From NCBI GenBank assembly GCA_019637395.1, contig JAHBVR010000026.1, forward strand, positions 1-64,000: a stretch of DNA of 64,000 bases, in the 5' to 3' direction. Position 1 is the first letter of the stretch. Every line of letters begins with the position of its first letter. Shown here in pieces: positions 1-64,000 of this stretch. The notes beneath the pieces are model-generated. The model was not told the origin of the DNA. It ran no database searches and saw only the letters and a list, made by a program, of their open reading frames with translations. Position numbers and translations under genes: made by a program. Origin of the DNA: Vulcanimicrobiota bacterium (lineage in GTDB: Bacteria; Vulcanimicrobiota; Xenobia; Xenobiales; JADMJV01).

Positions 1-52
1 AAGCTTCATTTGAACATCCCCCGACATCTTGGTGGCACCGAAGTTCCTGATC

Positions 53-427
53 TTAGCGGTTCGCTCCTGGTGAAACGCATTTCGCGGCTTGCATGAGCTG
101 CTGCAGCCGTCGTTTCGACAGTCCCAGGATTTGGGGTAGCTCATCTTTGGTCTCGAGTTTCCAAAATATCGTGATCCACCGTGATTTTTCAAAGTAGTTC
201 AACTCGGAAAACCATTTTTGTTGTAGCGGGATGGGGCGCCGTAGCACCGCCCCCGGGCGGAGCAGCGCGTTCTCGAGACGAAACAAAATCTCGCTGCCGG
301 GAGTCAGCCAGCCCAAGCGCAGAATTCGCAAGACTTCTCTAACGGCAGGTTCTTGATGCTGCTTCAGTGACGCCAGGCGCTTGACAACACTTCGGTAGTC
401 ATCCCAGGCTGAATTCCCTCTCTTCAT
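53..427 (-). CDS. Small HTH-like protein of unknown function
   Basis: This encodes a 124-residue basic protein. I do not recognise the family. The C-terminal third (DELPQILGLSKRRLQQLM) reads like a helix-turn-helix: a helix, a GLS turn, then a basic recognition-like helix. DNA binding is therefore plausible but unproven. I chose the ATG at 427 because AGGAGG lies 8 bases upstream of it. The in-frame ATG at 460 has AGGAG almost touching the start codon, which is too close. Three 11-bp direct repeats lie just upstream of the gene (466-498) and could be its own operator. The gene stands alone and reads towards the window edge. It could also be a remnant of a mobile-element accessory gene, though no transposase is adjacent. 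Confidence 0.6.
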   Translation of the reverse strand: MKRGNSAWDDYRSVVKRLASLKQHQEPAVREVLRILRLGWLTPGSEILFRLENALLRPGAVLRRPIPLQQKWFSELNYFEKSRWITIFWKLETKDELPQILGLSKRRLQQLMQAAKCVSPGANR

Positions 428-465
428 GACCCGGCTCCTCCTGATTGAAGAGTCTGGCATGCTCC

Positions 466-498
466 TATCAACGAGTTATCAACGCATTATCAACGCCC
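466..498. repeat. Three tandem 11-bp iterons (TATCAACG core)
   Basis: TATCAACGAGT, TATCAACGCAT and TATCAACGCCC follow each other without a gap. The 8-base core is identical and the period is close to one helical turn, so a protein would meet each copy on the same DNA face. They lie 39-71 bases upstream of the start of the HTH-like gene at 53-427. On that gene's strand they read CGTTGATA and include GATAAT-like hexamers. An operator is the simplest reading; three iterons alone are too few to argue for a replication origin. Confidence 0.6.
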
Positions 499-621
499 GA
501 GAGAAATGGAATAAATTTCACACTCCCAGACGTTGCACGCCCCGATTCCCGGTATAAAGTTGAGATTCGATGAAATTTAATCAAACAAGTTTTTCAGGCC
601 ATCATGAGCCACCACGGACGA

Positions 622-1812
622 TTAGTGTTGTTGCTGGTGGATGGCCCGCACTTCTTCTCTCACCCAGGCGAGCATTCTTTGATAGGGCGGGTCTTCCACC
701 GGCTTGATACCGGACAGGTCGGTCTGAATGCCGTTGCGCGCCACCAGCACCTTCCAGCCCAGATCTAGATTCTTGTCCCGCGCCAGCCGTAGAGGGCTGG
801 CTTCCAGGCACAGTCCGTGATCGACGACGATGACCTGATCGGGGCCCTCGAAAGAACGAAAGAAAGCCACCGGAACTTTCCAAGGCTGACTCGCTTCCTG
901 CCAGTTTTCGGCCAGGGGAAACGGATCGGCTCCTTCCAGGTGGAGCTGATGGTTCTCCCCGGCGTGCTGAAAGGTGAGCAAAGGTTGTCCAGCGCTCGCC
1001 GACCAGCGAATGTCGGAGGCCAGGTGCCCGGCCAGGCTGAAATGAGCTACCCGGCTCGGAGGCGTGGCCAGGCGCGGCCTGTCAAACACTTGATTCCCTA
1101 CGGCGTAGTGGTGGGCCGGTAAGGCTTCGGGCGCGGGAACAACCAGCTGGTGGTCTGCCGGCCCCAGGTAGTAACGAGCGAAAAGCAGATCCCCGGCAGG
1201 TGCCTCAGGGTTGAGGCGGCGCCCATCCAGCCTGACCGGGGCGGTGGCGTAAGCCAGCTTTTGGGCAAAGGTGGAGGCCAACTGAGCCCGCACCGGGCCC
1301 AGGTTCGGGCTCTGCAGAGTCAGCCGCAGCAGGGGTTGCTCGCTGCCCTGCGGAGGCGGTCCGGCTTCCAGGCCGTTCTGAGTGAGTTTCCAGAATCCAC
1401 AGTCCAATCCGCAGTCTTGCAGCAAGAGGGAAACCTTGAGCCCCGCTTCCAGATCCATCAAGGCCTGCAACCAGAGCAAGCCGTTGCGCAGCAGGCCCAG
1501 AGCCGGAGCGTTGGATGGGTCATGCCCGCGCGTCAGAAAAGCGGAGAGGCCGTCGAGCCCGACCGAATGGGCGGGAAAAGAGGCGGTCAACAACAGCGTC
1601 TGCCGGCCCAATTGAAGGTGCAAGCCGTTACAACCCAGGGCGAACATGGCGCGGACCCACCAGTTGGCCCAGGAGGCCTGGTCAGACTCGAGGTATTGGC
1701 CGATTTTTTGACGGCTCTTGCTGGGGTCGAGGGTAAATTGTCCGCGCGAGGCCAGCTCTCCCTCACCGCTGAGTTGCTCGAGCAGGCTCTCGACTTCGTC
1801 CAGTTGGCTCAT
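622..1812 (-). CDS. GHKL-like (degenerate) family protein, paralog A
   Basis: This is a 396-residue cytoplasmic protein with no signal peptide or membrane segment. Residues ~8-35 (EQLSGEGELASRGQFTLDP) match the start of the proteins at 18092-19033 and 19030-20379 and the linker region of the kinase-like protein at 54671-56839. A helix-strand-strand block follows (about 45-80). It then has a 'DGRRLNP' block and a C-terminal block ending in QTDLSG (363-368) and 'PVED'. The order of elements resembles the N-terminal ATP-binding fold of HSP90 and histidine kinases, but the ATP-binding Asn and the DxGxG motif are absent. That fold assignment is inference; the paralogy is visible directly. The ATG at 1812 overlaps the stop of the upstream membrane-protein gene (ATGA), so the two are translationally coupled. 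Confidence 0.7.
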   Translation of the reverse strand: MSQLDEVESLLEQLSGEGELASRGQFTLDPSKSRQKIGQYLESDQASWANWWVRAMFALGCNGLHLQLGRQTLLLTASFPAHSVGLDGLSAFLTRGHDPSNAPALGLLRNGLLWLQALMDLEAGLKVSLLLQDCGLDCGFWKLTQNGLEAGPPPQGSEQPLLRLTLQSPNLGPVRAQLASTFAQKLAYATAPVRLDGRRLNPEAPAGDLLFARYYLGPADHQLVVPAPEALPAHHYAVGNQVFDRPRLATPPSRVAHFSLAGHLASDIRWSASAGQPLLTFQHAGENHQLHLEGADPFPLAENWQEASQPWKVPVAFFRSFEGPDQVIVVDHGLCLEASPLRLARDKNLDLGWKVLVARNGIQTDLSGIKPVEDPPYQRMLAWVREEVRAIHQQQH

Positions 1813-2447
1813 TCCAGGGAGAAGCCGAGGCGTTTGCGCAGGTACTGACCGAGCAGGTGGGAGAGCAGGAAAGCGAACGGAATGGCCGGACTCAGAGCGG
1901 TCGGCCAGAGATAGATCGAAGTCGCGGCGGCAGCCAGCAGCCCCAGCATCAGCAGGCCGTCCAGAGAGAGCGGAGGCCGGACCAGCAAATAGGCCAGACT
2001 GCCCAGCATGCGGTTGCCTTTGTCGGTGTCCCGGCCGCTCAGATAAAAGGAGTGGATCATACTGGCCCAGACCGAGGCGAACAGCCACAGCGGCAGCAGA
2101 TCCAGCAGCAGATAGGGACCGGGGGTGAAAAGATGGCTCAGGGGAAACTCCGCCACCAGCGCTCCCATGGCGACCAGGGTGGCGAAGCCCCACACAAAGC
2201 CTGTGCCCATACAGCCCAGACCCATGGCCGACTTGAAGTCCTTGGCCTGGGGAAGTTGGGCCTGGTCGGCCAGGATGGCCCCTTTGAGAACCTGGCTGCA
2301 GTATCCCAAGAGCAGAAAGGGCAAAATGGCTGCGCTGAAACCGGGTCCCAGGAGGTGCAGGCTGGCTTGCGAGAACAGCATCAGGTTGATCAGCGAGAGC
2401 GGATCGCGCGTCAGAGCCAGGAGGGCGGCGCTTAAACTGGTTTTCAA
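1809..2447 (-). CDS. Multi-pass membrane protein, unknown function
   Basis: A 212-residue hydrophobic protein with about five predicted membrane segments (roughly residues 15-40, 40-55, 80-100, 105-135 and 165-200) and a basic C-terminus (RKRLGFSLE). I do not recognise the family; the layout loosely recalls DUF4013-type proteins. I prefer a TTG start at 2447: it overlaps the stop of the upstream gene as TTGA and follows GGAGGAGAA. An in-frame ATG at 2480 would give a 37-base overlap with the upstream gene and no better ribosome-binding site. The gene is the middle member of a three-gene coupled operon (2444-3187, this gene, 622-1812). It probably acts at the inner membrane together with its neighbours. 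Confidence 0.6.
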   Translation of the reverse strand: MKTSLSAALLALTRDPLSLINLMLFSQASLHLLGPGFSAAILPFLLLGYCSQVLKGAILADQAQLPQAKDFKSAMGLGCMGTGFVWGFATLVAMGALVAEFPLSHLFTPGPYLLLDLLPLWLFASVWASMIHSFYLSGRDTDKGNRMLGSLAYLLVRPPLSLDGLLMLGLLAAAATSIYLWPTALSPAIPFAFLLSHLLGQYLRKRLGFSLE

Positions 2448-3187
2448 TTCTCCTCCCAGGGCAGGACGGGTCGGGACCAACTCGGCTCGGAGTCAGCCAG
2501 GGCCGGCCAGTGATTTTCCGGATAGGTATTGGTGAAACGCCCGCCGCTGGGCACCGCGTAGTGGGGGAGGTCCAGCTTGTGGGCCAGCCGGCGGCCGTCC
2601 CGGTGGCTCGGTTCGATACCTGAAATGCCGCTCTGGACCCGTACGAAACCTCCGTCTCCCAGCCAGAGGGACACCGAGTAGCTGACTTCTTCACCCGCTT
2701 TGGCTTGCTTCAAGCCGGAGACGACCGCCTGGGCGCGGCTCAGGTCAGTTCCGAAGCGAGTCAACTGCTGCCCCAGGAAGGTGCGGTGGTGCCAGACCTG
2801 ACCGCTTTCCAGGTCTAATTCAGTCCAAAGCTGCGAAAAAACACGATAGCAAAGGAATGGAAGGCTGAGCGCTACCAGCAATACCGCCGACCAGTTCCAG
2901 CACAGCAGAGTCAGGAGCACGAGCAGAGCCAGTTGAACTTTCTGGGAGCGCTCCGGCACTCTTTCGCGATAGCTGTTCTCCGCCACCCACTCCGGCGCCT
3001 GGCCAATCCGCCGCCAACTGGGTGAAAGGGTGAAGACCAGCAACCCGGCCAGGATCCCCCAGGGAAGGCCGGCCTGGGCCACCGCCGCCCCGGCCGTCCC
3101 GGCGAAGAGGCTGCGTAGAGCGTAAAAACAGAGAGGTCGTCCGGGTAGTAAGTCGCTTGCCTCGGGCCAGGCCAACTCGGATTCCAT
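2444..3187 (-). CDS. Membrane protein with soluble C-terminal domain
   Basis: A 247-residue protein with two hydrophobic hairpins (about residues 22-55 and 83-117) and then a ~130-residue soluble tail. The tail begins after 'ELDLESGQVWHHRT', an arrangement like that of small bacterial PH-like or DUF-type membrane proteins in which a beta-rich domain follows paired helices. No catalytic motif is visible. It is first in the operon that continues with another membrane protein (4-base overlap) and GHKL-like paralog A. The divergent gene at 3272 leaves 84 bases for promoters. Confidence 0.6.
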   Translation of the reverse strand: MESELAWPEASDLLPGRPLCFYALRSLFAGTAGAAVAQAGLPWGILAGLLVFTLSPSWRRIGQAPEWVAENSYRERVPERSQKVQLALLVLLTLLCWNWSAVLLVALSLPFLCYRVFSQLWTELDLESGQVWHHRTFLGQQLTRFGTDLSRAQAVVSGLKQAKAGEEVSYSVSLWLGDGGFVRVQSGISGIEPSHRDGRRLAHKLDLPHYAVPSGGRFTNTYPENHWPALADSEPSWSRPVLPWEEN

Positions 3188-3271
3188 GAGTGGTTACTTC
3201 GGGCTTGGCGCGCCGGTTCCCGTGCCAGGCGGTTTGGAAATCTTTCAGGGCGGTTTTTTAGACTTGGATTC

Positions 3272-4354
3272 ATGCAGATTCAGAGCCTCCCTTCAGCGCA
3301 GCTTGCGCGGACGCTTAATAAAGCGCCGCAGCCGGCCGATCCCCAGCCGCCGGCGGAAAAACCCGACCTGTGGCACGACGGACGTCCCTGGAACCACTAC
3401 AATCAGCCGGCCACGCTGGTGGCCAGCGACCAGGACGGGCGCCAGACTCTGAGCGGATTTCGCTGGGGTTGGACCGAGGCCGCCGACAAGAAAGACTGGG
3501 AACCTCACTTTCAGAACACCACCGTCGATACCAAGAAACTCAAAGACGTGCATTTCTACCTGGAACACTTTTACCCGGCCGGTCACGCCGCCCTGGTCTT
3601 TGAATTCGATGGCCCCGCCGTGCAAGGAGCGGATGGAAAAACCACCAACAAGCTGGTCTACTCGATCGAAGCCCGGCGCAAAGAAGGCGAAAGCTGGACA
3701 GCCGCCCGCGGCCTGAAAAAGACCATGGGCGTGGTTCATCAACTGATGACCTTTGAAGATGCCCGGCAGTGGGTGACGCGCCGCCAGGCCGCCAGTCTGG
3801 AAACTCGCCGGCTCGACTTGAGCGACGAAGAAAAGCAGCGTATGCTGAGCACCGCCCTGAGCGAGGCGGTGGCCGACCGGACCGGCGAGTATTACCATAC
3901 CACCCGTAACTCCTGTTACTCGGGGCTGCAAAAAGTGATGTGCAAAGCCCTGCCGGAAAAGGGCATCATGATGATGAGTCCGATCACGGCTGGACTGATC
4001 ATGCGCCCGGACGACTTCATGACCAGCCAGTACAACACGGTACTCAAGCGCATGCACATTCATTCGCGCGAGAGCGCCCGGTGCTATGTGCCCGACGCCC
4101 AAATGCACCCGGAAAAGCGCGCCGAGCGCCTGAAGCGACTCACCGGCCAGGCCGATTGGATCAGTGGAATCGCCCGCCAGTCCTGGTTCCCCAGCTTCGC
4201 CCGTTTAACCGGCGGCGCCCTGGGCGCCAGCCTGGGGGTGGCGTTGGGACACAATCTGTTGCTGGGTGGATTGGCCGGTTACATCGGCTATCGGGGAGCC
4301 GGCATCGGTGCCGACCTGCTCGAAGGCAACGCCACCCGTACCATCGCTAACTAA
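3272..4354 (+). CDS. DUF4105-like (Lnb-type) putative cysteine peptidase
   Basis: A 360-residue protein. The central part carries features of DUF4105 proteins, which share the NlpC/P60-like cysteine-peptidase fold: 'GHAALVFEF' with a His (about residue 108), 'VYSIEARRKEGES', then 'YYHTTRNSCYSG' with the candidate Cys nucleophile (about residue 214). In the family, Lnb of Myxococcus and related lipoproteins use this arrangement. The last ~60 residues are Gly/Ala-rich and hydrophobic (GGALGASLGVALGHNLLLGGLAGYIGYRGAGIGADLL), a glycine-zipper membrane-inserting hairpin. No N-terminal signal peptide is seen; the protein opens MQIQSLPS, a start shared with the M20 peptidase at 22105-23952. Its stop overlaps the convergent VOC gene by 8 bases. 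Confidence 0.6.
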   Translation: MQIQSLPSAQLARTLNKAPQPADPQPPAEKPDLWHDGRPWNHYNQPATLVASDQDGRQTLSGFRWGWTEAADKKDWEPHFQNTTVDTKKLKDVHFYLEHFYPAGHAALVFEFDGPAVQGADGKTTNKLVYSIEARRKEGESWTAARGLKKTMGVVHQLMTFEDARQWVTRRQAASLETRRLDLSDEEKQRMLSTALSEAVADRTGEYYHTTRNSCYSGLQKVMCKALPEKGIMMMSPITAGLIMRPDDFMTSQYNTVLKRMHIHSRESARCYVPDAQMHPEKRAERLKRLTGQADWISGIARQSWFPSFARLTGGALGASLGVALGHNLLLGGLAGYIGYRGAGIGADLLEGNATRTIAN

Positions 4355-4691
4355 TTTGGAAGTGAGGGTTCTCGATGATTCCCAGGGTGTTCCCCTGGGG
4401 ATCGGTGAGGGTGGCCACCCAGATGCCGCCGCCCACGTTCTTCGGCTCGTCCTTGGGTTGGGCGCCGTTGGCGATCAGCTCTTTCCAGGCCTCCTGAATC
4501 TTCTCCACTCCCCAATAGGTCTCGCTGCTGGTTCCGTCCGGAACGAGTCCCAGTTCGTAGCCGCCCACGTTAAAGCCCACGTAAAACGGCTCGTCAAAAT
4601 AGGCTGCGGAACCAAGCATCTTTTCATACCAGGCTTTGCCGGCGGCCAGGTCTTTAGCCGGATAGATAACGGTGCGCAAACCTAAGAACAT
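4347..4691 (-). CDS. VOC/glyoxalase-family protein
   Basis: A 114-residue single-domain protein of the vicinal oxygen chelate superfamily. It opens with the beta-alpha-beta unit 'VIYPAKDLAAGKAWYEKMLG' and ends with the typical 'ATLTDPQGNTLGIIENP', in which the Glu of the last strand is a usual metal ligand. VOC proteins include glyoxalases, dioxygenases and antibiotic-binding proteins, so the substrate cannot be named. I chose the ATG at 4691 because AGAAGGAG precedes it and family homology begins there; the longer frame upstream is antisense-like read-through of the protease gene. It overlaps the end of the subtilase gene by 10 bases, so the two are cotranscribed. Confidence 0.8.
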   Translation of the reverse strand: MFLGLRTVIYPAKDLAAGKAWYEKMLGSAAYFDEPFYVGFNVGGYELGLVPDGTSSETYWGVEKIQEAWKELIANGAQPKDEPKNVGGGIWVATLTDPQGNTLGIIENPHFQIS

Positions 4692-6058
4692 GCGTTTCTC
4701 CTTCTGAGGCTCAGGCCGGCCAGTAGTGCCAAAAATAGCCCTACCGGCAGGTGCCGCCGCAGTTGCTGATAAGCGGCTACTTCCTGAGCTTTGGCCACGG
4801 CTCGGCCGGCATCCACGATACCGGCTCCATAGCCTTGCTTTTTGCCCTTGGCCCCTTTGGAACGGGCCGTTTCCTTGAGAATCTTCTCGACCGCCTCGGG
4901 ACCCTGCACGCCGGTGGACACCACCAGGGAGGCTACGCCGGCCACGTGGGCGGCCGCCATCGAGGTCCCAGACCACTGATAATAGCCGGAGTGACGTGCG
5001 TCGCCCTGGCGGATGGTGTTCTGCACGATACCGCTGTAGTCGGTCTGGCGATTCTTGCCGCCCGGGGCGGCAAGGTCGATCTTGGGCCCGCGACTACTGT
5101 AGTCCGTCAGCTTTCCTTTGTAGTCCACCGCGGACACGGCCAGCACTTCCGGGTAGGCGGCGGGGTAGGGGATTTCTTCGTTGCCCTTGACGCCGGTGGC
5201 GGCGATGATCACCGCGCCTTGACTGCGGGCGTGTTTGACGGCCTCGTGCAGGACCTCACTGGATTTGGGGCCGCCCAGGCCCAGCACCAGAACCTGGGCT
5301 TTCCGATCGCCGGCTAAGCGGATGGCTGCGGCCACGTCGGCCATGCTACCGCGACCCTGGCGGTCCAGTACTTTGAAGGGCATGATCTGCGCCTCATAAG
5401 CAATGCCCGCGGCGCCTTTGCCGTTGTTGGTGGACTGGGCGATGGTGCCGGCCATGTGAGTTCCCTGGCCTTGCTCGTCCCTCGCTTCGGCGTGCTCGCG
5501 CACGAAGTCATAGCCTTCCAGGACCTTCAGGTTCTCGAGGTCCTCTAACCTGTGGTGGCCCTCGGCGTTCCAGTAAGCCAGCCCGGTGTCCACCATGGCC
5601 ACGCGCACGTTCTGCCCAGCATTGTGCTTCCAGCCGCCCTCTACGTTGACCATCTGCAGGTTCCACTGGATCTTATAAAGCGGGTCGTCCGGGAATTTTT
5701 GGGTGTTGTTGAGGGTGGTGGTCGGGCCCGGCTCGGAAGCCGCCTCGTAGACGTAGTTGGGGCTGACGGCCGTGACCCGGTCATCTTTGTTCAAGGCGGC
5801 CAGGGTATCCAACAGCTGGCTTTCCTCGACCCGGGCGATCATCAGTTTGTCGCGCCGCGAGTGAGCGGACACGAATTCCAGCCGCACCCCGTGGTCTCGC
5901 GCCAGGGCGGCGGGATCGGCATCGTCTTCCATATCGAGCACCAGCATTCCCTGAAGGCGCCCATCAATCACGGGGCCCCAGGTGCTTTCGGCCACGGTCT
6001 GCGCCCGGGCGCCGGTCAGACTGGCGCCCACCAGAGCGGCGCACAGGAGCTTTTTCAT
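4682..6058 (-). CDS. Secreted subtilisin-like serine protease (S8)
   Basis: A 458-residue preproprotein. Residues 1-19 form a signal peptide ending in ARA-Q, about 30-105 an inhibitor-like propeptide, and about 150-420 the S8 domain. The catalytic triad is visible: D157 in VAMVDTG, H201 in GTHMAGT, S366 in SGTSMAAAHVAG. The region that normally reads AAGN, carrying the oxyanion-hole Asn, reads AATGVKGN here (286-293), so this Asn is displaced or absent. The C-terminus has a hydrophobic segment followed by SLRRRNACS, which suggests membrane anchoring or a PEP-CTERM-like sorting tail. The protein should act outside the cytoplasm. It is the first gene of a two-gene unit with the VOC protein. Confidence 0.85.
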   Translation of the reverse strand: MKKLLCAALVGASLTGARAQTVAESTWGPVIDGRLQGMLVLDMEDDADPAALARDHGVRLEFVSAHSRRDKLMIARVEESQLLDTLAALNKDDRVTAVSPNYVYEAASEPGPTTTLNNTQKFPDDPLYKIQWNLQMVNVEGGWKHNAGQNVRVAMVDTGLAYWNAEGHHRLEDLENLKVLEGYDFVREHAEARDEQGQGTHMAGTIAQSTNNGKGAAGIAYEAQIMPFKVLDRQGRGSMADVAAAIRLAGDRKAQVLVLGLGGPKSSEVLHEAVKHARSQGAVIIAATGVKGNEEIPYPAAYPEVLAVSAVDYKGKLTDYSSRGPKIDLAAPGGKNRQTDYSGIVQNTIRQGDARHSGYYQWSGTSMAAAHVAGVASLVVSTGVQGPEAVEKILKETARSKGAKGKKQGYGAGIVDAGRAVAKAQEVAAYQQLRRHLPVGLFLALLAGLSLRRRNACS

Positions 6059-6074
6059 CGGACGATTCCCCCTT

Positions 6075-6174
6075 ACTTTCGTGTTCCAAGGGGGGGCTAA
6101 CGCGCCTCCCCCCTCGACCCCCCCACTTTCGTTTTCCAGGGGGGCTAACGCGCCTTCCCCTGGACCCCCACTTT
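6075..6174. repeat. Palindromic repeat dimer, locus 1 of 3
   Basis: Two head-to-tail copies of a ~50-bp unit start at 6075 and 6125 (ACTTTCG, TTCCA, a G-run, CTAACGCGCCT, a C-run), and a third copy begins at 6170. On the minus strand each unit reads GGGGGTCC, AGGGG, AGGCG, GTTAGCCCCC, CTGGAA. This matches the core of the repeats at 14951-15040 and 41768-41870. Each unit can fold into a G/C-rich hairpin. It lies directly after the stop codon of the O-methyltransferase and before the subtilase gene. Confidence 0.75.
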
Positions 6175-6817
6175 AACGTTTGCGAGCCAAGGTCAGACCG
6201 TCGGCCAGCGGTAGCATGCTGATGGTGAACCGTGAGTCCGCCTGCAGCTTGCGGTTGAGCGCGCGCAGGGCCTCGGTGTCGGGATCGCGGACACTTTCGT
6301 CGGCCACCGCTCCCGACCAGAGCACATTGTCAATCAAAATCAGCCCGCCGGCGCGCAGCCGCTTGTAGGACGCTTCCAAATAAGCATCATAATTGACCTT
6401 GTCGGCGTCCAGAAAGACCAGGTCATAGGGGCCCGGCAACTCCTTGAGAGTGTCCAGAGCCGGGCCCAGGTGTAGAGTGATCTTGTCCTGCTGCCCGGCC
6501 GCCTGCCAGTAGTGCCGTGCTATAGCGGTGGTTTCCTCGTCGACGTCGCAGGTATCGATATACCCGTCGGCCGGCAAGGCCAGGCTCATGGCCAGCGAGC
6601 TGTAACCGGTAAAGCAACCGATCTCCAGAATGCGGCGGGCGCCCAGCAATTCCACCAGCAGAGCCATAAACTGGCCCTGCTCCGGCGCGATCTGCATCTG
6701 GCTGCGCGGATGGGCCGCCGTCTCGGCTCGCAATTGCCGGAGCACCTCGGGCTCGCGTAGCGAGACCGAATGCAGGTAGTCGATGAGGCGGTCATCCAGA
6801 GTCAGTGCTTTGGGCAT
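6173..6817 (-). CDS. SAM-dependent O-methyltransferase
   Basis: A 214-residue class I methyltransferase of the caffeoyl-CoA/catechol O-methyltransferase family (methyltransf_3). The SAM-binding motif I is 'ILEIGCFTGYSSLAMSLAL' (about residues 63-81). 'TCDVDEE' provides the acidic residue for the ribose, 'DLVFLDADKVNYDAYLE' the metal-binding Asp pair, and 'LIDNVLWSG' the following strand. Family members transfer a methyl group to a catechol or related hydroxyl in a metal-dependent way; the natural substrate is not predictable here. The length is typical. It is monocistronic and its stop codon abuts the palindromic repeat at 6075-6174. Confidence 0.88.
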   Translation of the reverse strand: MPKALTLDDRLIDYLHSVSLREPEVLRQLRAETAAHPRSQMQIAPEQGQFMALLVELLGARRILEIGCFTGYSSLAMSLALPADGYIDTCDVDEETTAIARHYWQAAGQQDKITLHLGPALDTLKELPGPYDLVFLDADKVNYDAYLEASYKRLRAGGLILIDNVLWSGAVADESVRDPDTEALRALNRKLQADSRFTISMLPLADGLTLARKR

Positions 6818-6850
6818 TCCCAGGGCTTTCTTTCGAAGGGTGGGAATCCT

Positions 6851-7147
6851 TCAGTGATGAGCGTGCTGGCGGCGGGTCTCCCAGCCCTTTTTGGCGGCCG
6901 CCGAGCGCTTGGCGTGGCTCTGACTGGAGCCGCCTTTGCGTCCACCTTTGCGGGCGGGACTCTTATCGACGGCGTGACCACGGCCCGAACCGCTTTTTTT
7001 GCCCCCTCCGTCCATTTTGTTGACGGTGGCCCAGGCGCGAGCCTCGGCTTCCTTGTGAGACACTCCGCGGTCCTCATAACCTTCGGCGATGTGGTCGGCT
7101 TTGCGCTTTTGCTTATCAGTGTAGGCGCTCTTATCTCCCTGTGGCAT
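6851..7147 (-). CDS. Small basic 'plasmid stabilization'-type protein
   Basis: A 98-residue, very basic protein. The first ~40 residues (GDKSAYTDKQKRKADHIAEGY, followed by EDRGVSHKEAEARAWATVNK) match a small family often annotated as plasmid stabilization protein. The tail is Lys/Gly/Ser-rich (GGKKSGSG, KGGRKGGSS) and ends KKGWETRR, as in histone-like or stress-related small proteins. The family has no firmly established function; nucleic-acid binding fits the charge. It reads away from the divergent helical protein at 7263, with 115 bases between them for regulation. Confidence 0.7.
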   Translation of the reverse strand: MPQGDKSAYTDKQKRKADHIAEGYEDRGVSHKEAEARAWATVNKMDGGGKKSGSGRGHAVDKSPARKGGRKGGSSQSHAKRSAAAKKGWETRRQHAHH

Positions 7148-7262
7148 GGTATCGGCCTCCTTCGGCTTTTTCCCACCATAGCTCCACCAGCGCCTCCCCA
7201 GAAGCCCGGCCTGTCAGATAAGACAGGGTATCTCCGTCCCACCCGGCGTAGTCTCGCCGTTG

Positions 7263-7565
7263 ATGAGCCTGCAAGAAAAACTGAAGCTGCCCGTCGAGGC
7301 CACGCGCAGAGGGGAAAGAGCTCGCGAGGAACTGATTGCCGACCTGGAAAACGAGATGGAAGTCTTGCGCGGCCATCATGAGCGAGCTCCCAAGACCGAG
7401 GTCGGCAAGCAATGGCGCGAAGCCCTGGAGATTTACTTTGAAGCCCTGGAATACGCCCTCGATCTGGCCCGCCAGAACCGTCTCGACGAGCAGGAGGAAT
7501 GGGACAATGTCTATGCTATCTGCGCGGAGGCCGATGAGCTGATGGACGAACTCGAGCGCGCCTAG
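7263..7565 (+). CDS. Small helical protein, unknown function
   Basis: A 100-residue, strongly charged, mostly helical protein (LQEKLKLPVEATRRGERAREELIADLENEME, written here from two adjoining helices with an RRGERA linker; then ALEIYFEALEYALDLARQNRLDEQEEW). Heptad-like spacing suggests a helical bundle or coiled coil. I recognise no family. The ATG at 7263 is used; the TTG three bases upstream is also in frame. The reverse-strand frame at 7131-7412 is rejected because third-position GC and residue composition favour this strand. It is followed after 150 bases by the phosphatidylcholine synthase gene. Confidence 0.6.
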   Translation: MSLQEKLKLPVEATRRGERAREELIADLENEMEVLRGHHERAPKTEVGKQWREALEIYFEALEYALDLARQNRLDEQEEWDNVYAICAEADELMDELERA

Positions 7566-7713
7566 TCAGCGACGATCAACAGGTTGTGCTAGATGGCCGC
7601 GTTTGTAATTATATCTTGTGGTGGCCGGGGTCCCCCCGGACGCCACAAAGGAGTTTTTCAGCGGCCACCTAGCCGCAGGCCTTGACGAAAGGGGAGGAGA
7701 AGGACGTCGGGCT

Positions 7714-8442
7714 TTGCTCACTCCTCGTTTAAAAGCCTGGTCCGTGCACCTTTTCACCGCTTCCGGCGTGATCGCCGGTGTCATTGCCTTGGAACGGGTG
7801 CAGGCGCACGACTTGCGCGCCGCCTTTCTGTGGATGATGGTGGCGGTGTTGATCGATTCCGTGGACGGCACGCTGGCCCGGCGCTGGCAGGTGTTACGCT
7901 ACGCACCGGAGATCGACGGCCGGCGTCTCGACGACATGGTGGACTACTTCACCTGGGTGCTGCTACCGGTGCTGGCCATGCTCTGGTGGGGCTGGTTGCC
8001 TCCGCTGGTGTGGGCCGCTCCGCTGCTGTGCAGCGCGCTGGGTATGGCCAATTCGCAGGCCAAAACCGACGATGACTATTTTCTAGGCTTTCCGTCACTC
8101 TGGAATATCGTGGCTCTGTATCTGTGGCGTTGGCAGCTACCGGTAGCCTTGAACGGCGCCATTGTGCTGACCCTGTCTCTGTGCGTGCTGCTGCCCGTTC
8201 GTTTCGTTTATCCAAGCAAAACCCGCCACTTGCGCCGCTTGAGCATGTTCTTGATGACCGTCTGGGGCTGCCTGGTTCTCTTCAGCTTGACCGGCACCGG
8301 GCCGGTGCATGAGCAATGCTTTCTCTGGAGCAACCTCTTTCCCGTGTATTATCTGGGTCTCAGTTTTTGGCTTCATTGCCAGGACAAGCCTGTTTCCGCC
8401 AGAAGTGGCCCAGAAGAGGGCGCGTCAGCTCCCCAGGAATAG
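7714..8442 (+). CDS. pcs: Phosphatidylcholine synthase (CDP-alcohol phosphatidyltransferase)
   Basis: This integral membrane enzyme condenses CDP-diacylglycerol with choline to give phosphatidylcholine. The CDP-alcohol phosphotransferase signature is visible as 'DSVDGTLARR' followed by 'DGRRLDDMVDY', giving the D-G-A-R-G-D-D pattern. The 'AWSVHLFTASGVIAG' start and 'SQAKTDDDYFLGFPSLWNIVA' are characteristic of bacterial Pcs rather than phosphatidylglycerol or serine synthases. About seven membrane helices follow. I prefer the TTG start at 7714 behind GGAGGAGAAGGA; an upstream GTG at 7618 is in frame but its added residues look non-coding. The gene lies 10 bases before the TerB-like gene. A separate LicC/LicD-like locus (42954-45382) may also handle amino-alcohol phosphates. 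Confidence 0.82.
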   Translation: MLTPRLKAWSVHLFTASGVIAGVIALERVQAHDLRAAFLWMMVAVLIDSVDGTLARRWQVLRYAPEIDGRRLDDMVDYFTWVLLPVLAMLWWGWLPPLVWAAPLLCSALGMANSQAKTDDDYFLGFPSLWNIVALYLWRWQLPVALNGAIVLTLSLCVLLPVRFVYPSKTRHLRRLSMFLMTVWGCLVLFSLTGTGPVHEQCFLWSNLFPVYYLGLSFWLHCQDKPVSARSGPEEGASAPQE

Positions 8443-8452
8443 GAGCGCGTCG

Positions 8453-8833
8453 ATGAACGCTAGTCACCGCGAAATTATCAAAGGCCTCATTCAGATTGTC
8501 TGGGCCGACGGAACCGTGGACGACCGGGAGCGGGTTTTGCTGGGCCAGATGCTCACCGAACTGGGTCTGAGTGACAAAGACCTGGCCGAAGTCGGCAAGA
8601 TGATGCAGGAAGCTCCGGAATTGCCGGACCTGGGGGCTATACTCAAAAGCCCGACCGAAGATAAAGAAGACCTCATGCGCGTCTTGCTGGCGCTCTCGAT
8701 GTCCCGCGGTTCTCTAAATCCGCCCGAACTACGTTACATCCAGGCGGTGGCTCATCGTCTGGAAATCGGCGAGGAGCGCTTGGAAGCGCTCAAAGCGGAA
8801 GTGCGCAAGCTGCCCGAACAAAAAGGCAAGTAA
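8453..8833 (+). CDS. TerB-like domain protein
   Basis: A 126-residue all-helical protein with the TerB/tellurite-resistance-like fold. It contains 'IIKGLIQIVWADGTVDDRER', where the acidic loop after the first helices resembles the TerB metal-binding site, then 'LLGQMLTELGLSD' and a second acidic-helix repeat ('ALSMSRGSLNPPELRYIQAVAHRLEI'). TerB-like domains bind divalent metals in stress-response complexes or act as helical modules in larger proteins; the role here is unknown. AGGA precedes the ATG at 8453. The gene follows pcs closely and ends before the hairpin and CA repeat at 8853-8896. Confidence 0.72.
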   Translation: MNASHREIIKGLIQIVWADGTVDDRERVLLGQMLTELGLSDKDLAEVGKMMQEAPELPDLGAILKSPTEDKEDLMRVLLALSMSRGSLNPPELRYIQAVAHRLEIGEERLEALKAEVRKLPEQKGK

Positions 8834-8840
8834 GTGGTCC

Positions 8841-8872
8841 AGAAAATAAAAAGGCCCGGGGTTAACCGGGCC
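8841..8872 (-). terminator. Stem-loop with minus-strand T-run
   Basis: GGCCCGG (8853-8859) and CCGGGCC (8866-8872) form a perfect 7-bp stem with a 6-base loop. On the minus strand the stem is followed by TTTTTATTTTC, the form of an intrinsic terminator. On the plus strand no T-run follows. It would stop antisense transcription coming from the right before it enters the TerB-like gene. A bidirectional role is possible but weaker. Confidence 0.55.
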
Positions 8873-8901
8873 ACACAACACACACACACACACACAGGAG
8901 G
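8872..8901 (+). repeat. CA-dinucleotide tract followed by AGGAGG
   Basis: A run of about 12 CA dinucleotides with one AA interruption ends directly in a perfect AGGAGG Shine-Dalgarno sequence (8896-8901). No ATG, GTG or TTG lies 5-10 bases after it. The first downstream GTG (8920) opens only a four-codon frame. The dehydrogenase ATG is ~100 bases further on. Confidence 0.7.
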
Positions 8902-8999
8902 AAAACTTTCGGCCGCACCGTGCGACCGCTCTAGAATATTAACATCGTGTGACCAGCTTGTAAAGTATGTTGCCGAAATTTTTCTGAGAAAATTTTCGG

Positions 9000-9935
9000 A
9001 TGCCTGACAACTTTGGCTGGAAGATCTTTCAAAAGGCCCCGTTGTGGGCTTCCCGGCCCTGGTCCGAGTTGCCGGCCGGGTGGGCCGGTTTACAGCTCGA
9101 GCTGGCCGGTGTCTGCGGAACCGACCTGCAGATGATTTGCGGTTATGCCGATTTCGAAGGCTTTCTGGGTCATGAGTTTGTGGCCCGAGTGACGGAAAGC
9201 GACCGGCCTGACTGGCTGGGACGCAGAGTGGTGGGGGAGATCAATGTCGGCTGCCGCCTCTGCCCTGACTGCCGGGCTGGAGACCAGCGCTTTTGTCCGG
9301 CGCGCACGGTCTTAGGCATTCGCGGACTGGACGGCTGTTTCGCGGAACGCTTTCGCCTGCCGCTGGCCAATCTTCACCCGGTCGCTGACCTGGAGCCGGA
9401 GTTGGCGGTGTGGTGCGAGCCCCTGGCGGCGGCCCTGGAGGTAGGCCCTCAGCTGAGCGCAGGCCTGGAAGTGCTGGTGTTGGGAGACGGGCGTCTGGGT
9501 TCCCTGATCGGCCTGGCCCTGCGCGACCAGCACCGGGTCACCGTGGCCGGCCGCCATCCCGCCAAGCTGGAGCGTCTGCGCGCTCTCGGCCTGGAGACCA
9601 CTCAGGGGGTCAGCGGCTTGTGGCCGGTGGTGGTGGAAGCCACCGGCACGGCCGAGGGGGCTCAGCAGGCGTTGCGCTGTTGCCGGCCGCGGGGGACGGT
9701 GGTTTTAAAGTCGACGGTGGCCGAAAGCGGCGGTCTCGACACCAACTTGATGGTGGTCAACGCCCTGCGCCTGGTCGGTTCGCGCTGCGGGCCTTTTGAG
9801 CCGGCGCTGCAGGCATTGCGCAACGGTCGAATCGACCCCAGGCCGCTCATCGACCAAGTAGTGGACTTGAGCGAGTTTCCCAAGGCGCTGGAAGCGCGCG
9901 GTTTTAAGACGCTTTTGCGCGGGCCAGCCGGCTGA
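9000..9935 (+). CDS. Zinc-dependent medium-chain alcohol dehydrogenase
   Basis: A 311-residue MDR-family dehydrogenase. The catalytic-zinc region appears as 'GVCGTDLQMI' and 'GHEFVARV'. The structural-zinc lobe is CRLCPDCRAGDQRFC with four spaced Cys. The Rossmann motif is degenerate (VLVLGDGRLGSLIGLAL). Family members oxidise alcohols or polyols with NAD(P). The protein is ~30 residues shorter than typical (340-350), mainly between core elements. 'VLKSTVAESGGLDTNLMVVNALRLVGSRCG' fits threonine/sorbitol dehydrogenase-like members. The substrate is unknown. Its 3' end overlaps the convergent transglycosylase gene by 32 bases. Confidence 0.83.
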   Translation: MPDNFGWKIFQKAPLWASRPWSELPAGWAGLQLELAGVCGTDLQMICGYADFEGFLGHEFVARVTESDRPDWLGRRVVGEINVGCRLCPDCRAGDQRFCPARTVLGIRGLDGCFAERFRLPLANLHPVADLEPELAVWCEPLAAALEVGPQLSAGLEVLVLGDGRLGSLIGLALRDQHRVTVAGRHPAKLERLRALGLETTQGVSGLWPVVVEATGTAEGAQQALRCCRPRGTVVLKSTVAESGGLDTNLMVVNALRLVGSRCGPFEPALQALRNGRIDPRPLIDQVVDLSEFPKALEARGFKTLLRGPAG

Positions 9936-10788
9936 GGTGAGCCTGCAGCATTCCGATAAAGTAGACATAGTTATTGGTTTCGGGAATGGATGGCACGGTC
10001 TGGATCTGGCGCACCAGGCTGGGGCCCGCGTTATAGGAGGCCAGCGCCAGCGCGCGCGGGTCCAGTTCGCTTTTCCAGCCCTGCAGCAGGCCGGAGAGCA
10101 TCTTGGCGCAGCCGGCCACGTTTTCTTCGGGTTTCCAGGGGTCTACCGCCAGGCCCTCAGCCGTGAAAGGCATTAACTGGCCCAGGCCGATGGCCCCGCT
10201 CGAGGACACGACGTCCTTGCGGTAAGCTGATTCCACTTGCAGCAGGGAGGCCAGCAGCCAGGGATCCAGCTTGTTCTGGCGAGCCTGGGACAATACGGAC
10301 CGGGCCACCGCCTGGCCGTAACCCGGTTTTTCGTCAGGGCAGTGAAACTGGATCCACTGACTGAGAAATTCTTCGTCGTTGTGATAGGGCGTCCAGCGGC
10401 CGGGCTCCAGCAAAATAATGGAGCGGCCCTCCAGTTCCGAGAGACGGCCGCGCTGCATACGCAGGCTGCCTTTGATGGCCACGGCGCACCCCTCGCGGGG
10501 ATCGGGCTTGAGCGTCAGCACGGCCCGCGGACAGCGCACCGGCAACAGTCCCTGCGGAGTCTCCAGCTTCATGATCCAGCCGGCTCCGTGTTTTTTTACC
10601 TGGCGGAGGCGCCCGCTCCAGAGCACCAATTGTCCGTCCCAACCTGGTTTGGGATGTTTCTGGGCGCGCGCCAGCGTCAGGTTGGGGTTGACGTAGGACT
10701 TGCCTTCGTGGATGGGGGAGTACCAATCGCGCCCCCAGGCGCAACTGGAGCTGAGCAGGAGCAGGGCCGAAGCCAGCAGTTGTTTCAT
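9904..10788 (-). CDS. Secreted lytic transglycosylase (SLT domain)
   Basis: A 294-residue exported protein with a signal peptide (MKQLLASALLLLSSSCAWG; the Cys could make it a lipoprotein). Residues ~45-135 are beta-rich and OB-like (QLVLWSGRLRQVKKHGAGWIMKLETP, read as two adjoining strands). The SLT domain runs from about 165 to 285, with the catalytic Glu in 'LLQVESAYRKDVVSSSGAIGLGQLMP', then 'NVAGCAKML' and 'ALASYNAGPSLV'. These enzymes cut peptidoglycan between MurNAc and GlcNAc, forming anhydro ends. An N-terminal OB-like domain is less usual and may aid substrate or partner binding. It overlaps the dehydrogenase gene by 32 bases. Confidence 0.85.
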   Translation of the reverse strand: MKQLLASALLLLSSSCAWGRDWYSPIHEGKSYVNPNLTLARAQKHPKPGWDGQLVLWSGRLRQVKKHGAGWIMKLETPQGLLPVRCPRAVLTLKPDPREGCAVAIKGSLRMQRGRLSELEGRSIILLEPGRWTPYHNDEEFLSQWIQFHCPDEKPGYGQAVARSVLSQARQNKLDPWLLASLLQVESAYRKDVVSSSGAIGLGQLMPFTAEGLAVDPWKPEENVAGCAKMLSGLLQGWKSELDPRALALASYNAGPSLVRQIQTVPSIPETNNYVYFIGMLQAHLSRLARAKAS

Positions 10789-10871
10789 TCTTCTGGTTTA
10801 GATATGCCCGATTTTGCACCTGTAACATGCCAGAAAAGTTTCATCCTCGTTTTTGGGGTAGCTTGTGGGCT

Positions 10872-12581
10872 ATGAATGCCTTACTCAGGACCAAGTCAAT
10901 CGCCCAGGTGATGTCGCAGCCTCCGGACGAGGAGGGCCACCATACCGGTTTGAAGCGCGTGTTGGGAGCCAGGGATCTGATCGCCCTCGGCATCGGCGCT
11001 ATCATCGGCGCCGGCATTTTTGCCACTACGGGAACCGCCGCCGCCGGTGGCGGCGGCCATGTGGGCGCGGGCCCGGCGATTGTGATCAGCTACATTTTGG
11101 TGGCTATTGCCTGCGGCTTCTGCGCCCTGTGCTACGCCGAGTTCGCCTCGGTCATCCCCATCGCCGGCAGCGCTTATACCTACGCTTACGTAACCCTGGG
11201 GGAACTGGCCGCCTGGATCATCGGCTGGGACTTGATTCTCGAATATGCCGTCGGCAATGTGGCCGTGGCCATCAGTTGGGCCGGCTATTTCAATTCCTTC
11301 GTGAAAGGATTCGGCATTCACATCAGCGATAAGCTGATGACGGCGACCACCACTTCGCTGCATGAAGGACACGGGTTGGCTTTCAACTTTCCGGCTCTGG
11401 CCATCGTTCTGTTAATGACGGTTTTGCTGGTGCGGGGCGTCAAAGAGTCGATCACCTTCAACAACATCGTGGTGCTGATCAAGCTGGCCGTGCTGGTTTT
11501 CTTCGTGGGTCTGGGCTTCATGTTCGTCGACACCGCCAACTGGTCCAATTTTGCTCCCAACGGTTGGAAGGGCATTCACGGGGCCGCCGCCGTGATTTTC
11601 TTTGCCTACATCGGCTTTGACGCCGTGTCCACGGCGGCCGAAGAAACGGAAAATCCTTCGCGCAATTTGCCCATCGGCATGATCGGTTCGCTGGTCATCT
11701 GCACGATTTTGTATATCGCCATATCTCTGGTGATGACCGGGATGGGGCCCTGGAACGAGCTGGGCACTCCGGATCCGATGGCCACCGCGCTGGAGATTGT
11801 CCAGAAGCGCCCCGGACTCTCCGCCTCCAGCGCCAAATTGCTTTCCTTCTCCCACTTTGTGGTGACGGTGGGGGCGCTCTTTTCGATGACGGCCGTGCTG
11901 CTGGTCTTTCAGCTCGGTCAGCCGCGTATTTTCTTCTCGATGGCGCGCGACGGACTGCTTCCCAAGTTTTTCGCGGCCATTCATCCGGTCTACCAGACTC
12001 CGCATGTGACCACCATTCTGACCGGTGTGCTGGTGGCCGGCGCGGCCGCCTTCATGGACATCGCCATCGTCATCGATCTGTGCAATATCGGCACGCTGTT
12101 CGCTTTCGTGATCGTGTGCGCGGCGGTGCTGTTGCTGCGCTATCGGGATGGGCGCAAGTCTGACTCGTTTATCCGCCCCTATGACCTGAGCGCCTACTGT
12201 ACGCTTGCCCTGGCGGTCGCGCTGACCATCTGGGGGATCACCACCCCGAGCCATGAGAATAGGTTGACCGCGATGGTGTGTGCTCCCATTGCGTTCTGGG
12301 TGGGTCTGGCCTACCGAGGCCTGCCCCTGGCGCCCGGACGCCCTTTCACCGCTCCTTTTGCACCGCTGATTCCGATGTGTGGCATCGTAACTTGTGTCTG
12401 GCTGATGATGGCCTCTCCCTTCATGACCTGGGTTCGCTTCTTCGTCTGGCTGGTGGTGGGCATGGTCATCTACTTGATTTACGGCATGCATCACAGCGCA
12501 CTGAATTTCACCAGCCCCGCTCAACCTCCGGACATCGGGTTCGGCAAACCCGGCGAAGTCGAGTCTACGCCCGAGCCGTAA
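10872..12581 (+). CDS. APC-family amino-acid permease
   Basis: A 569-residue transporter of the cationic-amino-acid/YfnA-like branch of the APC superfamily, with 12 or more membrane helices. The first helix has the diagnostic unwound motif 'GIGAIIGAGIFATTG'. Later 'AAVIFFAYIGFDAVSTAAEETENPSRNLP' is the conserved helix 6/loop region, and 'LGQPRIFFSMARDGLLP' the cytoplasmic loop. Substrates of close families are neutral or cationic amino acids taken up with a proton. I prefer ATG 10872 (MNALLRTKSIAQVM), where homology begins; ATG 10827 is in frame upstream. The 3' end overlaps pncB on the other strand by 17 bases. Confidence 0.85.
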   Translation: MNALLRTKSIAQVMSQPPDEEGHHTGLKRVLGARDLIALGIGAIIGAGIFATTGTAAAGGGGHVGAGPAIVISYILVAIACGFCALCYAEFASVIPIAGSAYTYAYVTLGELAAWIIGWDLILEYAVGNVAVAISWAGYFNSFVKGFGIHISDKLMTATTTSLHEGHGLAFNFPALAIVLLMTVLLVRGVKESITFNNIVVLIKLAVLVFFVGLGFMFVDTANWSNFAPNGWKGIHGAAAVIFFAYIGFDAVSTAAEETENPSRNLPIGMIGSLVICTILYIAISLVMTGMGPWNELGTPDPMATALEIVQKRPGLSASSAKLLSFSHFVVTVGALFSMTAVLLVFQLGQPRIFFSMARDGLLPKFFAAIHPVYQTPHVTTILTGVLVAGAAAFMDIAIVIDLCNIGTLFAFVIVCAAVLLLRYRDGRKSDSFIRPYDLSAYCTLALAVALTIWGITTPSHENRLTAMVCAPIAFWVGLAYRGLPLAPGRPFTAPFAPLIPMCGIVTCVWLMMASPFMTWVRFFVWLVVGMVIYLIYGMHHSALNFTSPAQPPDIGFGKPGEVESTPEP

Positions 12582-13983
12582 GCAGTTGCCGGCGCAGTTC
12601 GTAGAGCTCGTCCGAGAGGCCGTTGGGATACAGGTGAGGGTTCTGCAGGCGCAGGCAGCCCACCGGTAGCCTGGCCAATTGGTCCAGGCCCCGCTGTCGG
12701 ATTTCCGTCAAGGCCGGGGCCGGCCGGGTGCGCCGGCCGTTCTCCATGACTTTCTCGAGAAGCGGCTCGAAGTGCGTCGCCTCCAGTTGCCTGGGCGGCG
12801 TTACGTAGAGGGGATCGTGGATAGAAGTCCCGGGTTGGGGCGCATTCTCGGAGGCCAGTGCAATCACGTCGCCCACAAATTGCCCGTCGGCCAGGCCCCG
12901 GTGGATTTGCTTGACGCCCGGGCTGGTGGCTTTGCCGGGATTGCTGGAAATTTTCATGCAGGGCCGCCAGTGGTCGCCCTCTTGAATGGAAACCAGTTTG
13001 TAGACACCGCCCAGGGCCGGATCCTGTTTGCTGGTCACCAACTGGGTCCCGACCCCCCAGGTGTCGATGCGGGCGCCCTGGGCGCGCAGACTTTCCACCA
13101 GGAACTCGTCCAGGTCGTTGGAGGCCACGATGCGCACTTCGGGAAAGCCGGCTTCATCGAGCATATGGCGGGCTGCAATCGAGAGCTGAGCCAGATCGCC
13201 CGAGTCGAGTCGGATGCCGGCCAGCTTGTGACCTCTTTCCTTGAGTTCGCGGGCCACCTGAATGGCGTTGGGCACGCCGCTTCCCAGGGTATCGTAGGTG
13301 TCCACCAGCAACAGCGCGCTGTCGGGATAGCGGTGGGCATAGGCGCGGAAGCTCTCCAGCTCGTCTCCAAAAGACATGATCCAGGAGTGGGCCTGGGTAC
13401 CGCGCACGGGAATGCCGTAGCGCATCCCCGCCAGCGAGTTGCTGGTGGCCACGCAACCACCTACGAAGGCGGCCCGGCTGGCCGACATGGCGCCGTCCGG
13501 CCCCTGCGCGCGGCGCAGCCCGAATTCCAGGACCTGGCTGTCCGAGCCGGCGGCCTGGACCACGCGCGCGGCTTTGGTGGCAATCAGGGTATTGAAATTG
13601 ATCATGTTGAGCAGCGCCGACTCGATCAACTGGGCTTCCGGCAGACTGGCTTCGATGCGCAGCAGGGGCTGATGCGGCATGACCACGGTACCTTCGGGAA
13701 TGGCCCAGACCGTGCCGCGGAAGCGAAAACCCTTGAGCTGATCGAGAAAAGCCTGATTGAACATCTTGAGACTGCCCAGATAGCCGAGTTCCTCATCGGA
13801 GAACTGCAGATTCTCCAGATACTCCAGGGCGGGTTCCAGCCCCGAGAGCAAGCAGAAGGCTCCTTGCTGCGGGATTTTGCGGAAAAACAGCTCAAAGACG
13901 CTGTTTTGCTTATCCTTGCCGGCTTCCAGGTAGCCGCTCATCATGGTCAGTTGGTAAAAGTCGGTGAAAAGGGGACTCTGCAT
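12565..13983 (-). CDS. pncB: Nicotinate phosphoribosyltransferase
   Basis: This enzyme converts nicotinate and PRPP, with ATP hydrolysis, to nicotinate mononucleotide in NAD salvage. It is 472 residues, matching the longer NAPRT class. The N-terminus 'TDFYQLTMMSGYLEAGK' and 'ELFFRKIPQQGAFCLLSGLEP' are classic. 'FGLRRAQGPDGAMSASRAAFVGG' is the central active-site segment, and 'GIRLDSGDLAQLSIAARHMLDEAGF' carries the PRPP-binding region. 'GVGTQLVTSKQDPALGGVYKLV' is the conserved C-terminal block. No other NAD gene is adjacent. The start ATG at 13983 leaves 37 bases to the upstream nuclease gene, so they may be cotranscribed. Confidence 0.93.
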   Translation of the reverse strand: MQSPLFTDFYQLTMMSGYLEAGKDKQNSVFELFFRKIPQQGAFCLLSGLEPALEYLENLQFSDEELGYLGSLKMFNQAFLDQLKGFRFRGTVWAIPEGTVVMPHQPLLRIEASLPEAQLIESALLNMINFNTLIATKAARVVQAAGSDSQVLEFGLRRAQGPDGAMSASRAAFVGGCVATSNSLAGMRYGIPVRGTQAHSWIMSFGDELESFRAYAHRYPDSALLLVDTYDTLGSGVPNAIQVARELKERGHKLAGIRLDSGDLAQLSIAARHMLDEAGFPEVRIVASNDLDEFLVESLRAQGARIDTWGVGTQLVTSKQDPALGGVYKLVSIQEGDHWRPCMKISSNPGKATSPGVKQIHRGLADGQFVGDVIALASENAPQPGTSIHDPLYVTPPRQLEATHFEPLLEKVMENGRRTRPAPALTEIRQRGLDQLARLPVGCLRLQNPHLYPNGLSDELYELRRQLLTARA

Positions 13984-14020
13984 GGCCCAGCGTTCTTCTC
14001 ACAGGGTGCGTGCGCCTCTG

Positions 14021-14926
14021 TCAACGATTTGGAAAGTTTCTCGGTACGCTGGTGGTGATCTCAAAGTCGGCCCGCACCGGCCGGTGGTCGCTGTTCTGGT
14101 CTTCCGGGCTGAAATCATCCGGGCGAGTCAGCACCTGACTGCTGGCTTTCCAGTTGCGGGCTTCGTTGGCGACAAAAATGAAGTCCAGGATGCTTTCGTA
14201 AGGGAAATGGGGCTGGCCATTCCTGGTCTCGCCTTCGGTGGGAACCAGGGGATCGGGATAGCGCACCCACTTGTAGAGATCGCCTCGGGTCAGCACCGAG
14301 AAACCGGCGTCGTCCTGGTCGCCTTTGTGGATGTGGTAATCAAAGTTGAAGTCCCCCACGCACACCACCGGGTCGCCGACGTGGTCCAGCCACTGGCGCA
14401 GCAGGTTGGCCTGCTTGCGGCGTACGGCCGGCCCATAGGAGGGAGTGGAGCGGGCCAGGTGATTGACCACGAAAGTGATTGGGCCCGGCGCTTCTTTCGA
14501 GCGCAAGCGGGCGTAGAGGCTGGGCCGGAAGGTTAGATCCTTGGCATCGATGCGGAAGGGGCCGCCCAGCACCGGCAAGATATCCCACTCAAGACAGTTG
14601 TAGCGATCGGCCCGCCAGGCCACGGCCAGCCGGTCGTGACCGCCGGTGGGACTGAGGTGGAATTCGAAGTCCCCGCCGCTGGCCTTTTCCAGGGCTTTTT
14701 CCAACGCCGGCGCCCACTCCGGCTCAACCTCCGCGAAACCCACCAGGTCGGCCTGACCGAAGTCCTGCTCGATGCGCCGGCACAGAAAGTCCAGATCGGC
14801 CGTCTTTTTCTCGCCCTCGTGCACATCGTGCCCGGGCGACTCCAGGTTCCAGAACATGACCTGCAGGGGCCGGGCTGGAGCGGCCAGGGTCAGAGAAAGA
14901 AAAAGGAGTCCAAGGAAGATTCGCAT
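14021..14926 (-). CDS. Secreted endonuclease/exonuclease/phosphatase-family protein
   Basis: A 301-residue EEP-superfamily protein with a signal peptide (MRIFLGLLFLSLTLAAPA). Family motifs are in order: 'MFWNLES' with the metal-site Asn, 'LVGFAEVEPEW' with the catalytic Glu, 'TFVVNHLARS', 'VCVGDFNFDYHIH' with the DFN motif, and 'SDHRPVRADFE' with the terminal Asp-His. The metal and catalytic residues therefore look complete. EEP enzymes cut phosphodiester bonds in nucleic acids, lipids or sugar phosphates; as an exported protein it may be an extracellular nuclease or phosphodiesterase. It precedes pncB on the same strand. Confidence 0.85.
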   Translation of the reverse strand: MRIFLGLLFLSLTLAAPARPLQVMFWNLESPGHDVHEGEKKTADLDFLCRRIEQDFGQADLVGFAEVEPEWAPALEKALEKASGGDFEFHLSPTGGHDRLAVAWRADRYNCLEWDILPVLGGPFRIDAKDLTFRPSLYARLRSKEAPGPITFVVNHLARSTPSYGPAVRRKQANLLRQWLDHVGDPVVCVGDFNFDYHIHKGDQDDAGFSVLTRGDLYKWVRYPDPLVPTEGETRNGQPHFPYESILDFIFVANEARNWKASSQVLTRPDDFSPEDQNSDHRPVRADFEITTSVPRNFPNR

Positions 14927-14950
14927 AGTTCAGCAGCATTCGGTGGATCA

Positions 14951-15040
14951 GCGGGGGGGTCCTAGGGGGAGGCGGCAGCCCCCCCTAGAACCGGGGGCGG
15001 GGGGTCCTGGGGGCGGGCGTAGCCCCCTCTAGAACCTGGG
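14951..15040. repeat. Palindromic repeat dimer, locus 2 of 3
   Basis: Two head-to-tail units (period 45 bp) read GGGGGGTCC, TAGGGGGAGGCG, GCAGCCCCCC, CTAGAA, and then a diverged copy with GGGGGCGGGCGTAGC. The core matches the repeats at 6075-6174 (opposite strand) and 41768-41870 (same strand). The dimer fills the space between two divergent genes and ends a few bases before the Shine-Dalgarno of the purine permease (GGGAGGAG). It may therefore form a structured 5' leader for that mRNA. Confidence 0.75.
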
Positions 15041-15052
15041 AGGAGCGGCCCC

Positions 15053-16366
15053 TTGCTGAAGCGATTTGAGTTGGAAAAACACGGAGTTTCCGTCGCTGGC
15101 GAGGTGCTGGCCGGGCTGACCACTTTCGCCACCATGGCCTACATCTTGCTGCTCAACCCGGTCATTCTGGGCGACGCCGGCATGGACCGGGGCGCGGTGC
15201 TCATCGCCACCGCCCTGGCCGCCGGCATCGGCAGCATCCTGATGGGCCTGATCGCAAACCTGCCCTTCGCGCTGGCCCCCGGCATGGGCATGAACGCCTA
15301 TTTTGCTTATACCGTGGTCAAGCAAATGGACATCCCATGGCAAACCGCCCTGGCCGCTGTCTTTCTCGACGGGGTCATCTTCCTGATTCTCTCGCTGCTG
15401 CCGTTCCGCTCGCGCATGATCGAGGACATTCCCTATAACATCAAGCTCTCGGCCGCGGCCGCCATCGGCCTCTTCATCGCCTTCATCGGCTTCAAGAATG
15501 CCGGCCTGATCCACGGCAACCCGGTGACCCTGGTGGAGATGGGCCAGGTTTACACCCCGGCCAATGGATTGCTGGTTTTTGGCCTGGTTTTGATGGCCTC
15601 GCTGCTCTACCGCCGGGTCAAAGGCGCGTTGCTCTGGGGGATGCTGGCCGTCACCGCGCTGGGGTTCGTGGTGCCGGGCCCCGAAGGCCAGCCCCTGGTC
15701 TCCACCGCCCAAATGACCTGGCCGAACCTGGCCGACCTGGGCAAAGGCCTCTTCAAGCTGGACTTCGCCGGCGCCGAGAAGCTTGGTTTCGCCATGATCG
15801 TCTTCACCTTCACCTTCGTGAGCCTGTTTGATACGGCCGGCACTTTTGTGGGACTGGCCACCAAGCTGGGCTGGATCTCCAAGGAGAAACCGATCTTCCA
15901 GGAAGCTCCTCGCGGACTGATCGCGGAGTCATTCGCCATCATGATCGGCGCCTTGCTGGGGACTTCGACCACCACCACCTATATCGAGAGCGCTTCGGGC
16001 ATCGCCCAGGGTGGGCGCACCGGATTGACCGCCATCACTACCGGCATCTGCTTCTGTTTCGGCATCGTGCTGGCGCCGCTGGCCAGTCTCATTCCCGTGC
16101 AGGCCACCAGTCCCGTCTTGATCCTGGTGGGCTGCTTCATGTTGGAGCCGGTCACCAAACTGGAACCCGACGATATCACGGAAGTGCTGCCCGCCTTCCT
16201 GACGCTGCTCATGGTGCCGCTTACTTTCAACGTGGCCAATGGCTTGATTTGGGGGATTGTCTCCTTCGCGCTGCTCAAGATCGGCACCGGGAGGATTCGG
16301 GAAATTTCGCCGACGATGTGGATTTTAACAATTTTGTGCTTGATTAGTCTGACTCGAGGTCACTGA
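15053..16366 (+). CDS. NCS2-family purine permease (AzgA-like)
   Basis: A 437-residue transporter of the AzgA-like adenine/guanine/hypoxanthine branch of NCS2. The N-terminus 'GEVLAGLTTFATMAYILLLNP' and the following 'GMGMNAYFAYTVV' (substrate/helix motif) are diagnostic. 'TFTFVSLFDTAGTFVGLATKLG' and 'LLGTSTTTTYIESASGIAQGGRTGLTAI' (the conserved Thr-rich motif, split here by position) also match. About 13-14 membrane segments are expected, as in the 7+7 repeat fold. The start is TTG at 15053, with GGGAGGAG upstream; family alignment begins at MLKRFELEKHG. The upstream repeat dimer would be transcribed as its leader if the promoter lies before 14951. Confidence 0.88.
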   Translation: MLKRFELEKHGVSVAGEVLAGLTTFATMAYILLLNPVILGDAGMDRGAVLIATALAAGIGSILMGLIANLPFALAPGMGMNAYFAYTVVKQMDIPWQTALAAVFLDGVIFLILSLLPFRSRMIEDIPYNIKLSAAAAIGLFIAFIGFKNAGLIHGNPVTLVEMGQVYTPANGLLVFGLVLMASLLYRRVKGALLWGMLAVTALGFVVPGPEGQPLVSTAQMTWPNLADLGKGLFKLDFAGAEKLGFAMIVFTFTFVSLFDTAGTFVGLATKLGWISKEKPIFQEAPRGLIAESFAIMIGALLGTSTTTTYIESASGIAQGGRTGLTAITTGICFCFGIVLAPLASLIPVQATSPVLILVGCFMLEPVTKLEPDDITEVLPAFLTLLMVPLTFNVANGLIWGIVSFALLKIGTGRIREISPTMWILTILCLISLTRGH

Positions 16367-16429
16367 GCTTCAAACTTTTTTCAGGCCACCTGGCTACCCT
16401 GTGAGCACATCACACGGAGGTAGTCCACA

Positions 16430-16738
16430 ATGATTCGTAAACTTTTCACCGCAGCAGTTCTTCTGGCCAGCACGATCACCCCCGTGTGTCAGGCTTATTC
16501 GTCGCCTTCGTATTTGAAAGTCTACAACTATACGGATAGCGAGTTGAGAGTTTACGTCGACGGCTACGACCAGGGCACCATCCCGGTGAGCAGCGCCCCC
16601 AACTGGATCCCCGCCCCCTACGGAATGCACAAGGTCGAGGTTTCCAAGGTCAACGGCTACAACAGCACCGCCAAGTATGCCGAGCTGAGCTACAGCTACC
16701 CCAACGCCGACGTCACCATCGCCAAATACGATCTTTAA
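16430..16738 (+). CDS. Small secreted protein, unknown function
   Basis: A 102-residue exported protein with a signal peptide of about 21 residues (LFTAAVLLASTITPVCQA). The mature part is Tyr/Ser/Val-rich with alternating beta-strand pattern ('LKVYNYTDSELRVYVDGY', 'KVEVSKVNGYN'). It reads like a single small Ig-like or PEGA-like carbohydrate-associated beta domain ('DGYDQGTIPVSS'). CACGGAGGTAG is a good ribosome-binding site. Its TAA stop overlaps the ATG of the YbjQ-repeat gene by one base, so the pair is coupled. Confidence 0.68.
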   Translation: MIRKLFTAAVLLASTITPVCQAYSSPSYLKVYNYTDSELRVYVDGYDQGTIPVSSAPNWIPAPYGMHKVEVSKVNGYNSTAKYAELSYSYPNADVTIAKYDL

Positions 16739-17874
16739 TGCCTATCGTCACCGGTCTTTCCGGCAATGAAATGTTTTGTCTACGCGCCAAGGGTTATGAT
16801 GCCGGCGATATGGTGATCGGCAACAGCGTCTGGTCCCTGGGATTTGCCAAAAGTATCAGCTCGTTGGCTAAAACCCTGGCCGGCGGCGAGGTCACCCAAT
16901 ATACCGAATGGATTAACAACGGCCGCCACCGCGCTTTCGAGAAGCTCATGCGCGAAGTGGAGCAGCGCGGCGGGCACGGTATCACCGGGGTCACCAGCGA
17001 ACTGGTCATGCACCCGATAGGACTCGAGTTTCTGTCTATCGGCAGTTGCGTTCATCCGACGGAGGGGGAGGGCCGGGTCGGCGATTTTTCCAGTTCGGCT
17101 GACGGACAGGGCCTCTATTGCCAACTGGACTGCGGTTTTCGCCCCATCCGTTTTGTCTTCGGCAACGTGGCTTATTCCATTGGCCTGGGCGGCGGTCTGA
17201 AGGGCGGTTTTCGCAGCCTGGCTCGCGGCGAAGTTAAGGAATGGTCGGAGGTTTTCAATCACACCCGCCACCTGGCCATCGAGCGCATCAGCGCCGAAGC
17301 GCGCACGGCGGGAGCCAACGCCGTGCTGGGTATCCGCACCACCACCACTCCGTTTTACGGCAGCCGCGAGATGATCATGATCGGTACCGCCAGCCATCAT
17401 CCCAATCTGCCGGCGGAATACAGCCAGAATCCCATCACCAGCGATTTGACCAATCAGGAAATGTGGAACGTCATCCGCCAGGGTTATTGCCCCATCCGCC
17501 TGGTGCTCGGCGTCTCGGTCTACTCGATCGGTCTGGCCGGCAGTTTTTCCTCGCTCTTCCGCTCCTTTGTGTCGGGCGAAATCAAAGAAATGACCTCGCT
17601 CATCTATGACGCCCGCGAGAACGCCATCGCCAAAATCGCCCGCGACGCCGAGGCCTGCGGAGCCGACGACGTGGTGGGCGTGCGCACCTACATCAAGAAC
17701 CTGAGCGGCGGCGTAGTGGAGTTCATGGCCATCGGCACGGCCGTCAAGAAGATTCCCGGCATCGAAACCTTATCGGAGTCGCTGCCGCCCCAGGCCGTAA
17801 TGCAGGATAGCGACACCTTCGTGGAGCCAACTTTCGGAGTGAGCGCCTACAACCTGAACGCCGGAGCCGGCTAA
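16738..17874 (+). CDS. Triple YbjQ (UPF0145) domain protein
   Basis: A 378-residue protein made of three consecutive YbjQ/DUF74-like domains (about 1-105, 120-225, 235-340) with a ~35-residue tail. Each begins with a 'GNSVWSLG', 'GNVAYSIG' or 'GVSVYSIG' strand and has a following '(S/A)GE(V/I)(T/K)' turn and a helix ending in 'A...GA..V.GV'. Single YbjQ proteins are ~105 residues and form pentamers. They are annotated as heavy-metal-binding on weak evidence. Three fused copies are unusual. The gene is coupled to the small secreted protein upstream and is followed by a repeat array. Confidence 0.8.
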   Translation: MPIVTGLSGNEMFCLRAKGYDAGDMVIGNSVWSLGFAKSISSLAKTLAGGEVTQYTEWINNGRHRAFEKLMREVEQRGGHGITGVTSELVMHPIGLEFLSIGSCVHPTEGEGRVGDFSSSADGQGLYCQLDCGFRPIRFVFGNVAYSIGLGGGLKGGFRSLARGEVKEWSEVFNHTRHLAIERISAEARTAGANAVLGIRTTTTPFYGSREMIMIGTASHHPNLPAEYSQNPITSDLTNQEMWNVIRQGYCPIRLVLGVSVYSIGLAGSFSSLFRSFVSGEIKEMTSLIYDARENAIAKIARDAEACGADDVVGVRTYIKNLSGGVVEFMAIGTAVKKIPGIETLSESLPPQAVMQDSDTFVEPTFGVSAYNLNAGAG

Positions 17875-17875
17875 G

Positions 17876-18087
17876 GCGGGCCTGCCCACCCCCAGGCGAG
17901 GTAAAACCTCGGCCCCAGGGGAGCACGCCTGCCCGCCCCCAGACGAGGCAAAGCCTCGGCCCCAGACGGGCCCCCCGACCTGCCCGCCCCCAGGCGAGGC
18001 AAAGCCTCGGCCCCAGGCGGGCCCCCCGGCCTGCCCACCCCCCAGACGAGGCAAAGCCCCACCCCCACAGCCCCCCGGCCCCCCTAC
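17876..18087. repeat. G/C-rich tandem hairpin array, ~50-bp units
   Basis: About four imperfect copies of a unit contain CCTGCCCGCCCCCAG, then the hairpin GAGGCAAAGCCTCGG, then CCCCAGGCGGGCC. The hairpin arms GAGGC/GCCTC recur in each copy. The array fills the 217-base gap between two convergent genes. No open frame with coding character runs through it. It could act as a bidirectional transcription barrier; it is not a CRISPR array, because repeats and spacers are not of distinct, regular types. Confidence 0.7.
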
Positions 18088-18091
18088 CCCC

Positions 18092-19033
18092 TCAGCCTCG
18101 CTGATTGATCGAATCCAGCCAGGAAACTTCCGGCCGCAAGCCCTGCAAGCGCTGGCGGAAGGCCGCGTCGTGCACCAGCTCTAACCCGCTCAATGCCGGG
18201 GTCAGGCCGTCCGCGCTGACCACGGCGACCACCCCGGGACGATCGAGTAGATTGCGTTCGCCCTCGAGCAGCACTCCGTCGAGCACGAAGAAAGTCTCCG
18301 ACCAGGAGTTGCGGGTGGCTCCCAGCGCTGCGTGACCGGGTCGATTGAGCAGATCGTGAGGCTCGATGACCCGGTCGGCCAGGCGAACCCGCAGCTGCCC
18401 TGTCCACCCGGAAAAGCCGCCCAGTTCTCCAGGTGCGTCCGGGGTGGAAAGGACCACCGCCGTCGCGATTCGAGAAAGAGCCTCATTCTGGAAGAGGTTC
18501 ACCCCGTTCCAGGCCCATTCGATGCGACTCCACTGAAGCCGAGGCCCGAGCAGCCTTCGCACCCCGGTGGTCCAATCCCGGTGCCACCAGCGGGAATCCG
18601 GTCGGGTGATCTGCAGGTCGGTCCAGCATTCCTGATGAGGACTTGAGGCCGGAGCCTCGGCTCGGAAGCTCTCGGGCGCCACGTGGCCTGACCGCATCGT
18701 CCCCGCCCGGTGGAACTCCCAGCGCAGGTGATATTCGCGGCTCAGATTGAGCAGAGCCAGGCCAAAAGGTTCCGACGGCTCCCAGACTGGCTCGGGCAGC
18801 GGGAGTTGGTGCGCAAAGGAGACACTGAGGGAGTTCTTGCCCGATCGAAAGACCACCCTGGCCGGACGGAGCCGCTGTATCCCCTGGCACAGCTTCAAGA
18901 AGCCCTGAGAAGTACTCTGCAAACCCAACCGGGCCAGCAGTTCGCGCTGGCGGCGCGGGTCGACGGTGAACTGGCCGGCGCCGGCCGAGGCCAGGGCGCT
19001 GTGCTCGGCCAGGATCCCCTCCAGTTCGCTCAT
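18092..19033 (-). CDS. GHKL-like (degenerate) family protein, paralog B
   Basis: A 313-residue cytoplasmic protein, the shortest and most diverged of the four family members. Residues 1-26 (ending SAGAGQFTVDP) match the shared N-terminal block. 'LKLCQGIQRLRPARVVFRSGKNSLSVSFA' aligns with the helix-strand-strand core of paralog C. Near the C-terminus 'LDGVLLEGERNLLDRPGVVAVVSADGL' is followed by 'ALSGLELVHD', where the other members have QTDLSG-PV-D. None of the ATP-binding residues of true GHKL enzymes is visible. The ATG overlaps the stop of paralog C by four bases (ATGA), so the two are made together and may pair with each other. It is the last gene of a five-gene coupled operon. Confidence 0.68.
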   Translation of the reverse strand: MSELEGILAEHSALASAGAGQFTVDPRRQRELLARLGLQSTSQGFLKLCQGIQRLRPARVVFRSGKNSLSVSFAHQLPLPEPVWEPSEPFGLALLNLSREYHLRWEFHRAGTMRSGHVAPESFRAEAPASSPHQECWTDLQITRPDSRWWHRDWTTGVRRLLGPRLQWSRIEWAWNGVNLFQNEALSRIATAVVLSTPDAPGELGGFSGWTGQLRVRLADRVIEPHDLLNRPGHAALGATRNSWSETFFVLDGVLLEGERNLLDRPGVVAVVSADGLTPALSGLELVHDAAFRQRLQGLRPEVSWLDSINQRG

Positions 19034-20379
19034 TCCTGGTCCAGGCTGTGGAGGCGCGTGATCTGAGCCACGGCTGCTTCGCTGTAGCCGTATTTGGACC
19101 CCCAGCGCAGCGCCTTGCGCAGTTCCTTACGGCTGCGCACGGTTTCCGCGAGCAGCCAGGTCTCCAGCTTCTCGACCCGTTCGTCGCGCACCGGCACCAG
19201 GCCCGAGAGATCGGTCTGGACCGTATTATCCGACACGAAAGCGCGCGCCCCGGCCAACCCGAGCCGGACGGGTAGCGGATCGAGCAGGACTCCGTCTTGC
19301 TGGACCACCAGCTGACTCTCTCCTTGAGGCTGCACCGGGCAGCGCAGCCAGGCCCGAGCACAGAGCGGGCGCCGCAAACCGAAACGCCCCTGGGCCACCG
19401 GGAGTTCGGCCAGGGCAAAATGGTCCAGGCCGGTGACGTAGAGAATTTGATAACCGTTATTGCGGCCTCCTAGCCGCCCACCACGGATCAGCCCGTGATT
19501 GATCGCATAGGCTGCCTTGGGAATGCCAAAGACCTCCTGGATCACGTCCGATTCCAGAATCGGGAAGTCGGGCGACGGTTCCGCCTCCCAAAGCTTGTGA
19601 TCGGGACTGGATTTATAGCTGCGCCATTGGTGCAAAAGGGTAGAGCCGTAACTGTAGTGGTCCTTGTAGCCGTTACCCAGGTCATAGACCAGGCCGGGCA
19701 CCCGGGTCAGATGCGGCAGATGAAGCAGTTCCGCCGCCGGCCGGCGGGACAGATAGAGACGATCCAGCAAGACATGCTTACCCACCTGCGGCACTGCGGG
19801 ATTCAGTTGGCGGCGGCCCCAGCGCACCGTCAGCGGCGAGAGCGCGCAGCGGCCCGTCAGAACGCGTTCTTCCTCCAGCCAGGCAGCCGGGGTGACCGGC
19901 TTTAGCGCCAGCAAGCAATCGCAACCCTTACCGGACCGGCCCGGCATGCTCTGGCGCTGGATTTCCTGGCCGCGCACCAGATAGCTGAAACCGCCCTGCG
20001 CGTCGACGGCGCCCCAGGCCACGCTTTCCGCCCGGGCCGACCGGCTGGCATGGAAAGCGCGCAGAAAATGGGCCAGCGCCGGCTGTTCCTCCGAGCCCAG
20101 CGGCTGGTGGAGCAGGGTTTGCAGGTCCTGGAACTGGGAGCTGGTGAAGCCGGTCGCGTTGAATTGGACCTCCAGGCGGTCGCGTAAGGGGCGCACCAGC
20201 AGCTCGCGCGCACCGGAGGCGGCCGCCGCCTGCACCAGCTTGATCAGCCAGCTGGTGGGATCGCGAAAAAGGCGCTGCGAAAGTTTCTCCAGCGCTTTGG
20301 CGTAGTCGATGGAAAAGCTGCCCTGGGAATCACGAGAACCTTCCTGCGCCAGTTGCTCCAGGTAGAGAGCGAGATCCAC
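19030..20379 (-). CDS. GHKL-like (degenerate) family protein, paralog C
   Basis: A 449-residue protein and the clearest member of the family. Residues 7-33 carry 'LEQLAQEGSRDSQGSFSIDY' plus KALEKL. Then 'WLIKLVQAAAASGARELLV' (44-62) aligns in position with the N-box helix of HSP90/histidine-kinase ATPases, and 'RDRLEVQFNATGFTSSQF' with the DxGxG strand-turn. The key Asn, Asp and Gly residues are missing, so ATP binding is doubtful. 'RWGRRQLNP' and QTDLSG (388-393) recur in paralog A. The start is a GTG overlapping the upstream TAG stop (TAGTG). Operon partners are an M20 peptidase, a histidine kinase and a small secreted protein. Confidence 0.7.
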   Translation of the reverse strand: MDLALYLEQLAQEGSRDSQGSFSIDYAKALEKLSQRLFRDPTSWLIKLVQAAAASGARELLVRPLRDRLEVQFNATGFTSSQFQDLQTLLHQPLGSEEQPALAHFLRAFHASRSARAESVAWGAVDAQGGFSYLVRGQEIQRQSMPGRSGKGCDCLLALKPVTPAAWLEEERVLTGRCALSPLTVRWGRRQLNPAVPQVGKHVLLDRLYLSRRPAAELLHLPHLTRVPGLVYDLGNGYKDHYSYGSTLLHQWRSYKSSPDHKLWEAEPSPDFPILESDVIQEVFGIPKAAYAINHGLIRGGRLGGRNNGYQILYVTGLDHFALAELPVAQGRFGLRRPLCARAWLRCPVQPQGESQLVVQQDGVLLDPLPVRLGLAGARAFVSDNTVQTDLSGLVPVRDERVEKLETWLLAETVRSRKELRKALRWGSKYGYSEAAVAQITRLHSLDQE

Positions 20380-20768
20380 TAGTAACCGGGGGGTGAGGTG
20401 CTCGGCAGAGGCGTGTCATAGCCGGGAATGCCCTGGCTGGAGTTGGGCTGGCCGGAGCTGTAGCCATTGTAACCGTTGTTGTAGTAGTAGCCACTGCCCG
20501 GTCCGTAGTAATAATTGTTGTAATACCCATAGCCGCGATAACAGTTGGGGTTGTTGCGATGGTCCTGATGAGGATTGTCGTGCTGGGCCGGCTGCTCGGA
20601 GAGCTTGACATAGGGCATGGTGGGAGAGAATCCTGAGTTGTTATTGCGAATATCGCCGGCCTGTACGCTCCGACTGCCGGTTCCCCACGGTAGGGTGGGA
20701 GAGAAACCTTCCTGGGCGTAAGCCGCCGTGCACGTCAGGAGCAAGAATACGGGAATATAGATCTTCAT
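20379..20768 (-). CDS. Small secreted Tyr/Asn/Gly-rich protein
   Basis: A 129-residue exported protein with a signal peptide (IYIPVFLLLTCTAAYAQ). The mature part contains two copies of GFSPT(L/M)P(W/Y), then a low-complexity Tyr/Asn/Gly region ('YGYYNNYYYGPGSGYYYNNG') and a Pro/Ser-rich end. Such sequences are typical of disordered envelope or matrix proteins; no family is recognised. Its ATG overlaps the histidine-kinase stop by four bases, and its own stop overlaps the GTG of paralog C by one base. It is thus firmly placed between sensor kinase and GHKL-like genes. Confidence 0.7.
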   Translation of the reverse strand: MKIYIPVFLLLTCTAAYAQEGFSPTLPWGTGSRSVQAGDIRNNNSGFSPTMPYVKLSEQPAQHDNPHQDHRNNPNCYRGYGYYNNYYYGPGSGYYYNNGYNGYSSGQPNSSQGIPGYDTPLPSTSPPGY

Positions 20769-22105
20769 GCTCTTATTCTATCATCCGAGGCGTAGGGTAG
20801 CCAGCATGAGATCTCCAGCCCGCCGCTACGCCGCAGTCTGGCCTGAATTTTCCCATTGTGGGCATCCACGATGCCTTTGGCGATAAACAACCCCAGGCCG
20901 CTGCCGGAAAGCTCCAGCCCTTTGGCACGATAAAACTTGTCGAAGATCAAAGGAATGTCTTCGGCCGGGATGCCCGGCCCACGGTCGCGCACATCGCAAC
21001 GCAACAGGTCTCCGTCCACTTTCATGCTCAGTTGGATGGGGCTGCCCTGGGGCGTGTATTTGTGGGCGTTTTCCAAGAGATTTTGGAGTAGATTGGCCAC
21101 CAGCACGTAGTCCACGCATAATTCGGGCAGATCGTCGGGCACATCGATTTCGATCCGGTCGCGCAGGGTGGCCGGCGTCTGTTCCAGCACCACGCCGACC
21201 AGCTCGTCCGGTTGCACGGTTTGCAGGTTCAGCACCAGTCCGGGACCGTCCAACTTGGTCATTTGCAGTAAGTTGCTGACCAGGCGGCGCAACCGCTCGG
21301 TCTGTTCCCTGGCCAACTGCAGCAGCCCCTGACGCACCTCGGGCTCCAGATGAATGGCCGGATCGCAGGCGACCTGCAGACTACCCGCCACCGAGGCGAG
21401 CGGCGTTTGCAGATCATGGGAAAGGGAGTTGAGCAAGGCATTCTGGACTCGCTCACGTTCGGCCACCAGCATGGCCTGGCGCAATTTTTCGCCGCCTTGA
21501 ACTCGCTGGAGTGCCAGCCGGGCCTGATGGAGAAAGGAGGTCAGCAGGTCGGACAGTTCCCCCAGGTAGCGATCGTCCACTCCCTCGAGCCGGCACAGTT
21601 CGGGCCCGCCCAGTTTCAGGCGGATTTGCGGACCAAAGATGCGGCCGGCGTTGCGCTCAAAGGCTTTGACCACGTCCTGCTCGGTCTGAATCTGGGTCAG
21701 GTCGCGCCCAAACAGTTCGAGTTCATGAGAAGATTCAGCGCGTTGGCGAGCTTCATTGGCCTGCCGGCGCAGACTGTTGGAGAGATGGGAAATCACGTAA
21801 CCCACTCCCAAAAACGTAACCAGTGAAATGTAATACTGCAAATCGGGCGTGTTGAAACGGAGGCGGGGCTTGAAAACACCGAAATCCAGCGCCAGAAAGC
21901 TGAGAAAAGCCACCAGGGTGGCGGGTCCTTCACCCCAGTAGAGGGCGGCCAGGATGACTTGAACCAGAAAGAACAACATCAGGTTGTCTTCGCTGATCAG
22001 ACCTTTGGCCTGATGGCTTCCGTAGGAAACGGCCAGAACCAGGACCAGGCCCCAAAGATATTGGCGGCTCTGATTGGCTTCCCCCTTAGGAGCGAAATTG
22101 ACCAC
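20765..22105 (-). CDS. KdpD-like sensor histidine kinase
   Basis: A 446-residue membrane sensor kinase. Residues ~15-110 form a four-helix DUF4118 membrane block (YLWGLVLVLAVSYGSHQ, 'DNLMLFFLVQVILAALYWGEGPA'), as in KdpD. A short GAF-like region (~140-205) follows, then HisKA with the phospho-acceptor His in 'LLNSLSHDLQTPLASVAG', and HATPase with N-box 'NLLQNLLENAHKYTP', 'DRGPGIP' and 'GSGLGLFIAKGI'. Unlike KdpD it lacks the N-terminal Usp/KdpD cytosolic domains. No response regulator gene is adjacent, so it is an orphan kinase. GTG start overlaps the M20-peptidase TAG stop (TAGTG). Two degenerate GHKL-like proteins are translated from the same mRNA. Confidence 0.87.
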   Translation of the reverse strand: MVNFAPKGEANQSRQYLWGLVLVLAVSYGSHQAKGLISEDNLMLFFLVQVILAALYWGEGPATLVAFLSFLALDFGVFKPRLRFNTPDLQYYISLVTFLGVGYVISHLSNSLRRQANEARQRAESSHELELFGRDLTQIQTEQDVVKAFERNAGRIFGPQIRLKLGGPELCRLEGVDDRYLGELSDLLTSFLHQARLALQRVQGGEKLRQAMLVAERERVQNALLNSLSHDLQTPLASVAGSLQVACDPAIHLEPEVRQGLLQLAREQTERLRRLVSNLLQMTKLDGPGLVLNLQTVQPDELVGVVLEQTPATLRDRIEIDVPDDLPELCVDYVLVANLLQNLLENAHKYTPQGSPIQLSMKVDGDLLRCDVRDRGPGIPAEDIPLIFDKFYRAKGLELSGSGLGLFIAKGIVDAHNGKIQARLRRSGGLEISCWLPYASDDRIRA

Positions 22106-23952
22106 TATTTGACGCGCTGGATCAGGTCAACCACCCAGTCGACGCCTTGCTGCAAGGACTTGACGGTGACGGCTTCGTCCGGGCCGTGGGCGCCATGGTT
22201 GGTGTAGAGCACCGGCACGAAGGTGAGCGCTTCCGATTCCGGGTTGAGTTCCATCAAAAAGCGGGTGTCGTTACTGGCGGTGGTGTTGCCGAAGAGCACC
22301 GGCGTCTTCTCTCCGTAGACATGCTGAATGGACTGCTCGGCGGCTACGAAGAGCGGGCTGTTGGAGTTGAGCCGGCGCACCCTGGCGTCCAGTTCTTCCG
22401 GTCCCATCAGGGGTTTCAACTGGAATTCGGGACCGATCACACCGTTGAGCCGGGCCAGGATGTCCTTGGGATTTTCATCCACGGCCACGCGCAGGTCCAG
22501 GGTAACGTTGCTGGTCACCGGTCCGGGAGCGGCGGCGCCGCCCGGTTTGCTCTTGGAGGTATAGTAATCCACTACCTCGAGTTTTTCGGCCAGCCCCTCT
22601 TTCCGGGCTTCCTTTTCCACTCTGGCCAGAGCCCGGTTGACCACGTCCACGGCGTCCCGGTCGCGGTCGGTGGTGGAGCCGTGGTTGCCGCCGTGATAGT
22701 TCTCCTGGGGCAGGCTCAGCCTGATCTGGCCGTTTTCGTCCTGGACGCGCAGTTCTTCGCCGGCCACTTTTTGGAAGTTCTGCACGGCCCGGGCGCGTTG
22801 GGAGCCGCTGGCGTCCAGCTTCAAGACCACCGTGGCGGATGACGGTTTTACGTTCGGTCCCTGACCGACCCCGCCGGGGTTGTTGGAAAAATAGAAGTCG
22901 GTCTTGCAGAAATCGGTGCGATTGGCGGCGGCATTCCCCTTGCCCATGCGCTTTTTCATGAATCCGGTTTTATAAAAATTGCGGATCAAGAAGCCTTTGA
23001 AACCGCCGACCGCATCGCCCATGCGCTTCATAGCCTTTTTGGTCTCGGCTTTGTCGCCCAGGTAGGTCCAATCGCGCTTCTCGATAAAGTTGTCGAGCTT
23101 GTCCAGGGTCTCCTGCGTCTTATGAAAAGCCTCGTCGGCATTGGTGGGATTCTTCAGCTGCAACTGCATGGGGATGGTATATTTCTGGGCCACCGCCAGG
23201 TAAGGGCAGTCGCGGTCGCCGGCCAGGCCGGAAAGGAACTCGGGCGAGAAAACACCGCTGCCTTCCACCACCCAGTATTTCACGTCGGCGAAAAGTTCCG
23301 GTTGCTTGCGGGAAAGCAGCCAGGCGCCGTCCTTGCCGCCGAACTCTTCGTCGGGGAAGATAAAGAGCTTTACGGAGCGGTCCGGAATCTCGCCTTTTTC
23401 CTTGAGGTGCTTCATGGCCACCAGCACCTGGGCGGCCGGTCCCTTGGTATCGATGGCGCCGCGTCCCACCAGTGATTCGCGCCCGGCTTCGTCGTTGGTG
23501 ATGTTGCCGGAAAAAGGCTGGCCCAGTTTCCACTCACCCTCCGGTTGGACCACGTCGGAGTGGTGCACAAAACCCATGGCGCCGGCCTGCGGATCTTTGC
23601 CGGGCAGAGTGATAATCAGCATGGGCTTGCCGTTGGTCGATTCGAAGCGGTTTACTTCCAGGCCCGCCTGTTGGGCGTAGGCGCTCATCAAATCCACCGT
23701 CTGGTTTTCGCCGGTCACCAGGTTGTCCGGACCCGAATTGATGCGCACCAGGCCCTGGGTCAGAGTGATCACCTCTTTGCGCAACTGGTCGCTGACGCCG
23801 ACTTTGGAGGGCCCCAGCGGTTCGCGCTGAGTGGCGCTGAGGTGCACGTGGTCGTGGGGAACATGGCCGTCTCCCAGGATGGGCGGCGTGCACTTTGTTT
23901 GCATCGGCGCCCGCGGATGGCTGAAGGTATTGCTCTGAATCTGCATGACCAT
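22105..23952 (-). CDS. M20-family zinc metallopeptidase
   Basis: A 615-residue dipeptidase/carboxypeptidase-like enzyme of the M20/M25/M40 family. The first metal ligand is in 'GFVHHSDVV', the bridging Asp in 'GRGAIDTKGPAAQVLVAM', and the catalytic/metal Glu pair in 'FIFPDEEFGGKDGAWLL'. A dimerisation-type insert occupies the middle, and 'LFGNTTASNDTRFL' near the C-terminus carries the last ligand region. It is ~150 residues longer than a typical M20 enzyme. The N-terminus (MVMQIQSNTFSHPRAP) has no signal peptide and shares MQIQS with the DUF4105-like protein at 3272. It is first in the five-gene operon ending at 18092. Substrate peptides are unknown. Confidence 0.85.
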   Translation of the reverse strand: MVMQIQSNTFSHPRAPMQTKCTPPILGDGHVPHDHVHLSATQREPLGPSKVGVSDQLRKEVITLTQGLVRINSGPDNLVTGENQTVDLMSAYAQQAGLEVNRFESTNGKPMLIITLPGKDPQAGAMGFVHHSDVVQPEGEWKLGQPFSGNITNDEAGRESLVGRGAIDTKGPAAQVLVAMKHLKEKGEIPDRSVKLFIFPDEEFGGKDGAWLLSRKQPELFADVKYWVVEGSGVFSPEFLSGLAGDRDCPYLAVAQKYTIPMQLQLKNPTNADEAFHKTQETLDKLDNFIEKRDWTYLGDKAETKKAMKRMGDAVGGFKGFLIRNFYKTGFMKKRMGKGNAAANRTDFCKTDFYFSNNPGGVGQGPNVKPSSATVVLKLDASGSQRARAVQNFQKVAGEELRVQDENGQIRLSLPQENYHGGNHGSTTDRDRDAVDVVNRALARVEKEARKEGLAEKLEVVDYYTSKSKPGGAAAPGPVTSNVTLDLRVAVDENPKDILARLNGVIGPEFQLKPLMGPEELDARVRRLNSNSPLFVAAEQSIQHVYGEKTPVLFGNTTASNDTRFLMELNPESEALTFVPVLYTNHGAHGPDEAVTVKSLQQGVDWVVDLIQRVK

Positions 23953-24137
23953 GCCAGGTTAGCAGCTCAGTACCTCATCAGGCCTTACCCTTTTGTAAAA
24001 ATTGCCCCAGTCCATGCGGTCGCTGGGGTGCAAAACCGGGGTTCGAGGCTTCGCCCCGAACACGCGGTTTGACACTTGCAGCAAGCTGCCGGGGGAGGGA
24101 CAATTTTTATCCCACGTGAGCGCTACCCGCTACGCGG
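23953..24137. other. Intergenic region with imperfect inverted repeats
   Basis: This 185-base gap lies downstream of gltB and upstream of the M20-peptidase operon. It contains AAAAATTGCCCC near 23998 and GGGACAATTTTT near 24097 as an imperfect inverted pair about 100 bases apart. Between them is the hairpin GTTCGAGGCTTCGCCCCGAAC (written as arms GTTCG-GGC and GCC-CGAAC on the minus strand). The promoter of the M20 operon should lie here. No open frame is convincing. It may be a small non-autonomous element or a terminator/promoter cluster. Confidence 0.35.
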
Positions 24138-27100
24138 CTAGCTTACCTTTTCGGCGGCCCGCACAGGCTTGACCGGCACGATCTGGGGTTTCGGTCGGAT
24201 CAGCCAGAAGCGGGCCAGGCGGGCGGGCCATTCGGCCAGCATCTGCTCGGCCAGCAGGCTGCCCGTCTCCTGCCGGTGGCGTTCCACCCAGGTCCGCAAG
24301 AGCTGCTGGTCGGCCTCGCCGCATTCCAGCACGGGTACTCCCTGGACGCTGTCATGGTTGAGTTTTCCCTGCAGATCCTCGTCCTGGTCGTAGACAAAAA
24401 CCTGGCCGCCGGTCATAGCCGCGCCCAGGTTACGTCCCACGCTGCCCAGGATCACTACCAGACCGCCGGTCATATACTCGCAAGCGTGCTCGCCGGCTCC
24501 TTCCACCACGGCGGTGGCGCCGCTGTTACGCACGGCCAGGCGTTGGCCTACCCGGCCGGCCGCCAGCAGCACGCCGCCGGTGGCTCCATAGAGCAAGGTG
24601 TTGCCGGCGATCCAGTTGGTGTTGCCACCCAATTCCGGGAAGGTGGGCCGAATAGTGATCTTGCCCCCGTGCAAGCCCTTGCCCACGTAGTCGTTGGCCT
24701 GCCCGATCAATTCGAGATGCAGAGCCGAAACCCCGAAAGCTCCCAGGCTTTGCCCCGCGCTTCCACGCAGGCGCAACTTGAGAAAACCCTCGGGAAGGGC
24801 GCAGTCATGCCCATTGCGCCCGTAGCGTTGCATCAGGTAGCCGCTCAGACGGGTGCCGAAAGCGCGGTCGGTATTCAAAATCGCCCAATCCTCGGGCAGG
24901 TCTTCGAAGCGGTCGATGACTTCCTGGTCCAGGTCGCGGCCGCGGCGCGGCTGTTCGGGGACCAGGCCGGGTTGGTGAGCCAGCGGCAAATCGTCGTCGG
25001 CTCGGGCCAACAGGGGAGTCAGATCGAGATAGCCGGCTTCTTCGCCCAGAATGACCTGTTCCAGGAACTCGGTGCGGCCGATGATTTCCTGCAGACTGCG
25101 CGCGCCTAAAGCGGCCAGGATTTCGCGAATTTCCTCGGCCACTCCCAGCAGGTAGGCGATTACCCGCTCGGGAGTGCCCGGAAACTTGGCCCGCAGTTTG
25201 AGATCCTGGGAAGCGATGCCCACCGGGCAGGTGTTGCTGTGGCAGGCCCGGGCCATCAGACAGCCCTCGGCCACCAGGGCGCTGGTGCCGAAAGCATACT
25301 CATCCGCTCCCAGCAAGGCGGCGATGACCACGTCGCGGCCGCTCTGAAAGCCGCCGTCCACGCGCAGCCGCAACTTGGCGCGCAGGCCGTTGGCCACCAG
25401 CGTCTGCTGGGTCTGAGCCAGCCCCAACTCCCAGGGCATGCCGGCGAACTTGATGGAAGACAAAGGCGAAGCGCCGGTGCCGCCCTCGCTGCCGCTGATC
25501 TGGATGATGTCGGCGAAACCTTTGGCCACGCCGGCGGCCACCGTGCCCACCCCGTCCTCGCTGACCAGCTTCACCGACACTTTCGCGCTCGGATGCAGCC
25601 TTTTCAAGTCGTGAATGAGTTGGGCCAGATCTTCAATGGAATAAATATCGTGGTGAGGGGGCGGGCTGATCAGGTCGACGCCGCTGCGGGTGTGGCGCAC
25701 GCGGGCGATTTCCTCGGTGACCTTATGACCGGGAATCTGACCACCCTCGCCCGGCTTGGAGCCCTGGGCCATCTTGATCTGAAGTTCATCGGCACTGAGC
25801 AGATATCCGGGCGTCACCCCGAAGCGTCCCGAAGCCACCTGCTTGATGCGACTGTTGGACGGGCTGTCGTAGCGTTCCGGGGCCTCACCGCCTTCGCCGC
25901 AGTTGCTGGCGGCGCCCAGCCGGTTGAGGGCGCGGCTCAGGGTTTCGTGGGCTTCGCTGCTCAGGCTGCCGTGGCTCATGGCGCCGGTGGAAAAGCGAGC
26001 TACGATGTCCTCCAGGGGTTCCACTTCTTTCAGGGGCAGGCGGGCCCGATGGTGCACGAAGTCGAGCAAATCGCGCAGCCCCACCCGGCCCTGGTCGCGC
26101 AGCGCCTGCACGTAGTCGCCGTAGCCGGGCAGGCCGTGACGGAATTTGTCATAGGCGTTTTCCACCGGGGCCAGGCTGACTTTGTCCAGAATCTGGTGCA
26201 GCGCTTTCACCACCAGCGGGGAAAAGCGGTGGCGCTCCCCGTCCTTTTTGAACTTGTAGAAACCGGGGCCGGCGTGGGCCGAAGCGGGTTCCTCCTGGGC
26301 GAAGGCCTGCTGGTGCCAGATGGCCTGCCGGCGCGCCAGTTGTTCCAGGGTCAGCCCGCCCAGCCAGGCCGGCGTATCCGGGAAATATCGCTCGATCAGG
26401 CTCTGATCCAGGCCCAGCGACTCGAAAACCTGTCCGGCCCGGTAGCTCGACAAGACCGAAATTCCCATCTTGGCCATAATTTTCAAGAGACCGGTGTGAA
26501 TGGCTCCAATGAATTTGCTCTGCGTTTCTTCGGCGTTGCCGGGGGCCAGTTTGGCAATGGTGTCCAGGGCCAGATAGGGAAAAATGGCGCCGGCCCCATA
26601 GCCCAGCAGACAGGCGAAATGATGGACTTCACGCGGTTCCCCGCTGACCACCACCAGGGTGGCGTTGAGGCGCAGCCCGGCTTCCAATAAACGGTGATGG
26701 ACCGCGCTGGTGGCCAGCAGGGAGGGAATGGGGGCCCGGAAGGCGTTGACCCCTCCGTCGTAGAGCACCACCAGGGAAGCGCCCTGGCGCACCGCTTCCA
26801 CGGCTTCCAGGCAGATTTGCTCGAGACGCTCTTCCAGGGCCTGCGGTCCGCTATGGGGCGCCCATACGCAGTGAAGCACGATATGCGGAAGCCAGCGCGG
26901 ACTCAGGCTCATCAGGCGGCGGAATTCAGAGGTGGAAAGGACCGGGCCGGGCAGGTCGACCAGGCGGCAGGCCTCCATTTCCTCGGTCAACACGTTGGTG
27001 CGCCTCCCCACCCAGGTGCGCAGCGACATGACTAATTTTTCGCGAAGCGGATCGATCGGTGGGTTGGTGACTTGGGCAAAGCGTTGGCGGAAATAGTGAA

Positions 27101-28697
27101 ACAAAGGGCGGATGGTGGGGGAGAGGGGAGCGGGCGGAGTATCGTCCCCCATCGAGCCGATGGGTTCGGCGCCGCTATTCATCATCGGTTTGAGGACGGT
27201 GATTTCATCTTCGTGATTGAAGCCAAAGGCCAGTTGGCGGCGGTGCAGCGTCTCTTTGCTGGGCGTTTCCAGCCAGGAGTCCTGCACTTCCTGGGCGGGC
27301 AAGGGGCGCTCGCGCTCGGCCATCAGTTGTCCGTAAGGATGGCGGCGGGCCAGTTGCTCCTTTAGTTCGTGATTGCTCACCCAGCGCTTTTCTTGCAGGT
27401 CAATGGCGACGATTTCGCCGGGACCGAGCATGCCGCGCTTTTCCACCAGCTCGTCGGGGATGCGCACGCAACCGGCCTCCGAGGAGGCGACCACCAGCTG
27501 ATTTTTCAAGATGGTGTAGCGCATAGGACGCAGGCCGTTGCGGTCCAGCAGCGCGCCTACCCAGCGGCCGTCGAAAAAGGCCATGGCGGCGGGACCTTCC
27601 CAGGGCTCCATCAGAGCGCCGAGATAGCGATAGAAATCGCGCCAGTGTTCGGGCATGCCGCCGGCCGGAACGTTCTCCCACAGTTCCGGCACCATCATCA
27701 TCAGGCTGGGCAGCGTTTCCCGCCCGCCCTGCACGAAAAATTCCAGCACGTTGTCAAAAGCGCCGCTGTCGCTGGTGTGGGGCTGAATGACCGGGATCAG
27801 ATGGCTCTGATCCTGGCCGGCCAAATGCAGAGCCACTTCGCGGGCCCGCATCCACTTCTGGTTGGCCTGCAGCGTATTGATCTCGCCGTTATGGCAGATC
27901 ATGCGGAAAGGCTGGGTGAGATTCCAGCTCGGGAAAGTATTGGTGCTGTAGCGCTGGTGAAAGAGGGCGACGGCGCTTTCAAAATCCGGGTCGGTCAGGT
28001 CGGGGTAAAAACGCCCCAATTCGGCCGCGCCGCACAGACCTTTGTAGTTGATCGAATGAGAAGACAGACTGGCGATATAAAAATCGTCGTGGATGCTGGC
28101 TTCGCGCAGAATTTGCTCGGTCCGCCGGCGGGCCTGATAGAGGGCATTTTCAAAGTGGGCGGCCTGACCCTGGCCGATGAAAAGATGCTGCATGTGGGGC
28201 CGTATGGACAGGGCCCGCTGCCCGAGAGCAGACAGATCCAGCGGCACTTCACGCCAGCCCAGCGGTTCGAGCTGTTGCTGGCGCAGGCACTCTTCCAGGC
28301 AGCGCCGGGCCTGACTGCGGCCGCGGGCATCGCCCAGGGGTAGATAAATGCTGCCCACGGCCCAGTTCTCGGCGGGCACCGGCCGGCCGTGCAGCGCCTG
28401 GTAGACCTTCTGGAAAAAGCGCCGCGGAGTTTGGGTCATGAGGCCGGCTCCATCACCGGTCTTGCCGTCGGCGGCGACGGCCCCCCGGTGAGCGTGGTTG
28501 CCCAGGGCTTCCAGGGCCATGGCCACCACCTGGTGACCGGGTTGGGCGCCGAGGTGGGCCACGAACCCCACGCCACAACTATCTTTTTCCGGGCCGATCA
28601 GCAAATTGCCCCCGTTCGTACGGTCGCTCGCAGCAAGCTGCTTCGACTCCCGCGAGTTTTTTGTGGGGCTAACCGCTGCGCGGATATCCTGATACAT
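24138..28697 (-). CDS. gltB: Glutamate synthase, large subunit
   Basis: A 1519-residue enzyme that makes two glutamates from glutamine and 2-oxoglutarate. The class II amidotransferase nucleophile is Cys41 in 'DSCGVGFVAHLG', so a 40-residue propeptide must be removed. The central domain and the FMN-binding synthase domain follow ('GEGGEAPERYDS', 'GRFGVTPGYLLSADELQIKMAQG', 'KPGEGGQIPGHKV'). The 3Fe-4S ligands are in GCLMARACHSNTC, with the correct C-x5-C-x4-C spacing. The C-terminal beta-helix domain reads 'GNTLLYGATGGVLLAAGRVGQRLAVRNSGA' in pieces. The usual small subunit (gltD) is not next to it. Either it is elsewhere or the enzyme takes electrons from ferredoxin; length and domains fit both forms. 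Confidence 0.95.
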   Translation of the reverse strand: MYQDIRAAVSPTKNSRESKQLAASDRTNGGNLLIGPEKDSCGVGFVAHLGAQPGHQVVAMALEALGNHAHRGAVAADGKTGDGAGLMTQTPRRFFQKVYQALHGRPVPAENWAVGSIYLPLGDARGRSQARRCLEECLRQQQLEPLGWREVPLDLSALGQRALSIRPHMQHLFIGQGQAAHFENALYQARRRTEQILREASIHDDFYIASLSSHSINYKGLCGAAELGRFYPDLTDPDFESAVALFHQRYSTNTFPSWNLTQPFRMICHNGEINTLQANQKWMRAREVALHLAGQDQSHLIPVIQPHTSDSGAFDNVLEFFVQGGRETLPSLMMMVPELWENVPAGGMPEHWRDFYRYLGALMEPWEGPAAMAFFDGRWVGALLDRNGLRPMRYTILKNQLVVASSEAGCVRIPDELVEKRGMLGPGEIVAIDLQEKRWVSNHELKEQLARRHPYGQLMAERERPLPAQEVQDSWLETPSKETLHRRQLAFGFNHEDEITVLKPMMNSGAEPIGSMGDDTPPAPLSPTIRPLFHYFRQRFAQVTNPPIDPLREKLVMSLRTWVGRRTNVLTEEMEACRLVDLPGPVLSTSEFRRLMSLSPRWLPHIVLHCVWAPHSGPQALEERLEQICLEAVEAVRQGASLVVLYDGGVNAFRAPIPSLLATSAVHHRLLEAGLRLNATLVVVSGEPREVHHFACLLGYGAGAIFPYLALDTIAKLAPGNAEETQSKFIGAIHTGLLKIMAKMGISVLSSYRAGQVFESLGLDQSLIERYFPDTPAWLGGLTLEQLARRQAIWHQQAFAQEEPASAHAGPGFYKFKKDGERHRFSPLVVKALHQILDKVSLAPVENAYDKFRHGLPGYGDYVQALRDQGRVGLRDLLDFVHHRARLPLKEVEPLEDIVARFSTGAMSHGSLSSEAHETLSRALNRLGAASNCGEGGEAPERYDSPSNSRIKQVASGRFGVTPGYLLSADELQIKMAQGSKPGEGGQIPGHKVTEEIARVRHTRSGVDLISPPPHHDIYSIEDLAQLIHDLKRLHPSAKVSVKLVSEDGVGTVAAGVAKGFADIIQISGSEGGTGASPLSSIKFAGMPWELGLAQTQQTLVANGLRAKLRLRVDGGFQSGRDVVIAALLGADEYAFGTSALVAEGCLMARACHSNTCPVGIASQDLKLRAKFPGTPERVIAYLLGVAEEIREILAALGARSLQEIIGRTEFLEQVILGEEAGYLDLTPLLARADDDLPLAHQPGLVPEQPRRGRDLDQEVIDRFEDLPEDWAILNTDRAFGTRLSGYLMQRYGRNGHDCALPEGFLKLRLRGSAGQSLGAFGVSALHLELIGQANDYVGKGLHGGKITIRPTFPELGGNTNWIAGNTLLYGATGGVLLAAGRVGQRLAVRNSGATAVVEGAGEHACEYMTGGLVVILGSVGRNLGAAMTGGQVFVYDQDEDLQGKLNHDSVQGVPVLECGEADQQLLRTWVERHRQETGSLLAEQMLAEWPARLARFWLIRPKPQIVPVKPVRAAEKVS

Positions 28698-28791
28698 GGT
28701 TCGCTTTTACCACGGCCGAGGGCAAACCTCAAGGGGCCTGCAACCCGGCTGCAATGAAGGGGTTGGGCGGCCCCGCGGCGCAGGCGCGGCT

Positions 28792-29394
28792 ATGCGCAGA
28801 CTTCTTGTTTTGGCGGCCCTGAGCGGATGGGGCTGGGCTCAACCTCAATACGATATGACCCGGACCCGCCCGCTGGAGTCATGGAAGCGCCAGATCACCG
28901 AGTACAGCCGGCGCCATTATGGGGAAGCGGATTGGCGCCTGAAGCCGCGCTGTATCGTGCTGCACTACACGGCCGGCACCAGCTTTCCCTGGAACCTGGT
29001 CAATACCCCGGACTTTGCCGGTGAAACGCCCGGATTGGCCAGCCACTACGTGGTCGACGGCGCCAAGATCTGGCAGATCATCCCGCCGGAGGTTCGTTCG
29101 CGCGGCGCCTACGGCATCAACCATCGGGCCATCAACATCGAAATGGTGGGCGCCGACGCCCGCGATATGATCCACAACCGCAAGTGCACCCTGGACACCA
29201 CCGCCGAGCTGGTGCGCGATTTGCTCGAGCGTTTTCAATTGACCGCGAAAGACGTTTACTCCCACCAACAGGTGGCCGAGATGAACACCCGCGTTTGCCC
29301 GTGGGTCTTGGACCTGGTGAACGGCGAGCCTTACCACAAGGTCGACCCGGGCGCGGCCTCGATGCGCTATGTGTTGGATAAACTCGCGCGGTAG
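28792..29394 (+). CDS. Exported N-acetylmuramoyl-L-alanine amidase (amidase_2)
   Basis: A 200-residue peptidoglycan amidase with a signal peptide (LLVLAALSGWGWAQ). Zinc-ligand motifs are 'IVLHYTAGTS' (first His), 'INIEMVG' (catalytic Glu region) and 'DVYSHQQVAEMNTRVCPW' (second His and the Cys/Asp-like position). The domain spans residues ~45-180. It should cleave the bond between MurNAc and the stem peptide. I chose ATG 28792 since the signal peptide starts there; the frame extends to 28696 but the added residues look non-coding and would overlap gltB's start. The last 28 bases overlap the convergent membrane-protein gene. Confidence 0.82.
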   Translation: MRRLLVLAALSGWGWAQPQYDMTRTRPLESWKRQITEYSRRHYGEADWRLKPRCIVLHYTAGTSFPWNLVNTPDFAGETPGLASHYVVDGAKIWQIIPPEVRSRGAYGINHRAINIEMVGADARDMIHNRKCTLDTTAELVRDLLERFQLTAKDVYSHQQVAEMNTRVCPWVLDLVNGEPYHKVDPGAASMRYVLDKLAR

Positions 29395-29900
29395 AGAACG
29401 AAGGCGATGGTGCCCAGAGCGGCCGTCGAACCCATGAGTGTGCTCAAGGTCAGGAAGAAAAGGCCGACGGCGCTGCTGACCAGGAATTTTCCGGTGCGCC
29501 CCAGCTCGGCCCGCAAACCGAGCTCGGAGGTGCCGCGCAGAGTCACGTAAAACGGCCGGGCGGCCACGCCCACCAGGAACAAGAGCATGAAGGCCGGTAC
29601 AAAGAAGAACAGAAATTGAGCGGCCAGCCAGGCCAGCCTGGACTGTTCGTAGAGCTTCTGCTCTTTTTCGGCCCACCACAGGGCTACCGGGTCCTGCAGG
29701 GCGGGAGAGTCGGGCGGAAAAGCGGCCCGCCGGTAGAAATCGAAGGATTTCAACAGAACCAGCAGTCCCAGGGGGATTTTGCTGAGCAGGCACAGCCAGA
29801 ACAGCCAGTTGCCATCGCCCGGCGGGATAACCATGATGATGCCGACAGCCAGCACGAACCCTGAGGTGCCGGCCAGGACCAGGCCCAGGCGCTTTAGCAT
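29367..29900 (-). CDS. Membrane protein, unknown function
   Basis: A 177-residue protein with about four membrane segments: two near the N-terminus (LVLAGTSGFVLAVGIIMVI; 'WLFWLCLLSKIPLGLLVLL'), one at ~95-115 ('WLAAQFLFFFVPAFMLLFLV') and one at ~140-160, with a charged loop between the pairs. I recognise no family. ATG at 29900 is the first Met of the hydrophobic frame; the longer upstream frame to 30362 is antisense to the TAXI gene and is discarded. It is transcribed alone, divergently from 29952 with 51 bases between. Confidence 0.6.
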   Translation of the reverse strand: MLKRLGLVLAGTSGFVLAVGIIMVIPPGDGNWLFWLCLLSKIPLGLLVLLKSFDFYRRAAFPPDSPALQDPVALWWAEKEQKLYEQSRLAWLAAQFLFFFVPAFMLLFLVGVAARPFYVTLRGTSELGLRAELGRTGKFLVSSAVGLFFLTLSTLMGSTAALGTIAFVLYRASLSNT

Positions 29901-29951
29901 TTTCCGATTATACCATACAGGAGGCCCAAAGTCGCCGCGGAAACGCCCGCT

Positions 29952-31220
29952 ATGGGGAGCTGGCTGAAATGGGTCCTGGGATTGGTGGTGCTCGCCTCCG
30001 TCTCGCTCTGGATTTATGGCCGTGATGTCATTCCCCGGCCGATCCGCATCGCCGCCAGCAATCCCGAGTCGCAGGAACACCGGGTGGCCTCCGCCCTTTC
30101 CCAGGTTTTGGTCGAGCGCCACCATCCGGTGCAGGTCGTGGACGGCGACGGCTCGCGCGACAACGCCGAGAAGCTCCGGGCGGGGGAGGCCGAACTGGCG
30201 GTGGTCAAAGGTGGCGCCGTCAATTTGCAGGGTCTGGAAGTGGTGGCCCCGCTCTATCCGGATGTGGTCCTCTTCGTGGTGCGCAAGAGCCGCAAGATTC
30301 AGCGCATCACCGATTTGAAGGGCAAGAAGATGTTGGTAGGCCTGGAGCTGTCCGGAACTCACGAGTTGGCCCGCATGATTTTAGGACACTACCGCTTGAC
30401 CGGCGCGGTTCAGGAATCCAACCAGTACTTTAATGATTTGCTCAGCGACGCCAGCCTGGATGGAGCTCTGGTGGCCACCGCCCTGACCAATCCCGACCTG
30501 GTCAAGCTGATGAGCACGGACCAGTTCGAGATTCTGCCCATCGACGAGGCACAGGCCCTGGCCACGCTGTTTCCTTACTTCCACACCCTCGACGTGCCGG
30601 TGGGCATCTTTTTGGGGGATGGACCCATCCCTCCCAGGGTGACTCGGACTCTGGCGCTGCCGTGCCTGTTGGTGGGCAAGCCGGAGAGCTCGCCGCGTAT
30701 GATCGGCGCGGTGCTCGACGCTCTCTATGATCACCGGCTACGTCCGCAGTTCCCCACTCTCTATAGCCAGGCCGAAGCCGCCAACTGGTCGCTCACGGCC
30801 ATGCATCCGGCATCGCGCGACTACTACGATCCCTATCGAGGCCTGACCACAGCCGCGGCTTTTTTGAGTTCCCTCAGTGCTCTGAAGGAGCTGATGGTGG
30901 CCAGCCTGGCGCTGTTCTGGTTGGGCATGGAACGCTACCGTAGGCGCCAGGAGCTCGCTCACCAGGAGGAAATTCGCCAACAAAAGGAGCGCCTGGGGGC
31001 TTTTATCAACCAGACCATCGAATTTGAAAGCGAACTGCTGGATCATCGAGAGGATTCTGATTTTTTGGCGCAACTGCTGGTGCGGGTCACGCAACTCAAG
31101 GTCCAGGCCCTGCAAGAATTGACCCACGAGGCCCTGCGCAGCGACCAGGGCTTCGCCATCTTCCTGGCTCAGTGCCGGGAACTGGTTGACCGCATCCACT
31201 ACAATCGTGACCGCCTGTGA
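29952..31220 (+). CDS. Membrane-anchored TAXI-type solute-binding protein
   Basis: A 422-residue protein. Residues 1-20 form an uncleaved membrane anchor and ~30-290 a TAXI/NMT1-like periplasmic binding domain ('PIRIAASNPESQEHRVASAL', 'AGEAELAVVKGG', 'DLKGKKMLVGLELSGTHELAR', 'TVPVGIFL'-like 'LDVPVGIFLGDG'). A second membrane helix (~300-320) and a cytoplasmic coiled coil (RRRQELAHQEEIRQQKERL) follow. Soluble TAXI proteins normally hand substrates to TRAP permeases, none of which is nearby. Two membrane spans and a coiled-coil tail instead suggest a receptor. The next gene starts at a GTG overlapping this stop (GTGA). Confidence 0.78.
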   Translation: MGSWLKWVLGLVVLASVSLWIYGRDVIPRPIRIAASNPESQEHRVASALSQVLVERHHPVQVVDGDGSRDNAEKLRAGEAELAVVKGGAVNLQGLEVVAPLYPDVVLFVVRKSRKIQRITDLKGKKMLVGLELSGTHELARMILGHYRLTGAVQESNQYFNDLLSDASLDGALVATALTNPDLVKLMSTDQFEILPIDEAQALATLFPYFHTLDVPVGIFLGDGPIPPRVTRTLALPCLLVGKPESSPRMIGAVLDALYDHRLRPQFPTLYSQAEAANWSLTAMHPASRDYYDPYRGLTTAAAFLSSLSALKELMVASLALFWLGMERYRRRQELAHQEEIRQQKERLGAFINQTIEFESELLDHREDSDFLAQLLVRVTQLKVQALQELTHEALRSDQGFAIFLAQCRELVDRIHYNRDRL

Positions 31221-32704
31221 AAACCCGCTTTCGCCAGGGTCTGCTCTGGAACGGACGGGACGGTTTCGAGGCTGGGGACCTCTGGGTGGAGGCCGGGTCT
31301 TTTGCCAGCCCGGGCGCGGCCGGGTCCGAGGTCGACCTGCAAGGCGGCTGGGTGGTGCCGGCTCTGTGGGATTCCCACTTGCACCTGTTGCTGCTGGCTC
31401 GCTGCCTGGGCCAGGTCGACCTGAGCGACTGCCGGAACAAGTCCGACTTGTTGAAACGTCTGGATGCGGCCGAGGGTGCCTGGGTGGAAGGCTACGGCTG
31501 GAACGAATCACATTGGCTCGAGCCGGATTTACCGAGGCGCGAGGAACTCGATCGGGCCTGTGGTGGACGGCCTTGCTGGCTGACCCGCAGCGACCTGCAT
31601 TCCGCCTTCACCAATAGCGCGGGGCTCAAACTGGCCGGGATTTCGGCCCGGACGGCCGATCCGCCCGGAGGACGCATTGAACGCGATGCATCGGGAACGC
31701 CAACCGGATTGCTGGCCGATCTGGCCATGCTCTTGATAGAGAGGCTGATCGGCTGGCCGGAACGCGAGCGTCTGAGCCGGTTGCTCCGCCAGGCCTGCGC
31801 GCAAATGCACGGTTACGGCATTGGCGGGGTTTGCGATCAGCGCATCACCGACCTGGATGATGGCCCCCTGGCCTGGAGCCTTTATCGCGAACTACGCTTG
31901 CCGCTCAGGATTCATTGCAATCGCGCCGCCCACGAAGACCTCAGTTCGGGTCCGCGCTTTCTAGAGGGCGATGACTGGTTGCGCTGCGGGCACGTGAAGC
32001 TTTTTGCCGACGGCTCCCTGGGCAGCCGCACGGCCCGTATGCTGAAGCCTTATCTTGGCGGACAGGAGCGTGGCCTGTGGGTGACCCGGCCGGACGAGAT
32101 GGCCACCCAGTTTGCCCGCGCCCATGCTTTCGGATTCCCGGTCAGCCTCCACGCCATCGGCGACGAGGCGGTGCGGGCGGCCTGCACCCACCTCAAAGGT
32201 CATCCACTCGATCGGATCGAGCATCTCCAGATCCTGAACGAGTTGGATTTGCAAACCCTGCAGCCGGCTTCCCCCACGGCCAGCATGCAGCCGCTGCATT
32301 TACTCGACGACCGCTTCCAGGCCGACCAACTGCTGGGGGAGCGGGCGCGCGGATATTACCGGTTGGCCAGCCTGCAGGCGCGCGGCGTGCGGCTTTCTTT
32401 CGGCAGCGACGCGCCGGTGGCCAGTTTCGACCCCTGGCTGGGCTTGCAGGCCGCCTGCCTGCGCCGGCGCTCGGCCGCCGAAGAACCCTGGTATCCGACG
32501 GAATGCCTGGACCGGGCGGCCGCCCTGCATGCTTATACCCGGGGAGCCTGTGAAAGTTTAGGTTGGCTCCGAGCCGGCCGGCTTGAAGTGGGCGCGCTGG
32601 CGGATTTCTGCGTGATCGATCGCGATCCGCTGACCTGCCCCTGGCCGGCCGAGATCAAGGTGCTGCGCACCGTGCTGGGCGGCGAAACTTATTTTAGCCT
32701 GTAG
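31217..32704 (+). CDS. Amidohydrolase (YtcJ-like metal-dependent hydrolase)
   Basis: A 495-residue amidohydrolase_3 family enzyme. 'PALWDSHLHLLLLARCLGQVDLS' carries the HxH metal ligands in the first barrel strand (as DSHLH). 'VKLFADGSLGSRTARML' resembles the carboxylated-Lys strand, and 'VSLHAIGDEAV', 'RIEHLQ' and 'LSFGSDAPVASFDPW' carry the remaining ligands. 'LEVGALADFCVIDRDPL' is the typical return to the small beta domain. Substrates in the family are cyclic amides or N-acyl compounds, mostly unknown. GTG 31217 overlaps the upstream stop; the patatin gene follows after 32 bases, making a three-gene operon. Confidence 0.87.
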   Translation: MKTRFRQGLLWNGRDGFEAGDLWVEAGSFASPGAAGSEVDLQGGWVVPALWDSHLHLLLLARCLGQVDLSDCRNKSDLLKRLDAAEGAWVEGYGWNESHWLEPDLPRREELDRACGGRPCWLTRSDLHSAFTNSAGLKLAGISARTADPPGGRIERDASGTPTGLLADLAMLLIERLIGWPERERLSRLLRQACAQMHGYGIGGVCDQRITDLDDGPLAWSLYRELRLPLRIHCNRAAHEDLSSGPRFLEGDDWLRCGHVKLFADGSLGSRTARMLKPYLGGQERGLWVTRPDEMATQFARAHAFGFPVSLHAIGDEAVRAACTHLKGHPLDRIEHLQILNELDLQTLQPASPTASMQPLHLLDDRFQADQLLGERARGYYRLASLQARGVRLSFGSDAPVASFDPWLGLQAACLRRRSAAEEPWYPTECLDRAAALHAYTRGACESLGWLRAGRLEVGALADFCVIDRDPLTCPWPAEIKVLRTVLGGETYFSL

Positions 32705-32736
32705 GGATCCCAGCCGGGGCGAGAAAGTCGCCGCCC

Positions 32737-33852
32737 ATGACTGCCAGTCGAGCTTGTACCGCTCTGGTTCTCTCCGGTGGGGGAGCCCGGGGTGCTTATC
32801 AGGCCGGCGTGATGATGGGTCTGCGTCAATTGGGGGTGATCCAGGAGAAGCGCCAGCCCTTTGACATTTTTGTGGGCACCAGCGCGGGGTCGCTCAACTG
32901 CACCCTGCTGGCCGCCTATACTCACCTGCCCCTGCTGGGCTTGCTGGAGATGGAGCAAGTGTGGAGCCAGCTGCGCGCTTCCCAGGTGTTCCGGACCGGT
33001 ATCGGATCGATGCTGGCCAACGGCCTCGGCTGGCTTCGCGACCTGTCTTTGGGCGGATTGCTGGGTAAAGTGAGCCCGCGATTTCTCTTGGACACCGCCC
33101 CCTTTCGCCGGCTGCTCGGCCGCTTACCTTGGGGGCGCCTGGCAGAAAATTTAAGCGCGGGTCATTACCGGGCCTTAGGAATTTTGGCCAGCAACTACAC
33201 CACTTCCAGCGGCGTCTTTTTTTTGCAGGACCAGGGACGCATCGAACCCTGGCGCAAGGTGCGCTATCGGGTCGAACGAGCCGAGATCGGCATGGAGCAC
33301 GTCATGGCCTCCAGTGCCATTCCCATTATCTTCCCCGCGATTCCCATCGGCAGTTGCTATTATGGCGACGGTAGCTTGCGCAACACCGCTCCGCTGGGAC
33401 CAGCCATCCAGTTGGGGGCGCGCAAAATTGTGGCCGTGGGCGTGCGCGAAGCCGGTGACAATTCTCCCAGTCCCGCCCCGGGTACGGCGCCCAAGCTGGC
33501 TGACGTGGTGGGACTTTTATTGGATTCGGTTCTTCTTGATGCCATCGAAGTGGATGTGCAGCATTGTTTGCGCCTGAATAAACTGGCGACCGCCCAGCCC
33601 GAAAATTTTCACCCTGTGGACGTGCTCTGGCTGCGTCCCAGTCGTAACCTGGCTCATTTAGCCCTGCGAATGGAGCGGCGAATGCCTCCGCTGGTTCGCT
33701 ATCTCATGCGGGGGTTGGGGGACGACCAGGCCAGCGCTGAGCTGGCCAGCTACCTGATTTTTGAAGGAGAGTATTGCCGTAGTTTGATGTCCGCGGGAAG
33801 GGAAGACGTGTTGGACCGCCGCCAGGAAGTTCTCGATTTTTTTGCCCGCTAA
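32737..33852 (+). CDS. Patatin-like phospholipase
   Basis: A 371-residue lipid acyl hydrolase. The oxyanion loop 'LSGGGARGAYQAGVM' (about residues 12-26), nucleophile elbow GTSAG with the catalytic Ser (about 49-53), and 'GDGSLRNTAPLGPAIQLGA' with the second catalytic Asp are all present. This is the complete Ser-Asp dyad family pattern. No signal peptide is seen, so it may act at the inner membrane face or be exported otherwise. It is last in the TAXI-amidohydrolase-patatin unit. The substrate is likely phospholipid or lysophospholipid. Confidence 0.88.
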   Translation: MTASRACTALVLSGGGARGAYQAGVMMGLRQLGVIQEKRQPFDIFVGTSAGSLNCTLLAAYTHLPLLGLLEMEQVWSQLRASQVFRTGIGSMLANGLGWLRDLSLGGLLGKVSPRFLLDTAPFRRLLGRLPWGRLAENLSAGHYRALGILASNYTTSSGVFFLQDQGRIEPWRKVRYRVERAEIGMEHVMASSAIPIIFPAIPIGSCYYGDGSLRNTAPLGPAIQLGARKIVAVGVREAGDNSPSPAPGTAPKLADVVGLLLDSVLLDAIEVDVQHCLRLNKLATAQPENFHPVDVLWLRPSRNLAHLALRMERRMPPLVRYLMRGLGDDQASAELASYLIFEGEYCRSLMSAGREDVLDRRQEVLDFFAR

Positions 33853-33860
33853 ATGGTCGT

Positions 33861-33889
33861 TTGGCTCATTTTCCGTTGATTGCTATAGG
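33861..33889 (+). promoter_or_regulatory. Likely sigma-70-type promoter for the MarR gene
   Basis: TTGGCT (33861-33866) and TATAGG (33884-33889) are separated by 17 bases. Both differ modestly from TTGACA/TATAAT. The transcript would start near 33896 and give a short leader before the MarR ATG at 33920. AAAGGAG at 33896-33902 is too far to serve that ATG well. Confidence 0.4.
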
Positions 33890-33919
33890 ATTTTTAAAGG
33901 AGATGGCCAATAGCCCGGA

Positions 33920-34435
33920 ATGAAGACCAAAGAACTCAGACGGGACTACCTTGATGAGGTAGTAGAGGATTGGCAAAGAGAGAGTCCGGACCTGGACACT
34001 TCGGGCCTGGCCATTTTTGGCCGTATCTTTGCCATTTGGTATCACATGGAAGGTCGCATCGACCGTCTGCTCAAGCAGTTCGGCGTACCCCTCTGGGGCT
34101 TTGACGTGCTTTTCGCTTTGCGCCGGGTAGGCAAACCTTATACGCTCTCGCCTACGCAATTGATGAAAGCGTGTTTTCTGACTTCCGGCGCCATGACCCA
34201 CCGGCTTGATCGGTTAGAAGAGCAGAAATACATCGAGCGGCACCACTCCAAGGACGACCGCCGCAGCGTCGATATCGTTCTCACCCAGACCGGCAAGGAT
34301 CTGGTGGAGAAGGCGCTGCCCGTTCGTCTGGAGCACGGACTGGAGATGCTCTCGCATCTCTCGGCCAACGAGAGCCAGCAGTTGACCAAACTGCTGCGCA
34401 AGGTCCTGGCCAACCTCGAGGACCTGGAAGACTAA
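33920..34435 (+). CDS. MarR-family transcriptional regulator
   Basis: A 171-residue winged-helix repressor/activator. The domain spans ~30-165: 'GVPLWGFDVLFALRRVGKPYTLSPTQLMKACFLTSGAMTHRLDRLEEQKYIERHHSKDDRRSVDIVLT' in consecutive pieces covers helix-turn-helix, recognition helix and the basic wing with the conserved DDRR. MarR dimers sense small phenolic or oxidant ligands. No obvious target gene is coupled; the nearest are the patatin operon upstream (same strand) and the pseudokinase cluster (convergent). ATG 33920 overlaps the stop of a six-codon frame, which I reject as a leader peptide. Confidence 0.9.
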   Translation: MKTKELRRDYLDEVVEDWQRESPDLDTSGLAIFGRIFAIWYHMEGRIDRLLKQFGVPLWGFDVLFALRRVGKPYTLSPTQLMKACFLTSGAMTHRLDRLEEQKYIERHHSKDDRRSVDIVLTQTGKDLVEKALPVRLEHGLEMLSHLSANESQQLTKLLRKVLANLEDLED

Positions 34436-34564
34436 CGCACGGGCCTCGTCTTGCGACGCTTCGGTGCTCATTTGCAACCAGCAAAATCCGCTCCTCAGAG
34501 CACCTTCTCCTTGCATTTGAGCCCACTATCGCCGCAACCCTTCGGTCCTCACGCAGGCGACGGG

Positions 34565-36193
34565 CTAAAAGGCGTCGTCGATTTCTTTGATGGCCGTGGC
34601 CAGACTGGGATAGCGCTGGCCCGGTTCCGAGTGGGCCAGCCAGTAGAACTTTTGGGCCAGCGGACCGAGCTTGCCCACGTAAGGTGCGAAGGCTTTGTTC
34701 GATTCCGCCTGCCCGAGCATGCGGATGTGGACGCGCAGACTGTGGTCGGGATAGCGCCCTCCATAGACGGTCTCGAAAAGTAACCTGCCTAAGACCGCCT
34801 GGTCGGAGGCTTGAGTCGGTTCGGGCTGGTAGAGAACCTCAGGCGCGGAAAAGAATTCGCTGACATGGCCGTCGAGACGTTGCAGCAAGGCGTAGGCCCC
34901 CCGATAGGCATCGCTGCTGAAGTGGCTCAGATGGCAATCGCCGGTGGGTGGCCAGTCGATGTCTTTGAGCGAGAAGCAGCCCGACACCTGCCCTTTGACA
35001 TGGTAGCCGTGCACCTGCTGAAAAACCGGCCGGAGCAAGTTCCAGGCTTGCCAGGGCTCGACGCCGTTACCCGGCAGGCGGGCCCGCAAAGAGGCTGCGT
35101 AGCTGCGATAGAGCAAGAAATGATGGTCGTGGGCGCTCACCAGGTGGCGGGCTTTATCGCCGGCCGTTTCTCGGCGCAGCAGAGTCGCCCACTCCTCACT
35201 GGTGGGCACGGCCAGCACCCGATCGCCCCGGTCCGGTTGGTACTCCGCCTGGGCTTCGTAAAGTCGCACCGGTGAATCGGTGCCTGAAATCAATCGCGTC
35301 AGGCGGTAGCTTTTGACCACCAATCCCATAAATGGGTCTCCCTGATCCGTGCCTTCTCCCCAGACCCAGTTGTAGGTGCAGTAATCGTTGAGGTCGCGCC
35401 GCCGGCTCTCGGGAAAATGCAGCAATTCGACCGCTTTGAGCAGGTGCTGTACGTCCAGAACACCCGACTGGACGCGGGCATAAATCAGGTCAAAGGCTTT
35501 CGGGGAGATCTTTGATGAGAAGGCTTCGGGAGTTTGCAATTGCACCAGGGCTCGGCCCCAGGCATGGTAGCGGACCACCAGACCGGCCCAGCGGCCCGGT
35601 GAAGGATCTTGCAGCCGGTCCAACTCCAGGGCTTCCCAGGCGCAGAAAAAGCGCAGGGCCTCCTCGCTCTTGAGCCGCCTGGAGCGTAGCAGCAGAAAAA
35701 ATTGCTTCATGCCCTGCTCGCGCTGCTCCTGGAGTTGTTGCAGATGGGCATCGTAAAACCAGCGCCGGGCCGCCTCGGCGGCGCTGGCCGGCACCGCTCC
35801 CAGACGTCTCAACAGATTAGGGTACTGCGGTTCGAAACTCAGCACGTTGCGTACCGACTGAATCAAGGCCGGCATTCGGAACGGTTTGAGCAGGTAGTCG
35901 TCGGCCTGCAGGCTGGCGGCCCGCAACGGCGCGTCGATGTCGCTATAGCCGGTCATGATGATGCAGCGAATCTGGGGTTGCAGCTTGCGCACCTGACGCA
36001 GACCCTCGACGCCGTCCACTTCGCCGGCGATGCGCACGTCGCTGATCAACAGGTCAAAGGTCTGTTCTTGAGCTCGGGCCAGCGCTTCGGGGGCTGTCTC
36101 GGCTCCCGTGATGGTGTGGTCAAACTGGCTTAGAATACTTTCCAGCGCCTGGCGAAAGTTGTAGTCGTCCTCGACCAGCAGGATATTGGCCAC
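34565..36193 (-). CDS. Response-regulator receiver fused to a pseudokinase
   Basis: A 542-residue cytoplasmic protein. Residues 1-120 form a complete receiver domain: E8/D9/D10, phospho-acceptor D52 in LLISDVRI, T81, K103 in LLKPF. Residues ~130-290 are a helical linker region of unknown fold. Residues ~296-542 follow the Ser/Thr kinase plan: 'YRLTRLISGTDSPVRLYEA' (glycine loop, weak), 'VHGYHVKGQ' where HRDLKPxN is expected, 'LSHFSS' for DFG, then intact 'SAPEVL', 'SDQAVLGRLLFETVYGGRYP' and a final 'RYPSLATAIKEI'. The catalytic Asp and the DFG Asp are absent, so phosphotransfer is unlikely. It should be switched by phosphorylation at D52 from an unidentified kinase. It lies 42 bases after the J-domain gene. 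Confidence 0.75.
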   Translation of the reverse strand: MANILLVEDDYNFRQALESILSQFDHTITGAETAPEALARAQEQTFDLLISDVRIAGEVDGVEGLRQVRKLQPQIRCIIMTGYSDIDAPLRAASLQADDYLLKPFRMPALIQSVRNVLSFEPQYPNLLRRLGAVPASAAEAARRWFYDAHLQQLQEQREQGMKQFFLLLRSRRLKSEEALRFFCAWEALELDRLQDPSPGRWAGLVVRYHAWGRALVQLQTPEAFSSKISPKAFDLIYARVQSGVLDVQHLLKAVELLHFPESRRRDLNDYCTYNWVWGEGTDQGDPFMGLVVKSYRLTRLISGTDSPVRLYEAQAEYQPDRGDRVLAVPTSEEWATLLRRETAGDKARHLVSAHDHHFLLYRSYAASLRARLPGNGVEPWQAWNLLRPVFQQVHGYHVKGQVSGCFSLKDIDWPPTGDCHLSHFSSDAYRGAYALLQRLDGHVSEFFSAPEVLYQPEPTQASDQAVLGRLLFETVYGGRYPDHSLRVHIRMLGQAESNKAFAPYVGKLGPLAQKFYWLAHSEPGQRYPSLATAIKEIDDAF

Positions 36194-36235
36194 CAGGGGC
36201 CGCTTCCCAGCCGTTTGGGAGCGATCCTGCCCGGT

Positions 36236-36973
36236 CTAGAGCTGGAATTCTTTCAGGACGCTGTCGACTTTGGCCAGCCGCTGCCTTGCCAGTACGATTT
36301 CCAGCTTGAGCTGGGCCACTTGCTGCTCGACCCAGGCACTGTCTTCCAACTGCTGAGCCAGTGAGAAAGGAAAGCTTTGCCGGAGTTGTTGCAAGTCCAG
36401 GCTGAGTTGCTTCAGCCGAGCTTGTAAGCGGGCCAACTCTTCGGGAGATTCCTCGAATTCGTCTTCGGTGACGGCCAGCAGAGTTTCCAGGCGTTCCCAG
36501 TCCCCCCATTGATAGGACTTCTGCACGTCGAACCAGAGTTGCTGTTGCTGCGGCGTCTGCACGGGGTGCAGGTCAGGGTGCAACCGCTTCACCAGCTGGC
36601 GATAAAGACTGCGCATGGCCGCGCTGGTTTCGGCGGAGCGCAGCTTGCGCAGGCGCTGCTCGCTGGCTTCCTGCCTGTCCTTCTGGTCTTGCAGGCGCCG
36701 CCGGTATTGCCATAGTTCCTGATCCAACTGGCGTTCCAGCGCCGCCAGGTCGACGGCCTCGCCGCGCACCAGGCTGGCGCGGCGTAGTTCCAGGCTGCGG
36801 CGAGCGCGGCGCAGATCGAGTCGGATTTGCTCCAATTCGCTCTGATATTTTCCAAGCAGCGATTGAAAACGGGCCTCCAGGTTCGGCCCCTGGACCAGTA
36901 ACAGTTGCTGTTGCTCGAAGAGCAGTTCCGAGAGTTCGCGCCGGACCTGGCGGATTACATCTCTAAGAGCCAC
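36236..36973 (-). CDS. Coiled-coil protein with embedded J-domain core
   Basis: A 245-residue, Leu/Gln/Arg-rich protein that is coiled coil for most of its length (1-110 and ~170-245). Between them, 'AAMRSLYRQLVKRLHPDLHPVQT' followed by 'LWFDVQKSYQWGDWERLETLL' has the J-domain hallmark HPD between helices II and III. J-domains stimulate the ATPase of Hsp70. Here it sits inside a coiled coil rather than at the N-terminus. It overlaps the upstream gene by 19 bases and precedes the receiver-pseudokinase gene. A chaperone link to that degenerate kinase is possible but unproven. Confidence 0.7.
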   Translation of the reverse strand: MALRDVIRQVRRELSELLFEQQQLLLVQGPNLEARFQSLLGKYQSELEQIRLDLRRARRSLELRRASLVRGEAVDLAALERQLDQELWQYRRRLQDQKDRQEASEQRLRKLRSAETSAAMRSLYRQLVKRLHPDLHPVQTPQQQQLWFDVQKSYQWGDWERLETLLAVTEDEFEESPEELARLQARLKQLSLDLQQLRQSFPFSLAQQLEDSAWVEQQVAQLKLEIVLARQRLAKVDSVLKEFQL

Positions 36974-37410
36974 ACCGCTACCTCGCCGGGCGGGCCGTAT
37001 TTGCCGATCAGGTGCTTACCGGCTTCGAGCAGGCGCACCAGAATTTCCAGTCCGGGGTGCTCCAGGCGGCCCAAGGGGGTGCCCCCCTCGGTGACCGCCT
37101 CCAGGAACGGACCGCGCAGGCGCAGTTCCAGGCGGTGACCTTCCGGAACCGCCGCCAGAAAGTCGAGACTGGCCTGCGCTTTGAGCTCGGTCTGCACCAG
37201 GAAAACATCCTGACTGTAGGAGGCCCGCAGGCCTTCGCGATAGGCCGGCAGCAGATTGGGATCGATGGGGGCGGGCAAATTGCTGCTCAAGATTCTTCCG
37301 TCTTTCGTGCAATCTGGTCCGGTGCCTGCCGAAGCGCCGATTCTCAAGACGCCGGTGGCATTCAAGACCCTCATCGTCAAATGTTCATTTCCTGGAAACG
37401 GTTTGTTCAT
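36955..37410 (-). CDS. Unknown protein, first gene of the pseudokinase operon
   Basis: A 151-residue protein without signal peptide or membrane segments. The C-terminal half reads 'LRLRGPFLEAVTEGGTPLGRLE', then 'PGLEILVRLLEAGKHLIGKYGPPGEVAVWLLEM'. That pattern loosely recalls HIRAN-type beta-barrel domains (v.t.G..lG.l...l..ll..g), but I would not assign it. ATG 37410 has GAGGGG upstream; an alternative ATG at 37374 (MRVLNATGV) lacks one. It is divergent from the CHAP-protein gene and starts the unit 36955/36236/34565. Confidence 0.55.
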   Translation of the reverse strand: MNKPFPGNEHLTMRVLNATGVLRIGASAGTGPDCTKDGRILSSNLPAPIDPNLLPAYREGLRASYSQDVFLVQTELKAQASLDFLAAVPEGHRLELRLRGPFLEAVTEGGTPLGRLEHPGLEILVRLLEAGKHLIGKYGPPGEVAVWLLEM

Positions 37411-37483
37411 TCAGGTCCCCTCGGTTGTTAACGGATTGTTGCTAATCTGGTATCTGTAAGCACTATGAAACGAGGCGAAGCAC

Positions 37484-38479
37484 GTGGCGAATATGGCTCC
37501 TATCAACTGGGTGGGCAATGGACTGAGCAGCGGAATCACTTCCGGCGCCAACTATCTGGGCGGCGCCGCCCTGGACCGCCTCAACCTGGGCGTCGGTCTC
37601 AGCGGTCTGGACCCGATGAGCGGCATGAGCAATGGGCTGTCCGTCGATCCGATGCTGCAAATGCTGATGCAAATGTTGATGGGATTAATGGGCAGTTCCT
37701 CGGCGTCCGGCCTGTTGGCCGGCGGTTCCCCGCAGAGTTTGTCCGATATGGTGAACGACCTGGGCGGCGGCTCCGGCGGCGGAGGTGGTTTCTCCGCTGG
37801 TGGCTCCGCCGGAAACGGCGGCTCGGGAGGTGGTGGCGGCTCGGTCAGGGGCGGAGGTAGTGGCGGCGGCAGCTACTCCGGTCCGGTGCCCGAGCGCGGG
37901 CCGGTGGCTCCCGGCACGGCCGCCCTGCTCGATGACGCGGGTAAAATGGTGGGCCTCAACGAGAATTCCAACACCAGGGAAATCATGAAGGTGACCGGGG
38001 AAAGCGGCATCAATCCCGCCACCACTCCCTGGTGCGCCGCCTTCGCCATCAACATGATGAAAGACCATGGAGTGTTGGACACCAAAGGCCTGTCCAATCC
38101 CAACTATTGTCCCACCATCAAGAGCTGGGCGCGGGATAAGGGCATCTGGGGCGAGAGCGGTAAGTATACGCCCAAGCCGGGCGACGCCGTTCTCTTCGAT
38201 TGGGAGGGAGACGGCACTTCTGATCACATCGGCATCGTGGAAGCGGTCAAGAACGGCAAGGTCTACACCATCGAGGGCAACTCCAGCGACAGTGTAAAGC
38301 GCAAGACCTATGCCCTGGGCGATTCCGACATCGATGGCTACGTGGTCAGCAAGGACGCCACCGGTCAGGATAAGGGCGGCCAGGCTCCGGCCCCCAAGAG
38401 CAAACCCGCTGGTGAGGCGCCGGCTCCGAAAGCCAGGGCCCCCATCCCCAAGTCCAAGCCGGCGCCCGCTGAAGCTTGA
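37484..38479 (+). CDS. CHAP-domain amidase/peptidase with Gly-rich linker
   Basis: A 331-residue protein. Residues 1-85 are Met/Leu/Gly-rich and disordered-looking ('LDPMSGMSNGLSVDPMLQML'), ~90-135 a long Gly/Ser linker, ~145-285 a CHAP-like papain-fold domain. The active-site Cys is in 'TTPWCAAFAINMMK', the His in 'SDHIGIVEA', and 'TIEGNSSDS' gives the third polar position. The tail is Pro/Lys/Ala-rich ('APAPKSKPAGEAPAPKA'). CHAP enzymes cut peptidoglycan stem peptides or cross-links. No Sec signal peptide is present, so export, if any, uses another route. GTG start with GAGGCGA upstream. A strong terminator follows at 38509. Confidence 0.8.
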   Translation: MANMAPINWVGNGLSSGITSGANYLGGAALDRLNLGVGLSGLDPMSGMSNGLSVDPMLQMLMQMLMGLMGSSSASGLLAGGSPQSLSDMVNDLGGGSGGGGGFSAGGSAGNGGSGGGGGSVRGGGSGGGSYSGPVPERGPVAPGTAALLDDAGKMVGLNENSNTREIMKVTGESGINPATTPWCAAFAINMMKDHGVLDTKGLSNPNYCPTIKSWARDKGIWGESGKYTPKPGDAVLFDWEGDGTSDHIGIVEAVKNGKVYTIEGNSSDSVKRKTYALGDSDIDGYVVSKDATGQDKGGQAPAPKSKPAGEAPAPKARAPIPKSKPAPAEA

Positions 38480-38508
38480 CTTTGGGACACCCGGAAGTGT
38501 AACCACAT

Positions 38509-38539
38509 AGGCCGTCTCGATTTCGGAGACGGCCTTTTT
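38509..38539 (+). terminator. Rho-independent terminator after the CHAP gene
   Basis: AGGCCGTCTC (38509-38518) pairs with GAGACGGCCT (38526-38535) around a 7-base loop and is followed by TTTTT. It ends the CHAP-protein transcript and separates it from ileS, which starts at 38629. Confidence 0.9.
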
Positions 38540-38628
38540 GACTTTGGGAAGCAGCCTCGGCGCAGCAGGGACCGGAGCAGGCCAACGCGCAAGAAAGCAC
38601 CCAGTAGTTTTTCGAAGGATGTGGTCCC

Positions 38629-41600
38629 ATGTTTGATGCGGTTCAGTCGGGCTTGACGTTTCCGGCGCTGGAGGAGAAGGTGCTGGAGTTCTGGCGGCAG
38701 CAAGGCACGTTCGCTAAGTCGGTCCGGCGCAACGAAGGCAAGCCGACCTACGTTTTTTACGAAGGCCCTCCCACCGCCAACGGCAAGCCCGGTGTGCATC
38801 ACGTCCAGGCCCGCGCCTACAAGGACCTCTTCCCGCGCTATAAGACCATGCGCGGTTTCCACGTGCCGCGCAAAGCCGGCTGGGACTGTCACGGCCTGCC
38901 GGTGGAGATCGAGGTGGAAAAGAAACTGGGCTTCTCCGGCAAAAAAGCTATCGAAGACTACGGCGTCGGCCCCTTCAACGAACAGTGCCGCGAGTCGGTG
39001 ATGGAGTACGAAGGCCTCTGGGAGAAAATGACCGAGCGTATCGGTTACTGGACCGACCTGGATCACGCCTACATGACCATGAGCAACGACTTCGTGGAAT
39101 CGGTGTGGTGGTCGCTCAAGGAACTCTGGAACAAAGAGTTGCTCTATCTGGGCTACAAAGTGGTGCCCTACTGCGCTAAGGATGGCACGCCGCTGTCCTC
39201 GCACGAAGTGGGCCTGGGCTACAAAGACGTGCGCGACCCCTCGATCTTCGTGCGCTTCCCGCTGAAAACTCCGGAGGCATTTGGGGTTCCGGCCGGCGCC
39301 AGCCTGCTGGTCTGGACCACCACTCCCTGGACTCTACCGGGCAACGTGGCCGCCGCCGTCAAAGCCGATCTGGATTATGTGGCCGTGCGCCACGAAGACG
39401 AAGTGCTGGTTCTGGCGGAATCTCTGGTTGCCAAGGTTTTTGATAAACCGGTGGAAATTCTCAGCAAGTTTCCCGGTTCCACGCTTCAGGACCAACCTTA
39501 CCTGGCCCCCTATGACTTCTTTAATGTGGCCGAATGCGCGCATCGAATCGTGATTGCTGACTTTGTCACGGCCGAAGACGGGACCGGCATCGTGCACATC
39601 GCTCCCGCCTTCGGCGCCGACGACCTGCAGGCGGGCCGCCAGCACGGCCTGCCTGTGCTTCACTCCGTCGATTCGACCGGCCATTTTGTTCCAGAAGTCG
39701 GTTTCCTGGCCGGCCAGTGGTTCAAAGACGCCGATCCGCTGGTGATTCGCGAGCTCAAGGAACGAAAATTACTTTTTAAACGGAAAGATTACGAGCATAG
39801 CTATCCACACTGCTGGAGATGTCGCAATCCTTTGATGTATTACGCCACCGACAGCTGGTTCATCGCCAATACCAAGCTCAAAGAACGGCTGATCGAAAAG
39901 AACCAGGAGATCGACTGGCACCCGGCTCACATCAAGAACGGCCGCTATGGGGACTGGCTCAACAATCTGGTCGACTGGGCCCTGAGCCGCACCCGCTATT
40001 GGGGCACGCCGCTGCCCATCTGGATCTGCCAGGCTTGCGACCACAAGGAGTGCATCGGCGGCTACGCCGAGCTGGCCGCCAAAGCCACGAAACCCATCGA
40101 CCTGGCGGGCTTTGACCCGCACCGACCCGGCATCGATGAAGTCGAGCTTGAATGTGAAAAATGCCGGGGGAGCATGCGGCGCGTGCCCGATGTCATCGAC
40201 TGCTGGTACGACTCCGGTTCCATGCCGTTCGCCCAGTTGCACTACCCCTTCGAAAACCAGGAGCTCTTCCAGCAAAGCTTTCCCGGCGACTTCATCTGCG
40301 AGGGCCTGGATCAGACGCGCGGCTGGTTCAACAGCCTGCATCAACTGGGCGTCATGCTGTTTGACTCGATCGCTTACAAGTCAGTCATCTGTCACGGCCT
40401 GGTGCTCGACGGCAATGGCGAGAAAATGTCCAAGTCGCGCGGCAACGTGGTCAACCCCTGGGAGGTCATCGCCGAACAAGGAGCCGACGCCCTGCGCTGG
40501 TACCTCTTTGCCAGCGCCCCGCCGGAAGTCAGCCGGCGGTTTTCCTCCGACCTGGTGGGCGAAGCTTCACGGCGCTACCTGGGTACGCTCTGGAATACCT
40601 ACTCCTTCTTTGTGCTCAACGCCAACTCCAACCAGGTGGATTGGGCCTCCCCGGCCCAGCCCACCGAAATGGACCGCTGGGTCCTGTCCGCCTTGAACCG
40701 GGTGGTCGCTTGCGTGACCACCGCCCTGGATGACTACGATCCCACCGGCGCCGCCCGCGCCCTTCAGGAATTCGTGGACGAGCTTTCCAACTGGTACGTG
40801 CGCCGCAATCGCCGCCGCTTCTGGCAGGGAGAAGCGGCCGCTTTTCAGACGCTTTACCGGTGTTTGCTCACGGTGGTTCAGTTGACCGCTCCCTTCACTC
40901 CTTTCCTGGCTGAGGAACTCTACCAGAACCTGCGCAAGCTCCGTAAAGATCTGCCCGAAAGCGTGCACCTGTGCGACTGGCCCCAGGCCGGCGAGCAGGA
41001 CGAGAAACTGCTCTACGCCATGAATGTGGCTCTGCGCGCCGTCTCGGCCGGACGCTCGGCGCGCACGGCTTCGGCGATTCGTACCCGTCAACCGCTGGCT
41101 TACGCCCTGATGGGCGGCCGCAACGATCAAGATCGGGCCGCCCTGCAGCACTTCGCCGCGGAAATTCAGGACGAACTCAACGTCAAGGAGATCCGGCTGC
41201 TGGGCCCGCGTGAATCTTTCCTGGACTACCAGATTCGCCCCAATCTGCCGCTGCTCGGCAAAAAGCTCGGCAAGCAGCTACCGGCCCTGAAAAGCGCCCT
41301 GGCGGCCGCCAATCCGAAAGAACTGGCCGAGCAGGCTCACGAGCAGGGCAGCCTCAAGTTGACCCTGGCCGACGGTACCGTGCTGGAGCTCAGCGCCGAG
41401 GAACTGCTCATTGAAGCCCGCTCCCCGGCCGGCTACTCCGCCCAGGAAGACCAGGGCCTGGTGGTGGCCCTTTCCACCGAGTTAACCCCGGAGCTCATCG
41501 ATGAAGGCACGGCCCGCGATACCATCCGCCACATCCAGGAGCTGCGCAAGACTCAGCAACTGGAGGTGACCGACCGCATCCACGTCTATCTCTGGCAGCT

Positions 41601-41877
41601 CAGTGCGGGAGTCGAAAGAGCCGTGACCACCCATCGCGATCGGATTTCCCAGGAGGTTCTGGCCGTTTCCCTGGAGATCGGGGAAGTACCCCCCGATTTA
41701 GCCGGCCAACAGGTCCAACTGGGCAAAGATGGAGAAGGCTTTCATATGGCGCTGAAAAAAGCCCAGGCAGGGGGGTCCCAGGGGGAGGCGGCAGCCCCCC
41801 CTGGAAATTCATGCAGGGGGGTCCCAGGGGGAGGCGGCAGCCCCCCCTGGAATTCAGGCGGGGGGGTAGGAGGCTGA
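38629..41877 (+). CDS. ileS: Isoleucyl-tRNA synthetase
   Basis: A 1082-residue class I synthetase that charges tRNA-Ile. The HIGH-type motif is 'PPTANGKPGVHHVQARAYKD', followed by 'GWDCHGLPVEIEVEKKLG', a signature of the longer eukaryote-like (type 2) IleRS group. The CP1 editing domain follows ('LLVWTTTPWTLPGN'). KMSKS is in 'NGEKMSKSRGNVVNPWE', and the helical anticodon domain ends with the usual C-terminal extension. Type 2 enzymes are often naturally insensitive to mupirocin (known for the group; not shown here). The last ~37 residues (from 'KAQAGGSQGEAAAPPG') are encoded by the repeat dimer at 41768-41870 and are not part of the enzyme family. ATG 38629 begins the conserved frame. Confidence 0.95.
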   Translation: MFDAVQSGLTFPALEEKVLEFWRQQGTFAKSVRRNEGKPTYVFYEGPPTANGKPGVHHVQARAYKDLFPRYKTMRGFHVPRKAGWDCHGLPVEIEVEKKLGFSGKKAIEDYGVGPFNEQCRESVMEYEGLWEKMTERIGYWTDLDHAYMTMSNDFVESVWWSLKELWNKELLYLGYKVVPYCAKDGTPLSSHEVGLGYKDVRDPSIFVRFPLKTPEAFGVPAGASLLVWTTTPWTLPGNVAAAVKADLDYVAVRHEDEVLVLAESLVAKVFDKPVEILSKFPGSTLQDQPYLAPYDFFNVAECAHRIVIADFVTAEDGTGIVHIAPAFGADDLQAGRQHGLPVLHSVDSTGHFVPEVGFLAGQWFKDADPLVIRELKERKLLFKRKDYEHSYPHCWRCRNPLMYYATDSWFIANTKLKERLIEKNQEIDWHPAHIKNGRYGDWLNNLVDWALSRTRYWGTPLPIWICQACDHKECIGGYAELAAKATKPIDLAGFDPHRPGIDEVELECEKCRGSMRRVPDVIDCWYDSGSMPFAQLHYPFENQELFQQSFPGDFICEGLDQTRGWFNSLHQLGVMLFDSIAYKSVICHGLVLDGNGEKMSKSRGNVVNPWEVIAEQGADALRWYLFASAPPEVSRRFSSDLVGEASRRYLGTLWNTYSFFVLNANSNQVDWASPAQPTEMDRWVLSALNRVVACVTTALDDYDPTGAARALQEFVDELSNWYVRRNRRRFWQGEAAAFQTLYRCLLTVVQLTAPFTPFLAEELYQNLRKLRKDLPESVHLCDWPQAGEQDEKLLYAMNVALRAVSAGRSARTASAIRTRQPLAYALMGGRNDQDRAALQHFAAEIQDELNVKEIRLLGPRESFLDYQIRPNLPLLGKKLGKQLPALKSALAAANPKELAEQAHEQGSLKLTLADGTVLELSAEELLIEARSPAGYSAQEDQGLVVALSTELTPELIDEGTARDTIRHIQELRKTQQLEVTDRIHVYLWQLSAGVERAVTTHRDRISQEVLAVSLEIGEVPPDLAGQQVQLGKDGEGFHMALKKAQAGGSQGEAAAPPGNSCRGVPGGGGSPPWNSGGGVGG
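41768..41870 (+). repeat. Palindromic repeat dimer inside the ileS 3' end, locus 3 of 3
   Basis: Two nearly identical units (starts 41768 and 41814, period 46 bp) read CAGGGGGGTCCCAGGG, GGAGGCGGCAG, CCCCCCCTGG, AATTCA, and a third begins near 41859. The core equals that of the repeats at 6075-6174 and 14951-15040. Here it lies in frame within ileS. Because 46 is not a multiple of three, the two copies are translated in different frames ('AGGSQGEAAAPPGNS', then 'RGVPGGGGSPPWNS'). The ileS stop follows 5 bases after the array, and the next gene starts at 41882. Confidence 0.85.
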
Positions 41878-41881
41878 TCTT

Positions 41882-42976
41882 ATGTTTCGACGTTTGGCAT
41901 CGATATTGTGCGGACTGGCCTGGCTGTCCGGTGTGGCCCTGGCGGACACCACCGCCAAGATCAGCGCGGCCGAACTGCGCTCCAAGGGCATCGACCCGCG
42001 TAATTTTTCGGTCTTTCACGTGGCCGGGGATGGCCAAACTCTGCTGGCCGCCGACGAGCCGGATTTTACCTTCAAAAGAAAAGGCATTCTGCGCCGCCTC
42101 TTTCTCATCAAGCTGACTCCGGCCCTGAAGATCGCCAGTATCAAGAGGTACGATCTGCCCATCCCCACCATCGAGCAGGCCAACTTCACCCCCGATCTCC
42201 AGTCGGTGGTGATCAGCTCCAAACGGGGCTCGGACGTGCATAAGCTCGACTTGACCGACGGCAAGCTCAGCGTCATTATCACCCACACCCCGAACACTCC
42301 CGGATTCCGCATTCACGGCGACGTCTTCTCGAATTACGGCGGCAAGCTTTACACCGTCGGTTACTTCTACGACGAGAACGACGTGGCCGGCCGAGATGTG
42401 CTGGCCGAGGTCAATCCGGCCTTGACCGGCAAAGAGGCCTTCACCCAACTGGTCGAACTGGCTCCCATCCAGCAACAGTTGGTGGGACTGCGCACCGAGT
42501 CGTTACTCAGCCCGCAGGGAATGCTCTTTTACACTTCCGACAAAGCCGGCGAAAAGTGGGCGGCCTTCCGCTGGAGCCCCGGCCAGGGCCTGGAGAAGGT
42601 GGATGAAGCCGGCAAGATGATCGGCTCCTGGGGCGAGGGCCCTTACGGGGTTTATTGTATGCGCCGCGCCGGCGGTTACGATGTCACCCTGGTCAACGCC
42701 CAGACCGGGCAAAAAACGCCGATTTATCAGGGACCCGACAGCATGACCAACCCCTGTCTTTCCAACGAAGGCAACACGGTGGTGCTCAGCCAGATGAACG
42801 CGGACAAATCGGCCACCTTCTGGGTGGGCCAGGATACCGACGGCTTCAAACTGCGCAAGATCGGCGAGAACCTGGTGCCGGCCACCACCCGCGTGTCGCA
42901 TAACGGGCAGGTCGTCTGCTTGTATCAGGGTAGCGCCAATGGGCTGGTGCTGGTTAAACTCGACCCGCCGAAGTAG
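41882..42976 (+). CDS. Secreted beta-propeller-like protein
   Basis: A 364-residue exported protein with a signal peptide (LASILCGLAWLSGVALA). The rest shows repeated four-strand blades of the TolB/WD40-like kind ('FHVAGDGQTLLAADEPD', 'ANFTPDLQSVVISSKRGSDVHKLDLTDG', 'ESLLSPQGMLFYTSDKAG', 'PCLSNEGNTVVLSQMNADKSATFWV', 'TTRVSHNGQVVCLYQGS'). This suggests a six- or seven-bladed propeller in the periplasm. No catalytic residues are apparent. It starts 4 bases after ileS and may be cotranscribed. The last 23 bases overlap the convergent LicC/CobD-like gene. Confidence 0.65.
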   Translation: MFRRLASILCGLAWLSGVALADTTAKISAAELRSKGIDPRNFSVFHVAGDGQTLLAADEPDFTFKRKGILRRLFLIKLTPALKIASIKRYDLPIPTIEQANFTPDLQSVVISSKRGSDVHKLDLTDGKLSVIITHTPNTPGFRIHGDVFSNYGGKLYTVGYFYDENDVAGRDVLAEVNPALTGKEAFTQLVELAPIQQQLVGLRTESLLSPQGMLFYTSDKAGEKWAAFRWSPGQGLEKVDEAGKMIGSWGEGPYGVYCMRRAGGYDVTLVNAQTGQKTPIYQGPDSMTNPCLSNEGNTVVLSQMNADKSATFWVGQDTDGFKLRKIGENLVPATTRVSHNGQVVCLYQGSANGLVLVKLDPPK

Positions 42977-44753
42977 CCGGCCGCGCCGCCAGCGGATAGC
43001 ACTTTTTCCAGCAGTCCAGGAACAAATCGTTGTCCTGGGCGGTGCGCACGGCGATGCGCAGGGCCCGGCAGTCCACCTTGGAGCTGATGTCCTTTACGTA
43101 GATGCCGGATAGCCGTAGCATATGGCGGAGCATCGCCTCCAGGTCGACTTCGGCGCCGATCTCGACCAGAAAAAAGTTGGCCGCGCTCGGCCACACCCGG
43201 GTGATACCGGGAGTGGTCGCCAGCAGTGCGCCCATTCTCTGGCGCTCCTGACGGGTCGCTACAAAAGAGCGCTCCAGGGCGTCCCGATGCTTCAGGCCGG
43301 TTTCCAGAAAAAACTCGGCCAGACTGTTGTGATTCCAGATCGGCAGACGGGCCTTGAAGGCGTCGTGCACTGCCTGCTTGTGCGTATACAGGTAGCCCAT
43401 GCGCAAACCCGGTACGCCCAGGCTCTTGCCCAGGCTCTTGAGCACGATCAGGTTCTCCACCGGCCGCTCCCGCAGCCACGAAGTCAAGGAAGGCTGGTCG
43501 GAAAAGTCGATAAACGATTCATCGACCAGAAAGTCGACCTCGGGATGTTCCAAAATCCAGCTCCACAGGGTCTGAGTCTGCCAGAGCGTGCCGGTGGGAT
43601 TGTTGGGGTTGACCAGCACCACCAACCCGTAGCCCCTCAGGCGGGCCGCCAGATCCAGTGATTCGTCAGGATGATCCCGAAAGCTGTCGGCGTCCCCGAA
43701 AACACGAGAATATTCGCCGAAAGTGGGGGAGGGAATGAGAACTTTCCGGCCGGCGTAGTATTCGGCCAGGATCGGATAGGCCTGACTGGCCCCGTTGAGT
43801 AAAATTAGCGGTTCCTCCGGGCAGCGCAGGAAGGTGGCCATTTTGCGGTCCAGCACCGCCTGGCGGCTGCCGTAGTTGTGCATCAAATCGGGCAGCTTCT
43901 GGCGGATCTCTTCGACCATGGCCTCAGGCGGGAAGTGGATATTGCGAATGAAGTTGAAATCCACCACCGGGAAATTCCACAGCCCGCCAAAGTTGTATTC
44001 CAGTTGATTGAGCAGGCGCTGGCCGTCGAAAATGGCCTGGGCCCGCACCACGTCGTGCGGATCGTCGAGCTCGGCCCAGGCCTCGTCTTGCAAGATTTCG
44101 CCCTTCAGGCGCAACTGCCCGGCGTAGATCAACATCCCCAGGATTTTTTCGTAATAGCAGTTCTCGTCGAAGTGTTCCGTGTAATACTGCAGCATCCGCA
44201 GCAAGGGACCATAGGCAAAGGCGTGGGAAAACCTGTATAAATTAACGGTTTTGTAGCGGGTCACACCGTCGCGCTGCTGGCGCTCGGGCGGGATGATATC
44301 ATGCACCCAGCCGTCGCGCAGCTCGGCCACGGTGCCGTCCATGCCACTCTTGAAAGGCGCCAGGATGGCTACCTCGGAGGCGGGCGCCTCGAGCGCCCGG
44401 CGCAAGACCGAGAAGTCGAAGATCAAGTCGGCTTCCAGCAGTAAAAAGTCATCCTTCAGGTCGTGGCCCTGGAGAGCGCGCAGCAAGCTGACCACGTTGT
44501 TGGTGTCCTCAAAACGCTCGTTGAAGACGTACACCAGCCGCATTCCCTTGTATTCTTCACCCAGATGGGCGCGCAGCTGGTCGTGGCGGTAGCCGGTCAA
44601 AAGCATCACTTCGCTGACCCCGACCTGGAGCAACCCCTCCAGCATGCGGTCCACCAGCGTCGCATCGCCTACCGGCAGCAAACACTTATGAATTTCCTGG
44701 GTCAGGGGATACATGCGGCGGCCGGCGCCGGCGGCCAGAATGACAGCTTTCAT
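42954..44753 (-). CDS. LicC-like nucleotidyltransferase fused to CobD/HisC-like aminotransferase-fold enzyme
   Basis: A 599-residue two-domain enzyme. Residues ~1-245 are a sugar-phosphate/phosphocholine nucleotidyltransferase: 'AVILAAGAGRRMYPLT', 'KCLLPVGDATLVDRML', and 'FEDTNNVVSLLRAL', the last being characteristic of LicC/PntC-type CTP transferases. Residues ~265-599 are a fold-type I PLP enzyme close to HisC and CobD: 'NPNNPTGTLW', 'DESFIDFSD', and the PLP Lys in 'LKSLGKSLGVPGLRMGYL'. CobD and related proteins decarboxylate phosphothreonine or phosphoserine. A plausible reaction pair is decarboxylation to an amino-alcohol phosphate and its activation with CTP (inference). The LicD-like gene follows the same strand, 17 bases upstream. 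ATG 44753 fits AAAGGAG; two upstream ATGs are less likely. Confidence 0.82.
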   Translation of the reverse strand: MKAVILAAGAGRRMYPLTQEIHKCLLPVGDATLVDRMLEGLLQVGVSEVMLLTGYRHDQLRAHLGEEYKGMRLVYVFNERFEDTNNVVSLLRALQGHDLKDDFLLLEADLIFDFSVLRRALEAPASEVAILAPFKSGMDGTVAELRDGWVHDIIPPERQQRDGVTRYKTVNLYRFSHAFAYGPLLRMLQYYTEHFDENCYYEKILGMLIYAGQLRLKGEILQDEAWAELDDPHDVVRAQAIFDGQRLLNQLEYNFGGLWNFPVVDFNFIRNIHFPPEAMVEEIRQKLPDLMHNYGSRQAVLDRKMATFLRCPEEPLILLNGASQAYPILAEYYAGRKVLIPSPTFGEYSRVFGDADSFRDHPDESLDLAARLRGYGLVVLVNPNNPTGTLWQTQTLWSWILEHPEVDFLVDESFIDFSDQPSLTSWLRERPVENLIVLKSLGKSLGVPGLRMGYLYTHKQAVHDAFKARLPIWNHNSLAEFFLETGLKHRDALERSFVATRQERQRMGALLATTPGITRVWPSAANFFLVEIGAEVDLEAMLRHMLRLSGIYVKDISSKVDCRALRIAVRTAQDNDLFLDCWKKCYPLAARPATSAGRV

Positions 44754-44770
44754 GCTGCGCATCTTCTCCT

Positions 44771-45382
44771 TTATGGAGCGTGCCAAAACCCCGTGGCCGG
44801 GTCCAACTTGCCGTCATGACCCAGGTACTGGTAGGTCCAGAGCAGCAATTCCTCGACCTGATTGGGAACGCGCGTGGGCTGGCCGAGAAACTGATCGGGC
44901 CGGGTGGGCAAAATCAGGGCACGCGGCACCGGGGTGCGGTCGGCTACGTAATGGCTGTTCAGAAACAGCCGCAAGACTTCGCCCTCGGCCTGGTAGAAAT
45001 AAAGATCGGCCGCGAAGACTCCGCCGCGAATGTAGAGCTTGGGTCCGCCATGCTTGTGACTGGTATCCACCAGCGTATAGCCGGCGGGCAGACGGTGGCG
45101 ATAGTCGAGCAGGCGCTGATAATCTTCGATGCGCAAGCCGAAGTCGATATCGCTGTCCCCCAGAATCAAGTCGCTGTCCCGCCAATAGCCCAGCAGCGTG
45201 CCATAGGCCAGCCAGTAGTCGACCTCCAGCTCCTGTAAAAAGGCGTTCAGCCCCAGGTAAAACTTGCGCAGATCGGCTCGCTGTTTTTCTTTATATCCCG
45301 GGCCCCCCAGCCAGCGGCTGTAGCGCAGGCGGCGCAAAACCACCAGAACCTGGTAAATCGCCTCCTGAAAAAGGGCCTTCAT
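44771..45382 (-). CDS. LicD-family phosphotransferase-like protein
   Basis: A 203-residue protein of the LicD/fukutin-related nucleotidyltransferase-fold family. The signature is 'YWLAYGTLLGYWRDSDLIL' followed by GDSDIDFGL, with the paired Asp of the metal site, and 'GPKLYIRGGVFAADLYFYQ'. LicD enzymes transfer phosphocholine (or related amino-alcohol phosphates) from CDP donors to cell-surface glycans. It overlaps BolA by four bases upstream and precedes the LicC/CobD-like fusion, consistent with donor synthesis and transfer in one unit. The acceptor glycan is unknown. Confidence 0.78.
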   Translation of the reverse strand: MKALFQEAIYQVLVVLRRLRYSRWLGGPGYKEKQRADLRKFYLGLNAFLQELEVDYWLAYGTLLGYWRDSDLILGDSDIDFGLRIEDYQRLLDYRHRLPAGYTLVDTSHKHGGPKLYIRGGVFAADLYFYQAEGEVLRLFLNSHYVADRTPVPRALILPTRPDQFLGQPTRVPNQVEELLLWTYQYLGHDGKLDPATGFWHAP

Positions 45383-45648
45383 TCCTCGGGACTGCGAGTT
45401 TTCAGGGCCAGTGCGTGGATCGGACCGGCCATCTCCTCGCGCAATACCCCGTAGACGGCGCGCTGACGAGCGACCTTGTTCATGCCGCTGAACTGAGCAC
45501 TGGTCAACTCTACTTCGAAATGAGATTCGCCGGTTCCCGGGCTGCTGGCGTGCCCGGCATGCTGGTGGGAGACATTGCGGACCACCAGCAGACTCGGCTG
45601 GAAGGCTTCTTCGAGCTTACTTTTAATGATTTCTTCTAGCTTGGCCAT
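45379..45648 (-). CDS. BolA-family protein
   Basis: An 89-residue protein with the BolA fold. 'IIKSKLEEAFQPSLLVVRNVSHQHAGH' holds the conserved His region, and 'SHFEVELTSAQFSGMNKVARQRAVYGVLREEM' followed by 'IHALALKTRSPEE' completes the class II KH-like pattern with the conserved RxR-H elements. BolA proteins partner with monothiol glutaredoxins in Fe-S handling and with envelope stress responses. No glutaredoxin is adjacent. ATG 45648 is where homology begins; a longer in-frame start at 45711 exists. Its end overlaps the LicD-like start (ATGA). Confidence 0.85.
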   Translation of the reverse strand: MAKLEEIIKSKLEEAFQPSLLVVRNVSHQHAGHASSPGTGESHFEVELTSAQFSGMNKVARQRAVYGVLREEMAGPIHALALKTRSPEE

Positions 45649-45728
45649 AACCTGATCGCGCTTCTGGGGCGACAGGACTTGAGCCTGCTTTTGACAAACT
45701 TTCAACCACACCTCATGAGGAGAATAAA

Positions 45729-46235
45729 ATGAGCGAACAAGCCGTCATCCAGCGTTCCGGACCGGAACAATCCCGCCTCAACGATATGCTCAAGGATTTT
45801 CAGGAGTGGCGCCTCAGCAAGGGTCTGGGAGCGTTCGCCATCAAGTTCGTCGAGGACGAAGAAGCCTGGGAAATCAGCCTGGGCAGCGAGTTACCCTCGA
45901 TCCTGGTCTATCTCAGCGACATCGACGCGGACTTTTACCATGAGCATGCTGCTGTCTTCATCGAGTGCCAGGTGGGCGAGATTTCCGAAAGTACCAACAT
46001 CCAAAAATACCTGGCCTTCGCCGGCTCCGAAATGGTGCTCTCGCGCCTCAGCCTGCGCACTGAAGACGAGAATCCGCTGCTGGTGGTGGAAGCCGCCTGC
46101 CCTTACGGCTTGGTGCGCTTCGAGTTGCTGGAAATGCTGATTCAAGAAGTGGCCGCCATCGGCGCCGACCTGATCGACCTGGCCGAAGGCCGGATCGACC
46201 CGGATCAAGAGGATGAAGAAGAGGAAGAGAGCTGA
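45729..46235 (+). CDS. YbjN/type III chaperone-like domain protein
   Basis: A 168-residue acidic protein. The pattern 'LNDMLKDFQEWRLSKGLGA', 'AWEISLGSELPSILVYLSDID', 'VFIECQVGEI' and 'LVVEAACPYGLVRFELLEMLIQEVAAIGADLIDLAE' matches the YbjN-type alpha/beta fold, which resembles type III secretion chaperones. It ends in an acidic tail (EDEEEEES). No secretion genes are nearby, so chaperoning is only a structural analogy. ATGAGGAGAATAAAATG gives an excellent ribosome-binding site. The tail's coding region overlaps the thioesterase gene for 31 bases. Confidence 0.7.
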   Translation: MSEQAVIQRSGPEQSRLNDMLKDFQEWRLSKGLGAFAIKFVEDEEAWEISLGSELPSILVYLSDIDADFYHEHAAVFIECQVGEISESTNIQKYLAFAGSEMVLSRLSLRTEDENPLLVVEAACPYGLVRFELLEMLIQEVAAIGADLIDLAEGRIDPDQEDEEEEES

Positions 46236-46918
46236 GCGGTAAAGACGATTTTGCGGTCGCTCTCCCGCCAGCCCTGAAACAGGCCTCGGGCGCCGTGCTG
46301 CACCACCACCGCGTCGCCCTCGCAAACCTCGGCTAAAAAGTTGACCTCATAGCTTTCCAACTGATACGTGCGATGCACGCTCATCGGCAGCGAATCCAGA
46401 ATCCATTGGGCGAAGCTCAGGTTATTGACATGGCCGTTCAGGTCCAGATCACCAGGACGTACCGCGAAGCGCGCCACTCCCTCGGACACTGCAAAAGGTT
46501 CGATGCGCACCGGTTGAAACGGATGGTGTCCGGCTACCAGGAAATTGGCCTCGCCCAGTTGCGGCGCCCGCGGCTGGCGGGAAACCGTGTCGATGGACAT
46601 CCAGGTGCCTACCCCGCGCGCGCAGCCGACGATCTCGAAGTCGCGGAAGACCAGCAGGCCGCGCGGCGGGCGCAGCCAGGTGCGCAACTCCACCACCTCG
46701 TTCCAGTCCGGCCAACGATCCACCTCGATGCGCTGGCGGGCCAGCACCCAGGCGTGCGAATGCCCGGTGATCATGGAATAGCCATGGCCCGAATGCTCGG
46801 CGTGGTTCCAGGCCATCTCCTGAAACAGCGCCAGCAACCCGGGCAAGCTCAGACGGCGCTGAAAGTTCACCAGGTAACTGGTGATCGCCTGCGACTGCGT
46901 CCAGATGGCCTCTTTCAT
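46205..46918 (-). CDS. Acyl-ACP thioesterase
   Basis: A 237-residue double-hotdog enzyme that releases fatty acids from acyl carrier protein. The N-terminal hotdog has 'RLSLPGLLALFQEMAWNHAEHSG' and 'WVLARQRIEVDRWP', and the linker 'TWLRPPRGLLVFRDFEI'. The second hotdog has 'DLDLNGHVNNLSFAQWILDSLP', the conserved N-x-H-x-x-N active site of plant FatA/FatB-like enzymes. ATG 46918 begins the conserved part; ATG 46942 is alternative. The C-terminus ends in seven Ser, because this end is antisense to the acidic tail of the YbjN-like protein. Length is typical for bacterial members (~240). Confidence 0.87.
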   Translation of the reverse strand: MKEAIWTQSQAITSYLVNFQRRLSLPGLLALFQEMAWNHAEHSGHGYSMITGHSHAWVLARQRIEVDRWPDWNEVVELRTWLRPPRGLLVFRDFEIVGCARGVGTWMSIDTVSRQPRAPQLGEANFLVAGHHPFQPVRIEPFAVSEGVARFAVRPGDLDLNGHVNNLSFAQWILDSLPMSVHRTYQLESYEVNFLAEVCEGDAVVVQHGARGLFQGWRESDRKIVFTAQLSSSSSSS

Positions 46919-46994
46919 GGCGGAGGCTGCAAGGCCCCTCATCGCTACCGGTTCGGACCGTCCGTTATCGGTAGCGACAAGGCGGGCCCGATGA

Positions 46995-48893
46995 CTAGAG
47001 GCCTTTGGAAAGTGCCTGGGCGACCTGGCGGGTGAACTCGGCCGGCTTGGCCAGCTCGCCGCCCTCGGCCAGTAAGGCCAGCGAATAGAGCACCGAAGCC
47101 AGCGTACCCAGTTCAGCGCTGTCCTTGTTGGCCTCGTAGCCGCTCTGCAGCTTCTGCACGAAGGGATGGTCCGGATTCACCTCGAGAATGCGCGGCTGGG
47201 GCGGCATTTCCTGACCCATGGCCTTCATCAGCTTCTCGAAGTGCGGGCTGACGCCGTTCTCCTCGGTAACCAGGCAGGCCGGCGACTCGTGCAGGCGGCT
47301 CGAGACGCGCACTTCCTTGACGCCTTCCAGCTTGGAGCCCATCCAGCTCAGGAAAGTGGCCATCTCCTTGTTTTGCTTCTCGCGGTCTTCCTGAGCCTTT
47401 TTCTTTTCCTCGTCGCTGCCCAGCTCCAATTCGCCGGCCGCGGCCGACATGAATTTCATACCCTGGAATTCATGCACGACACTGAGCCAGACTTCGTCCA
47501 CCGGTTCGGTGAAGAGCAGTACCTCGACCCCTTTCTTCGTAAAAGTCTCCAGGTGGGGAGACTCGCGCAACTGGCTGAGGTTTTCGCCGGCCAGGAAGTA
47601 GATGGCCTCCTGCCCTTCGGCCATGCGCTCTTTGTAAGCCTCCAAAGAAACCCATTCGTCGCCCTTGGTGGAGTGGAACTGGGCCAGTTCCAGCAGGTTG
47701 TCGCGGCGGGCCGCATCCTGGTAGATGCCTTCCTTGAGCAAACGGCCGAACTGCTCCCAGAACTGTTGGAACTTCTCGGGGTGATCCGTTTTCATCGTCT
47801 TGAGGGCGTCACACACCTTGCGCACCAGATGCTTGCGGATCTGCTCGATCTGGCGTTCCTTTTGCAGCAATTCGCGCGACAGGTTCAGAGGCAGGTCGCT
47901 GGCGTCCACCACGCCGCGGATGAAACGCAGGTAAGTGGGCAGCAGCTCCTCACAGCGATCCGAGATGAGCACGCGGCGCACGTAGAGCTGCAGGCCACCG
48001 CGGTGGTCCTGCATCATCAGGTCCATACCGGCTTTGCTGGGAATGAAAAGCAGCGCCTCGTACTCGAAGGTTCCCTCGGCCTTGACCTTCAAGGTCTCCA
48101 GCGGCTCATGCCAGTCCTTGGAGATGTGCTGATAGAATTCTTTATATTCTTCCTCACTTACCTCGTCTTTGGGGCGCGACCAGAGGGCCTTCATCGAGTT
48201 CAAAGTCTCGTCTTCCACCGTGGTCACCGGCGGGTCGCCCTGAGTGACGGTGCGCTGCATGCGAATGGGGTAGCGAATGAAGTCCGAATGCTTCTTGACG
48301 ATGTCCTTCAAGGTCCAGAAGCTGGTGAAATCGCGCAGGCCGTTTTCTTCGTCCTTCTCGCGCAGCTTCAGGGTGATGGTGGTGCCGCGCTCTGTGCGCG
48401 AGCCTTCGCCCACTGTGTAGGTGCCGTCACCGTTCGAAGTCCAGAGCACGGCTTCGTCGCTGTCATAGCGGAGACTGTCGACGGTTACTTCGGTGGCAAC
48501 GATGAAGCTCGAATAGAAGCCGATGCCGAACTGACCGATCAGATCATTGACATCGCCCTTTTCCTTGAGCTTGGACATGAAGTCTTTGGTGCCGGATTTG
48601 GCGATGGTTCCCAGCAGATGGACCACGTCGTCTTTGTTCATGCCGATGCCGTTATCGCTGATGCTCAACGTGCGTTCGGCCGGATCCACCGCCAGGCGAA
48701 TGTGCAGATCGCTGACATCCAGAGGCTTGTCGTGGGATTGGGCGGCTTGCAGGCGCACCTTGTCCAGCGCGTCGGACGAGTTGGAGATCAACTCGCGCAA
48801 GAAGATTTCTTTCTCGGAGTAAACCGAGTGGACCATAAGCTCGAGGAGCTGGCGGGTCTCCGCCTGAAATTCGTGAGTTTCTACAGCTGACAT
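46995..48893 (-). CDS. htpG: Chaperone HtpG (bacterial Hsp90)
   Basis: A 632-residue ATP-dependent dimeric chaperone. The intact GHKL ATPase motifs are clear: 'ELISNSSDALDKVR' (ATP-site Asn), 'ISDNGIGMNKDD' (DxGxG) and 'GQFGIGFYSSFIVA'. The middle domain has 'SLEAYKERM' and the conserved catalytic-loop Arg in 'LNLSRELLQ'. The C-terminal dimerisation domain follows. Length agrees with E. coli HtpG (624). CAGGAGAT sits 8 bases before the ATG. Upstream I see no CIRCE-like repeat. It offers a direct local contrast to the four GHKL-like proteins that lack these motifs. Confidence 0.96.
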   Translation of the reverse strand: MSAVETHEFQAETRQLLELMVHSVYSEKEIFLRELISNSSDALDKVRLQAAQSHDKPLDVSDLHIRLAVDPAERTLSISDNGIGMNKDDVVHLLGTIAKSGTKDFMSKLKEKGDVNDLIGQFGIGFYSSFIVATEVTVDSLRYDSDEAVLWTSNGDGTYTVGEGSRTERGTTITLKLREKDEENGLRDFTSFWTLKDIVKKHSDFIRYPIRMQRTVTQGDPPVTTVEDETLNSMKALWSRPKDEVSEEEYKEFYQHISKDWHEPLETLKVKAEGTFEYEALLFIPSKAGMDLMMQDHRGGLQLYVRRVLISDRCEELLPTYLRFIRGVVDASDLPLNLSRELLQKERQIEQIRKHLVRKVCDALKTMKTDHPEKFQQFWEQFGRLLKEGIYQDAARRDNLLELAQFHSTKGDEWVSLEAYKERMAEGQEAIYFLAGENLSQLRESPHLETFTKKGVEVLLFTEPVDEVWLSVVHEFQGMKFMSAAAGELELGSDEEKKKAQEDREKQNKEMATFLSWMGSKLEGVKEVRVSSRLHESPACLVTEENGVSPHFEKLMKAMGQEMPPQPRILEVNPDHPFVQKLQSGYEANKDSAELGTLASVLYSLALLAEGGELAKPAEFTRQVAQALSKGL

Positions 48894-48964
48894 TGGGCAA
48901 ATCTCCTGGAAATAATGACATCTCAGGAAACCCCATGCATTGTTAGATTTCCGTTAGAATAGTC

Positions 48965-51900
48965 TTAGTCTTCCGATTCTTGCTCGGCCAGTTGCTGAGC
49001 CCGGCGCACCGCCTGACTGGCCAGTTCGCCTTTGCCCATGCGTTCGTAGGTCGCGCCCAACTCCCGATATCCCTCGGAGGTCGGCTCGATCTTCACGTAC
49101 TTGCGGTACTGCAACACCGCCAGGCTGTCCGAACCGGTGTGCGCATAGGCGCGGGCCAGATTCAGCACGTGGTAGGGCTCATCCGGAGCTTCCAGCGAAA
49201 GCTCGCGGAAAACCTTGAGCAGTCCCGGCACGTCGTCGGCGAAGCTGCGCAGAATGGCCTGGCGAATGCGCTCGTCGTCGGGATAACGCCTCAAAAGTCC
49301 CACCAGCTCCTCGTTGCTTTCCTCTCCGCTGAGCACCACTTCTTCAAATTCAGCGCTCTTATAAGGAGCATGCTCCTCCTCGACGGCGGGGGGCGGGGGC
49401 TCCTCCACCTCGGGCGGGGGGGCTTCCTGAAAACTCATCATCCATTCCACGATCTGACTCTGTGTGTCGGCTCCCTGGGACGCTTCCACGGGTTCCGGCG
49501 TCGCCGGGGCAACTTCTTCCGGTTCGGTGACGGGTGGCGGCGGAGGCGCGGGTGGCGCGGCCGTTTCCACGGAAGGGGGAGCGGGTTCTTCGACCACGGC
49601 GGCGGGTTCCGGTTCGGTCATGGGTGGGGGAGGGGGGGCAGCCAGAGGAGCTGCCAACCCGACCGGACGGACTACGGGAGGGGGAGCCGCCGGCTCGGCC
49701 AGCGGAGGCTGAGCCAGCACGGGCGGGGCTACAGGCTCTTCTTCGAACACCGGCGCGGGCTCGGGCACAAAGACAGGTTCGGGGCTCTGACTCTCCACCA
49801 GAGGAGGAGCCATCTCCGGTGGCTCCTCGAGGGAGGGTTCCGGATCGGGCGCGACCGGCGGTTCTTCCAGCGGCTCCATCTCGGGAGGAGCCACTTTGCG
49901 CAAGGGCTCCAGCCAGGAACGTAACTGGGCCGCCCCGGCCTCATCGCCTTCGCCCTCCAGGCGATCGGCCCAAAGCGTAAGCACCCGCAACTGATGACCG
50001 GCGATGGCCAGGTCGTCGGGACGGAAATTGCGGGCATCGGTCAGGAACAAAGCGGCTTGCTTGAACCAGCCCGCTTTCTCCAGTTGCAGGGCCAGTCCCA
50101 GATAATGCTGTCCCAGGTTGGCCAGATTTTCGCCCGGGTTGAGACCGGCGCTCATGTCCTCCAGGGCCAGGCGCGAAATGACCGTGCTCTGCCAGGAGTC
50201 CTGGAGCGGTACGTCGGTATCCAGCAAATCATCCAGCGGGGGAGGCAGCAGCGTGCTCACCGAGGCCGGCGGGGAAACATCTTCGTCCAGGTCAAAGAGC
50301 GGTGGCGGGGCCAACCCGGAGGGCGGATTCAAATCGTCCAGATCGCCGAGGGGAGGGGGAGCTGAAAGGCCCGGTTTGGGTTTCATGTCCAGCGGAGCCC
50401 AGAGCGGATCATCCAGGCTGTCGAACTTCTCCTCGGCTGGTGGAGGAGGCTGTACCAGAGCCTGCTGCAGACCGGCCAGGGCCGGATCGGAAGGATGCAG
50501 CTTGCGCAGCTGATCGATGTGCGCGCGGGCTTTGTCGGGACTGGCCTTGTCCAGGAAGTGGCGGGCCGAGCGCAGGTGAAACCCGCGGTGATTTTCCTTG
50601 GCCTGTGGGCTGGTGGGATAGACGTTGAGCACGAAGTCCAGAGCTTCCTCGGCCAGGGCATGCTGCTGGTTCGCCTCCAGGGCCTCGATCCAGTCTTTGA
50701 GAAAGTCGGCCGGAACCCGGTGGTCGCCTTTGCGACTGACGCAGATCTGACGGATGAATTCGTTGATCGAGTCCTTCTGGTTGCGCTCCAGGTAGAGTTT
50801 GGTCAGTTCCTGGATGGCCGGACGCAGGGTCAAATCGATCTGAATGGCCTGGCGATAATGGTCGGCGGCCGTCTGCCACTGTCCGGTCTTGCGAGCCACA
50901 TGGCCCAGGCCCAACTGCGAAGGCGCATGCTGAGGAGAGAGCCGCAGCACCGTCTGAAAACTGTTGCGAGCTTCGTCGGTCTGGCCCAGATTCAAGAGAG
51001 CCACGGCCAGTTGGTAATGTGCCTCGACGTTCTGGGCGTCGATCTGGACCGCCTGGCGGAAAGCGTCGGCGGCATCTTCGTTGCGGCCCGCTTCCAAACA
51101 GCAGCGCCCGTAGAGCAACTGGCTTTCTTTACTGTGTGGATTGAGGGCCACCGCCTTCTTGGCGGCGTCCAGGGCCTGATCCACCTGGCCCAGTTCCAGC
51201 AGCGCTCGCGAACTCTGATACTGGTACTGCGAGTCGTTAGGGCGCAATTGAGCAGCCGTGCCGAAGGCCTCGGCCGCCTGCTGGATTTGACCCTGGCTGC
51301 GGTAGATCAGCCCCAGGTTGTAGGCGGCGAAGTAATCCTTGGGATTGAACTCGACGGTCTTGGCGAAGTAGCGGGCCGCCGTCGGCAAATCGCCCTTCTG
51401 CTGGTAGGCCTTGGCCAGGCTGGAGTGGATCTCCACGTCGTTGGCATTCAGATCGAGGGCCTGCTGCAAGGTTTCGATGCCCAGATCCAAACCCCCCAAT
51501 TGAATGCACAGACTGCCCATCTGGCAGAGCGCCTTGTAGTCGCGCGGGTCGACGGCCACCGCCTGTTGGTAGTAGGAAATGGCCGCCTCAAAACGGTACA
51601 ACTCTTTGCAGCACTCGGCCAGTCCGACCAGGGCGGGAGCGCAATCGGGCTTGACCTGGAGAGTCCTTTGAAAGCGAGCCATGGCCTGCTCGTGACGGCC
51701 CTGGCGCATGAAGATCTGACCCAGTTCCATGTGGCTTTGCCAGTGATTAGGATCCAGCGTGGAGGCTCGCTCAAAGTAGCGCGTCGCCTGAACTACCGAG
51801 TTCATCTGGGTATAATGGCGACCCAGTCGAAAACACAGGTCGACGTTGTCAGGGTTTTGTTCGGCCAGGCGTTGCAGCACCTGCAGCGCCTGATCGCCCT

Positions 51901-52354
51901 GGCCCAGGCGCAGATAGACCTGAGCGCAGCCGTAGCCGGCTTCGATGGCTTCCGGATCGGTGCGCAGAGCTGAAGTGAAGATTTGCAGGGCCTGGGCGTA
52001 GCGGCCGAAGGCGGCATAGGTCTTGCCCAGGTTGATTTGCAAATCAATATTGGCCGGTTCGTTGGAGATCTGTTGTTTCTGACTTTGGATGGCGGCATCG
52101 ATGATGGCTCCGAATTCCGGACTGTCGAGTTGGCGCAGCAGGACGGGTTCCAATTCGACCGCCTGCTCCCAGTCTTCGATGGCCCCGGCCACATCTTTCA
52201 GGCGGGCGCGCACGAAACCGCGCCGGAACAGGCCCTGAGGGTGGCGGGGGTATTGATTGAGCAACTGTTCCAGGCTTTCTTGGGCTTTTTTTGTATCTCC
52301 AACCGCCAAGCTGCTATGCGCCTGTTGAAGTAGCGCCTCGAGTGCCTCTGCCAT
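48965..52354 (-). CDS. Large TPR-repeat protein with Pro-rich linker
   Basis: A 1129-residue cytoplasmic scaffold-like protein. Residues ~1-600 are ~15 tetratricopeptide repeats ('AIEDWEQAVELEPVL', 'ALQIFTSALRTDPEAIEAGYGCAQVYLRLGQ', 'ATRYFERASTLDPNHWQSHMELGQ' and so on). Residues ~690-1000 are low-complexity Pro/Glu/Ala-rich segments containing repeated 'LDDL.PP..L' and 'PPP(P)xxEPE' blocks. The end (~1010-1129) has one more helical-repeat block ('AYAHTGSDSLAVLQYRKYVKIEPTSEGYRELG'). TPRs mediate protein contacts; no enzyme domain is present. ATG 52354 with GAAGG upstream starts the first repeat; the frame runs further upstream but without coding character. It is divergent from the symporter gene. 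Confidence 0.85.
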   Translation of the reverse strand: MAEALEALLQQAHSSLAVGDTKKAQESLEQLLNQYPRHPQGLFRRGFVRARLKDVAGAIEDWEQAVELEPVLLRQLDSPEFGAIIDAAIQSQKQQISNEPANIDLQINLGKTYAAFGRYAQALQIFTSALRTDPEAIEAGYGCAQVYLRLGQGDQALQVLQRLAEQNPDNVDLCFRLGRHYTQMNSVVQATRYFERASTLDPNHWQSHMELGQIFMRQGRHEQAMARFQRTLQVKPDCAPALVGLAECCKELYRFEAAISYYQQAVAVDPRDYKALCQMGSLCIQLGGLDLGIETLQQALDLNANDVEIHSSLAKAYQQKGDLPTAARYFAKTVEFNPKDYFAAYNLGLIYRSQGQIQQAAEAFGTAAQLRPNDSQYQYQSSRALLELGQVDQALDAAKKAVALNPHSKESQLLYGRCCLEAGRNEDAADAFRQAVQIDAQNVEAHYQLAVALLNLGQTDEARNSFQTVLRLSPQHAPSQLGLGHVARKTGQWQTAADHYRQAIQIDLTLRPAIQELTKLYLERNQKDSINEFIRQICVSRKGDHRVPADFLKDWIEALEANQQHALAEEALDFVLNVYPTSPQAKENHRGFHLRSARHFLDKASPDKARAHIDQLRKLHPSDPALAGLQQALVQPPPPAEEKFDSLDDPLWAPLDMKPKPGLSAPPPLGDLDDLNPPSGLAPPPLFDLDEDVSPPASVSTLLPPPLDDLLDTDVPLQDSWQSTVISRLALEDMSAGLNPGENLANLGQHYLGLALQLEKAGWFKQAALFLTDARNFRPDDLAIAGHQLRVLTLWADRLEGEGDEAGAAQLRSWLEPLRKVAPPEMEPLEEPPVAPDPEPSLEEPPEMAPPLVESQSPEPVFVPEPAPVFEEEPVAPPVLAQPPLAEPAAPPPVVRPVGLAAPLAAPPPPPMTEPEPAAVVEEPAPPSVETAAPPAPPPPPVTEPEEVAPATPEPVEASQGADTQSQIVEWMMSFQEAPPPEVEEPPPPAVEEEHAPYKSAEFEEVVLSGEESNEELVGLLRRYPDDERIRQAILRSFADDVPGLLKVFRELSLEAPDEPYHVLNLARAYAHTGSDSLAVLQYRKYVKIEPTSEGYRELGATYERMGKGELASQAVRRAQQLAEQESED

Positions 52355-52414
52355 CGCGGCAGCCTTCTGTATGACCTGGAGGGGTTCCTTGGTAGTCACG
52401 AGAACAGCGCAGCC

Positions 52415-53911
52415 ATGCACAGCCCCCCACCTTCCGCTCCCACCGCCCCCCCCCGAACCCCCGTGCCCGGCTGGCTCTGGGGGCTGGTTTTCGTCACCGC
52501 GCTGGCCGTGGCCGGTCTCTGGCAGTTGACCCTTTTGCGCTACATTCTGGCGGCCGAACTGCTGGTGGTGGGTTTCTTCCGCCGCTCCACCGCCAACTGG
52601 ATCGTCATCATGATGATCATCGGTATCTTTGTCGGCCTTGATTTCAAGACCTGGGGCCCGGAACATAACGTGGATGTGGGCTGGCTGCAGTTGCTCAGCA
52701 AAGTCTTCATCCGCCTGGTCAAGACGATTGTGGCTCCCTTGCTCTTCTCGACGCTGGTGATCGGCATCAGCAGCCACGCCGACATCAAGACGGTGGGCCG
52801 GCTGGGAGTCAAGTCCCTGATTTATTTCGAGACGGTCACGACCGTGGCCCTGTTCCTGGGGTTGGCCGCTATCAACTACAGTGAGGCGGGCGTGGGCATG
52901 ACCCCCAGCGGAACTTCGGCCGCCAATCAAATTGCGGCGGCCCACCATACGCCCATCGAGATCTTACTGCATACTTTTCCGGAGAACTTCGCCAAGTCGG
53001 TGGCCGAAGGAGATGTGCTCCAGGTGGTGGTTTTCTCCATCCTCTTCGGCGTGGCCCTGGCGCTGGTTCAAGAAGAGCGGCGTAAGCCACTGCTGGCCGT
53101 GATCGAATCCCTGGCCGAGACCATGTTCAAGTTCACCAGCCTGGTCATGGCGCTGGCTCCGCTGGCGGTCGGTTCGGCCATGGCCTACACGGTCGCGCAG
53201 TTGGGGGTGGACGCGCTGCAAAACCTGGTCAAACTGGTGGGCACGCTTTTTGTGGCCCTGCTTGTCTTTGTTGTCTGCGTGCTCATTCCCATCATCCTGA
53301 TTACGCGCATTCCCTTCCTCCCTTTTGTGCGGGCCGTCAGCGAACCGGTTTCCATCGCTTTTGCCACCAGCACCAGCGAAGCGGCCCTGCCGCGCGCCAT
53401 GGAACGCCTGGAATGGCTGGGCGTGCCCCGCCACGTCGTCTCCTTCGTGATGCCGCTGGGCTACAGTTTTAATTTGGACGGCACCACCCTGTACCTGGCG
53501 CTGGCCTCGGTCTTCGTGGCCCAGGCCAACGGAGTGGAGATGTCTTTCGGTACCCAGCTGGCTATGATGGCTTCTTTGATGCTCTCCAGCAAAGGCGTGG
53601 CCGGGGTGCCGCGCGCCTCGCTGGTGATCTTGTTGGGCACGGTAGCCTCCTTTGGCCTGCAGGACTGGCCGGTGTTGGCCATCCTCGGTATCGACGGCAT
53701 CATGGATATGGCCCGCACCGGCGTCAACGTGGGCGGCAACTGTCTGGCCTCGGCGGTGGTGGCCCGCTGGGAAGGCAACTTTGTGCCCAACTACGACCAT
53801 CCGTTTTACGAAGGTTGCCGCCCGCCCGGCTGGACGCCCACCATCCACCCCGCCCAGCCCCACATTCTGCCTCCCGCGCCGCCCGCCGAGCTGATCCCTG
53901 ACAAAGAATGA
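52415..53911 (+). CDS. Dicarboxylate/glutamate:cation symporter (DAACS family)
   Basis: A 498-residue transporter related to GltP/DctA/Gltph. Membrane region from ~25 onwards. Signatures include 'LLSKVFIRLVKTIVAPLLFSTLVIGIS' (TM3), 'AFATSTSEAALPRAMERLEWLGVP' (serine-rich hairpin HP1 region), 'VMPLGYSFNLDGTTLYLALASVF' (TM7, N-x-D-G-T/NMDGT-like) and 'SSKGVAGVPRASLVIL' with 'GIDGIMDMARTGVNVGGNCLA' (HP2/TM8, D and R-T-x-x-N-V). These determine aspartate/glutamate or C4-dicarboxylate binding with Na+ or H+. It is ~60 residues longer than GltP, mostly at both ends. Its TGA overlaps the mqnD ATG. Confidence 0.9.
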   Translation: MHSPPPSAPTAPPRTPVPGWLWGLVFVTALAVAGLWQLTLLRYILAAELLVVGFFRRSTANWIVIMMIIGIFVGLDFKTWGPEHNVDVGWLQLLSKVFIRLVKTIVAPLLFSTLVIGISSHADIKTVGRLGVKSLIYFETVTTVALFLGLAAINYSEAGVGMTPSGTSAANQIAAAHHTPIEILLHTFPENFAKSVAEGDVLQVVVFSILFGVALALVQEERRKPLLAVIESLAETMFKFTSLVMALAPLAVGSAMAYTVAQLGVDALQNLVKLVGTLFVALLVFVVCVLIPIILITRIPFLPFVRAVSEPVSIAFATSTSEAALPRAMERLEWLGVPRHVVSFVMPLGYSFNLDGTTLYLALASVFVAQANGVEMSFGTQLAMMASLMLSSKGVAGVPRASLVILLGTVASFGLQDWPVLAILGIDGIMDMARTGVNVGGNCLASAVVARWEGNFVPNYDHPFYEGCRPPGWTPTIHPAQPHILPPAPPAELIPDKE

Positions 53912-54705
53912 GACTTGGCTATTCTTTCTGCCCGAACGACACCTTCATCTTCCACGCCCTGACCCACGGCCTGGTGCCCGGCCACCAGGTCGAAGAGGTA
54001 TTGGCCGACGTGGAGACTCTTAATCAATGGGCTAAAGAGGGTCGTCTGGAACTGACCAAGGTCAGCTATCATGCCCTTTTCCATGTGCTCGACCGCTACC
54101 TGGCTCTGCGCAGCGGCGGCGCCCTGGGCCGCGGGGTCGGTCCCCTGCTGGTGGCCAAACCCGGCGCGCTCCTGAATGAGGTGGCTACCCCCGGCGAGTG
54201 GACCACCGCCCACCTGCTCTTGAAGCTGGCCCAACCCCGGCAGGCCACCGTGTGCATGCGCTACGACCTGATCATTCCGGCCATTCTCAGCGGCGAAGTG
54301 GATGGGGGAGTGCTCATCCACGAGTCGCGCTTCGCCTACCAGGACTATGGGCTGGAGGCCCGCCTCGACCTGGGTGAGTGGTGGGAAGGGGAGAGCGGGC
54401 TGCCCTTGCCGCTGGGAGCGATCCTGGCCCGCCGTGACCTGGGAGCGGAGCGACTCCAGGCCCTGGATGCCGCCGTCAGAACCTCGCTGGAGAAGGCCTG
54501 GCAAGATCCGGAGCAGAGCAAGGCCTACATCCGCCAGCACGCTCACGAACTCTCGGAAGAAGTGGTTGAGCGGCACATCCGCACCTACGTCAATGAATTC
54601 TCTCGAGACGTGGGTCGCGAAGGCGAAGCAGCCGTGCGCGAACTTCACCGCCGGGCGGTGGCCGCCGGCCTTACTCCCGACTCGGATTTGCCCCTGTTCG
54701 TCTGA
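53908..54705 (+). CDS. mqnD: 1,4-dihydroxy-6-naphthoate synthase (MqnD)
   Basis: A 265-residue enzyme of the futalosine pathway that converts cyclic dehypoxanthinyl futalosine to 1,4-dihydroxy-6-naphthoate for menaquinone. The opening 'LGYSFCPNDTFIFHALTHG' is diagnostic, followed by 'DVETLNQWAKEGRLELTKVSYHAL' and 'GRGVGPLLVAKPG', and the catalytic His-type region 'VDGGVLIHESRFAYQDYGL'. It has the periplasmic-binding-like fold and usual length. Other mqn genes are not in the window. It is coupled to the symporter gene by ATGA overlap. It overlaps the convergent pseudokinase gene by 35 bases. Confidence 0.92.
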   Translation: MRLGYSFCPNDTFIFHALTHGLVPGHQVEEVLADVETLNQWAKEGRLELTKVSYHALFHVLDRYLALRSGGALGRGVGPLLVAKPGALLNEVATPGEWTTAHLLLKLAQPRQATVCMRYDLIIPAILSGEVDGGVLIHESRFAYQDYGLEARLDLGEWWEGESGLPLPLGAILARRDLGAERLQALDAAVRTSLEKAWQDPEQSKAYIRQHAHELSEEVVERHIRTYVNEFSRDVGREGEAAVRELHRRAVAAGLTPDSDLPLFV

Positions 54706-56839
54706 GTCGCAACCGGCTCTGCGTCCAATGTTTGGGCAGCAACAGCAGCCAACCCTGACGTTGCGAAATGGAAAGCTCGTCCACCGGCAGTCGGGCATGC
54801 AGCAGCGGATCGAAGCGGGCGTCCAGCCGTTGATCCGGGAAGCGGGACAAGAGCGAGCCCAATTGCTCCAGGTCGGGTTTCACCAGTCCCCATTCCAGCC
54901 AGCACTGCAACAGCCAGTGCAGACGCGCATGTTCTTGGGCGAAGGCTCGCTGGCTGATCTCCAAGGCCTTTTCCCAATCCGCCGAAAGCAAGGGAAACCA
55001 GCGGCTGCGGCAGGCCAGCTCCCAGAATTTCGCCGGCGGCGTGGCCCAGCCGGCGGCGCGCCGGAAGCACTCCTCGGCTGTCTTGGAAGGGTCCAGGCCC
55101 CCATCCTGAAGATTCAGGAAGGCCGAAGTAAACCGATCGAGCTTGTCGTCCTGACCACCTTCCTTCCAGCACACCAGAGCCCGCCGGTAAAGGCGGGTGG
55201 GCTGGCTGTCCAGAGACTCGGGCGCCAGCGCGAAGTCCTCGATGGCCGCCTCTATCGCCGCCTTCAGCTGTAAGCGTAGCTCCGCCAACTGCTCGTCCTC
55301 GAGCAAGGCCCGCCGGTCCGCGTCCAATCGCAGCGGCCCCCACACGACCACCCGGCCCGACTCCAGCACCAGGTGCTCCAGCGGAAAACTCATGCCGTCC
55401 ACCACCGCCAGCCATAGAGGCGCTTCCAGCAGGTCGACCCGTAGGGAGAAGCCTTCCGTGGGAAAGGGGCGATTGGCCACCACGGTGGATTGCCACCTGC
55501 CCTGCCAGCAAATCGGCAGAGGAGTAAACAGAAAGCGCCGCCGCACTTGATCCCAGGCCGGTTCCGGGCAGTCCTCCAGACGAACCTGTAACTGGGTGAC
55601 CAACGCCCGCCCCAACCGCTCCTTTTGCACCTGATCGGTGCGCAGTTTCCAACCGGCGCTGGCCACTTCCACCCACCCGCCGTGTTGGGTTAAAGCCGAG
55701 GCCAGTCCGCGAGCCAGGTAGCCGCTGCCGCCCTGATGGCTGCCGTAGGCGGACAGCCAGAAGTTCCGCAACTGCTCCTGGTTCAGGCGCACTCCCTGGT
55801 AGTTTAAGGTCAGGCGCCGTTTCTGCCATTCCAGAGATAGCTTTTCAGCTCCCAGAGCGGCTCCGGCCGCGCACAAGGAAACCAGCCACTCCCAGGGTTC
55901 CGGAAAGCGAAAGTGGCTCAACTTCTCCAGAGCCTGAGCTGGATCGAGCGTGAATACTTCGTTTTCCGTGACGGTCTGGCCCTCGGCCCGCAGCTCGGCC
56001 AATACCTCCTGAATTTCCGGGCCGCTGGCGCTGACAACGCCTCCCTCCAGGTAGCCCAGAACCTCGGCCGCCTGGCTCAGCCGTTTCTGAGGATCGCGCT
56101 CCAGCAGGCGAAGCAACAGTTCCTCGAAAGGCGGTGAAAGATGTTCGAGGGAGGGCAGCTCCTCCTGAATGATCTTGAAGATCACCTGGATAGAGTTGTC
56201 TGCCTCGAACAAGGGCCGGCCACTGAGCAGCTCAAAAGCGAGGCTTCCCAGCGTGAAGTAGTTGGTGGCCGGAGAGAGCGGTCCGCCCAGAATCTGTTCC
56301 GGGGCCATAAACCGGGGAGAGGGTAGATCGTAAGAACCCACGTGAACCACCTGGGCTTGCAGTTTCGCAAAGGCGAAATCGCTGAGGCGGACACGATCTT
56401 CTTGTACCCAAATACAGTCCGGCCCGAGCTGCTGGTGCACAACACCGCTTTGATGGGCATAGGCCAGGGCCGCCGTGATTTGGCGCAACCAGGGAAGCAC
56501 GCGCTCCGGCTCCAAAGCGGGCCCCATCAGGTCGCGCAGCGGTTGGCCGAGGTCCCCGGGGCGGACATACCAGAACCATTCCCCCTGTTCGGCATAACTC
56601 AGCAAGGGAACGATGCCGGGATGCTGCAATCGGGAGTAGAGGGCGGCTTCGCGCAACAGGCGGGTGCGCGCTTCGGGCTCCAACGGTCTCCATTCCGGCC
56701 AGACCGTGGCCACTACCTGTTGCTGGTGACTATCTTCAGCCAGCCAGGTAGACCACCCGTTATTCTCCTCTTCGAGCAGGCGCAGCAAGGTCAGGCGCGC
56801 GCCCAGGATGGTCTGAAAAACCCGCCAGCGGTCGGGCAC
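54671..56839 (-). CDS. Pseudokinase fused to a GHKL-like domain (paralog D)
   Basis: A 722-residue soluble protein. Residues 1-265 follow the Ser/Thr kinase fold: 'LLREAALYSRLQHPGIVPLL' with αC Glu64, 'AALAYAHQSGVVHQQLGPDCIWV' for the catalytic loop, DFA (154-156) for DFG, APE (179-181), and 'RDPQKRLSQAAEVLGYL'. The VAIK Lys is replaced (Val46), the catalytic Asp by Gln137 and the metal-binding Asn by Cys142, so it is probably inactive. Residues ~275-550 are the fourth copy of the GHKL-like family: 'LAELRAEGQTVTENEVFTLDP', AQALEKL, 'WLVSLCAAGAALGAEKLSL', and 'VDGMSFPLEH' late. The last ~170 residues are helical repeats. GTG start. It is last of an operon with a zinc-ribbon protein, an ACAD-like enzyme and a cupin (57-base gap). 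Confidence 0.75.
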   Translation of the reverse strand: MPDRWRVFQTILGARLTLLRLLEEENNGWSTWLAEDSHQQQVVATVWPEWRPLEPEARTRLLREAALYSRLQHPGIVPLLSYAEQGEWFWYVRPGDLGQPLRDLMGPALEPERVLPWLRQITAALAYAHQSGVVHQQLGPDCIWVQEDRVRLSDFAFAKLQAQVVHVGSYDLPSPRFMAPEQILGGPLSPATNYFTLGSLAFELLSGRPLFEADNSIQVIFKIIQEELPSLEHLSPPFEELLLRLLERDPQKRLSQAAEVLGYLEGGVVSASGPEIQEVLAELRAEGQTVTENEVFTLDPAQALEKLSHFRFPEPWEWLVSLCAAGAALGAEKLSLEWQKRRLTLNYQGVRLNQEQLRNFWLSAYGSHQGGSGYLARGLASALTQHGGWVEVASAGWKLRTDQVQKERLGRALVTQLQVRLEDCPEPAWDQVRRRFLFTPLPICWQGRWQSTVVANRPFPTEGFSLRVDLLEAPLWLAVVDGMSFPLEHLVLESGRVVVWGPLRLDADRRALLEDEQLAELRLQLKAAIEAAIEDFALAPESLDSQPTRLYRRALVCWKEGGQDDKLDRFTSAFLNLQDGGLDPSKTAEECFRRAAGWATPPAKFWELACRSRWFPLLSADWEKALEISQRAFAQEHARLHWLLQCWLEWGLVKPDLEQLGSLLSRFPDQRLDARFDPLLHARLPVDELSISQRQGWLLLLPKHWTQSRLRLRRTGANPSRE

Positions 56840-56896
56840 CTCTCTCGCGGGAGGTTCCGGCTCCCTGGCTCGGCGGAAAAATCCGAACAGAGGAGT

Positions 56897-57247
56897 TCAG
56901 TCCTCGTAAGGCGCGCGGGCTACGAAATACTTGGTCATTTTCTTGGTAATGTGCCAGATGGTGGTGCAGCCCTGAGGAAAATGGGCCGTATCTCCCGGGC
57001 GCATTTCGAAGGTACGCTCCCCTTCGGTCACGCTCAACTCGCCCTCCACCAGATAGACGAACTCGTCATAACCAAAGTAAAACTCGTAGCGCCCCACATC
57101 GCACGACCAGAAACCGGCGCTGGCCCCTTCGTCGGCGCTCTCGGCCGTGAACAGGCAACGCGCGTCGGGCACTCCCTCGAGAATCTCTTCCTCGGGCAGC
57201 GGCATGGAGGGTAACCGGGCGGGGCGGGCCGCTTTGGAGGCTGCCAC
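56897..57247 (-). CDS. Cupin-fold protein (DUF861-like)
   Basis: A 116-residue single cupin domain of the DUF861/ureidoglycine-aminohydrolase-like kind. The strand sequence 'GFWSCDVGRYEFYFGYDEFVYLVEGELSVTEGERTFEMRPGDTAHFPQGCTTIWHI' is split here across six strands; it contains the E-F-x-Y-x-(L/V)-E-G motif and the G-D-x-x-x-F-P-x-G turn. Metal ligands are reduced as usual for DUF861. The function may be binding of a small carboxylated or aromatic compound. GTG 57247 overlaps the TAG stop of the ACAD-like gene (TAGTG), so the two are coupled. The longer upstream frame is discarded. Confidence 0.75.
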   Translation of the reverse strand: MAASKAARPARLPSMPLPEEEILEGVPDARCLFTAESADEGASAGFWSCDVGRYEFYFGYDEFVYLVEGELSVTEGERTFEMRPGDTAHFPQGCTTIWHITKKMTKYFVARAPYED

Positions 57248-58452
57248 TAACCGAGCGCCGCTTCGAAAAGACCGGTGAACGGCTCTTCGCCCAACATGGC
57301 TTCTCCGGCCGACCTCTCCAGTCGAGCCGAAATGGTCGGATGCATCGGTCCGAAACAGATCTGCTCGCTGAGTGCGTAAAGGGGATGGTTGACCGACATG
57401 GAGCGAGTGCCGATCAGACTGCGCGCTCCCGCCACGATTTCGGCGGCGGCGGCAGTGCCCGCCCATTTAATGCAAGAACCGCAGTCCATCAGTTCGCTGG
57501 CCACTCGATCCAATCGCTCGGCTTCGGCTTCTTCCCGTACCAACCGGCAGTAGAGTTCGGCGCACACTCCAAAGCTGCGGGCCATGGCCAGATTGGAACG
57601 TAATTTCAGGGCCAGACGCCCGCATTCCAACTGGAAGCCGTCCAGGTCGGCCAGCATTTCCTCGTCCTCGGTGTGCACGGAACGTCCGAAGCGGCGGACT
57701 TCCTCCAGGGCCCGGCTGGCTCCACCCAGGTAGACGGCGCTGCACAGCGCCTCGAACCAGGCGGTGGCGTAAAAGGAAACGTGGTCGGTCAGGTCATCAT
57801 GTAAGGAGAGCACGTTGCGTTGTTTGATGATCAGATCGTTGAAATCGACCGGGCGTGTGTCGGAAGGGGCCATGGCGCCGGCGAAGAGCGAAGGGCCGAT
57901 GACCAGCTCGGGCCGATCCTTGATACTGGTGTAAAACATCCCCTGGTGCTCCCCGATCTGGCCCGAGAAGAGCAGCAGGTCGGCCTCGGAAGCCATGGAC
58001 TGAAAGCCCTTGCGGCCCCGACACAAATAAGTGCCGTCGGAGCGCTGGTTGACGATGACATTGCGGAAGGGATCGTTCTTATTCTTGATGTTCTCGCCGA
58101 AGCTGGAGATGGCCAGCAGCGACCGGTATTTGCGAATGGTGTCCACCAGAATCTGGCGGCGTCTTTCGAAATCGGGCGCGTTGGGCACGGGCAGGGTGGC
58201 CAGCGCTGACAGGTTGTACTGGTGCATGGTCAGGCCGATGGCCAGCGGTACCGAGGCCCGCCCCAACAAGAACAGGGCTTCATAGGAACGCACATAGAGT
58301 TCGCCCGCCTCCGTCTGCAGTTCGCAGGGCAGGTAGGGGATGCGGCTGGCCCGGACTCCGTCAAAGAAAACGCGCGAGCGCGTTTCGGCGGGCGCGGCCT
58401 GGGTGGCTTCGGCGATCTCGTGGGCCTGGCGGCGAATCTCCTCGGCACTCAT
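57247..58452 (-). CDS. Acyl-CoA dehydrogenase-like flavoprotein
   Basis: A 401-residue ACAD-fold protein. The central strand region 'SDGTYLCRGRKGFQSMASEADLLLFSGQIGEHQG' (read as adjoining segments) resembles the ACAD 'G-x-x-x-x-G-x-K-x-x-x-x-x-x-x-A-D' block. 'SFYATAWFEALCSAVYLGGASRALEEVRRFG' matches the start of the C-terminal helical domain, and 'GGSR/GTRSMSVNHPLYALSEQICFGPMHPTISARLE' the C-terminal substrate region. The usual FAD-binding 'TEP.aGSD' segment is poorly conserved (ISSFGENIKNKND), so catalysis is uncertain; DszC/monooxygenase-type relatives are alternative. ATG 58452 overlaps the upstream stop (ATGA). Confidence 0.72.
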   Translation of the reverse strand: MSAEEIRRQAHEIAEATQAAPAETRSRVFFDGVRASRIPYLPCELQTEAGELYVRSYEALFLLGRASVPLAIGLTMHQYNLSALATLPVPNAPDFERRRQILVDTIRKYRSLLAISSFGENIKNKNDPFRNVIVNQRSDGTYLCRGRKGFQSMASEADLLLFSGQIGEHQGMFYTSIKDRPELVIGPSLFAGAMAPSDTRPVDFNDLIIKQRNVLSLHDDLTDHVSFYATAWFEALCSAVYLGGASRALEEVRRFGRSVHTEDEEMLADLDGFQLECGRLALKLRSNLAMARSFGVCAELYCRLVREEAEAERLDRVASELMDCGSCIKWAGTAAAAEIVAGARSLIGTRSMSVNHPLYALSEQICFGPMHPTISARLERSAGEAMLGEEPFTGLFEAALG

Positions 58453-59291
58453 TCCGAAGTTTCTTCCTCTTCCGCCTCCTCGGCCTGAGGCAACAACTGC
58501 GGAACCACCGCCGCGGCCGCGAAAACCTGCTGCCAGCCCTGGTGCAGCTCGCGGGTCGAGCGATTTTCCTGAACCGCGTGCAACCGGTTGATGCCTTCGA
58601 CGGCTCCATTGATCACGTCCAGCAAGCGCTGGTGCGGGGGACTGTCTTCGGCCGCCTGCTCGGCCAGCGCCTGCGCTTCCAGCAGGCTGAATTCGAGCGC
58701 CTGCAGCGATTGCAGCAGCGGCTCCAGCCCGGCTTTGCCTTCCAGGATATTGGCGTAGGCCTCGTAGACGGCCAGGAACTCCTCGCCCACCATGGCCCGG
58801 CTGTAGTCTTCCTCCAGCTGGCTGGCGTCCGGTATGAGCCGGTCCAACTGGCAGGTCGGACAGAGATTTTCCGGACCGGCGCCACCGCAGCGTGGACACA
58901 GGGGCACGGAGGAAGAGCCGAGAGCGGCCAGCTGATCGCAAGTTTCCAGAAACTCGCTGACGGCCCGTTCAAAAATCTCGCGAGCTTCCGGAGAATTTTC
59001 CTGAAGGATGTGCTCCAGACTGGTGTCGAGCGCCTGACAGGCGCCCAGATTGCGCTCGATCAGGGCGGCTACTTCGGGGCTGAGGTGATTGCGCCGATCC
59101 TCAAAGGCTGCCTGCCGGTCACGCCAGGCCTCCTGAATGCGCTGGCGCATGCGCCACAGCGGATCCTCCAGCTCGCCGGCCTCGGAGCGGAGCAACTGCA
59201 CCAGTCCCTCGAGGCGATTGGGATCGGGCCCTTCGGACTCTCCTCCCAGAGAACTGATCAGACTGTCGAGATAGTTTCCGGCCAAGCTCAC
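58449..59291 (-). CDS. Zinc-ribbon helical protein, unknown function
   Basis: A 280-residue protein, mainly helical, with one zinc ribbon in the middle (LCPRCGGAGPENLCPTCQ, two CPxC knuckles, about residues 138-154). Acidic tail (EEAEEEETSE). Helices before it ('ALIERNLGACQALDTSLEHILQ') and after it could form a bundle. No family is recognised. It is the first gene of the operon that continues into the ACAD-like protein (4-base overlap), cupin and pseudokinase-GHKL-like fusion. It starts at 59291, just after the terminator of the KAGKHG-repeat gene. Confidence 0.6.
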   Translation of the reverse strand: MSLAGNYLDSLISSLGGESEGPDPNRLEGLVQLLRSEAGELEDPLWRMRQRIQEAWRDRQAAFEDRRNHLSPEVAALIERNLGACQALDTSLEHILQENSPEAREIFERAVSEFLETCDQLAALGSSSVPLCPRCGGAGPENLCPTCQLDRLIPDASQLEEDYSRAMVGEEFLAVYEAYANILEGKAGLEPLLQSLQALEFSLLEAQALAEQAAEDSPPHQRLLDVINGAVEGINRLHAVQENRSTRELHQGWQQVFAAAAVVPQLLPQAEEAEEEETSE

Positions 59292-59303
59292 CTCTCAAAA
59301 TGG

Positions 59304-59327
59304 AAAAAAGCCCGACGCTGCGGGCTT
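59304..59327 (-). terminator. Intrinsic terminator after the KAGKHG-repeat gene
   Basis: On the minus strand AAGCCCG pairs with CGGGCTT around a 6-base loop (plus-strand arms 59308-59314 and 59321-59327) and is followed by a T6 run. It ends transcription of the gene at 59354-59863 and protects the start of the next operon. The A-rich/T-rich flanks make it possibly bidirectional. Confidence 0.85.
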
Positions 59328-59353
59328 TTCTAGACCTTGTCGGGTCGGCTTGC

Positions 59354-59863
59354 TTAGAAACCGGCGCGACCGAAGTTGTTCATAAAGCCCCCGAAGCCGG
59401 GTTGCATCCCGAAGGAAGCCATCCCCTGGTTCTGGCCCTGGGAAAGAACCCCTGCGATGAGGTTGGTGAGCTTCTGCTTGGCGCTGCCGGGGCCGCTGAG
59501 CAGTTGGCCGGCGCCGGGGCCAGAGATAGCGATGGCAATATTCAGGTTGCCGCCCTGGTGGAGGGGGCTGGAGTAACCATCCTGGCAGCCGCAACCGGCT
59601 TTACCCGCTTTGCCGGCCTTGCCGTGTTTACCAGCCTTGCCGTGCTTACCGGCTTTACCGTGCTTGCCGGCCTTGCCATGCTTGCCAGCCTTGCCGTGTT
59701 TGCCGGCTTTGCCCGCCTGGGGCTGCTGGCCGAGGGCCTGAGCGGCCTGCTCTTCACTGACGTTGGCGGTGATGGCGATGGCCAGAGACATCGAGTTCTG
59801 CTGCTGGGGCAGGCCAGCCGGGCCGCCGAAGGACTGGAAGTTGTTGCCAAGTGCTAGTGCCAT
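59354..59863 (-). CDS. KAGKHG-repeat protein
   Basis: A 169-residue low-complexity protein. Residues 1-50 are Gln/Gly/Ala-rich; 51-90 consist of a basic repeat of period six (GKAGKH), shrinking to GKAGKAG; CGC follows at 91-93; and the rest is Gly/Met/Phe-rich ('NNFGRAGF'). No signal peptide is obvious. The two Ala/Ile strands 'SLAIAITANV' and 'LNIAIAISGPG' flank the repeat. The His/Lys-rich repeat could bind metals, nucleic acids or polyanions. GGGGAG precedes the ATG, and AT-rich sequence with AAGCTTAAA repeats lies upstream, so strong expression is likely. Confidence 0.65.
   Translation of the reverse strand: MALALGNNFQSFGGPAGLPQQQNSMSLAIAITANVSEEQAAQALGQQPQAGKAGKHGKAGKHGKAGKHGKAGKHGKAGKHGKAGKAGKAGCGCQDGYSSPLHQGGNLNIAIAISGPGAGQLLSGPGSAKQKLTNLIAGVLSQGQNQGMASFGMQPGFGGFMNNFGRAGF
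59595..59719. repeat. 18-bp coding tandem repeat (KAGKHG)
   Basis: About seven copies of an 18-bp unit on the plus strand vary around TTGCCGTGTTTACCAGCC. They differ mainly at third positions, which shows selection on the protein rather than on DNA. Such arrays change length by slippage, so copy number may differ between strains. Confidence 0.85.
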
Positions 59864-59982
59864 TGTAAATTCGCTCCCCTGCTTTTAAGCTTTCTTTAAG
59901 CTTTTCTTAAACTGAGGTTAGCAAATCGGGGTGTTAATCCGCCATAAAAATTTCTCGCACATTATTAAAGTTTTTCGAAACT
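59864..59982. promoter_or_regulatory. AT-rich divergent promoter region
   Basis: This 119-base spacer lies between the repeat-protein gene (minus) and the cupin-MetRS-like gene (plus). It contains tandem AAGCTTAAA-type 11-12-bp elements (59885-59910) just upstream of the minus gene. On the other side is TATTAAAG followed by TATGCT close to the plus gene's ATG, so that transcript may have almost no leader. It is one of the few AT-rich stretches of the window. Confidence 0.45.
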
Positions 59983-61938
59983 ATGCTAACAGATTGTAAA
60001 CTGCTCCCCGAAGGCGACAACCCGACCTTCCCCGAAGCGCACTCCATGATCATCCGTAAGTTTGACCGCAATCAGCTCGAATCCGAGCCTCACAGCGTCC
60101 TCTTCAAGGATCTCTATCCTTGGGAGGCCATCGACGAGACCCCCTTCGGAGCCAGCCTGGCCGTGGTCGAACCCGGGGGCAAAACCATGATCCACCATCA
60201 CAACCCCTGCGAGACCTTCTTGATCTGTCAGGGCCAGGGCACCATGACCTGTGATGGGGAGTCGAGCGCGGTGGCCAGTGGCGACGTCATCTACCTGCCT
60301 CCCCAAAGCGAGCACTTTCTGAGTAACGACTCGAGCACCGACCCGCTCATGTTTCTCTCCGTCTTCTGGGACGGTCCGCCTCCGGCCCGGGCAGCGGCCA
60401 CCGGACCCCGCCTCTATGTTCCCTCGCCGCCCACCCCCAACGGCGGCCTGCACCTGGGTCACTTGAGCGGCCCCTACCTGCTGGCCGACGTGCTCAAGCG
60501 TTTCGACCGCCAACGCGGCGGCGCCGCCGGCTGGATGCTGGTCAGCGACGACCACCAGAGCTACACCGCCCTGCGCGCCCATTTTGACAAGAAACCCCCG
60601 GCGGAGACGGCCGTCCATTTTACCGGCGAAATCCTCTCTCTGCTGCAGGCTCTGGATGCCGCTCCCGACGGCGTCATCCAGCCCAGCCAGAACGCCGACT
60701 ACGCCCGGGCCGTGGGAGCCGCTCTCGAGCAACTGCAACTGCCCGTAATCAGGGCCGAAAGCTGGCACTGCACCGATTGTGACATCCCGCTTTACGACGG
60801 CTACGCGCGCGGCCACTGTCCCCACTGCGAAAGCCCTTGCCGCGGTTTCCTCTGCGAAACCTGCTGCATGCCCAATACGCCGGCCAGTCTGGCCGACGTG
60901 CACTGCCTGCTGTGCGACAAACCGGCCCGGAAGCGCCAGGTGGAACAGCGCGTCTTCTCGCTGGAGCCCTACAAAGAAGCGTTGGCCGAGTATCACCAGA
61001 GCCTGCGCCTCAGCCCGCGCCTGCGCGCCCTGGCCAGCCGCTTTCTCGACCTGGAAAACCTGGAAGTGGTGGCCACTCATCCCGGCGCCTGGGGTCTGCC
61101 CACCCCTGACGGGCAGCGCCTCTCGCCCTGGTTCGAGCTCTCGCTGGCCGCTCCGTTGCTGAGCGCGGGCAATGAACCCATCCACTGCTTCGGCGCCGAC
61201 AACGCCTTTCTCTATCTGATGCTGGACCCGGCCGTCAGCCTGGCCCTGCAGCCGGAGCGCCCGCTGCCCGGTGCGCTCCACGGCAACGAGTATCTGCTGC
61301 TCGATGAACAGAAGATGTCCACCAGTCGCGGCCACATCCTGGAGGCCGCACCGCTCTTGCAGCGGTACGGCTCCGATCTGGTGCGCCTCTTGCTGGCCGG
61401 GCTGCGACCCGAGATCAGCGATACCCAGTGCAACGGCGAAATGGCCGAGAACTTCCTCCAGCAACGCATCATCGGTCCCTGGCAAGAATGGTTGGAGGCG
61501 GTGGGTCGGCGCATCACCACCGAAAGCGGCTCTAAGACCCCGGAGACCACCGACTGGGGTGCGGAACAGGAGGAATTCCTGGAGCGGCTGGAAGAGCTGC
61601 GCAAGCGTTGCGGGGCGGCTTACGAACGCGGGCGTCTCCAGGAAGTGGCCGGCTGCCTGCAGGAACTGGTGGACCAGAGCGCTACTTTCGCTCTCAGCCA
61701 GGAGCCTTTGCAGGGTATGCCCGATCGCTCCACCGCTCTGGCCCTGGAGCTGGCGGCCGTGCGCCTGCTGGCTCAGCTCAGCGCCCCGCTCATGCCCAAG
61801 TTCGCCACCCAGTTGTGGAAGCACCTGGGCCAGCGCGGCGGCCTGGACTGGCCCTCCTCGGTTGAATTGCTCGAACCGGGCCAGCGCGTGCTGGCCGCCG
61901 CCGGACTCTCGGCGCGCCGCTATTTCCCGGCCGGATGA
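59983..61938 (+). CDS. Cupin fused to a methionyl-tRNA-synthetase-like enzyme
   Basis: A 651-residue fusion. Residues ~35-130 form a cupin with metal ligands H71-H73, E77 and H111 ('MIHHHNPCETFLICQGQG', 'GDVIYLPPQSEHF'). Residues ~143-651 follow class I MetRS: HIGH as HLGH (157-160) in 'SPPTPNGGLHLGHLSGPYLL', Cys knuckles (C263/C266, C279/C282, C291/C294, C308/C311), 'IHCFGADNAFLYLMLDPA', and KMSTS (444-448). The C-terminal helical bundle lacks the N-x-x-x-PW element by which MetRS reads the anticodon. Amino-acid activation without a normal tRNA role is therefore likely but unproven. Codons 59983-60045 show GC-rich third positions, so I keep the upstream start. It is coupled by ATGA to the oxidase gene. 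Confidence 0.8.
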   Translation: MLTDCKLLPEGDNPTFPEAHSMIIRKFDRNQLESEPHSVLFKDLYPWEAIDETPFGASLAVVEPGGKTMIHHHNPCETFLICQGQGTMTCDGESSAVASGDVIYLPPQSEHFLSNDSSTDPLMFLSVFWDGPPPARAAATGPRLYVPSPPTPNGGLHLGHLSGPYLLADVLKRFDRQRGGAAGWMLVSDDHQSYTALRAHFDKKPPAETAVHFTGEILSLLQALDAAPDGVIQPSQNADYARAVGAALEQLQLPVIRAESWHCTDCDIPLYDGYARGHCPHCESPCRGFLCETCCMPNTPASLADVHCLLCDKPARKRQVEQRVFSLEPYKEALAEYHQSLRLSPRLRALASRFLDLENLEVVATHPGAWGLPTPDGQRLSPWFELSLAAPLLSAGNEPIHCFGADNAFLYLMLDPAVSLALQPERPLPGALHGNEYLLLDEQKMSTSRGHILEAAPLLQRYGSDLVRLLLAGLRPEISDTQCNGEMAENFLQQRIIGPWQEWLEAVGRRITTESGSKTPETTDWGAEQEEFLERLEELRKRCGAAYERGRLQEVAGCLQELVDQSATFALSQEPLQGMPDRSTALALELAAVRLLAQLSAPLMPKFATQLWKHLGQRGGLDWPSSVELLEPGQRVLAAAGLSARRYFPAG

Positions 61939-63050
61939 TTACCACCGCCTCGGTTGCTATCGTGGGTGGGGGCGTGATGGGCTGCAGTCTGGCCTATCAC
62001 CTCACCGCTCTGGGCGTCCAGGATGTCGTGCTGCTCGAACGCCAGGGCATCTGCAGCGGCGAGACCGCCAAATCCGGCGGCTTCGTCCAGACCCATTGGA
62101 GCAGTTCTCATGAAGTTCGGCTCATCCACTGGTCGCGGGGCTTCTTTCAGGAATGGGCCCAGGCTTGCCAGTACCAGCCGATCGGTTATCTGCATGTCAC
62201 CGGTGCCGAAAAAGAGCCTTCAGTTCGCGAGACTCACGAAATGCTGCTCCAGCTCGGCTTCGAATCCAACTGGCTGAGCCCGCGCGAGATCAAGAAATTG
62301 CAGCCCTTGCTGCGCGTCGACGATCTCAGCGGCGGAACCTATGAGCCTTCCAGCGGTTGGGCTCATCCCGTGGCCACCACTCGTTTCTTCGCCGAGGGAG
62401 CGCGCCAACGCGGCGCCAGCCTGCTCGAGGGTGTCCGCGTCCTGCAGATCGCCCAACGCTCCGGCAAGATTCAGGGGGTCGAGACCGACCAGGGCTTTCT
62501 CTCGGCGCCGGTGGTGGTGCTGGCGGCCGGCCCCTGGTCGCTGCAGTTGCACCCCAATCCCGCCCTGCCCTTGCCGTTGCTCAACAAGCGCGGCCAGGTC
62601 TGCTACATGAATCGCCCGGCCGGCCTGCCCCGCAAAGAGCTGGCTTTTTACGACGAAGTCACCGGCCTCTACACCCATCCCGACGGCGACACCAACCTGG
62701 TCGGCCTGGATTGGCACTTCGAGCCGGTTTTCGGTCCCGATCACTACGATGGTGAAATCGACCAGGACTATCTGGAGGGCGCCCATGGAGCCCTCTCTCA
62801 CCGGTTCCCCTCCATGGCCCAGGCTCAGCCCATCAAGGGATTGGTGGGCCTCTACGACTTCACCCCCGACGGTCACCCGATTGTGGACGGCCCCCTGGGC
62901 CTGGAAGGCTACTACGTCATGGCCGGCTTCAGCGGCGCCGGCTTCAAGAGCTCGCCCGCCCTGGGCCTGGGCCTGGCCGAACTCATCGTGCACGGCCAAT
63001 ACCGCACCGTCAACCTGGACTTTCTCAAGCTCAGCCGCTTTCGCTGTTGA
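61935..63050 (+). CDS. FAD-dependent amine oxidase (DAO family)
   Basis: A 371-residue flavoprotein of the D-amino acid oxidase/sarcosine oxidase family. The dinucleotide motif is 'VAIVGGGVMGCSLAYHLTALG' (7-27 in two parts), followed by 'GICSGETAKSGGFVQTHWS' (flavin attachment region), 'VVVLAAGPWS' and the C-terminal 'TPDGHPIVDGPLGLEGYYVMAGFSGAGFKSSPALG' signature (split). Such enzymes oxidise the C-N bond of secondary or primary amines, giving imines and hydrogen peroxide or passing electrons on. Its ATG overlaps the stop of the cupin-MetRS-like gene, so both products should meet the same pathway. Confidence 0.87.
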   Translation: MITTASVAIVGGGVMGCSLAYHLTALGVQDVVLLERQGICSGETAKSGGFVQTHWSSSHEVRLIHWSRGFFQEWAQACQYQPIGYLHVTGAEKEPSVRETHEMLLQLGFESNWLSPREIKKLQPLLRVDDLSGGTYEPSSGWAHPVATTRFFAEGARQRGASLLEGVRVLQIAQRSGKIQGVETDQGFLSAPVVVLAAGPWSLQLHPNPALPLPLLNKRGQVCYMNRPAGLPRKELAFYDEVTGLYTHPDGDTNLVGLDWHFEPVFGPDHYDGEIDQDYLEGAHGALSHRFPSMAQAQPIKGLVGLYDFTPDGHPIVDGPLGLEGYYVMAGFSGAGFKSSPALGLGLAELIVHGQYRTVNLDFLKLSRFRC

Positions 63051-63094
63051 CTTGTCGGTGCGCTTGTGTCGCATTGTTAGCGAAGGAGTTCTGC

Positions 63095-63226
63095 ATGAAG
63101 ATTGTTCAGGTTCCTATGGAAGAAACGGAAGCCAGGCGCCTCGCTGAGCGGGCGCACGAACTGAAAATTAGCCGCGCAGATCTGATCAGGCGCGCCTGTG
63201 CCAAATCATTCCCAAAGTTCTCCTGA
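63095..63226 (+). CDS. Tiny ribbon-helix-helix protein (antitoxin-like)
   Basis: A 43-residue protein (MKIVQVPMEETEARRL then AERAHELKISRADLIRRAC). It starts with a short beta strand, then two helices with 'ISRADLIRRA' in the usual CopG/Arc position, the size and plan of an RHH repressor or antitoxin. AAGGAG lies 8 bases before ATG 63095, giving good start support. No toxin gene is visible: the following frame at 63198-63308 has only 36 codons. It could be a solitary repressor of the cupin-MetRS/oxidase locus. Confidence 0.65.
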   Translation: MKIVQVPMEETEARRLAERAHELKISRADLIRRACAKSFPKFS

Positions 63227-63314
63227 AGAGCCACTTGCGACTTTATCCAAAGATACGATGGAACAAGTAGACAAAGCGATCCACTTTGCACTCGATCTAC
63301 GCTGCTGAGCGCGC

Positions 63315-64000
63315 TCAACCCTTGGGATTGTAGATCTCGACCTCGACCCCCAGGTCCTTGGCCATGACCTCGCGCAGATGCTCGCCCGAAGTCTTGAGCA
63401 CCTTGAGCCAGCCGTGCTCCCAGTCGCGCACGCCGGCCAGCCAGGCCGAACAGTTGCGGCAGGGCCAGGCTTCGGCGCCCCGGCCTTCCAGGTGCATCTT
63501 ACGGTACCAATCGAACATCTCGCCGCGCCACACCTCTTGTACGGTGTGCTCGAAGAGGTTGGGGAATTTGTCGGCGGTGCGGAAACTCACGTCCTGCCCG
63601 CATAAAGCCACCCGGCCCAGCGTGTCCACGTTGAGGCGCTCGAAGGGCCAAACGCAGGGCTGCTTGCGTTCCGTGGGCAGGTCGGCGTAGAGGTGATGAT
63701 CGAGCGCTTTATTGTGAGAAATGGTGGTGTTGTCATCCCAGGTCAGGAACTTGCGGGTGATGACTTCGTCCACGCCCACTTCCTTGAGATAAAACTGCAC
63801 GGCCTCATCCAGCTTGCCTTCGATCAATTCCTGGCGGATGATGGAAACCACCACCCGCGTCGGCTTGACGTGCTGCTTGCGCAGCTCCAGGGCGGCCCGG
63901 ATATTGCCCACGTGATTTTCGAACCAGCCCTTGGGATCGCGCGGCGGACCGCCACGCGGCGGGCGAACCTTGGCATAGGTCTCGGCGTCGGCCGCGTCCA
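63315..64000 (-). CDS. Radical SAM/SPASM protein, N-terminus outside the window
   Basis: A frame open to the window edge (at least 228 residues) that reads like the C-terminal part of a radical SAM enzyme. 'AETYAKVRPPRGG' resembles the region after the barrel start in SPASM proteins, and 'VVVSIIRQELIEG' a barrel strand. 'CVWPFERLNVDTLGRVALCGQD', 'LFEHTVQEVWRGEMFDWYRKMHLEG' and 'WPCRNCSAW' form the SPASM domain with four Cys for an auxiliary Fe-S cluster. The CxxxCxxC motif must lie beyond position 64000. SPASM enzymes modify peptides, sugars or cofactors. It converges on the RHH gene. Confidence 0.85.
   Translation of the reverse strand, partial: DAADAETYAKVRPPRGGPPRDPKGWFENHVGNIRAALELRKQHVKPTRVVVSIIRQELIEGKLDEAVQFYLKEVGVDEVITRKFLTWDDNTTISHNKALDHHLYADLPTERKQPCVWPFERLNVDTLGRVALCGQDVSFRTADKFPNLFEHTVQEVWRGEMFDWYRKMHLEGRGAEAWPCRNCSAWLAGVRDWEHGWLKVLKTSGEHLREVMAKDLGVEVEIYNPKG

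Follow-up and report, generated by a model that had tools for sequence, protein, structure and literature searches.

Four minus-strand proteins in the window, by which we mean the whole 64-kb stretch of DNA analysed here, were described in a first-pass annotation as a four-member family that shares three ordered blocks and a GHKL-like fold without the ATP-site residues. All four open reading frames, here called members A to D, are present, together with two distinguishable parts of D:

622..1812, minus strand: member A, 396 aa from the ATG at 1812, nested in a longer 690-aa ORF
18092..19033, minus strand: member B, 313 aa, with a 4-bp overlap between its start and the end of C
19030..20379, minus strand: member C, 449 aa, GTG start; predicted to be a complete dead HSP90-type module of N and middle (M) domains
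54671..56839, minus strand: member D, 722 aa; kinase-like domain, predicted dead HSP90-type module and C-terminal tail
55205..56011, minus strand: common module of D, residues ~277-545 (HMM envelope)
56063..56680, minus strand: protein-kinase-like domain of D, residues 54-259 (Pfam Pkinase 2.5e-26)

Member A overlaps by 4 bp the 3′ end of a hydrophobic 223-aa ORF (1809-2480, minus strand). Pairwise BLASTP connects A with C over the full length (1e-10), C with D (8e-9) and A with D (1e-4), and gives only 0.02 for B. We also built a left-out HMM solely from family members elsewhere in the genome, without window sequences. When run against 913 window ORFs, it retrieves C (3e-58), A (2e-41), D (1e-24) and B (3e-17) and no others. 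Because the left-out profile picks exactly these four among 913 ORFs, their paralogy is far above chance, and chance similarity can be eliminated as its source. The claim that all four align significantly with one another holds by BLASTP for A, C and D; B, the furthest diverged of the set, is weak in pairwise comparison, yet its profile score is highly significant.

The family is much larger than four. A genome search places about 47 loci (fragments merged) in the bacterium's own genome (7.66 Mb, 36 contigs), spread across it, with four copies in the window. The proposed clade-specific multiplication is thus correct as to the clade, but it is genome-wide rather than a 55-kb event. Nor are the genes always in operons: of 42 own-genome members, 15 lack any same-strand neighbour within 100 bp and the other 27 have one, with genes at these loci called by a simple codon-usage script. 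Counted in relatives as matching fragments, not merged loci, the family reaches 75 and 76 in two other genomes of the genus (63 in the own genome), 103 in a second genus of the same taxonomic family, 30 in another family of the order, 7 in a third family and 1 in one distant genome of the phylum. It was found in 14 of 149 genomes of the phylum (Eremiobacterota), and the named relatives from a close-relative scan of the genome collection are ‘Candidatus Eremiobacterota’ MAGs. Copy number is similar or higher within the taxonomic family, and the proteins are rare or absent in the rest of the phylum. In a tree, the paralogs within a single genome are strongly diverged from one another while orthologs are present across the genus, so the amplification is old. 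No model in Pfam, NCBIfam or PADLOC matches the family module, and only D shows a known domain, the kinase-like one. In the open-access literature we did not find dead chaperone-like proteins described on such a scale.

The proposed GHKL-like fold is supported at the level of sequence profiles, and the profile-profile comparison named as its check identifies a more specific relative. When aligned by hhalign with a profile of HtpG sequences from relatives, the family matches the HSP90 N and M domains in order (Prob 96%, E 1.7e-9), and the derived members alone still give 91% (E 1.5e-7). Reversed and column-shuffled controls reach at most 0.26%, and the other families compared (MutL, histidine kinase, M20 peptidase, YbjQ, GltB) stay at or below 0.5%; an origin from MutL or histidine kinases was rejected on such values (0.04-0.5%). 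Taken singly, the N domain matches HSP90 at 28% and the M domain at 8%; the four window proteins alone give 0.5%, being too few sequences for significance. A C-terminal HSP90 dimerisation domain was not found in the family by hhalign to the HtpG C domain (0.2%). A search of the whole PDB with a family HMM containing neither HSP90 nor partner sequences (the partner is described below) returned 14 matches, all TRAP1/HSP75, with a best E of 2.6e-5; the TRAP1 alignment runs along the N-domain strands, through ‘fPIfLNGRrLN’ and onward. A true HSP90 is also encoded in the window and served as the comparison protein:

46995..48893, minus strand: HtpG (Pfam HSP90 6e-133)

The family HMM matches this HtpG directly (E 2.4e-6), and among 392 proteins from own-genome regions its only non-family matches are HtpG and two partners. 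In addition, an ancestor-like relative (L072) can be aligned by eye with the HtpG N-terminus over 33 residues without a gap. We conclude that the module is, by these profiles, an HSP90-type N domain (GHKL/Bergerat) followed by an HSP90 middle domain (S5-like).

Could this resemblance be a profile artefact that hides a different fold? The AlphaFold models, each from an alignment of only 6-7 sequences, are weak (pLDDT 38.8 for a full-length ortholog and 62.8 for the N domain, the latter with a GHKL-like helix/strand order), and Foldseek with these models found no GHKL match. One family profile of 11 sequences (A2) does not match HSP90 in the PDB and the broader A1 and A4 profiles do, so the direct HSP90 signal varies with the breadth of the alignment. 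Against an artefact, however, the broader profiles match HSP90 only (PDB, 2.6e-5), the partner (4e-18) and the window HtpG, the match spans two domains in the correct order, and all negative controls fail. We regard an artefact as very improbable.

Member C illustrates how the blocks and the nucleotide site map onto this architecture:

20281..20343, minus strand: block 1, residues 13-33, EGSRDSQGSFSIDYAKALEKL; N-terminal strand and helix preceding the N-box, the best-conserved motif of the family
20209..20250, minus strand: N-box helix, residues 44-57, WLIKLVQAAAASGA; counterpart of RELIQNSLDAG, with the catalytic Glu, the Asn and the Asp all substituted
20146..20175, minus strand: strand and loop corresponding to DxGxG, residues 69-78, ‘LEVQFNATGF’; Phe takes the place of Asp
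19180..19296, minus strand: block 3, residues ~362-400, ‘DGVLL...VSDNTVQTDLSGLVPV’; HSP90 middle-domain motif by the TRAP1 alignment, with the catalytic-loop Arg gone

The three blocks had been read as following the Bergerat order. This is correct for blocks 1 and 2, which lie in the GHKL domain, but block 3 falls within the HSP90 middle domain, where it corresponds to the motif around the catalytic-loop Arg (LNLSRE in HSP90). To follow the site through 67 family members, residue columns were read against the partner alignment at positions invariant there (13/13). The absence of the ATP-site Asn and of DxGxG, noticed at first in the window, extends to the whole set: the N-box Asn is found in 0/67 members and 13/13 partners (Ala in 42/67), the N-box Asp in 0/67 (Ala in 41/67), and the DxGxG Asp in 0/67 against 13/13 (Phe in 40/67), with the final Gly of that motif in 6/67. 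The catalytic Glu remains in 6/67, with Lys in 33/67, and the G-box glycines in 5/67, 3/67 and 29/67. The middle-domain Arg, present in 8/8 HSP90 and 13/13 partner sequences, is retained in 3/67, the change being to Gly/Gln. Ancestor-like long members share in the loss. Alignment to HSP90 itself by hhalign places the N-box differently, so it is the partner alignment that carries the N-box equivalence at residue level. The ATP-site residues are thus lost throughout the family, and ATP use by the known mechanism is predicted not to be possible.

The partner came from a search with the sacsin domain PF25794, which found proteins of 500-600 aa encoded just upstream of long family members. Their motifs are intact (N-box RELIQN.LDAG, a DTGEGM-type motif and GKFGIGF); they match HATPase_c_3, exceed the SACS (PF25794) cut-off in three of four cases, and also match MutL profiles. 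By hhalign the partner matches both the family (99.1%, E 3.8e-18) and HSP90 (99.6%, E 9.5e-24). HSP90, partner and family form separate clades in a tree (SH-aLRT 99 each) in which the family is sister to the partner; finer branching is unsure because of the quick method and long branches. The nearest relative found is therefore, on sequence grounds, an ATP-site-intact, sacsin-type HSP90-like protein, and A-D fall within a large monophyletic family of predicted pseudo-HSP90s. Pairs of a partner gene and a family gene occur at nine fetched loci in seven genomes, among them L185 and L186 in the own genome. A third own-genome partner (L187, contig G000:C36, 1805-3418, minus strand) is overlapped by a 580-aa gene upstream of it and lacks an adjoining family member. 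At one locus in another genome (L188, contig G006:C346, 2199-7955, minus strand), the partner domain and a dead module are fused in a 1919-aa ORF and followed by repeated middle-domain-like segments. Thirteen genomes have both protein types, one the family alone, two the partner alone and 62 neither; the partner thus accompanies the family in 13/14 genomes versus 2/64 without it (Fisher p 6e-12, uncorrected for relatedness). The ancestral arrangement in the order and class was likely an active gene with a long dead one immediately downstream.

Given that family and partner are sister clades and turn up together across genomes, we read the system as an active/dead pair of which the dead half has been amplified. 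In the joint reading, to which we give a probability of roughly 0.6, the modules form a pseudo-HSP90 family derived from such a pair and act as non-catalytic partners. Common descent, domain composition, the missing ATP site, the pairing of active and dead genes and the expansion are seen at sequence level, whereas the function of the modules is proposed. The amplification took place in one taxonomic family of the lineage, where most copies are remote from partner genes and carry differing added segments. Through their N/M surfaces the dead modules would bind one another or the few active HSP90-like ATPases and would supply targeting or client-binding parts to asymmetric active/dead complexes, one engine with many adaptors. 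A precedent is a laboratory construct of yeast Hsp82, lidless and ATPase-dead, that stimulates its active partner within a heterodimer (PMC5018835), an analogy that makes the idea plausible but is no proof of it here. A non-catalytic partner role is favoured by the gene pairs, the fusion and the joint occurrence in genomes; taken as a statement about function by itself, that dead modules serve as partner subunits is tentative, at clearly less than even odds. More speculative, and in our view doubtful, is the specific division of labour in which specificity lies with some 45 or more dead paralogs and a mere two or three ATP-driven proteins of HSP90-like type serve them, the system having arisen from the ancient pair.

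The numbers within the genome set a different reading beside this one. The own genome holds about 47 dead copies, about three active partners and one HtpG, and only 2 of the about 47 members adjoin a partner gene. If the modules instead act alone, they would share the same ancestry and serve as ATP-independent scaffolds, chaperones or ligand-binding domains with varied outputs, the pocket emptied or reused. Such independence would suit copies that far outnumber their partners, that mostly lie distant from partner genes (with 15/42 outside tight operons), and that carry varied additions, among them a kinase-like domain, hydrophobic C-terminal segments and long tails. It fits less well with an ancestral arrangement in which the dead gene is closely paired with, or fused to, that of an active protein, and with a family almost never found without the partner. 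We consider it less likely, although the solitary majority may have turned into independent scaffolds or ligand-binding domains. The additions are exemplified by member D, whose kinase-like domain has HQQ in place of HRD (HRR in a congener ortholog, by ortholog alignment); since the HRD Asp is missing, this domain is probably a pseudokinase, joined to a predicted pseudo-HSP90.

Selection on members B and C was assessed against three congeners, in which the C-B pair is kept beside the same histidine kinase and a 129-aa secreted-looking protein. Both genes have dN/dS of roughly 0.13-0.28 (about 0.13-0.25 for C), ratios that are rough because dS is near saturation, and their dN is about two to seven times that of neighbouring enzymes. 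B and C are under purifying selection, and their synteny is kept. That the copies are decaying relics, or selfish and functionless, could be argued from two own-genome copies (C6:73436-74366 and C6:190421-191447) that appear frame-broken, being split over short frames, and that may be pseudogenes or assembly errors. Nearly all remaining copies are intact ORFs, however, the dN/dS values of B and C are well below 1 with synteny kept, and orthologs are found genus-wide, so that this account has hardly any chance of being right. The fast divergence of B and C, with dN several times that of adjacent genes, would also suit a conflict or defence repertoire in which the modules are recognition subunits of a sacsin- or Tiamat-like GHKL system, and the partner N domain is weakly similar to Tiamat TmtA and MzaB models. 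But the TmtA match covers a GHKL motif of ~100 aa in a ~1500-aa model, and PADLOC models match the kinase-like domain of D alone, not the family module. Vertical retention, with orthologs and synteny across the genus, also argues against a defence role, as do the lack of a defence family among the 25 of 48 neighbour families listed and the absence of relatives in the viral contigs and plasmids searched. We judge a defence role improbable, though less so than a relic or an artefact.

Relative to known systems, the family shares with HSP90/HtpG/TRAP1 the colinear GHKL N domain and middle domain and the motif around GVVDSEDLPLNLSRE, and differs in lacking the C-terminal dimerisation domain and the ATP-site residues, in its about 47 copies and in forming a separate clade; the curated HSP90 models of Pfam and NCBIfam match none of the members scanned. 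The active partners mostly exceed the cut-off for sacsin-type proteins (Pfam SACS PF25794, NCBIfam NF047352), and the long members and the fusion likewise carry multiple HSP90-like modules per chain; unlike sacsin, however, partner and family are mostly separate genes, and family members stay below the cut-off (best E 0.16, for one ancestor-like member). With the GHKL ATPases (MutL, gyrase B and histidine kinases) the weak N-domain model shares its helix/strand order, whereas the N-box Asn and DxGxG Asp are absent (0/67) and no profile match to the MutL or histidine kinase sets is seen. The likeness to Tiamat TmtA is confined to a weak one over the first ~100 residues of the active partner; the remainder of the partner is dissimilar, and the family module does not match.

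Genomes usually carry one or a few HSP90 genes. This bacterium keeps about 47 HSP90-derived modules that are predicted to be ATP-incapable, and its relatives perhaps keep more. If they are paired with active relatives, they would provide a natural test of the role of a dead subunit in an HSP90 dimer, for which engineered mutants have been used so far. The assignment gives a predicted fold to dozens of uncharacterised Eremiobacterota proteins, and the active/dead gene pair, as a defined system, lends itself to expression and testing.

A pathway common to the neighbours was also sought but not found, the neighbours being diverse, and this counts against the partner reading. A Pfam tally of 30 close same-strand neighbours showed no repeated family except two AAA_16, and an all-against-all comparison of 220 neighbours returned mainly two-component proteins and a few type IV pilus/type II secretion-like genes. 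Six copies (L198, L200, L209, L213, L219 and L226) lie within three genes of predicted PulF-like and minor pilin-like genes. The 129-aa protein between the histidine kinase gene and C (20379-20768, minus strand) has a signal-peptide-like start, is rich in Asn, Tyr, Gly and Pro, and is fast-evolving and retained in the congeners. Near D, the protein encoded at 58449-59291 (minus strand) is homologous to one near another member (L219:2295-3065), the two being 256-280 aa long. A window ORF at 59354-59863 (minus strand) contains tandem ‘KAGKHG’ repeats.
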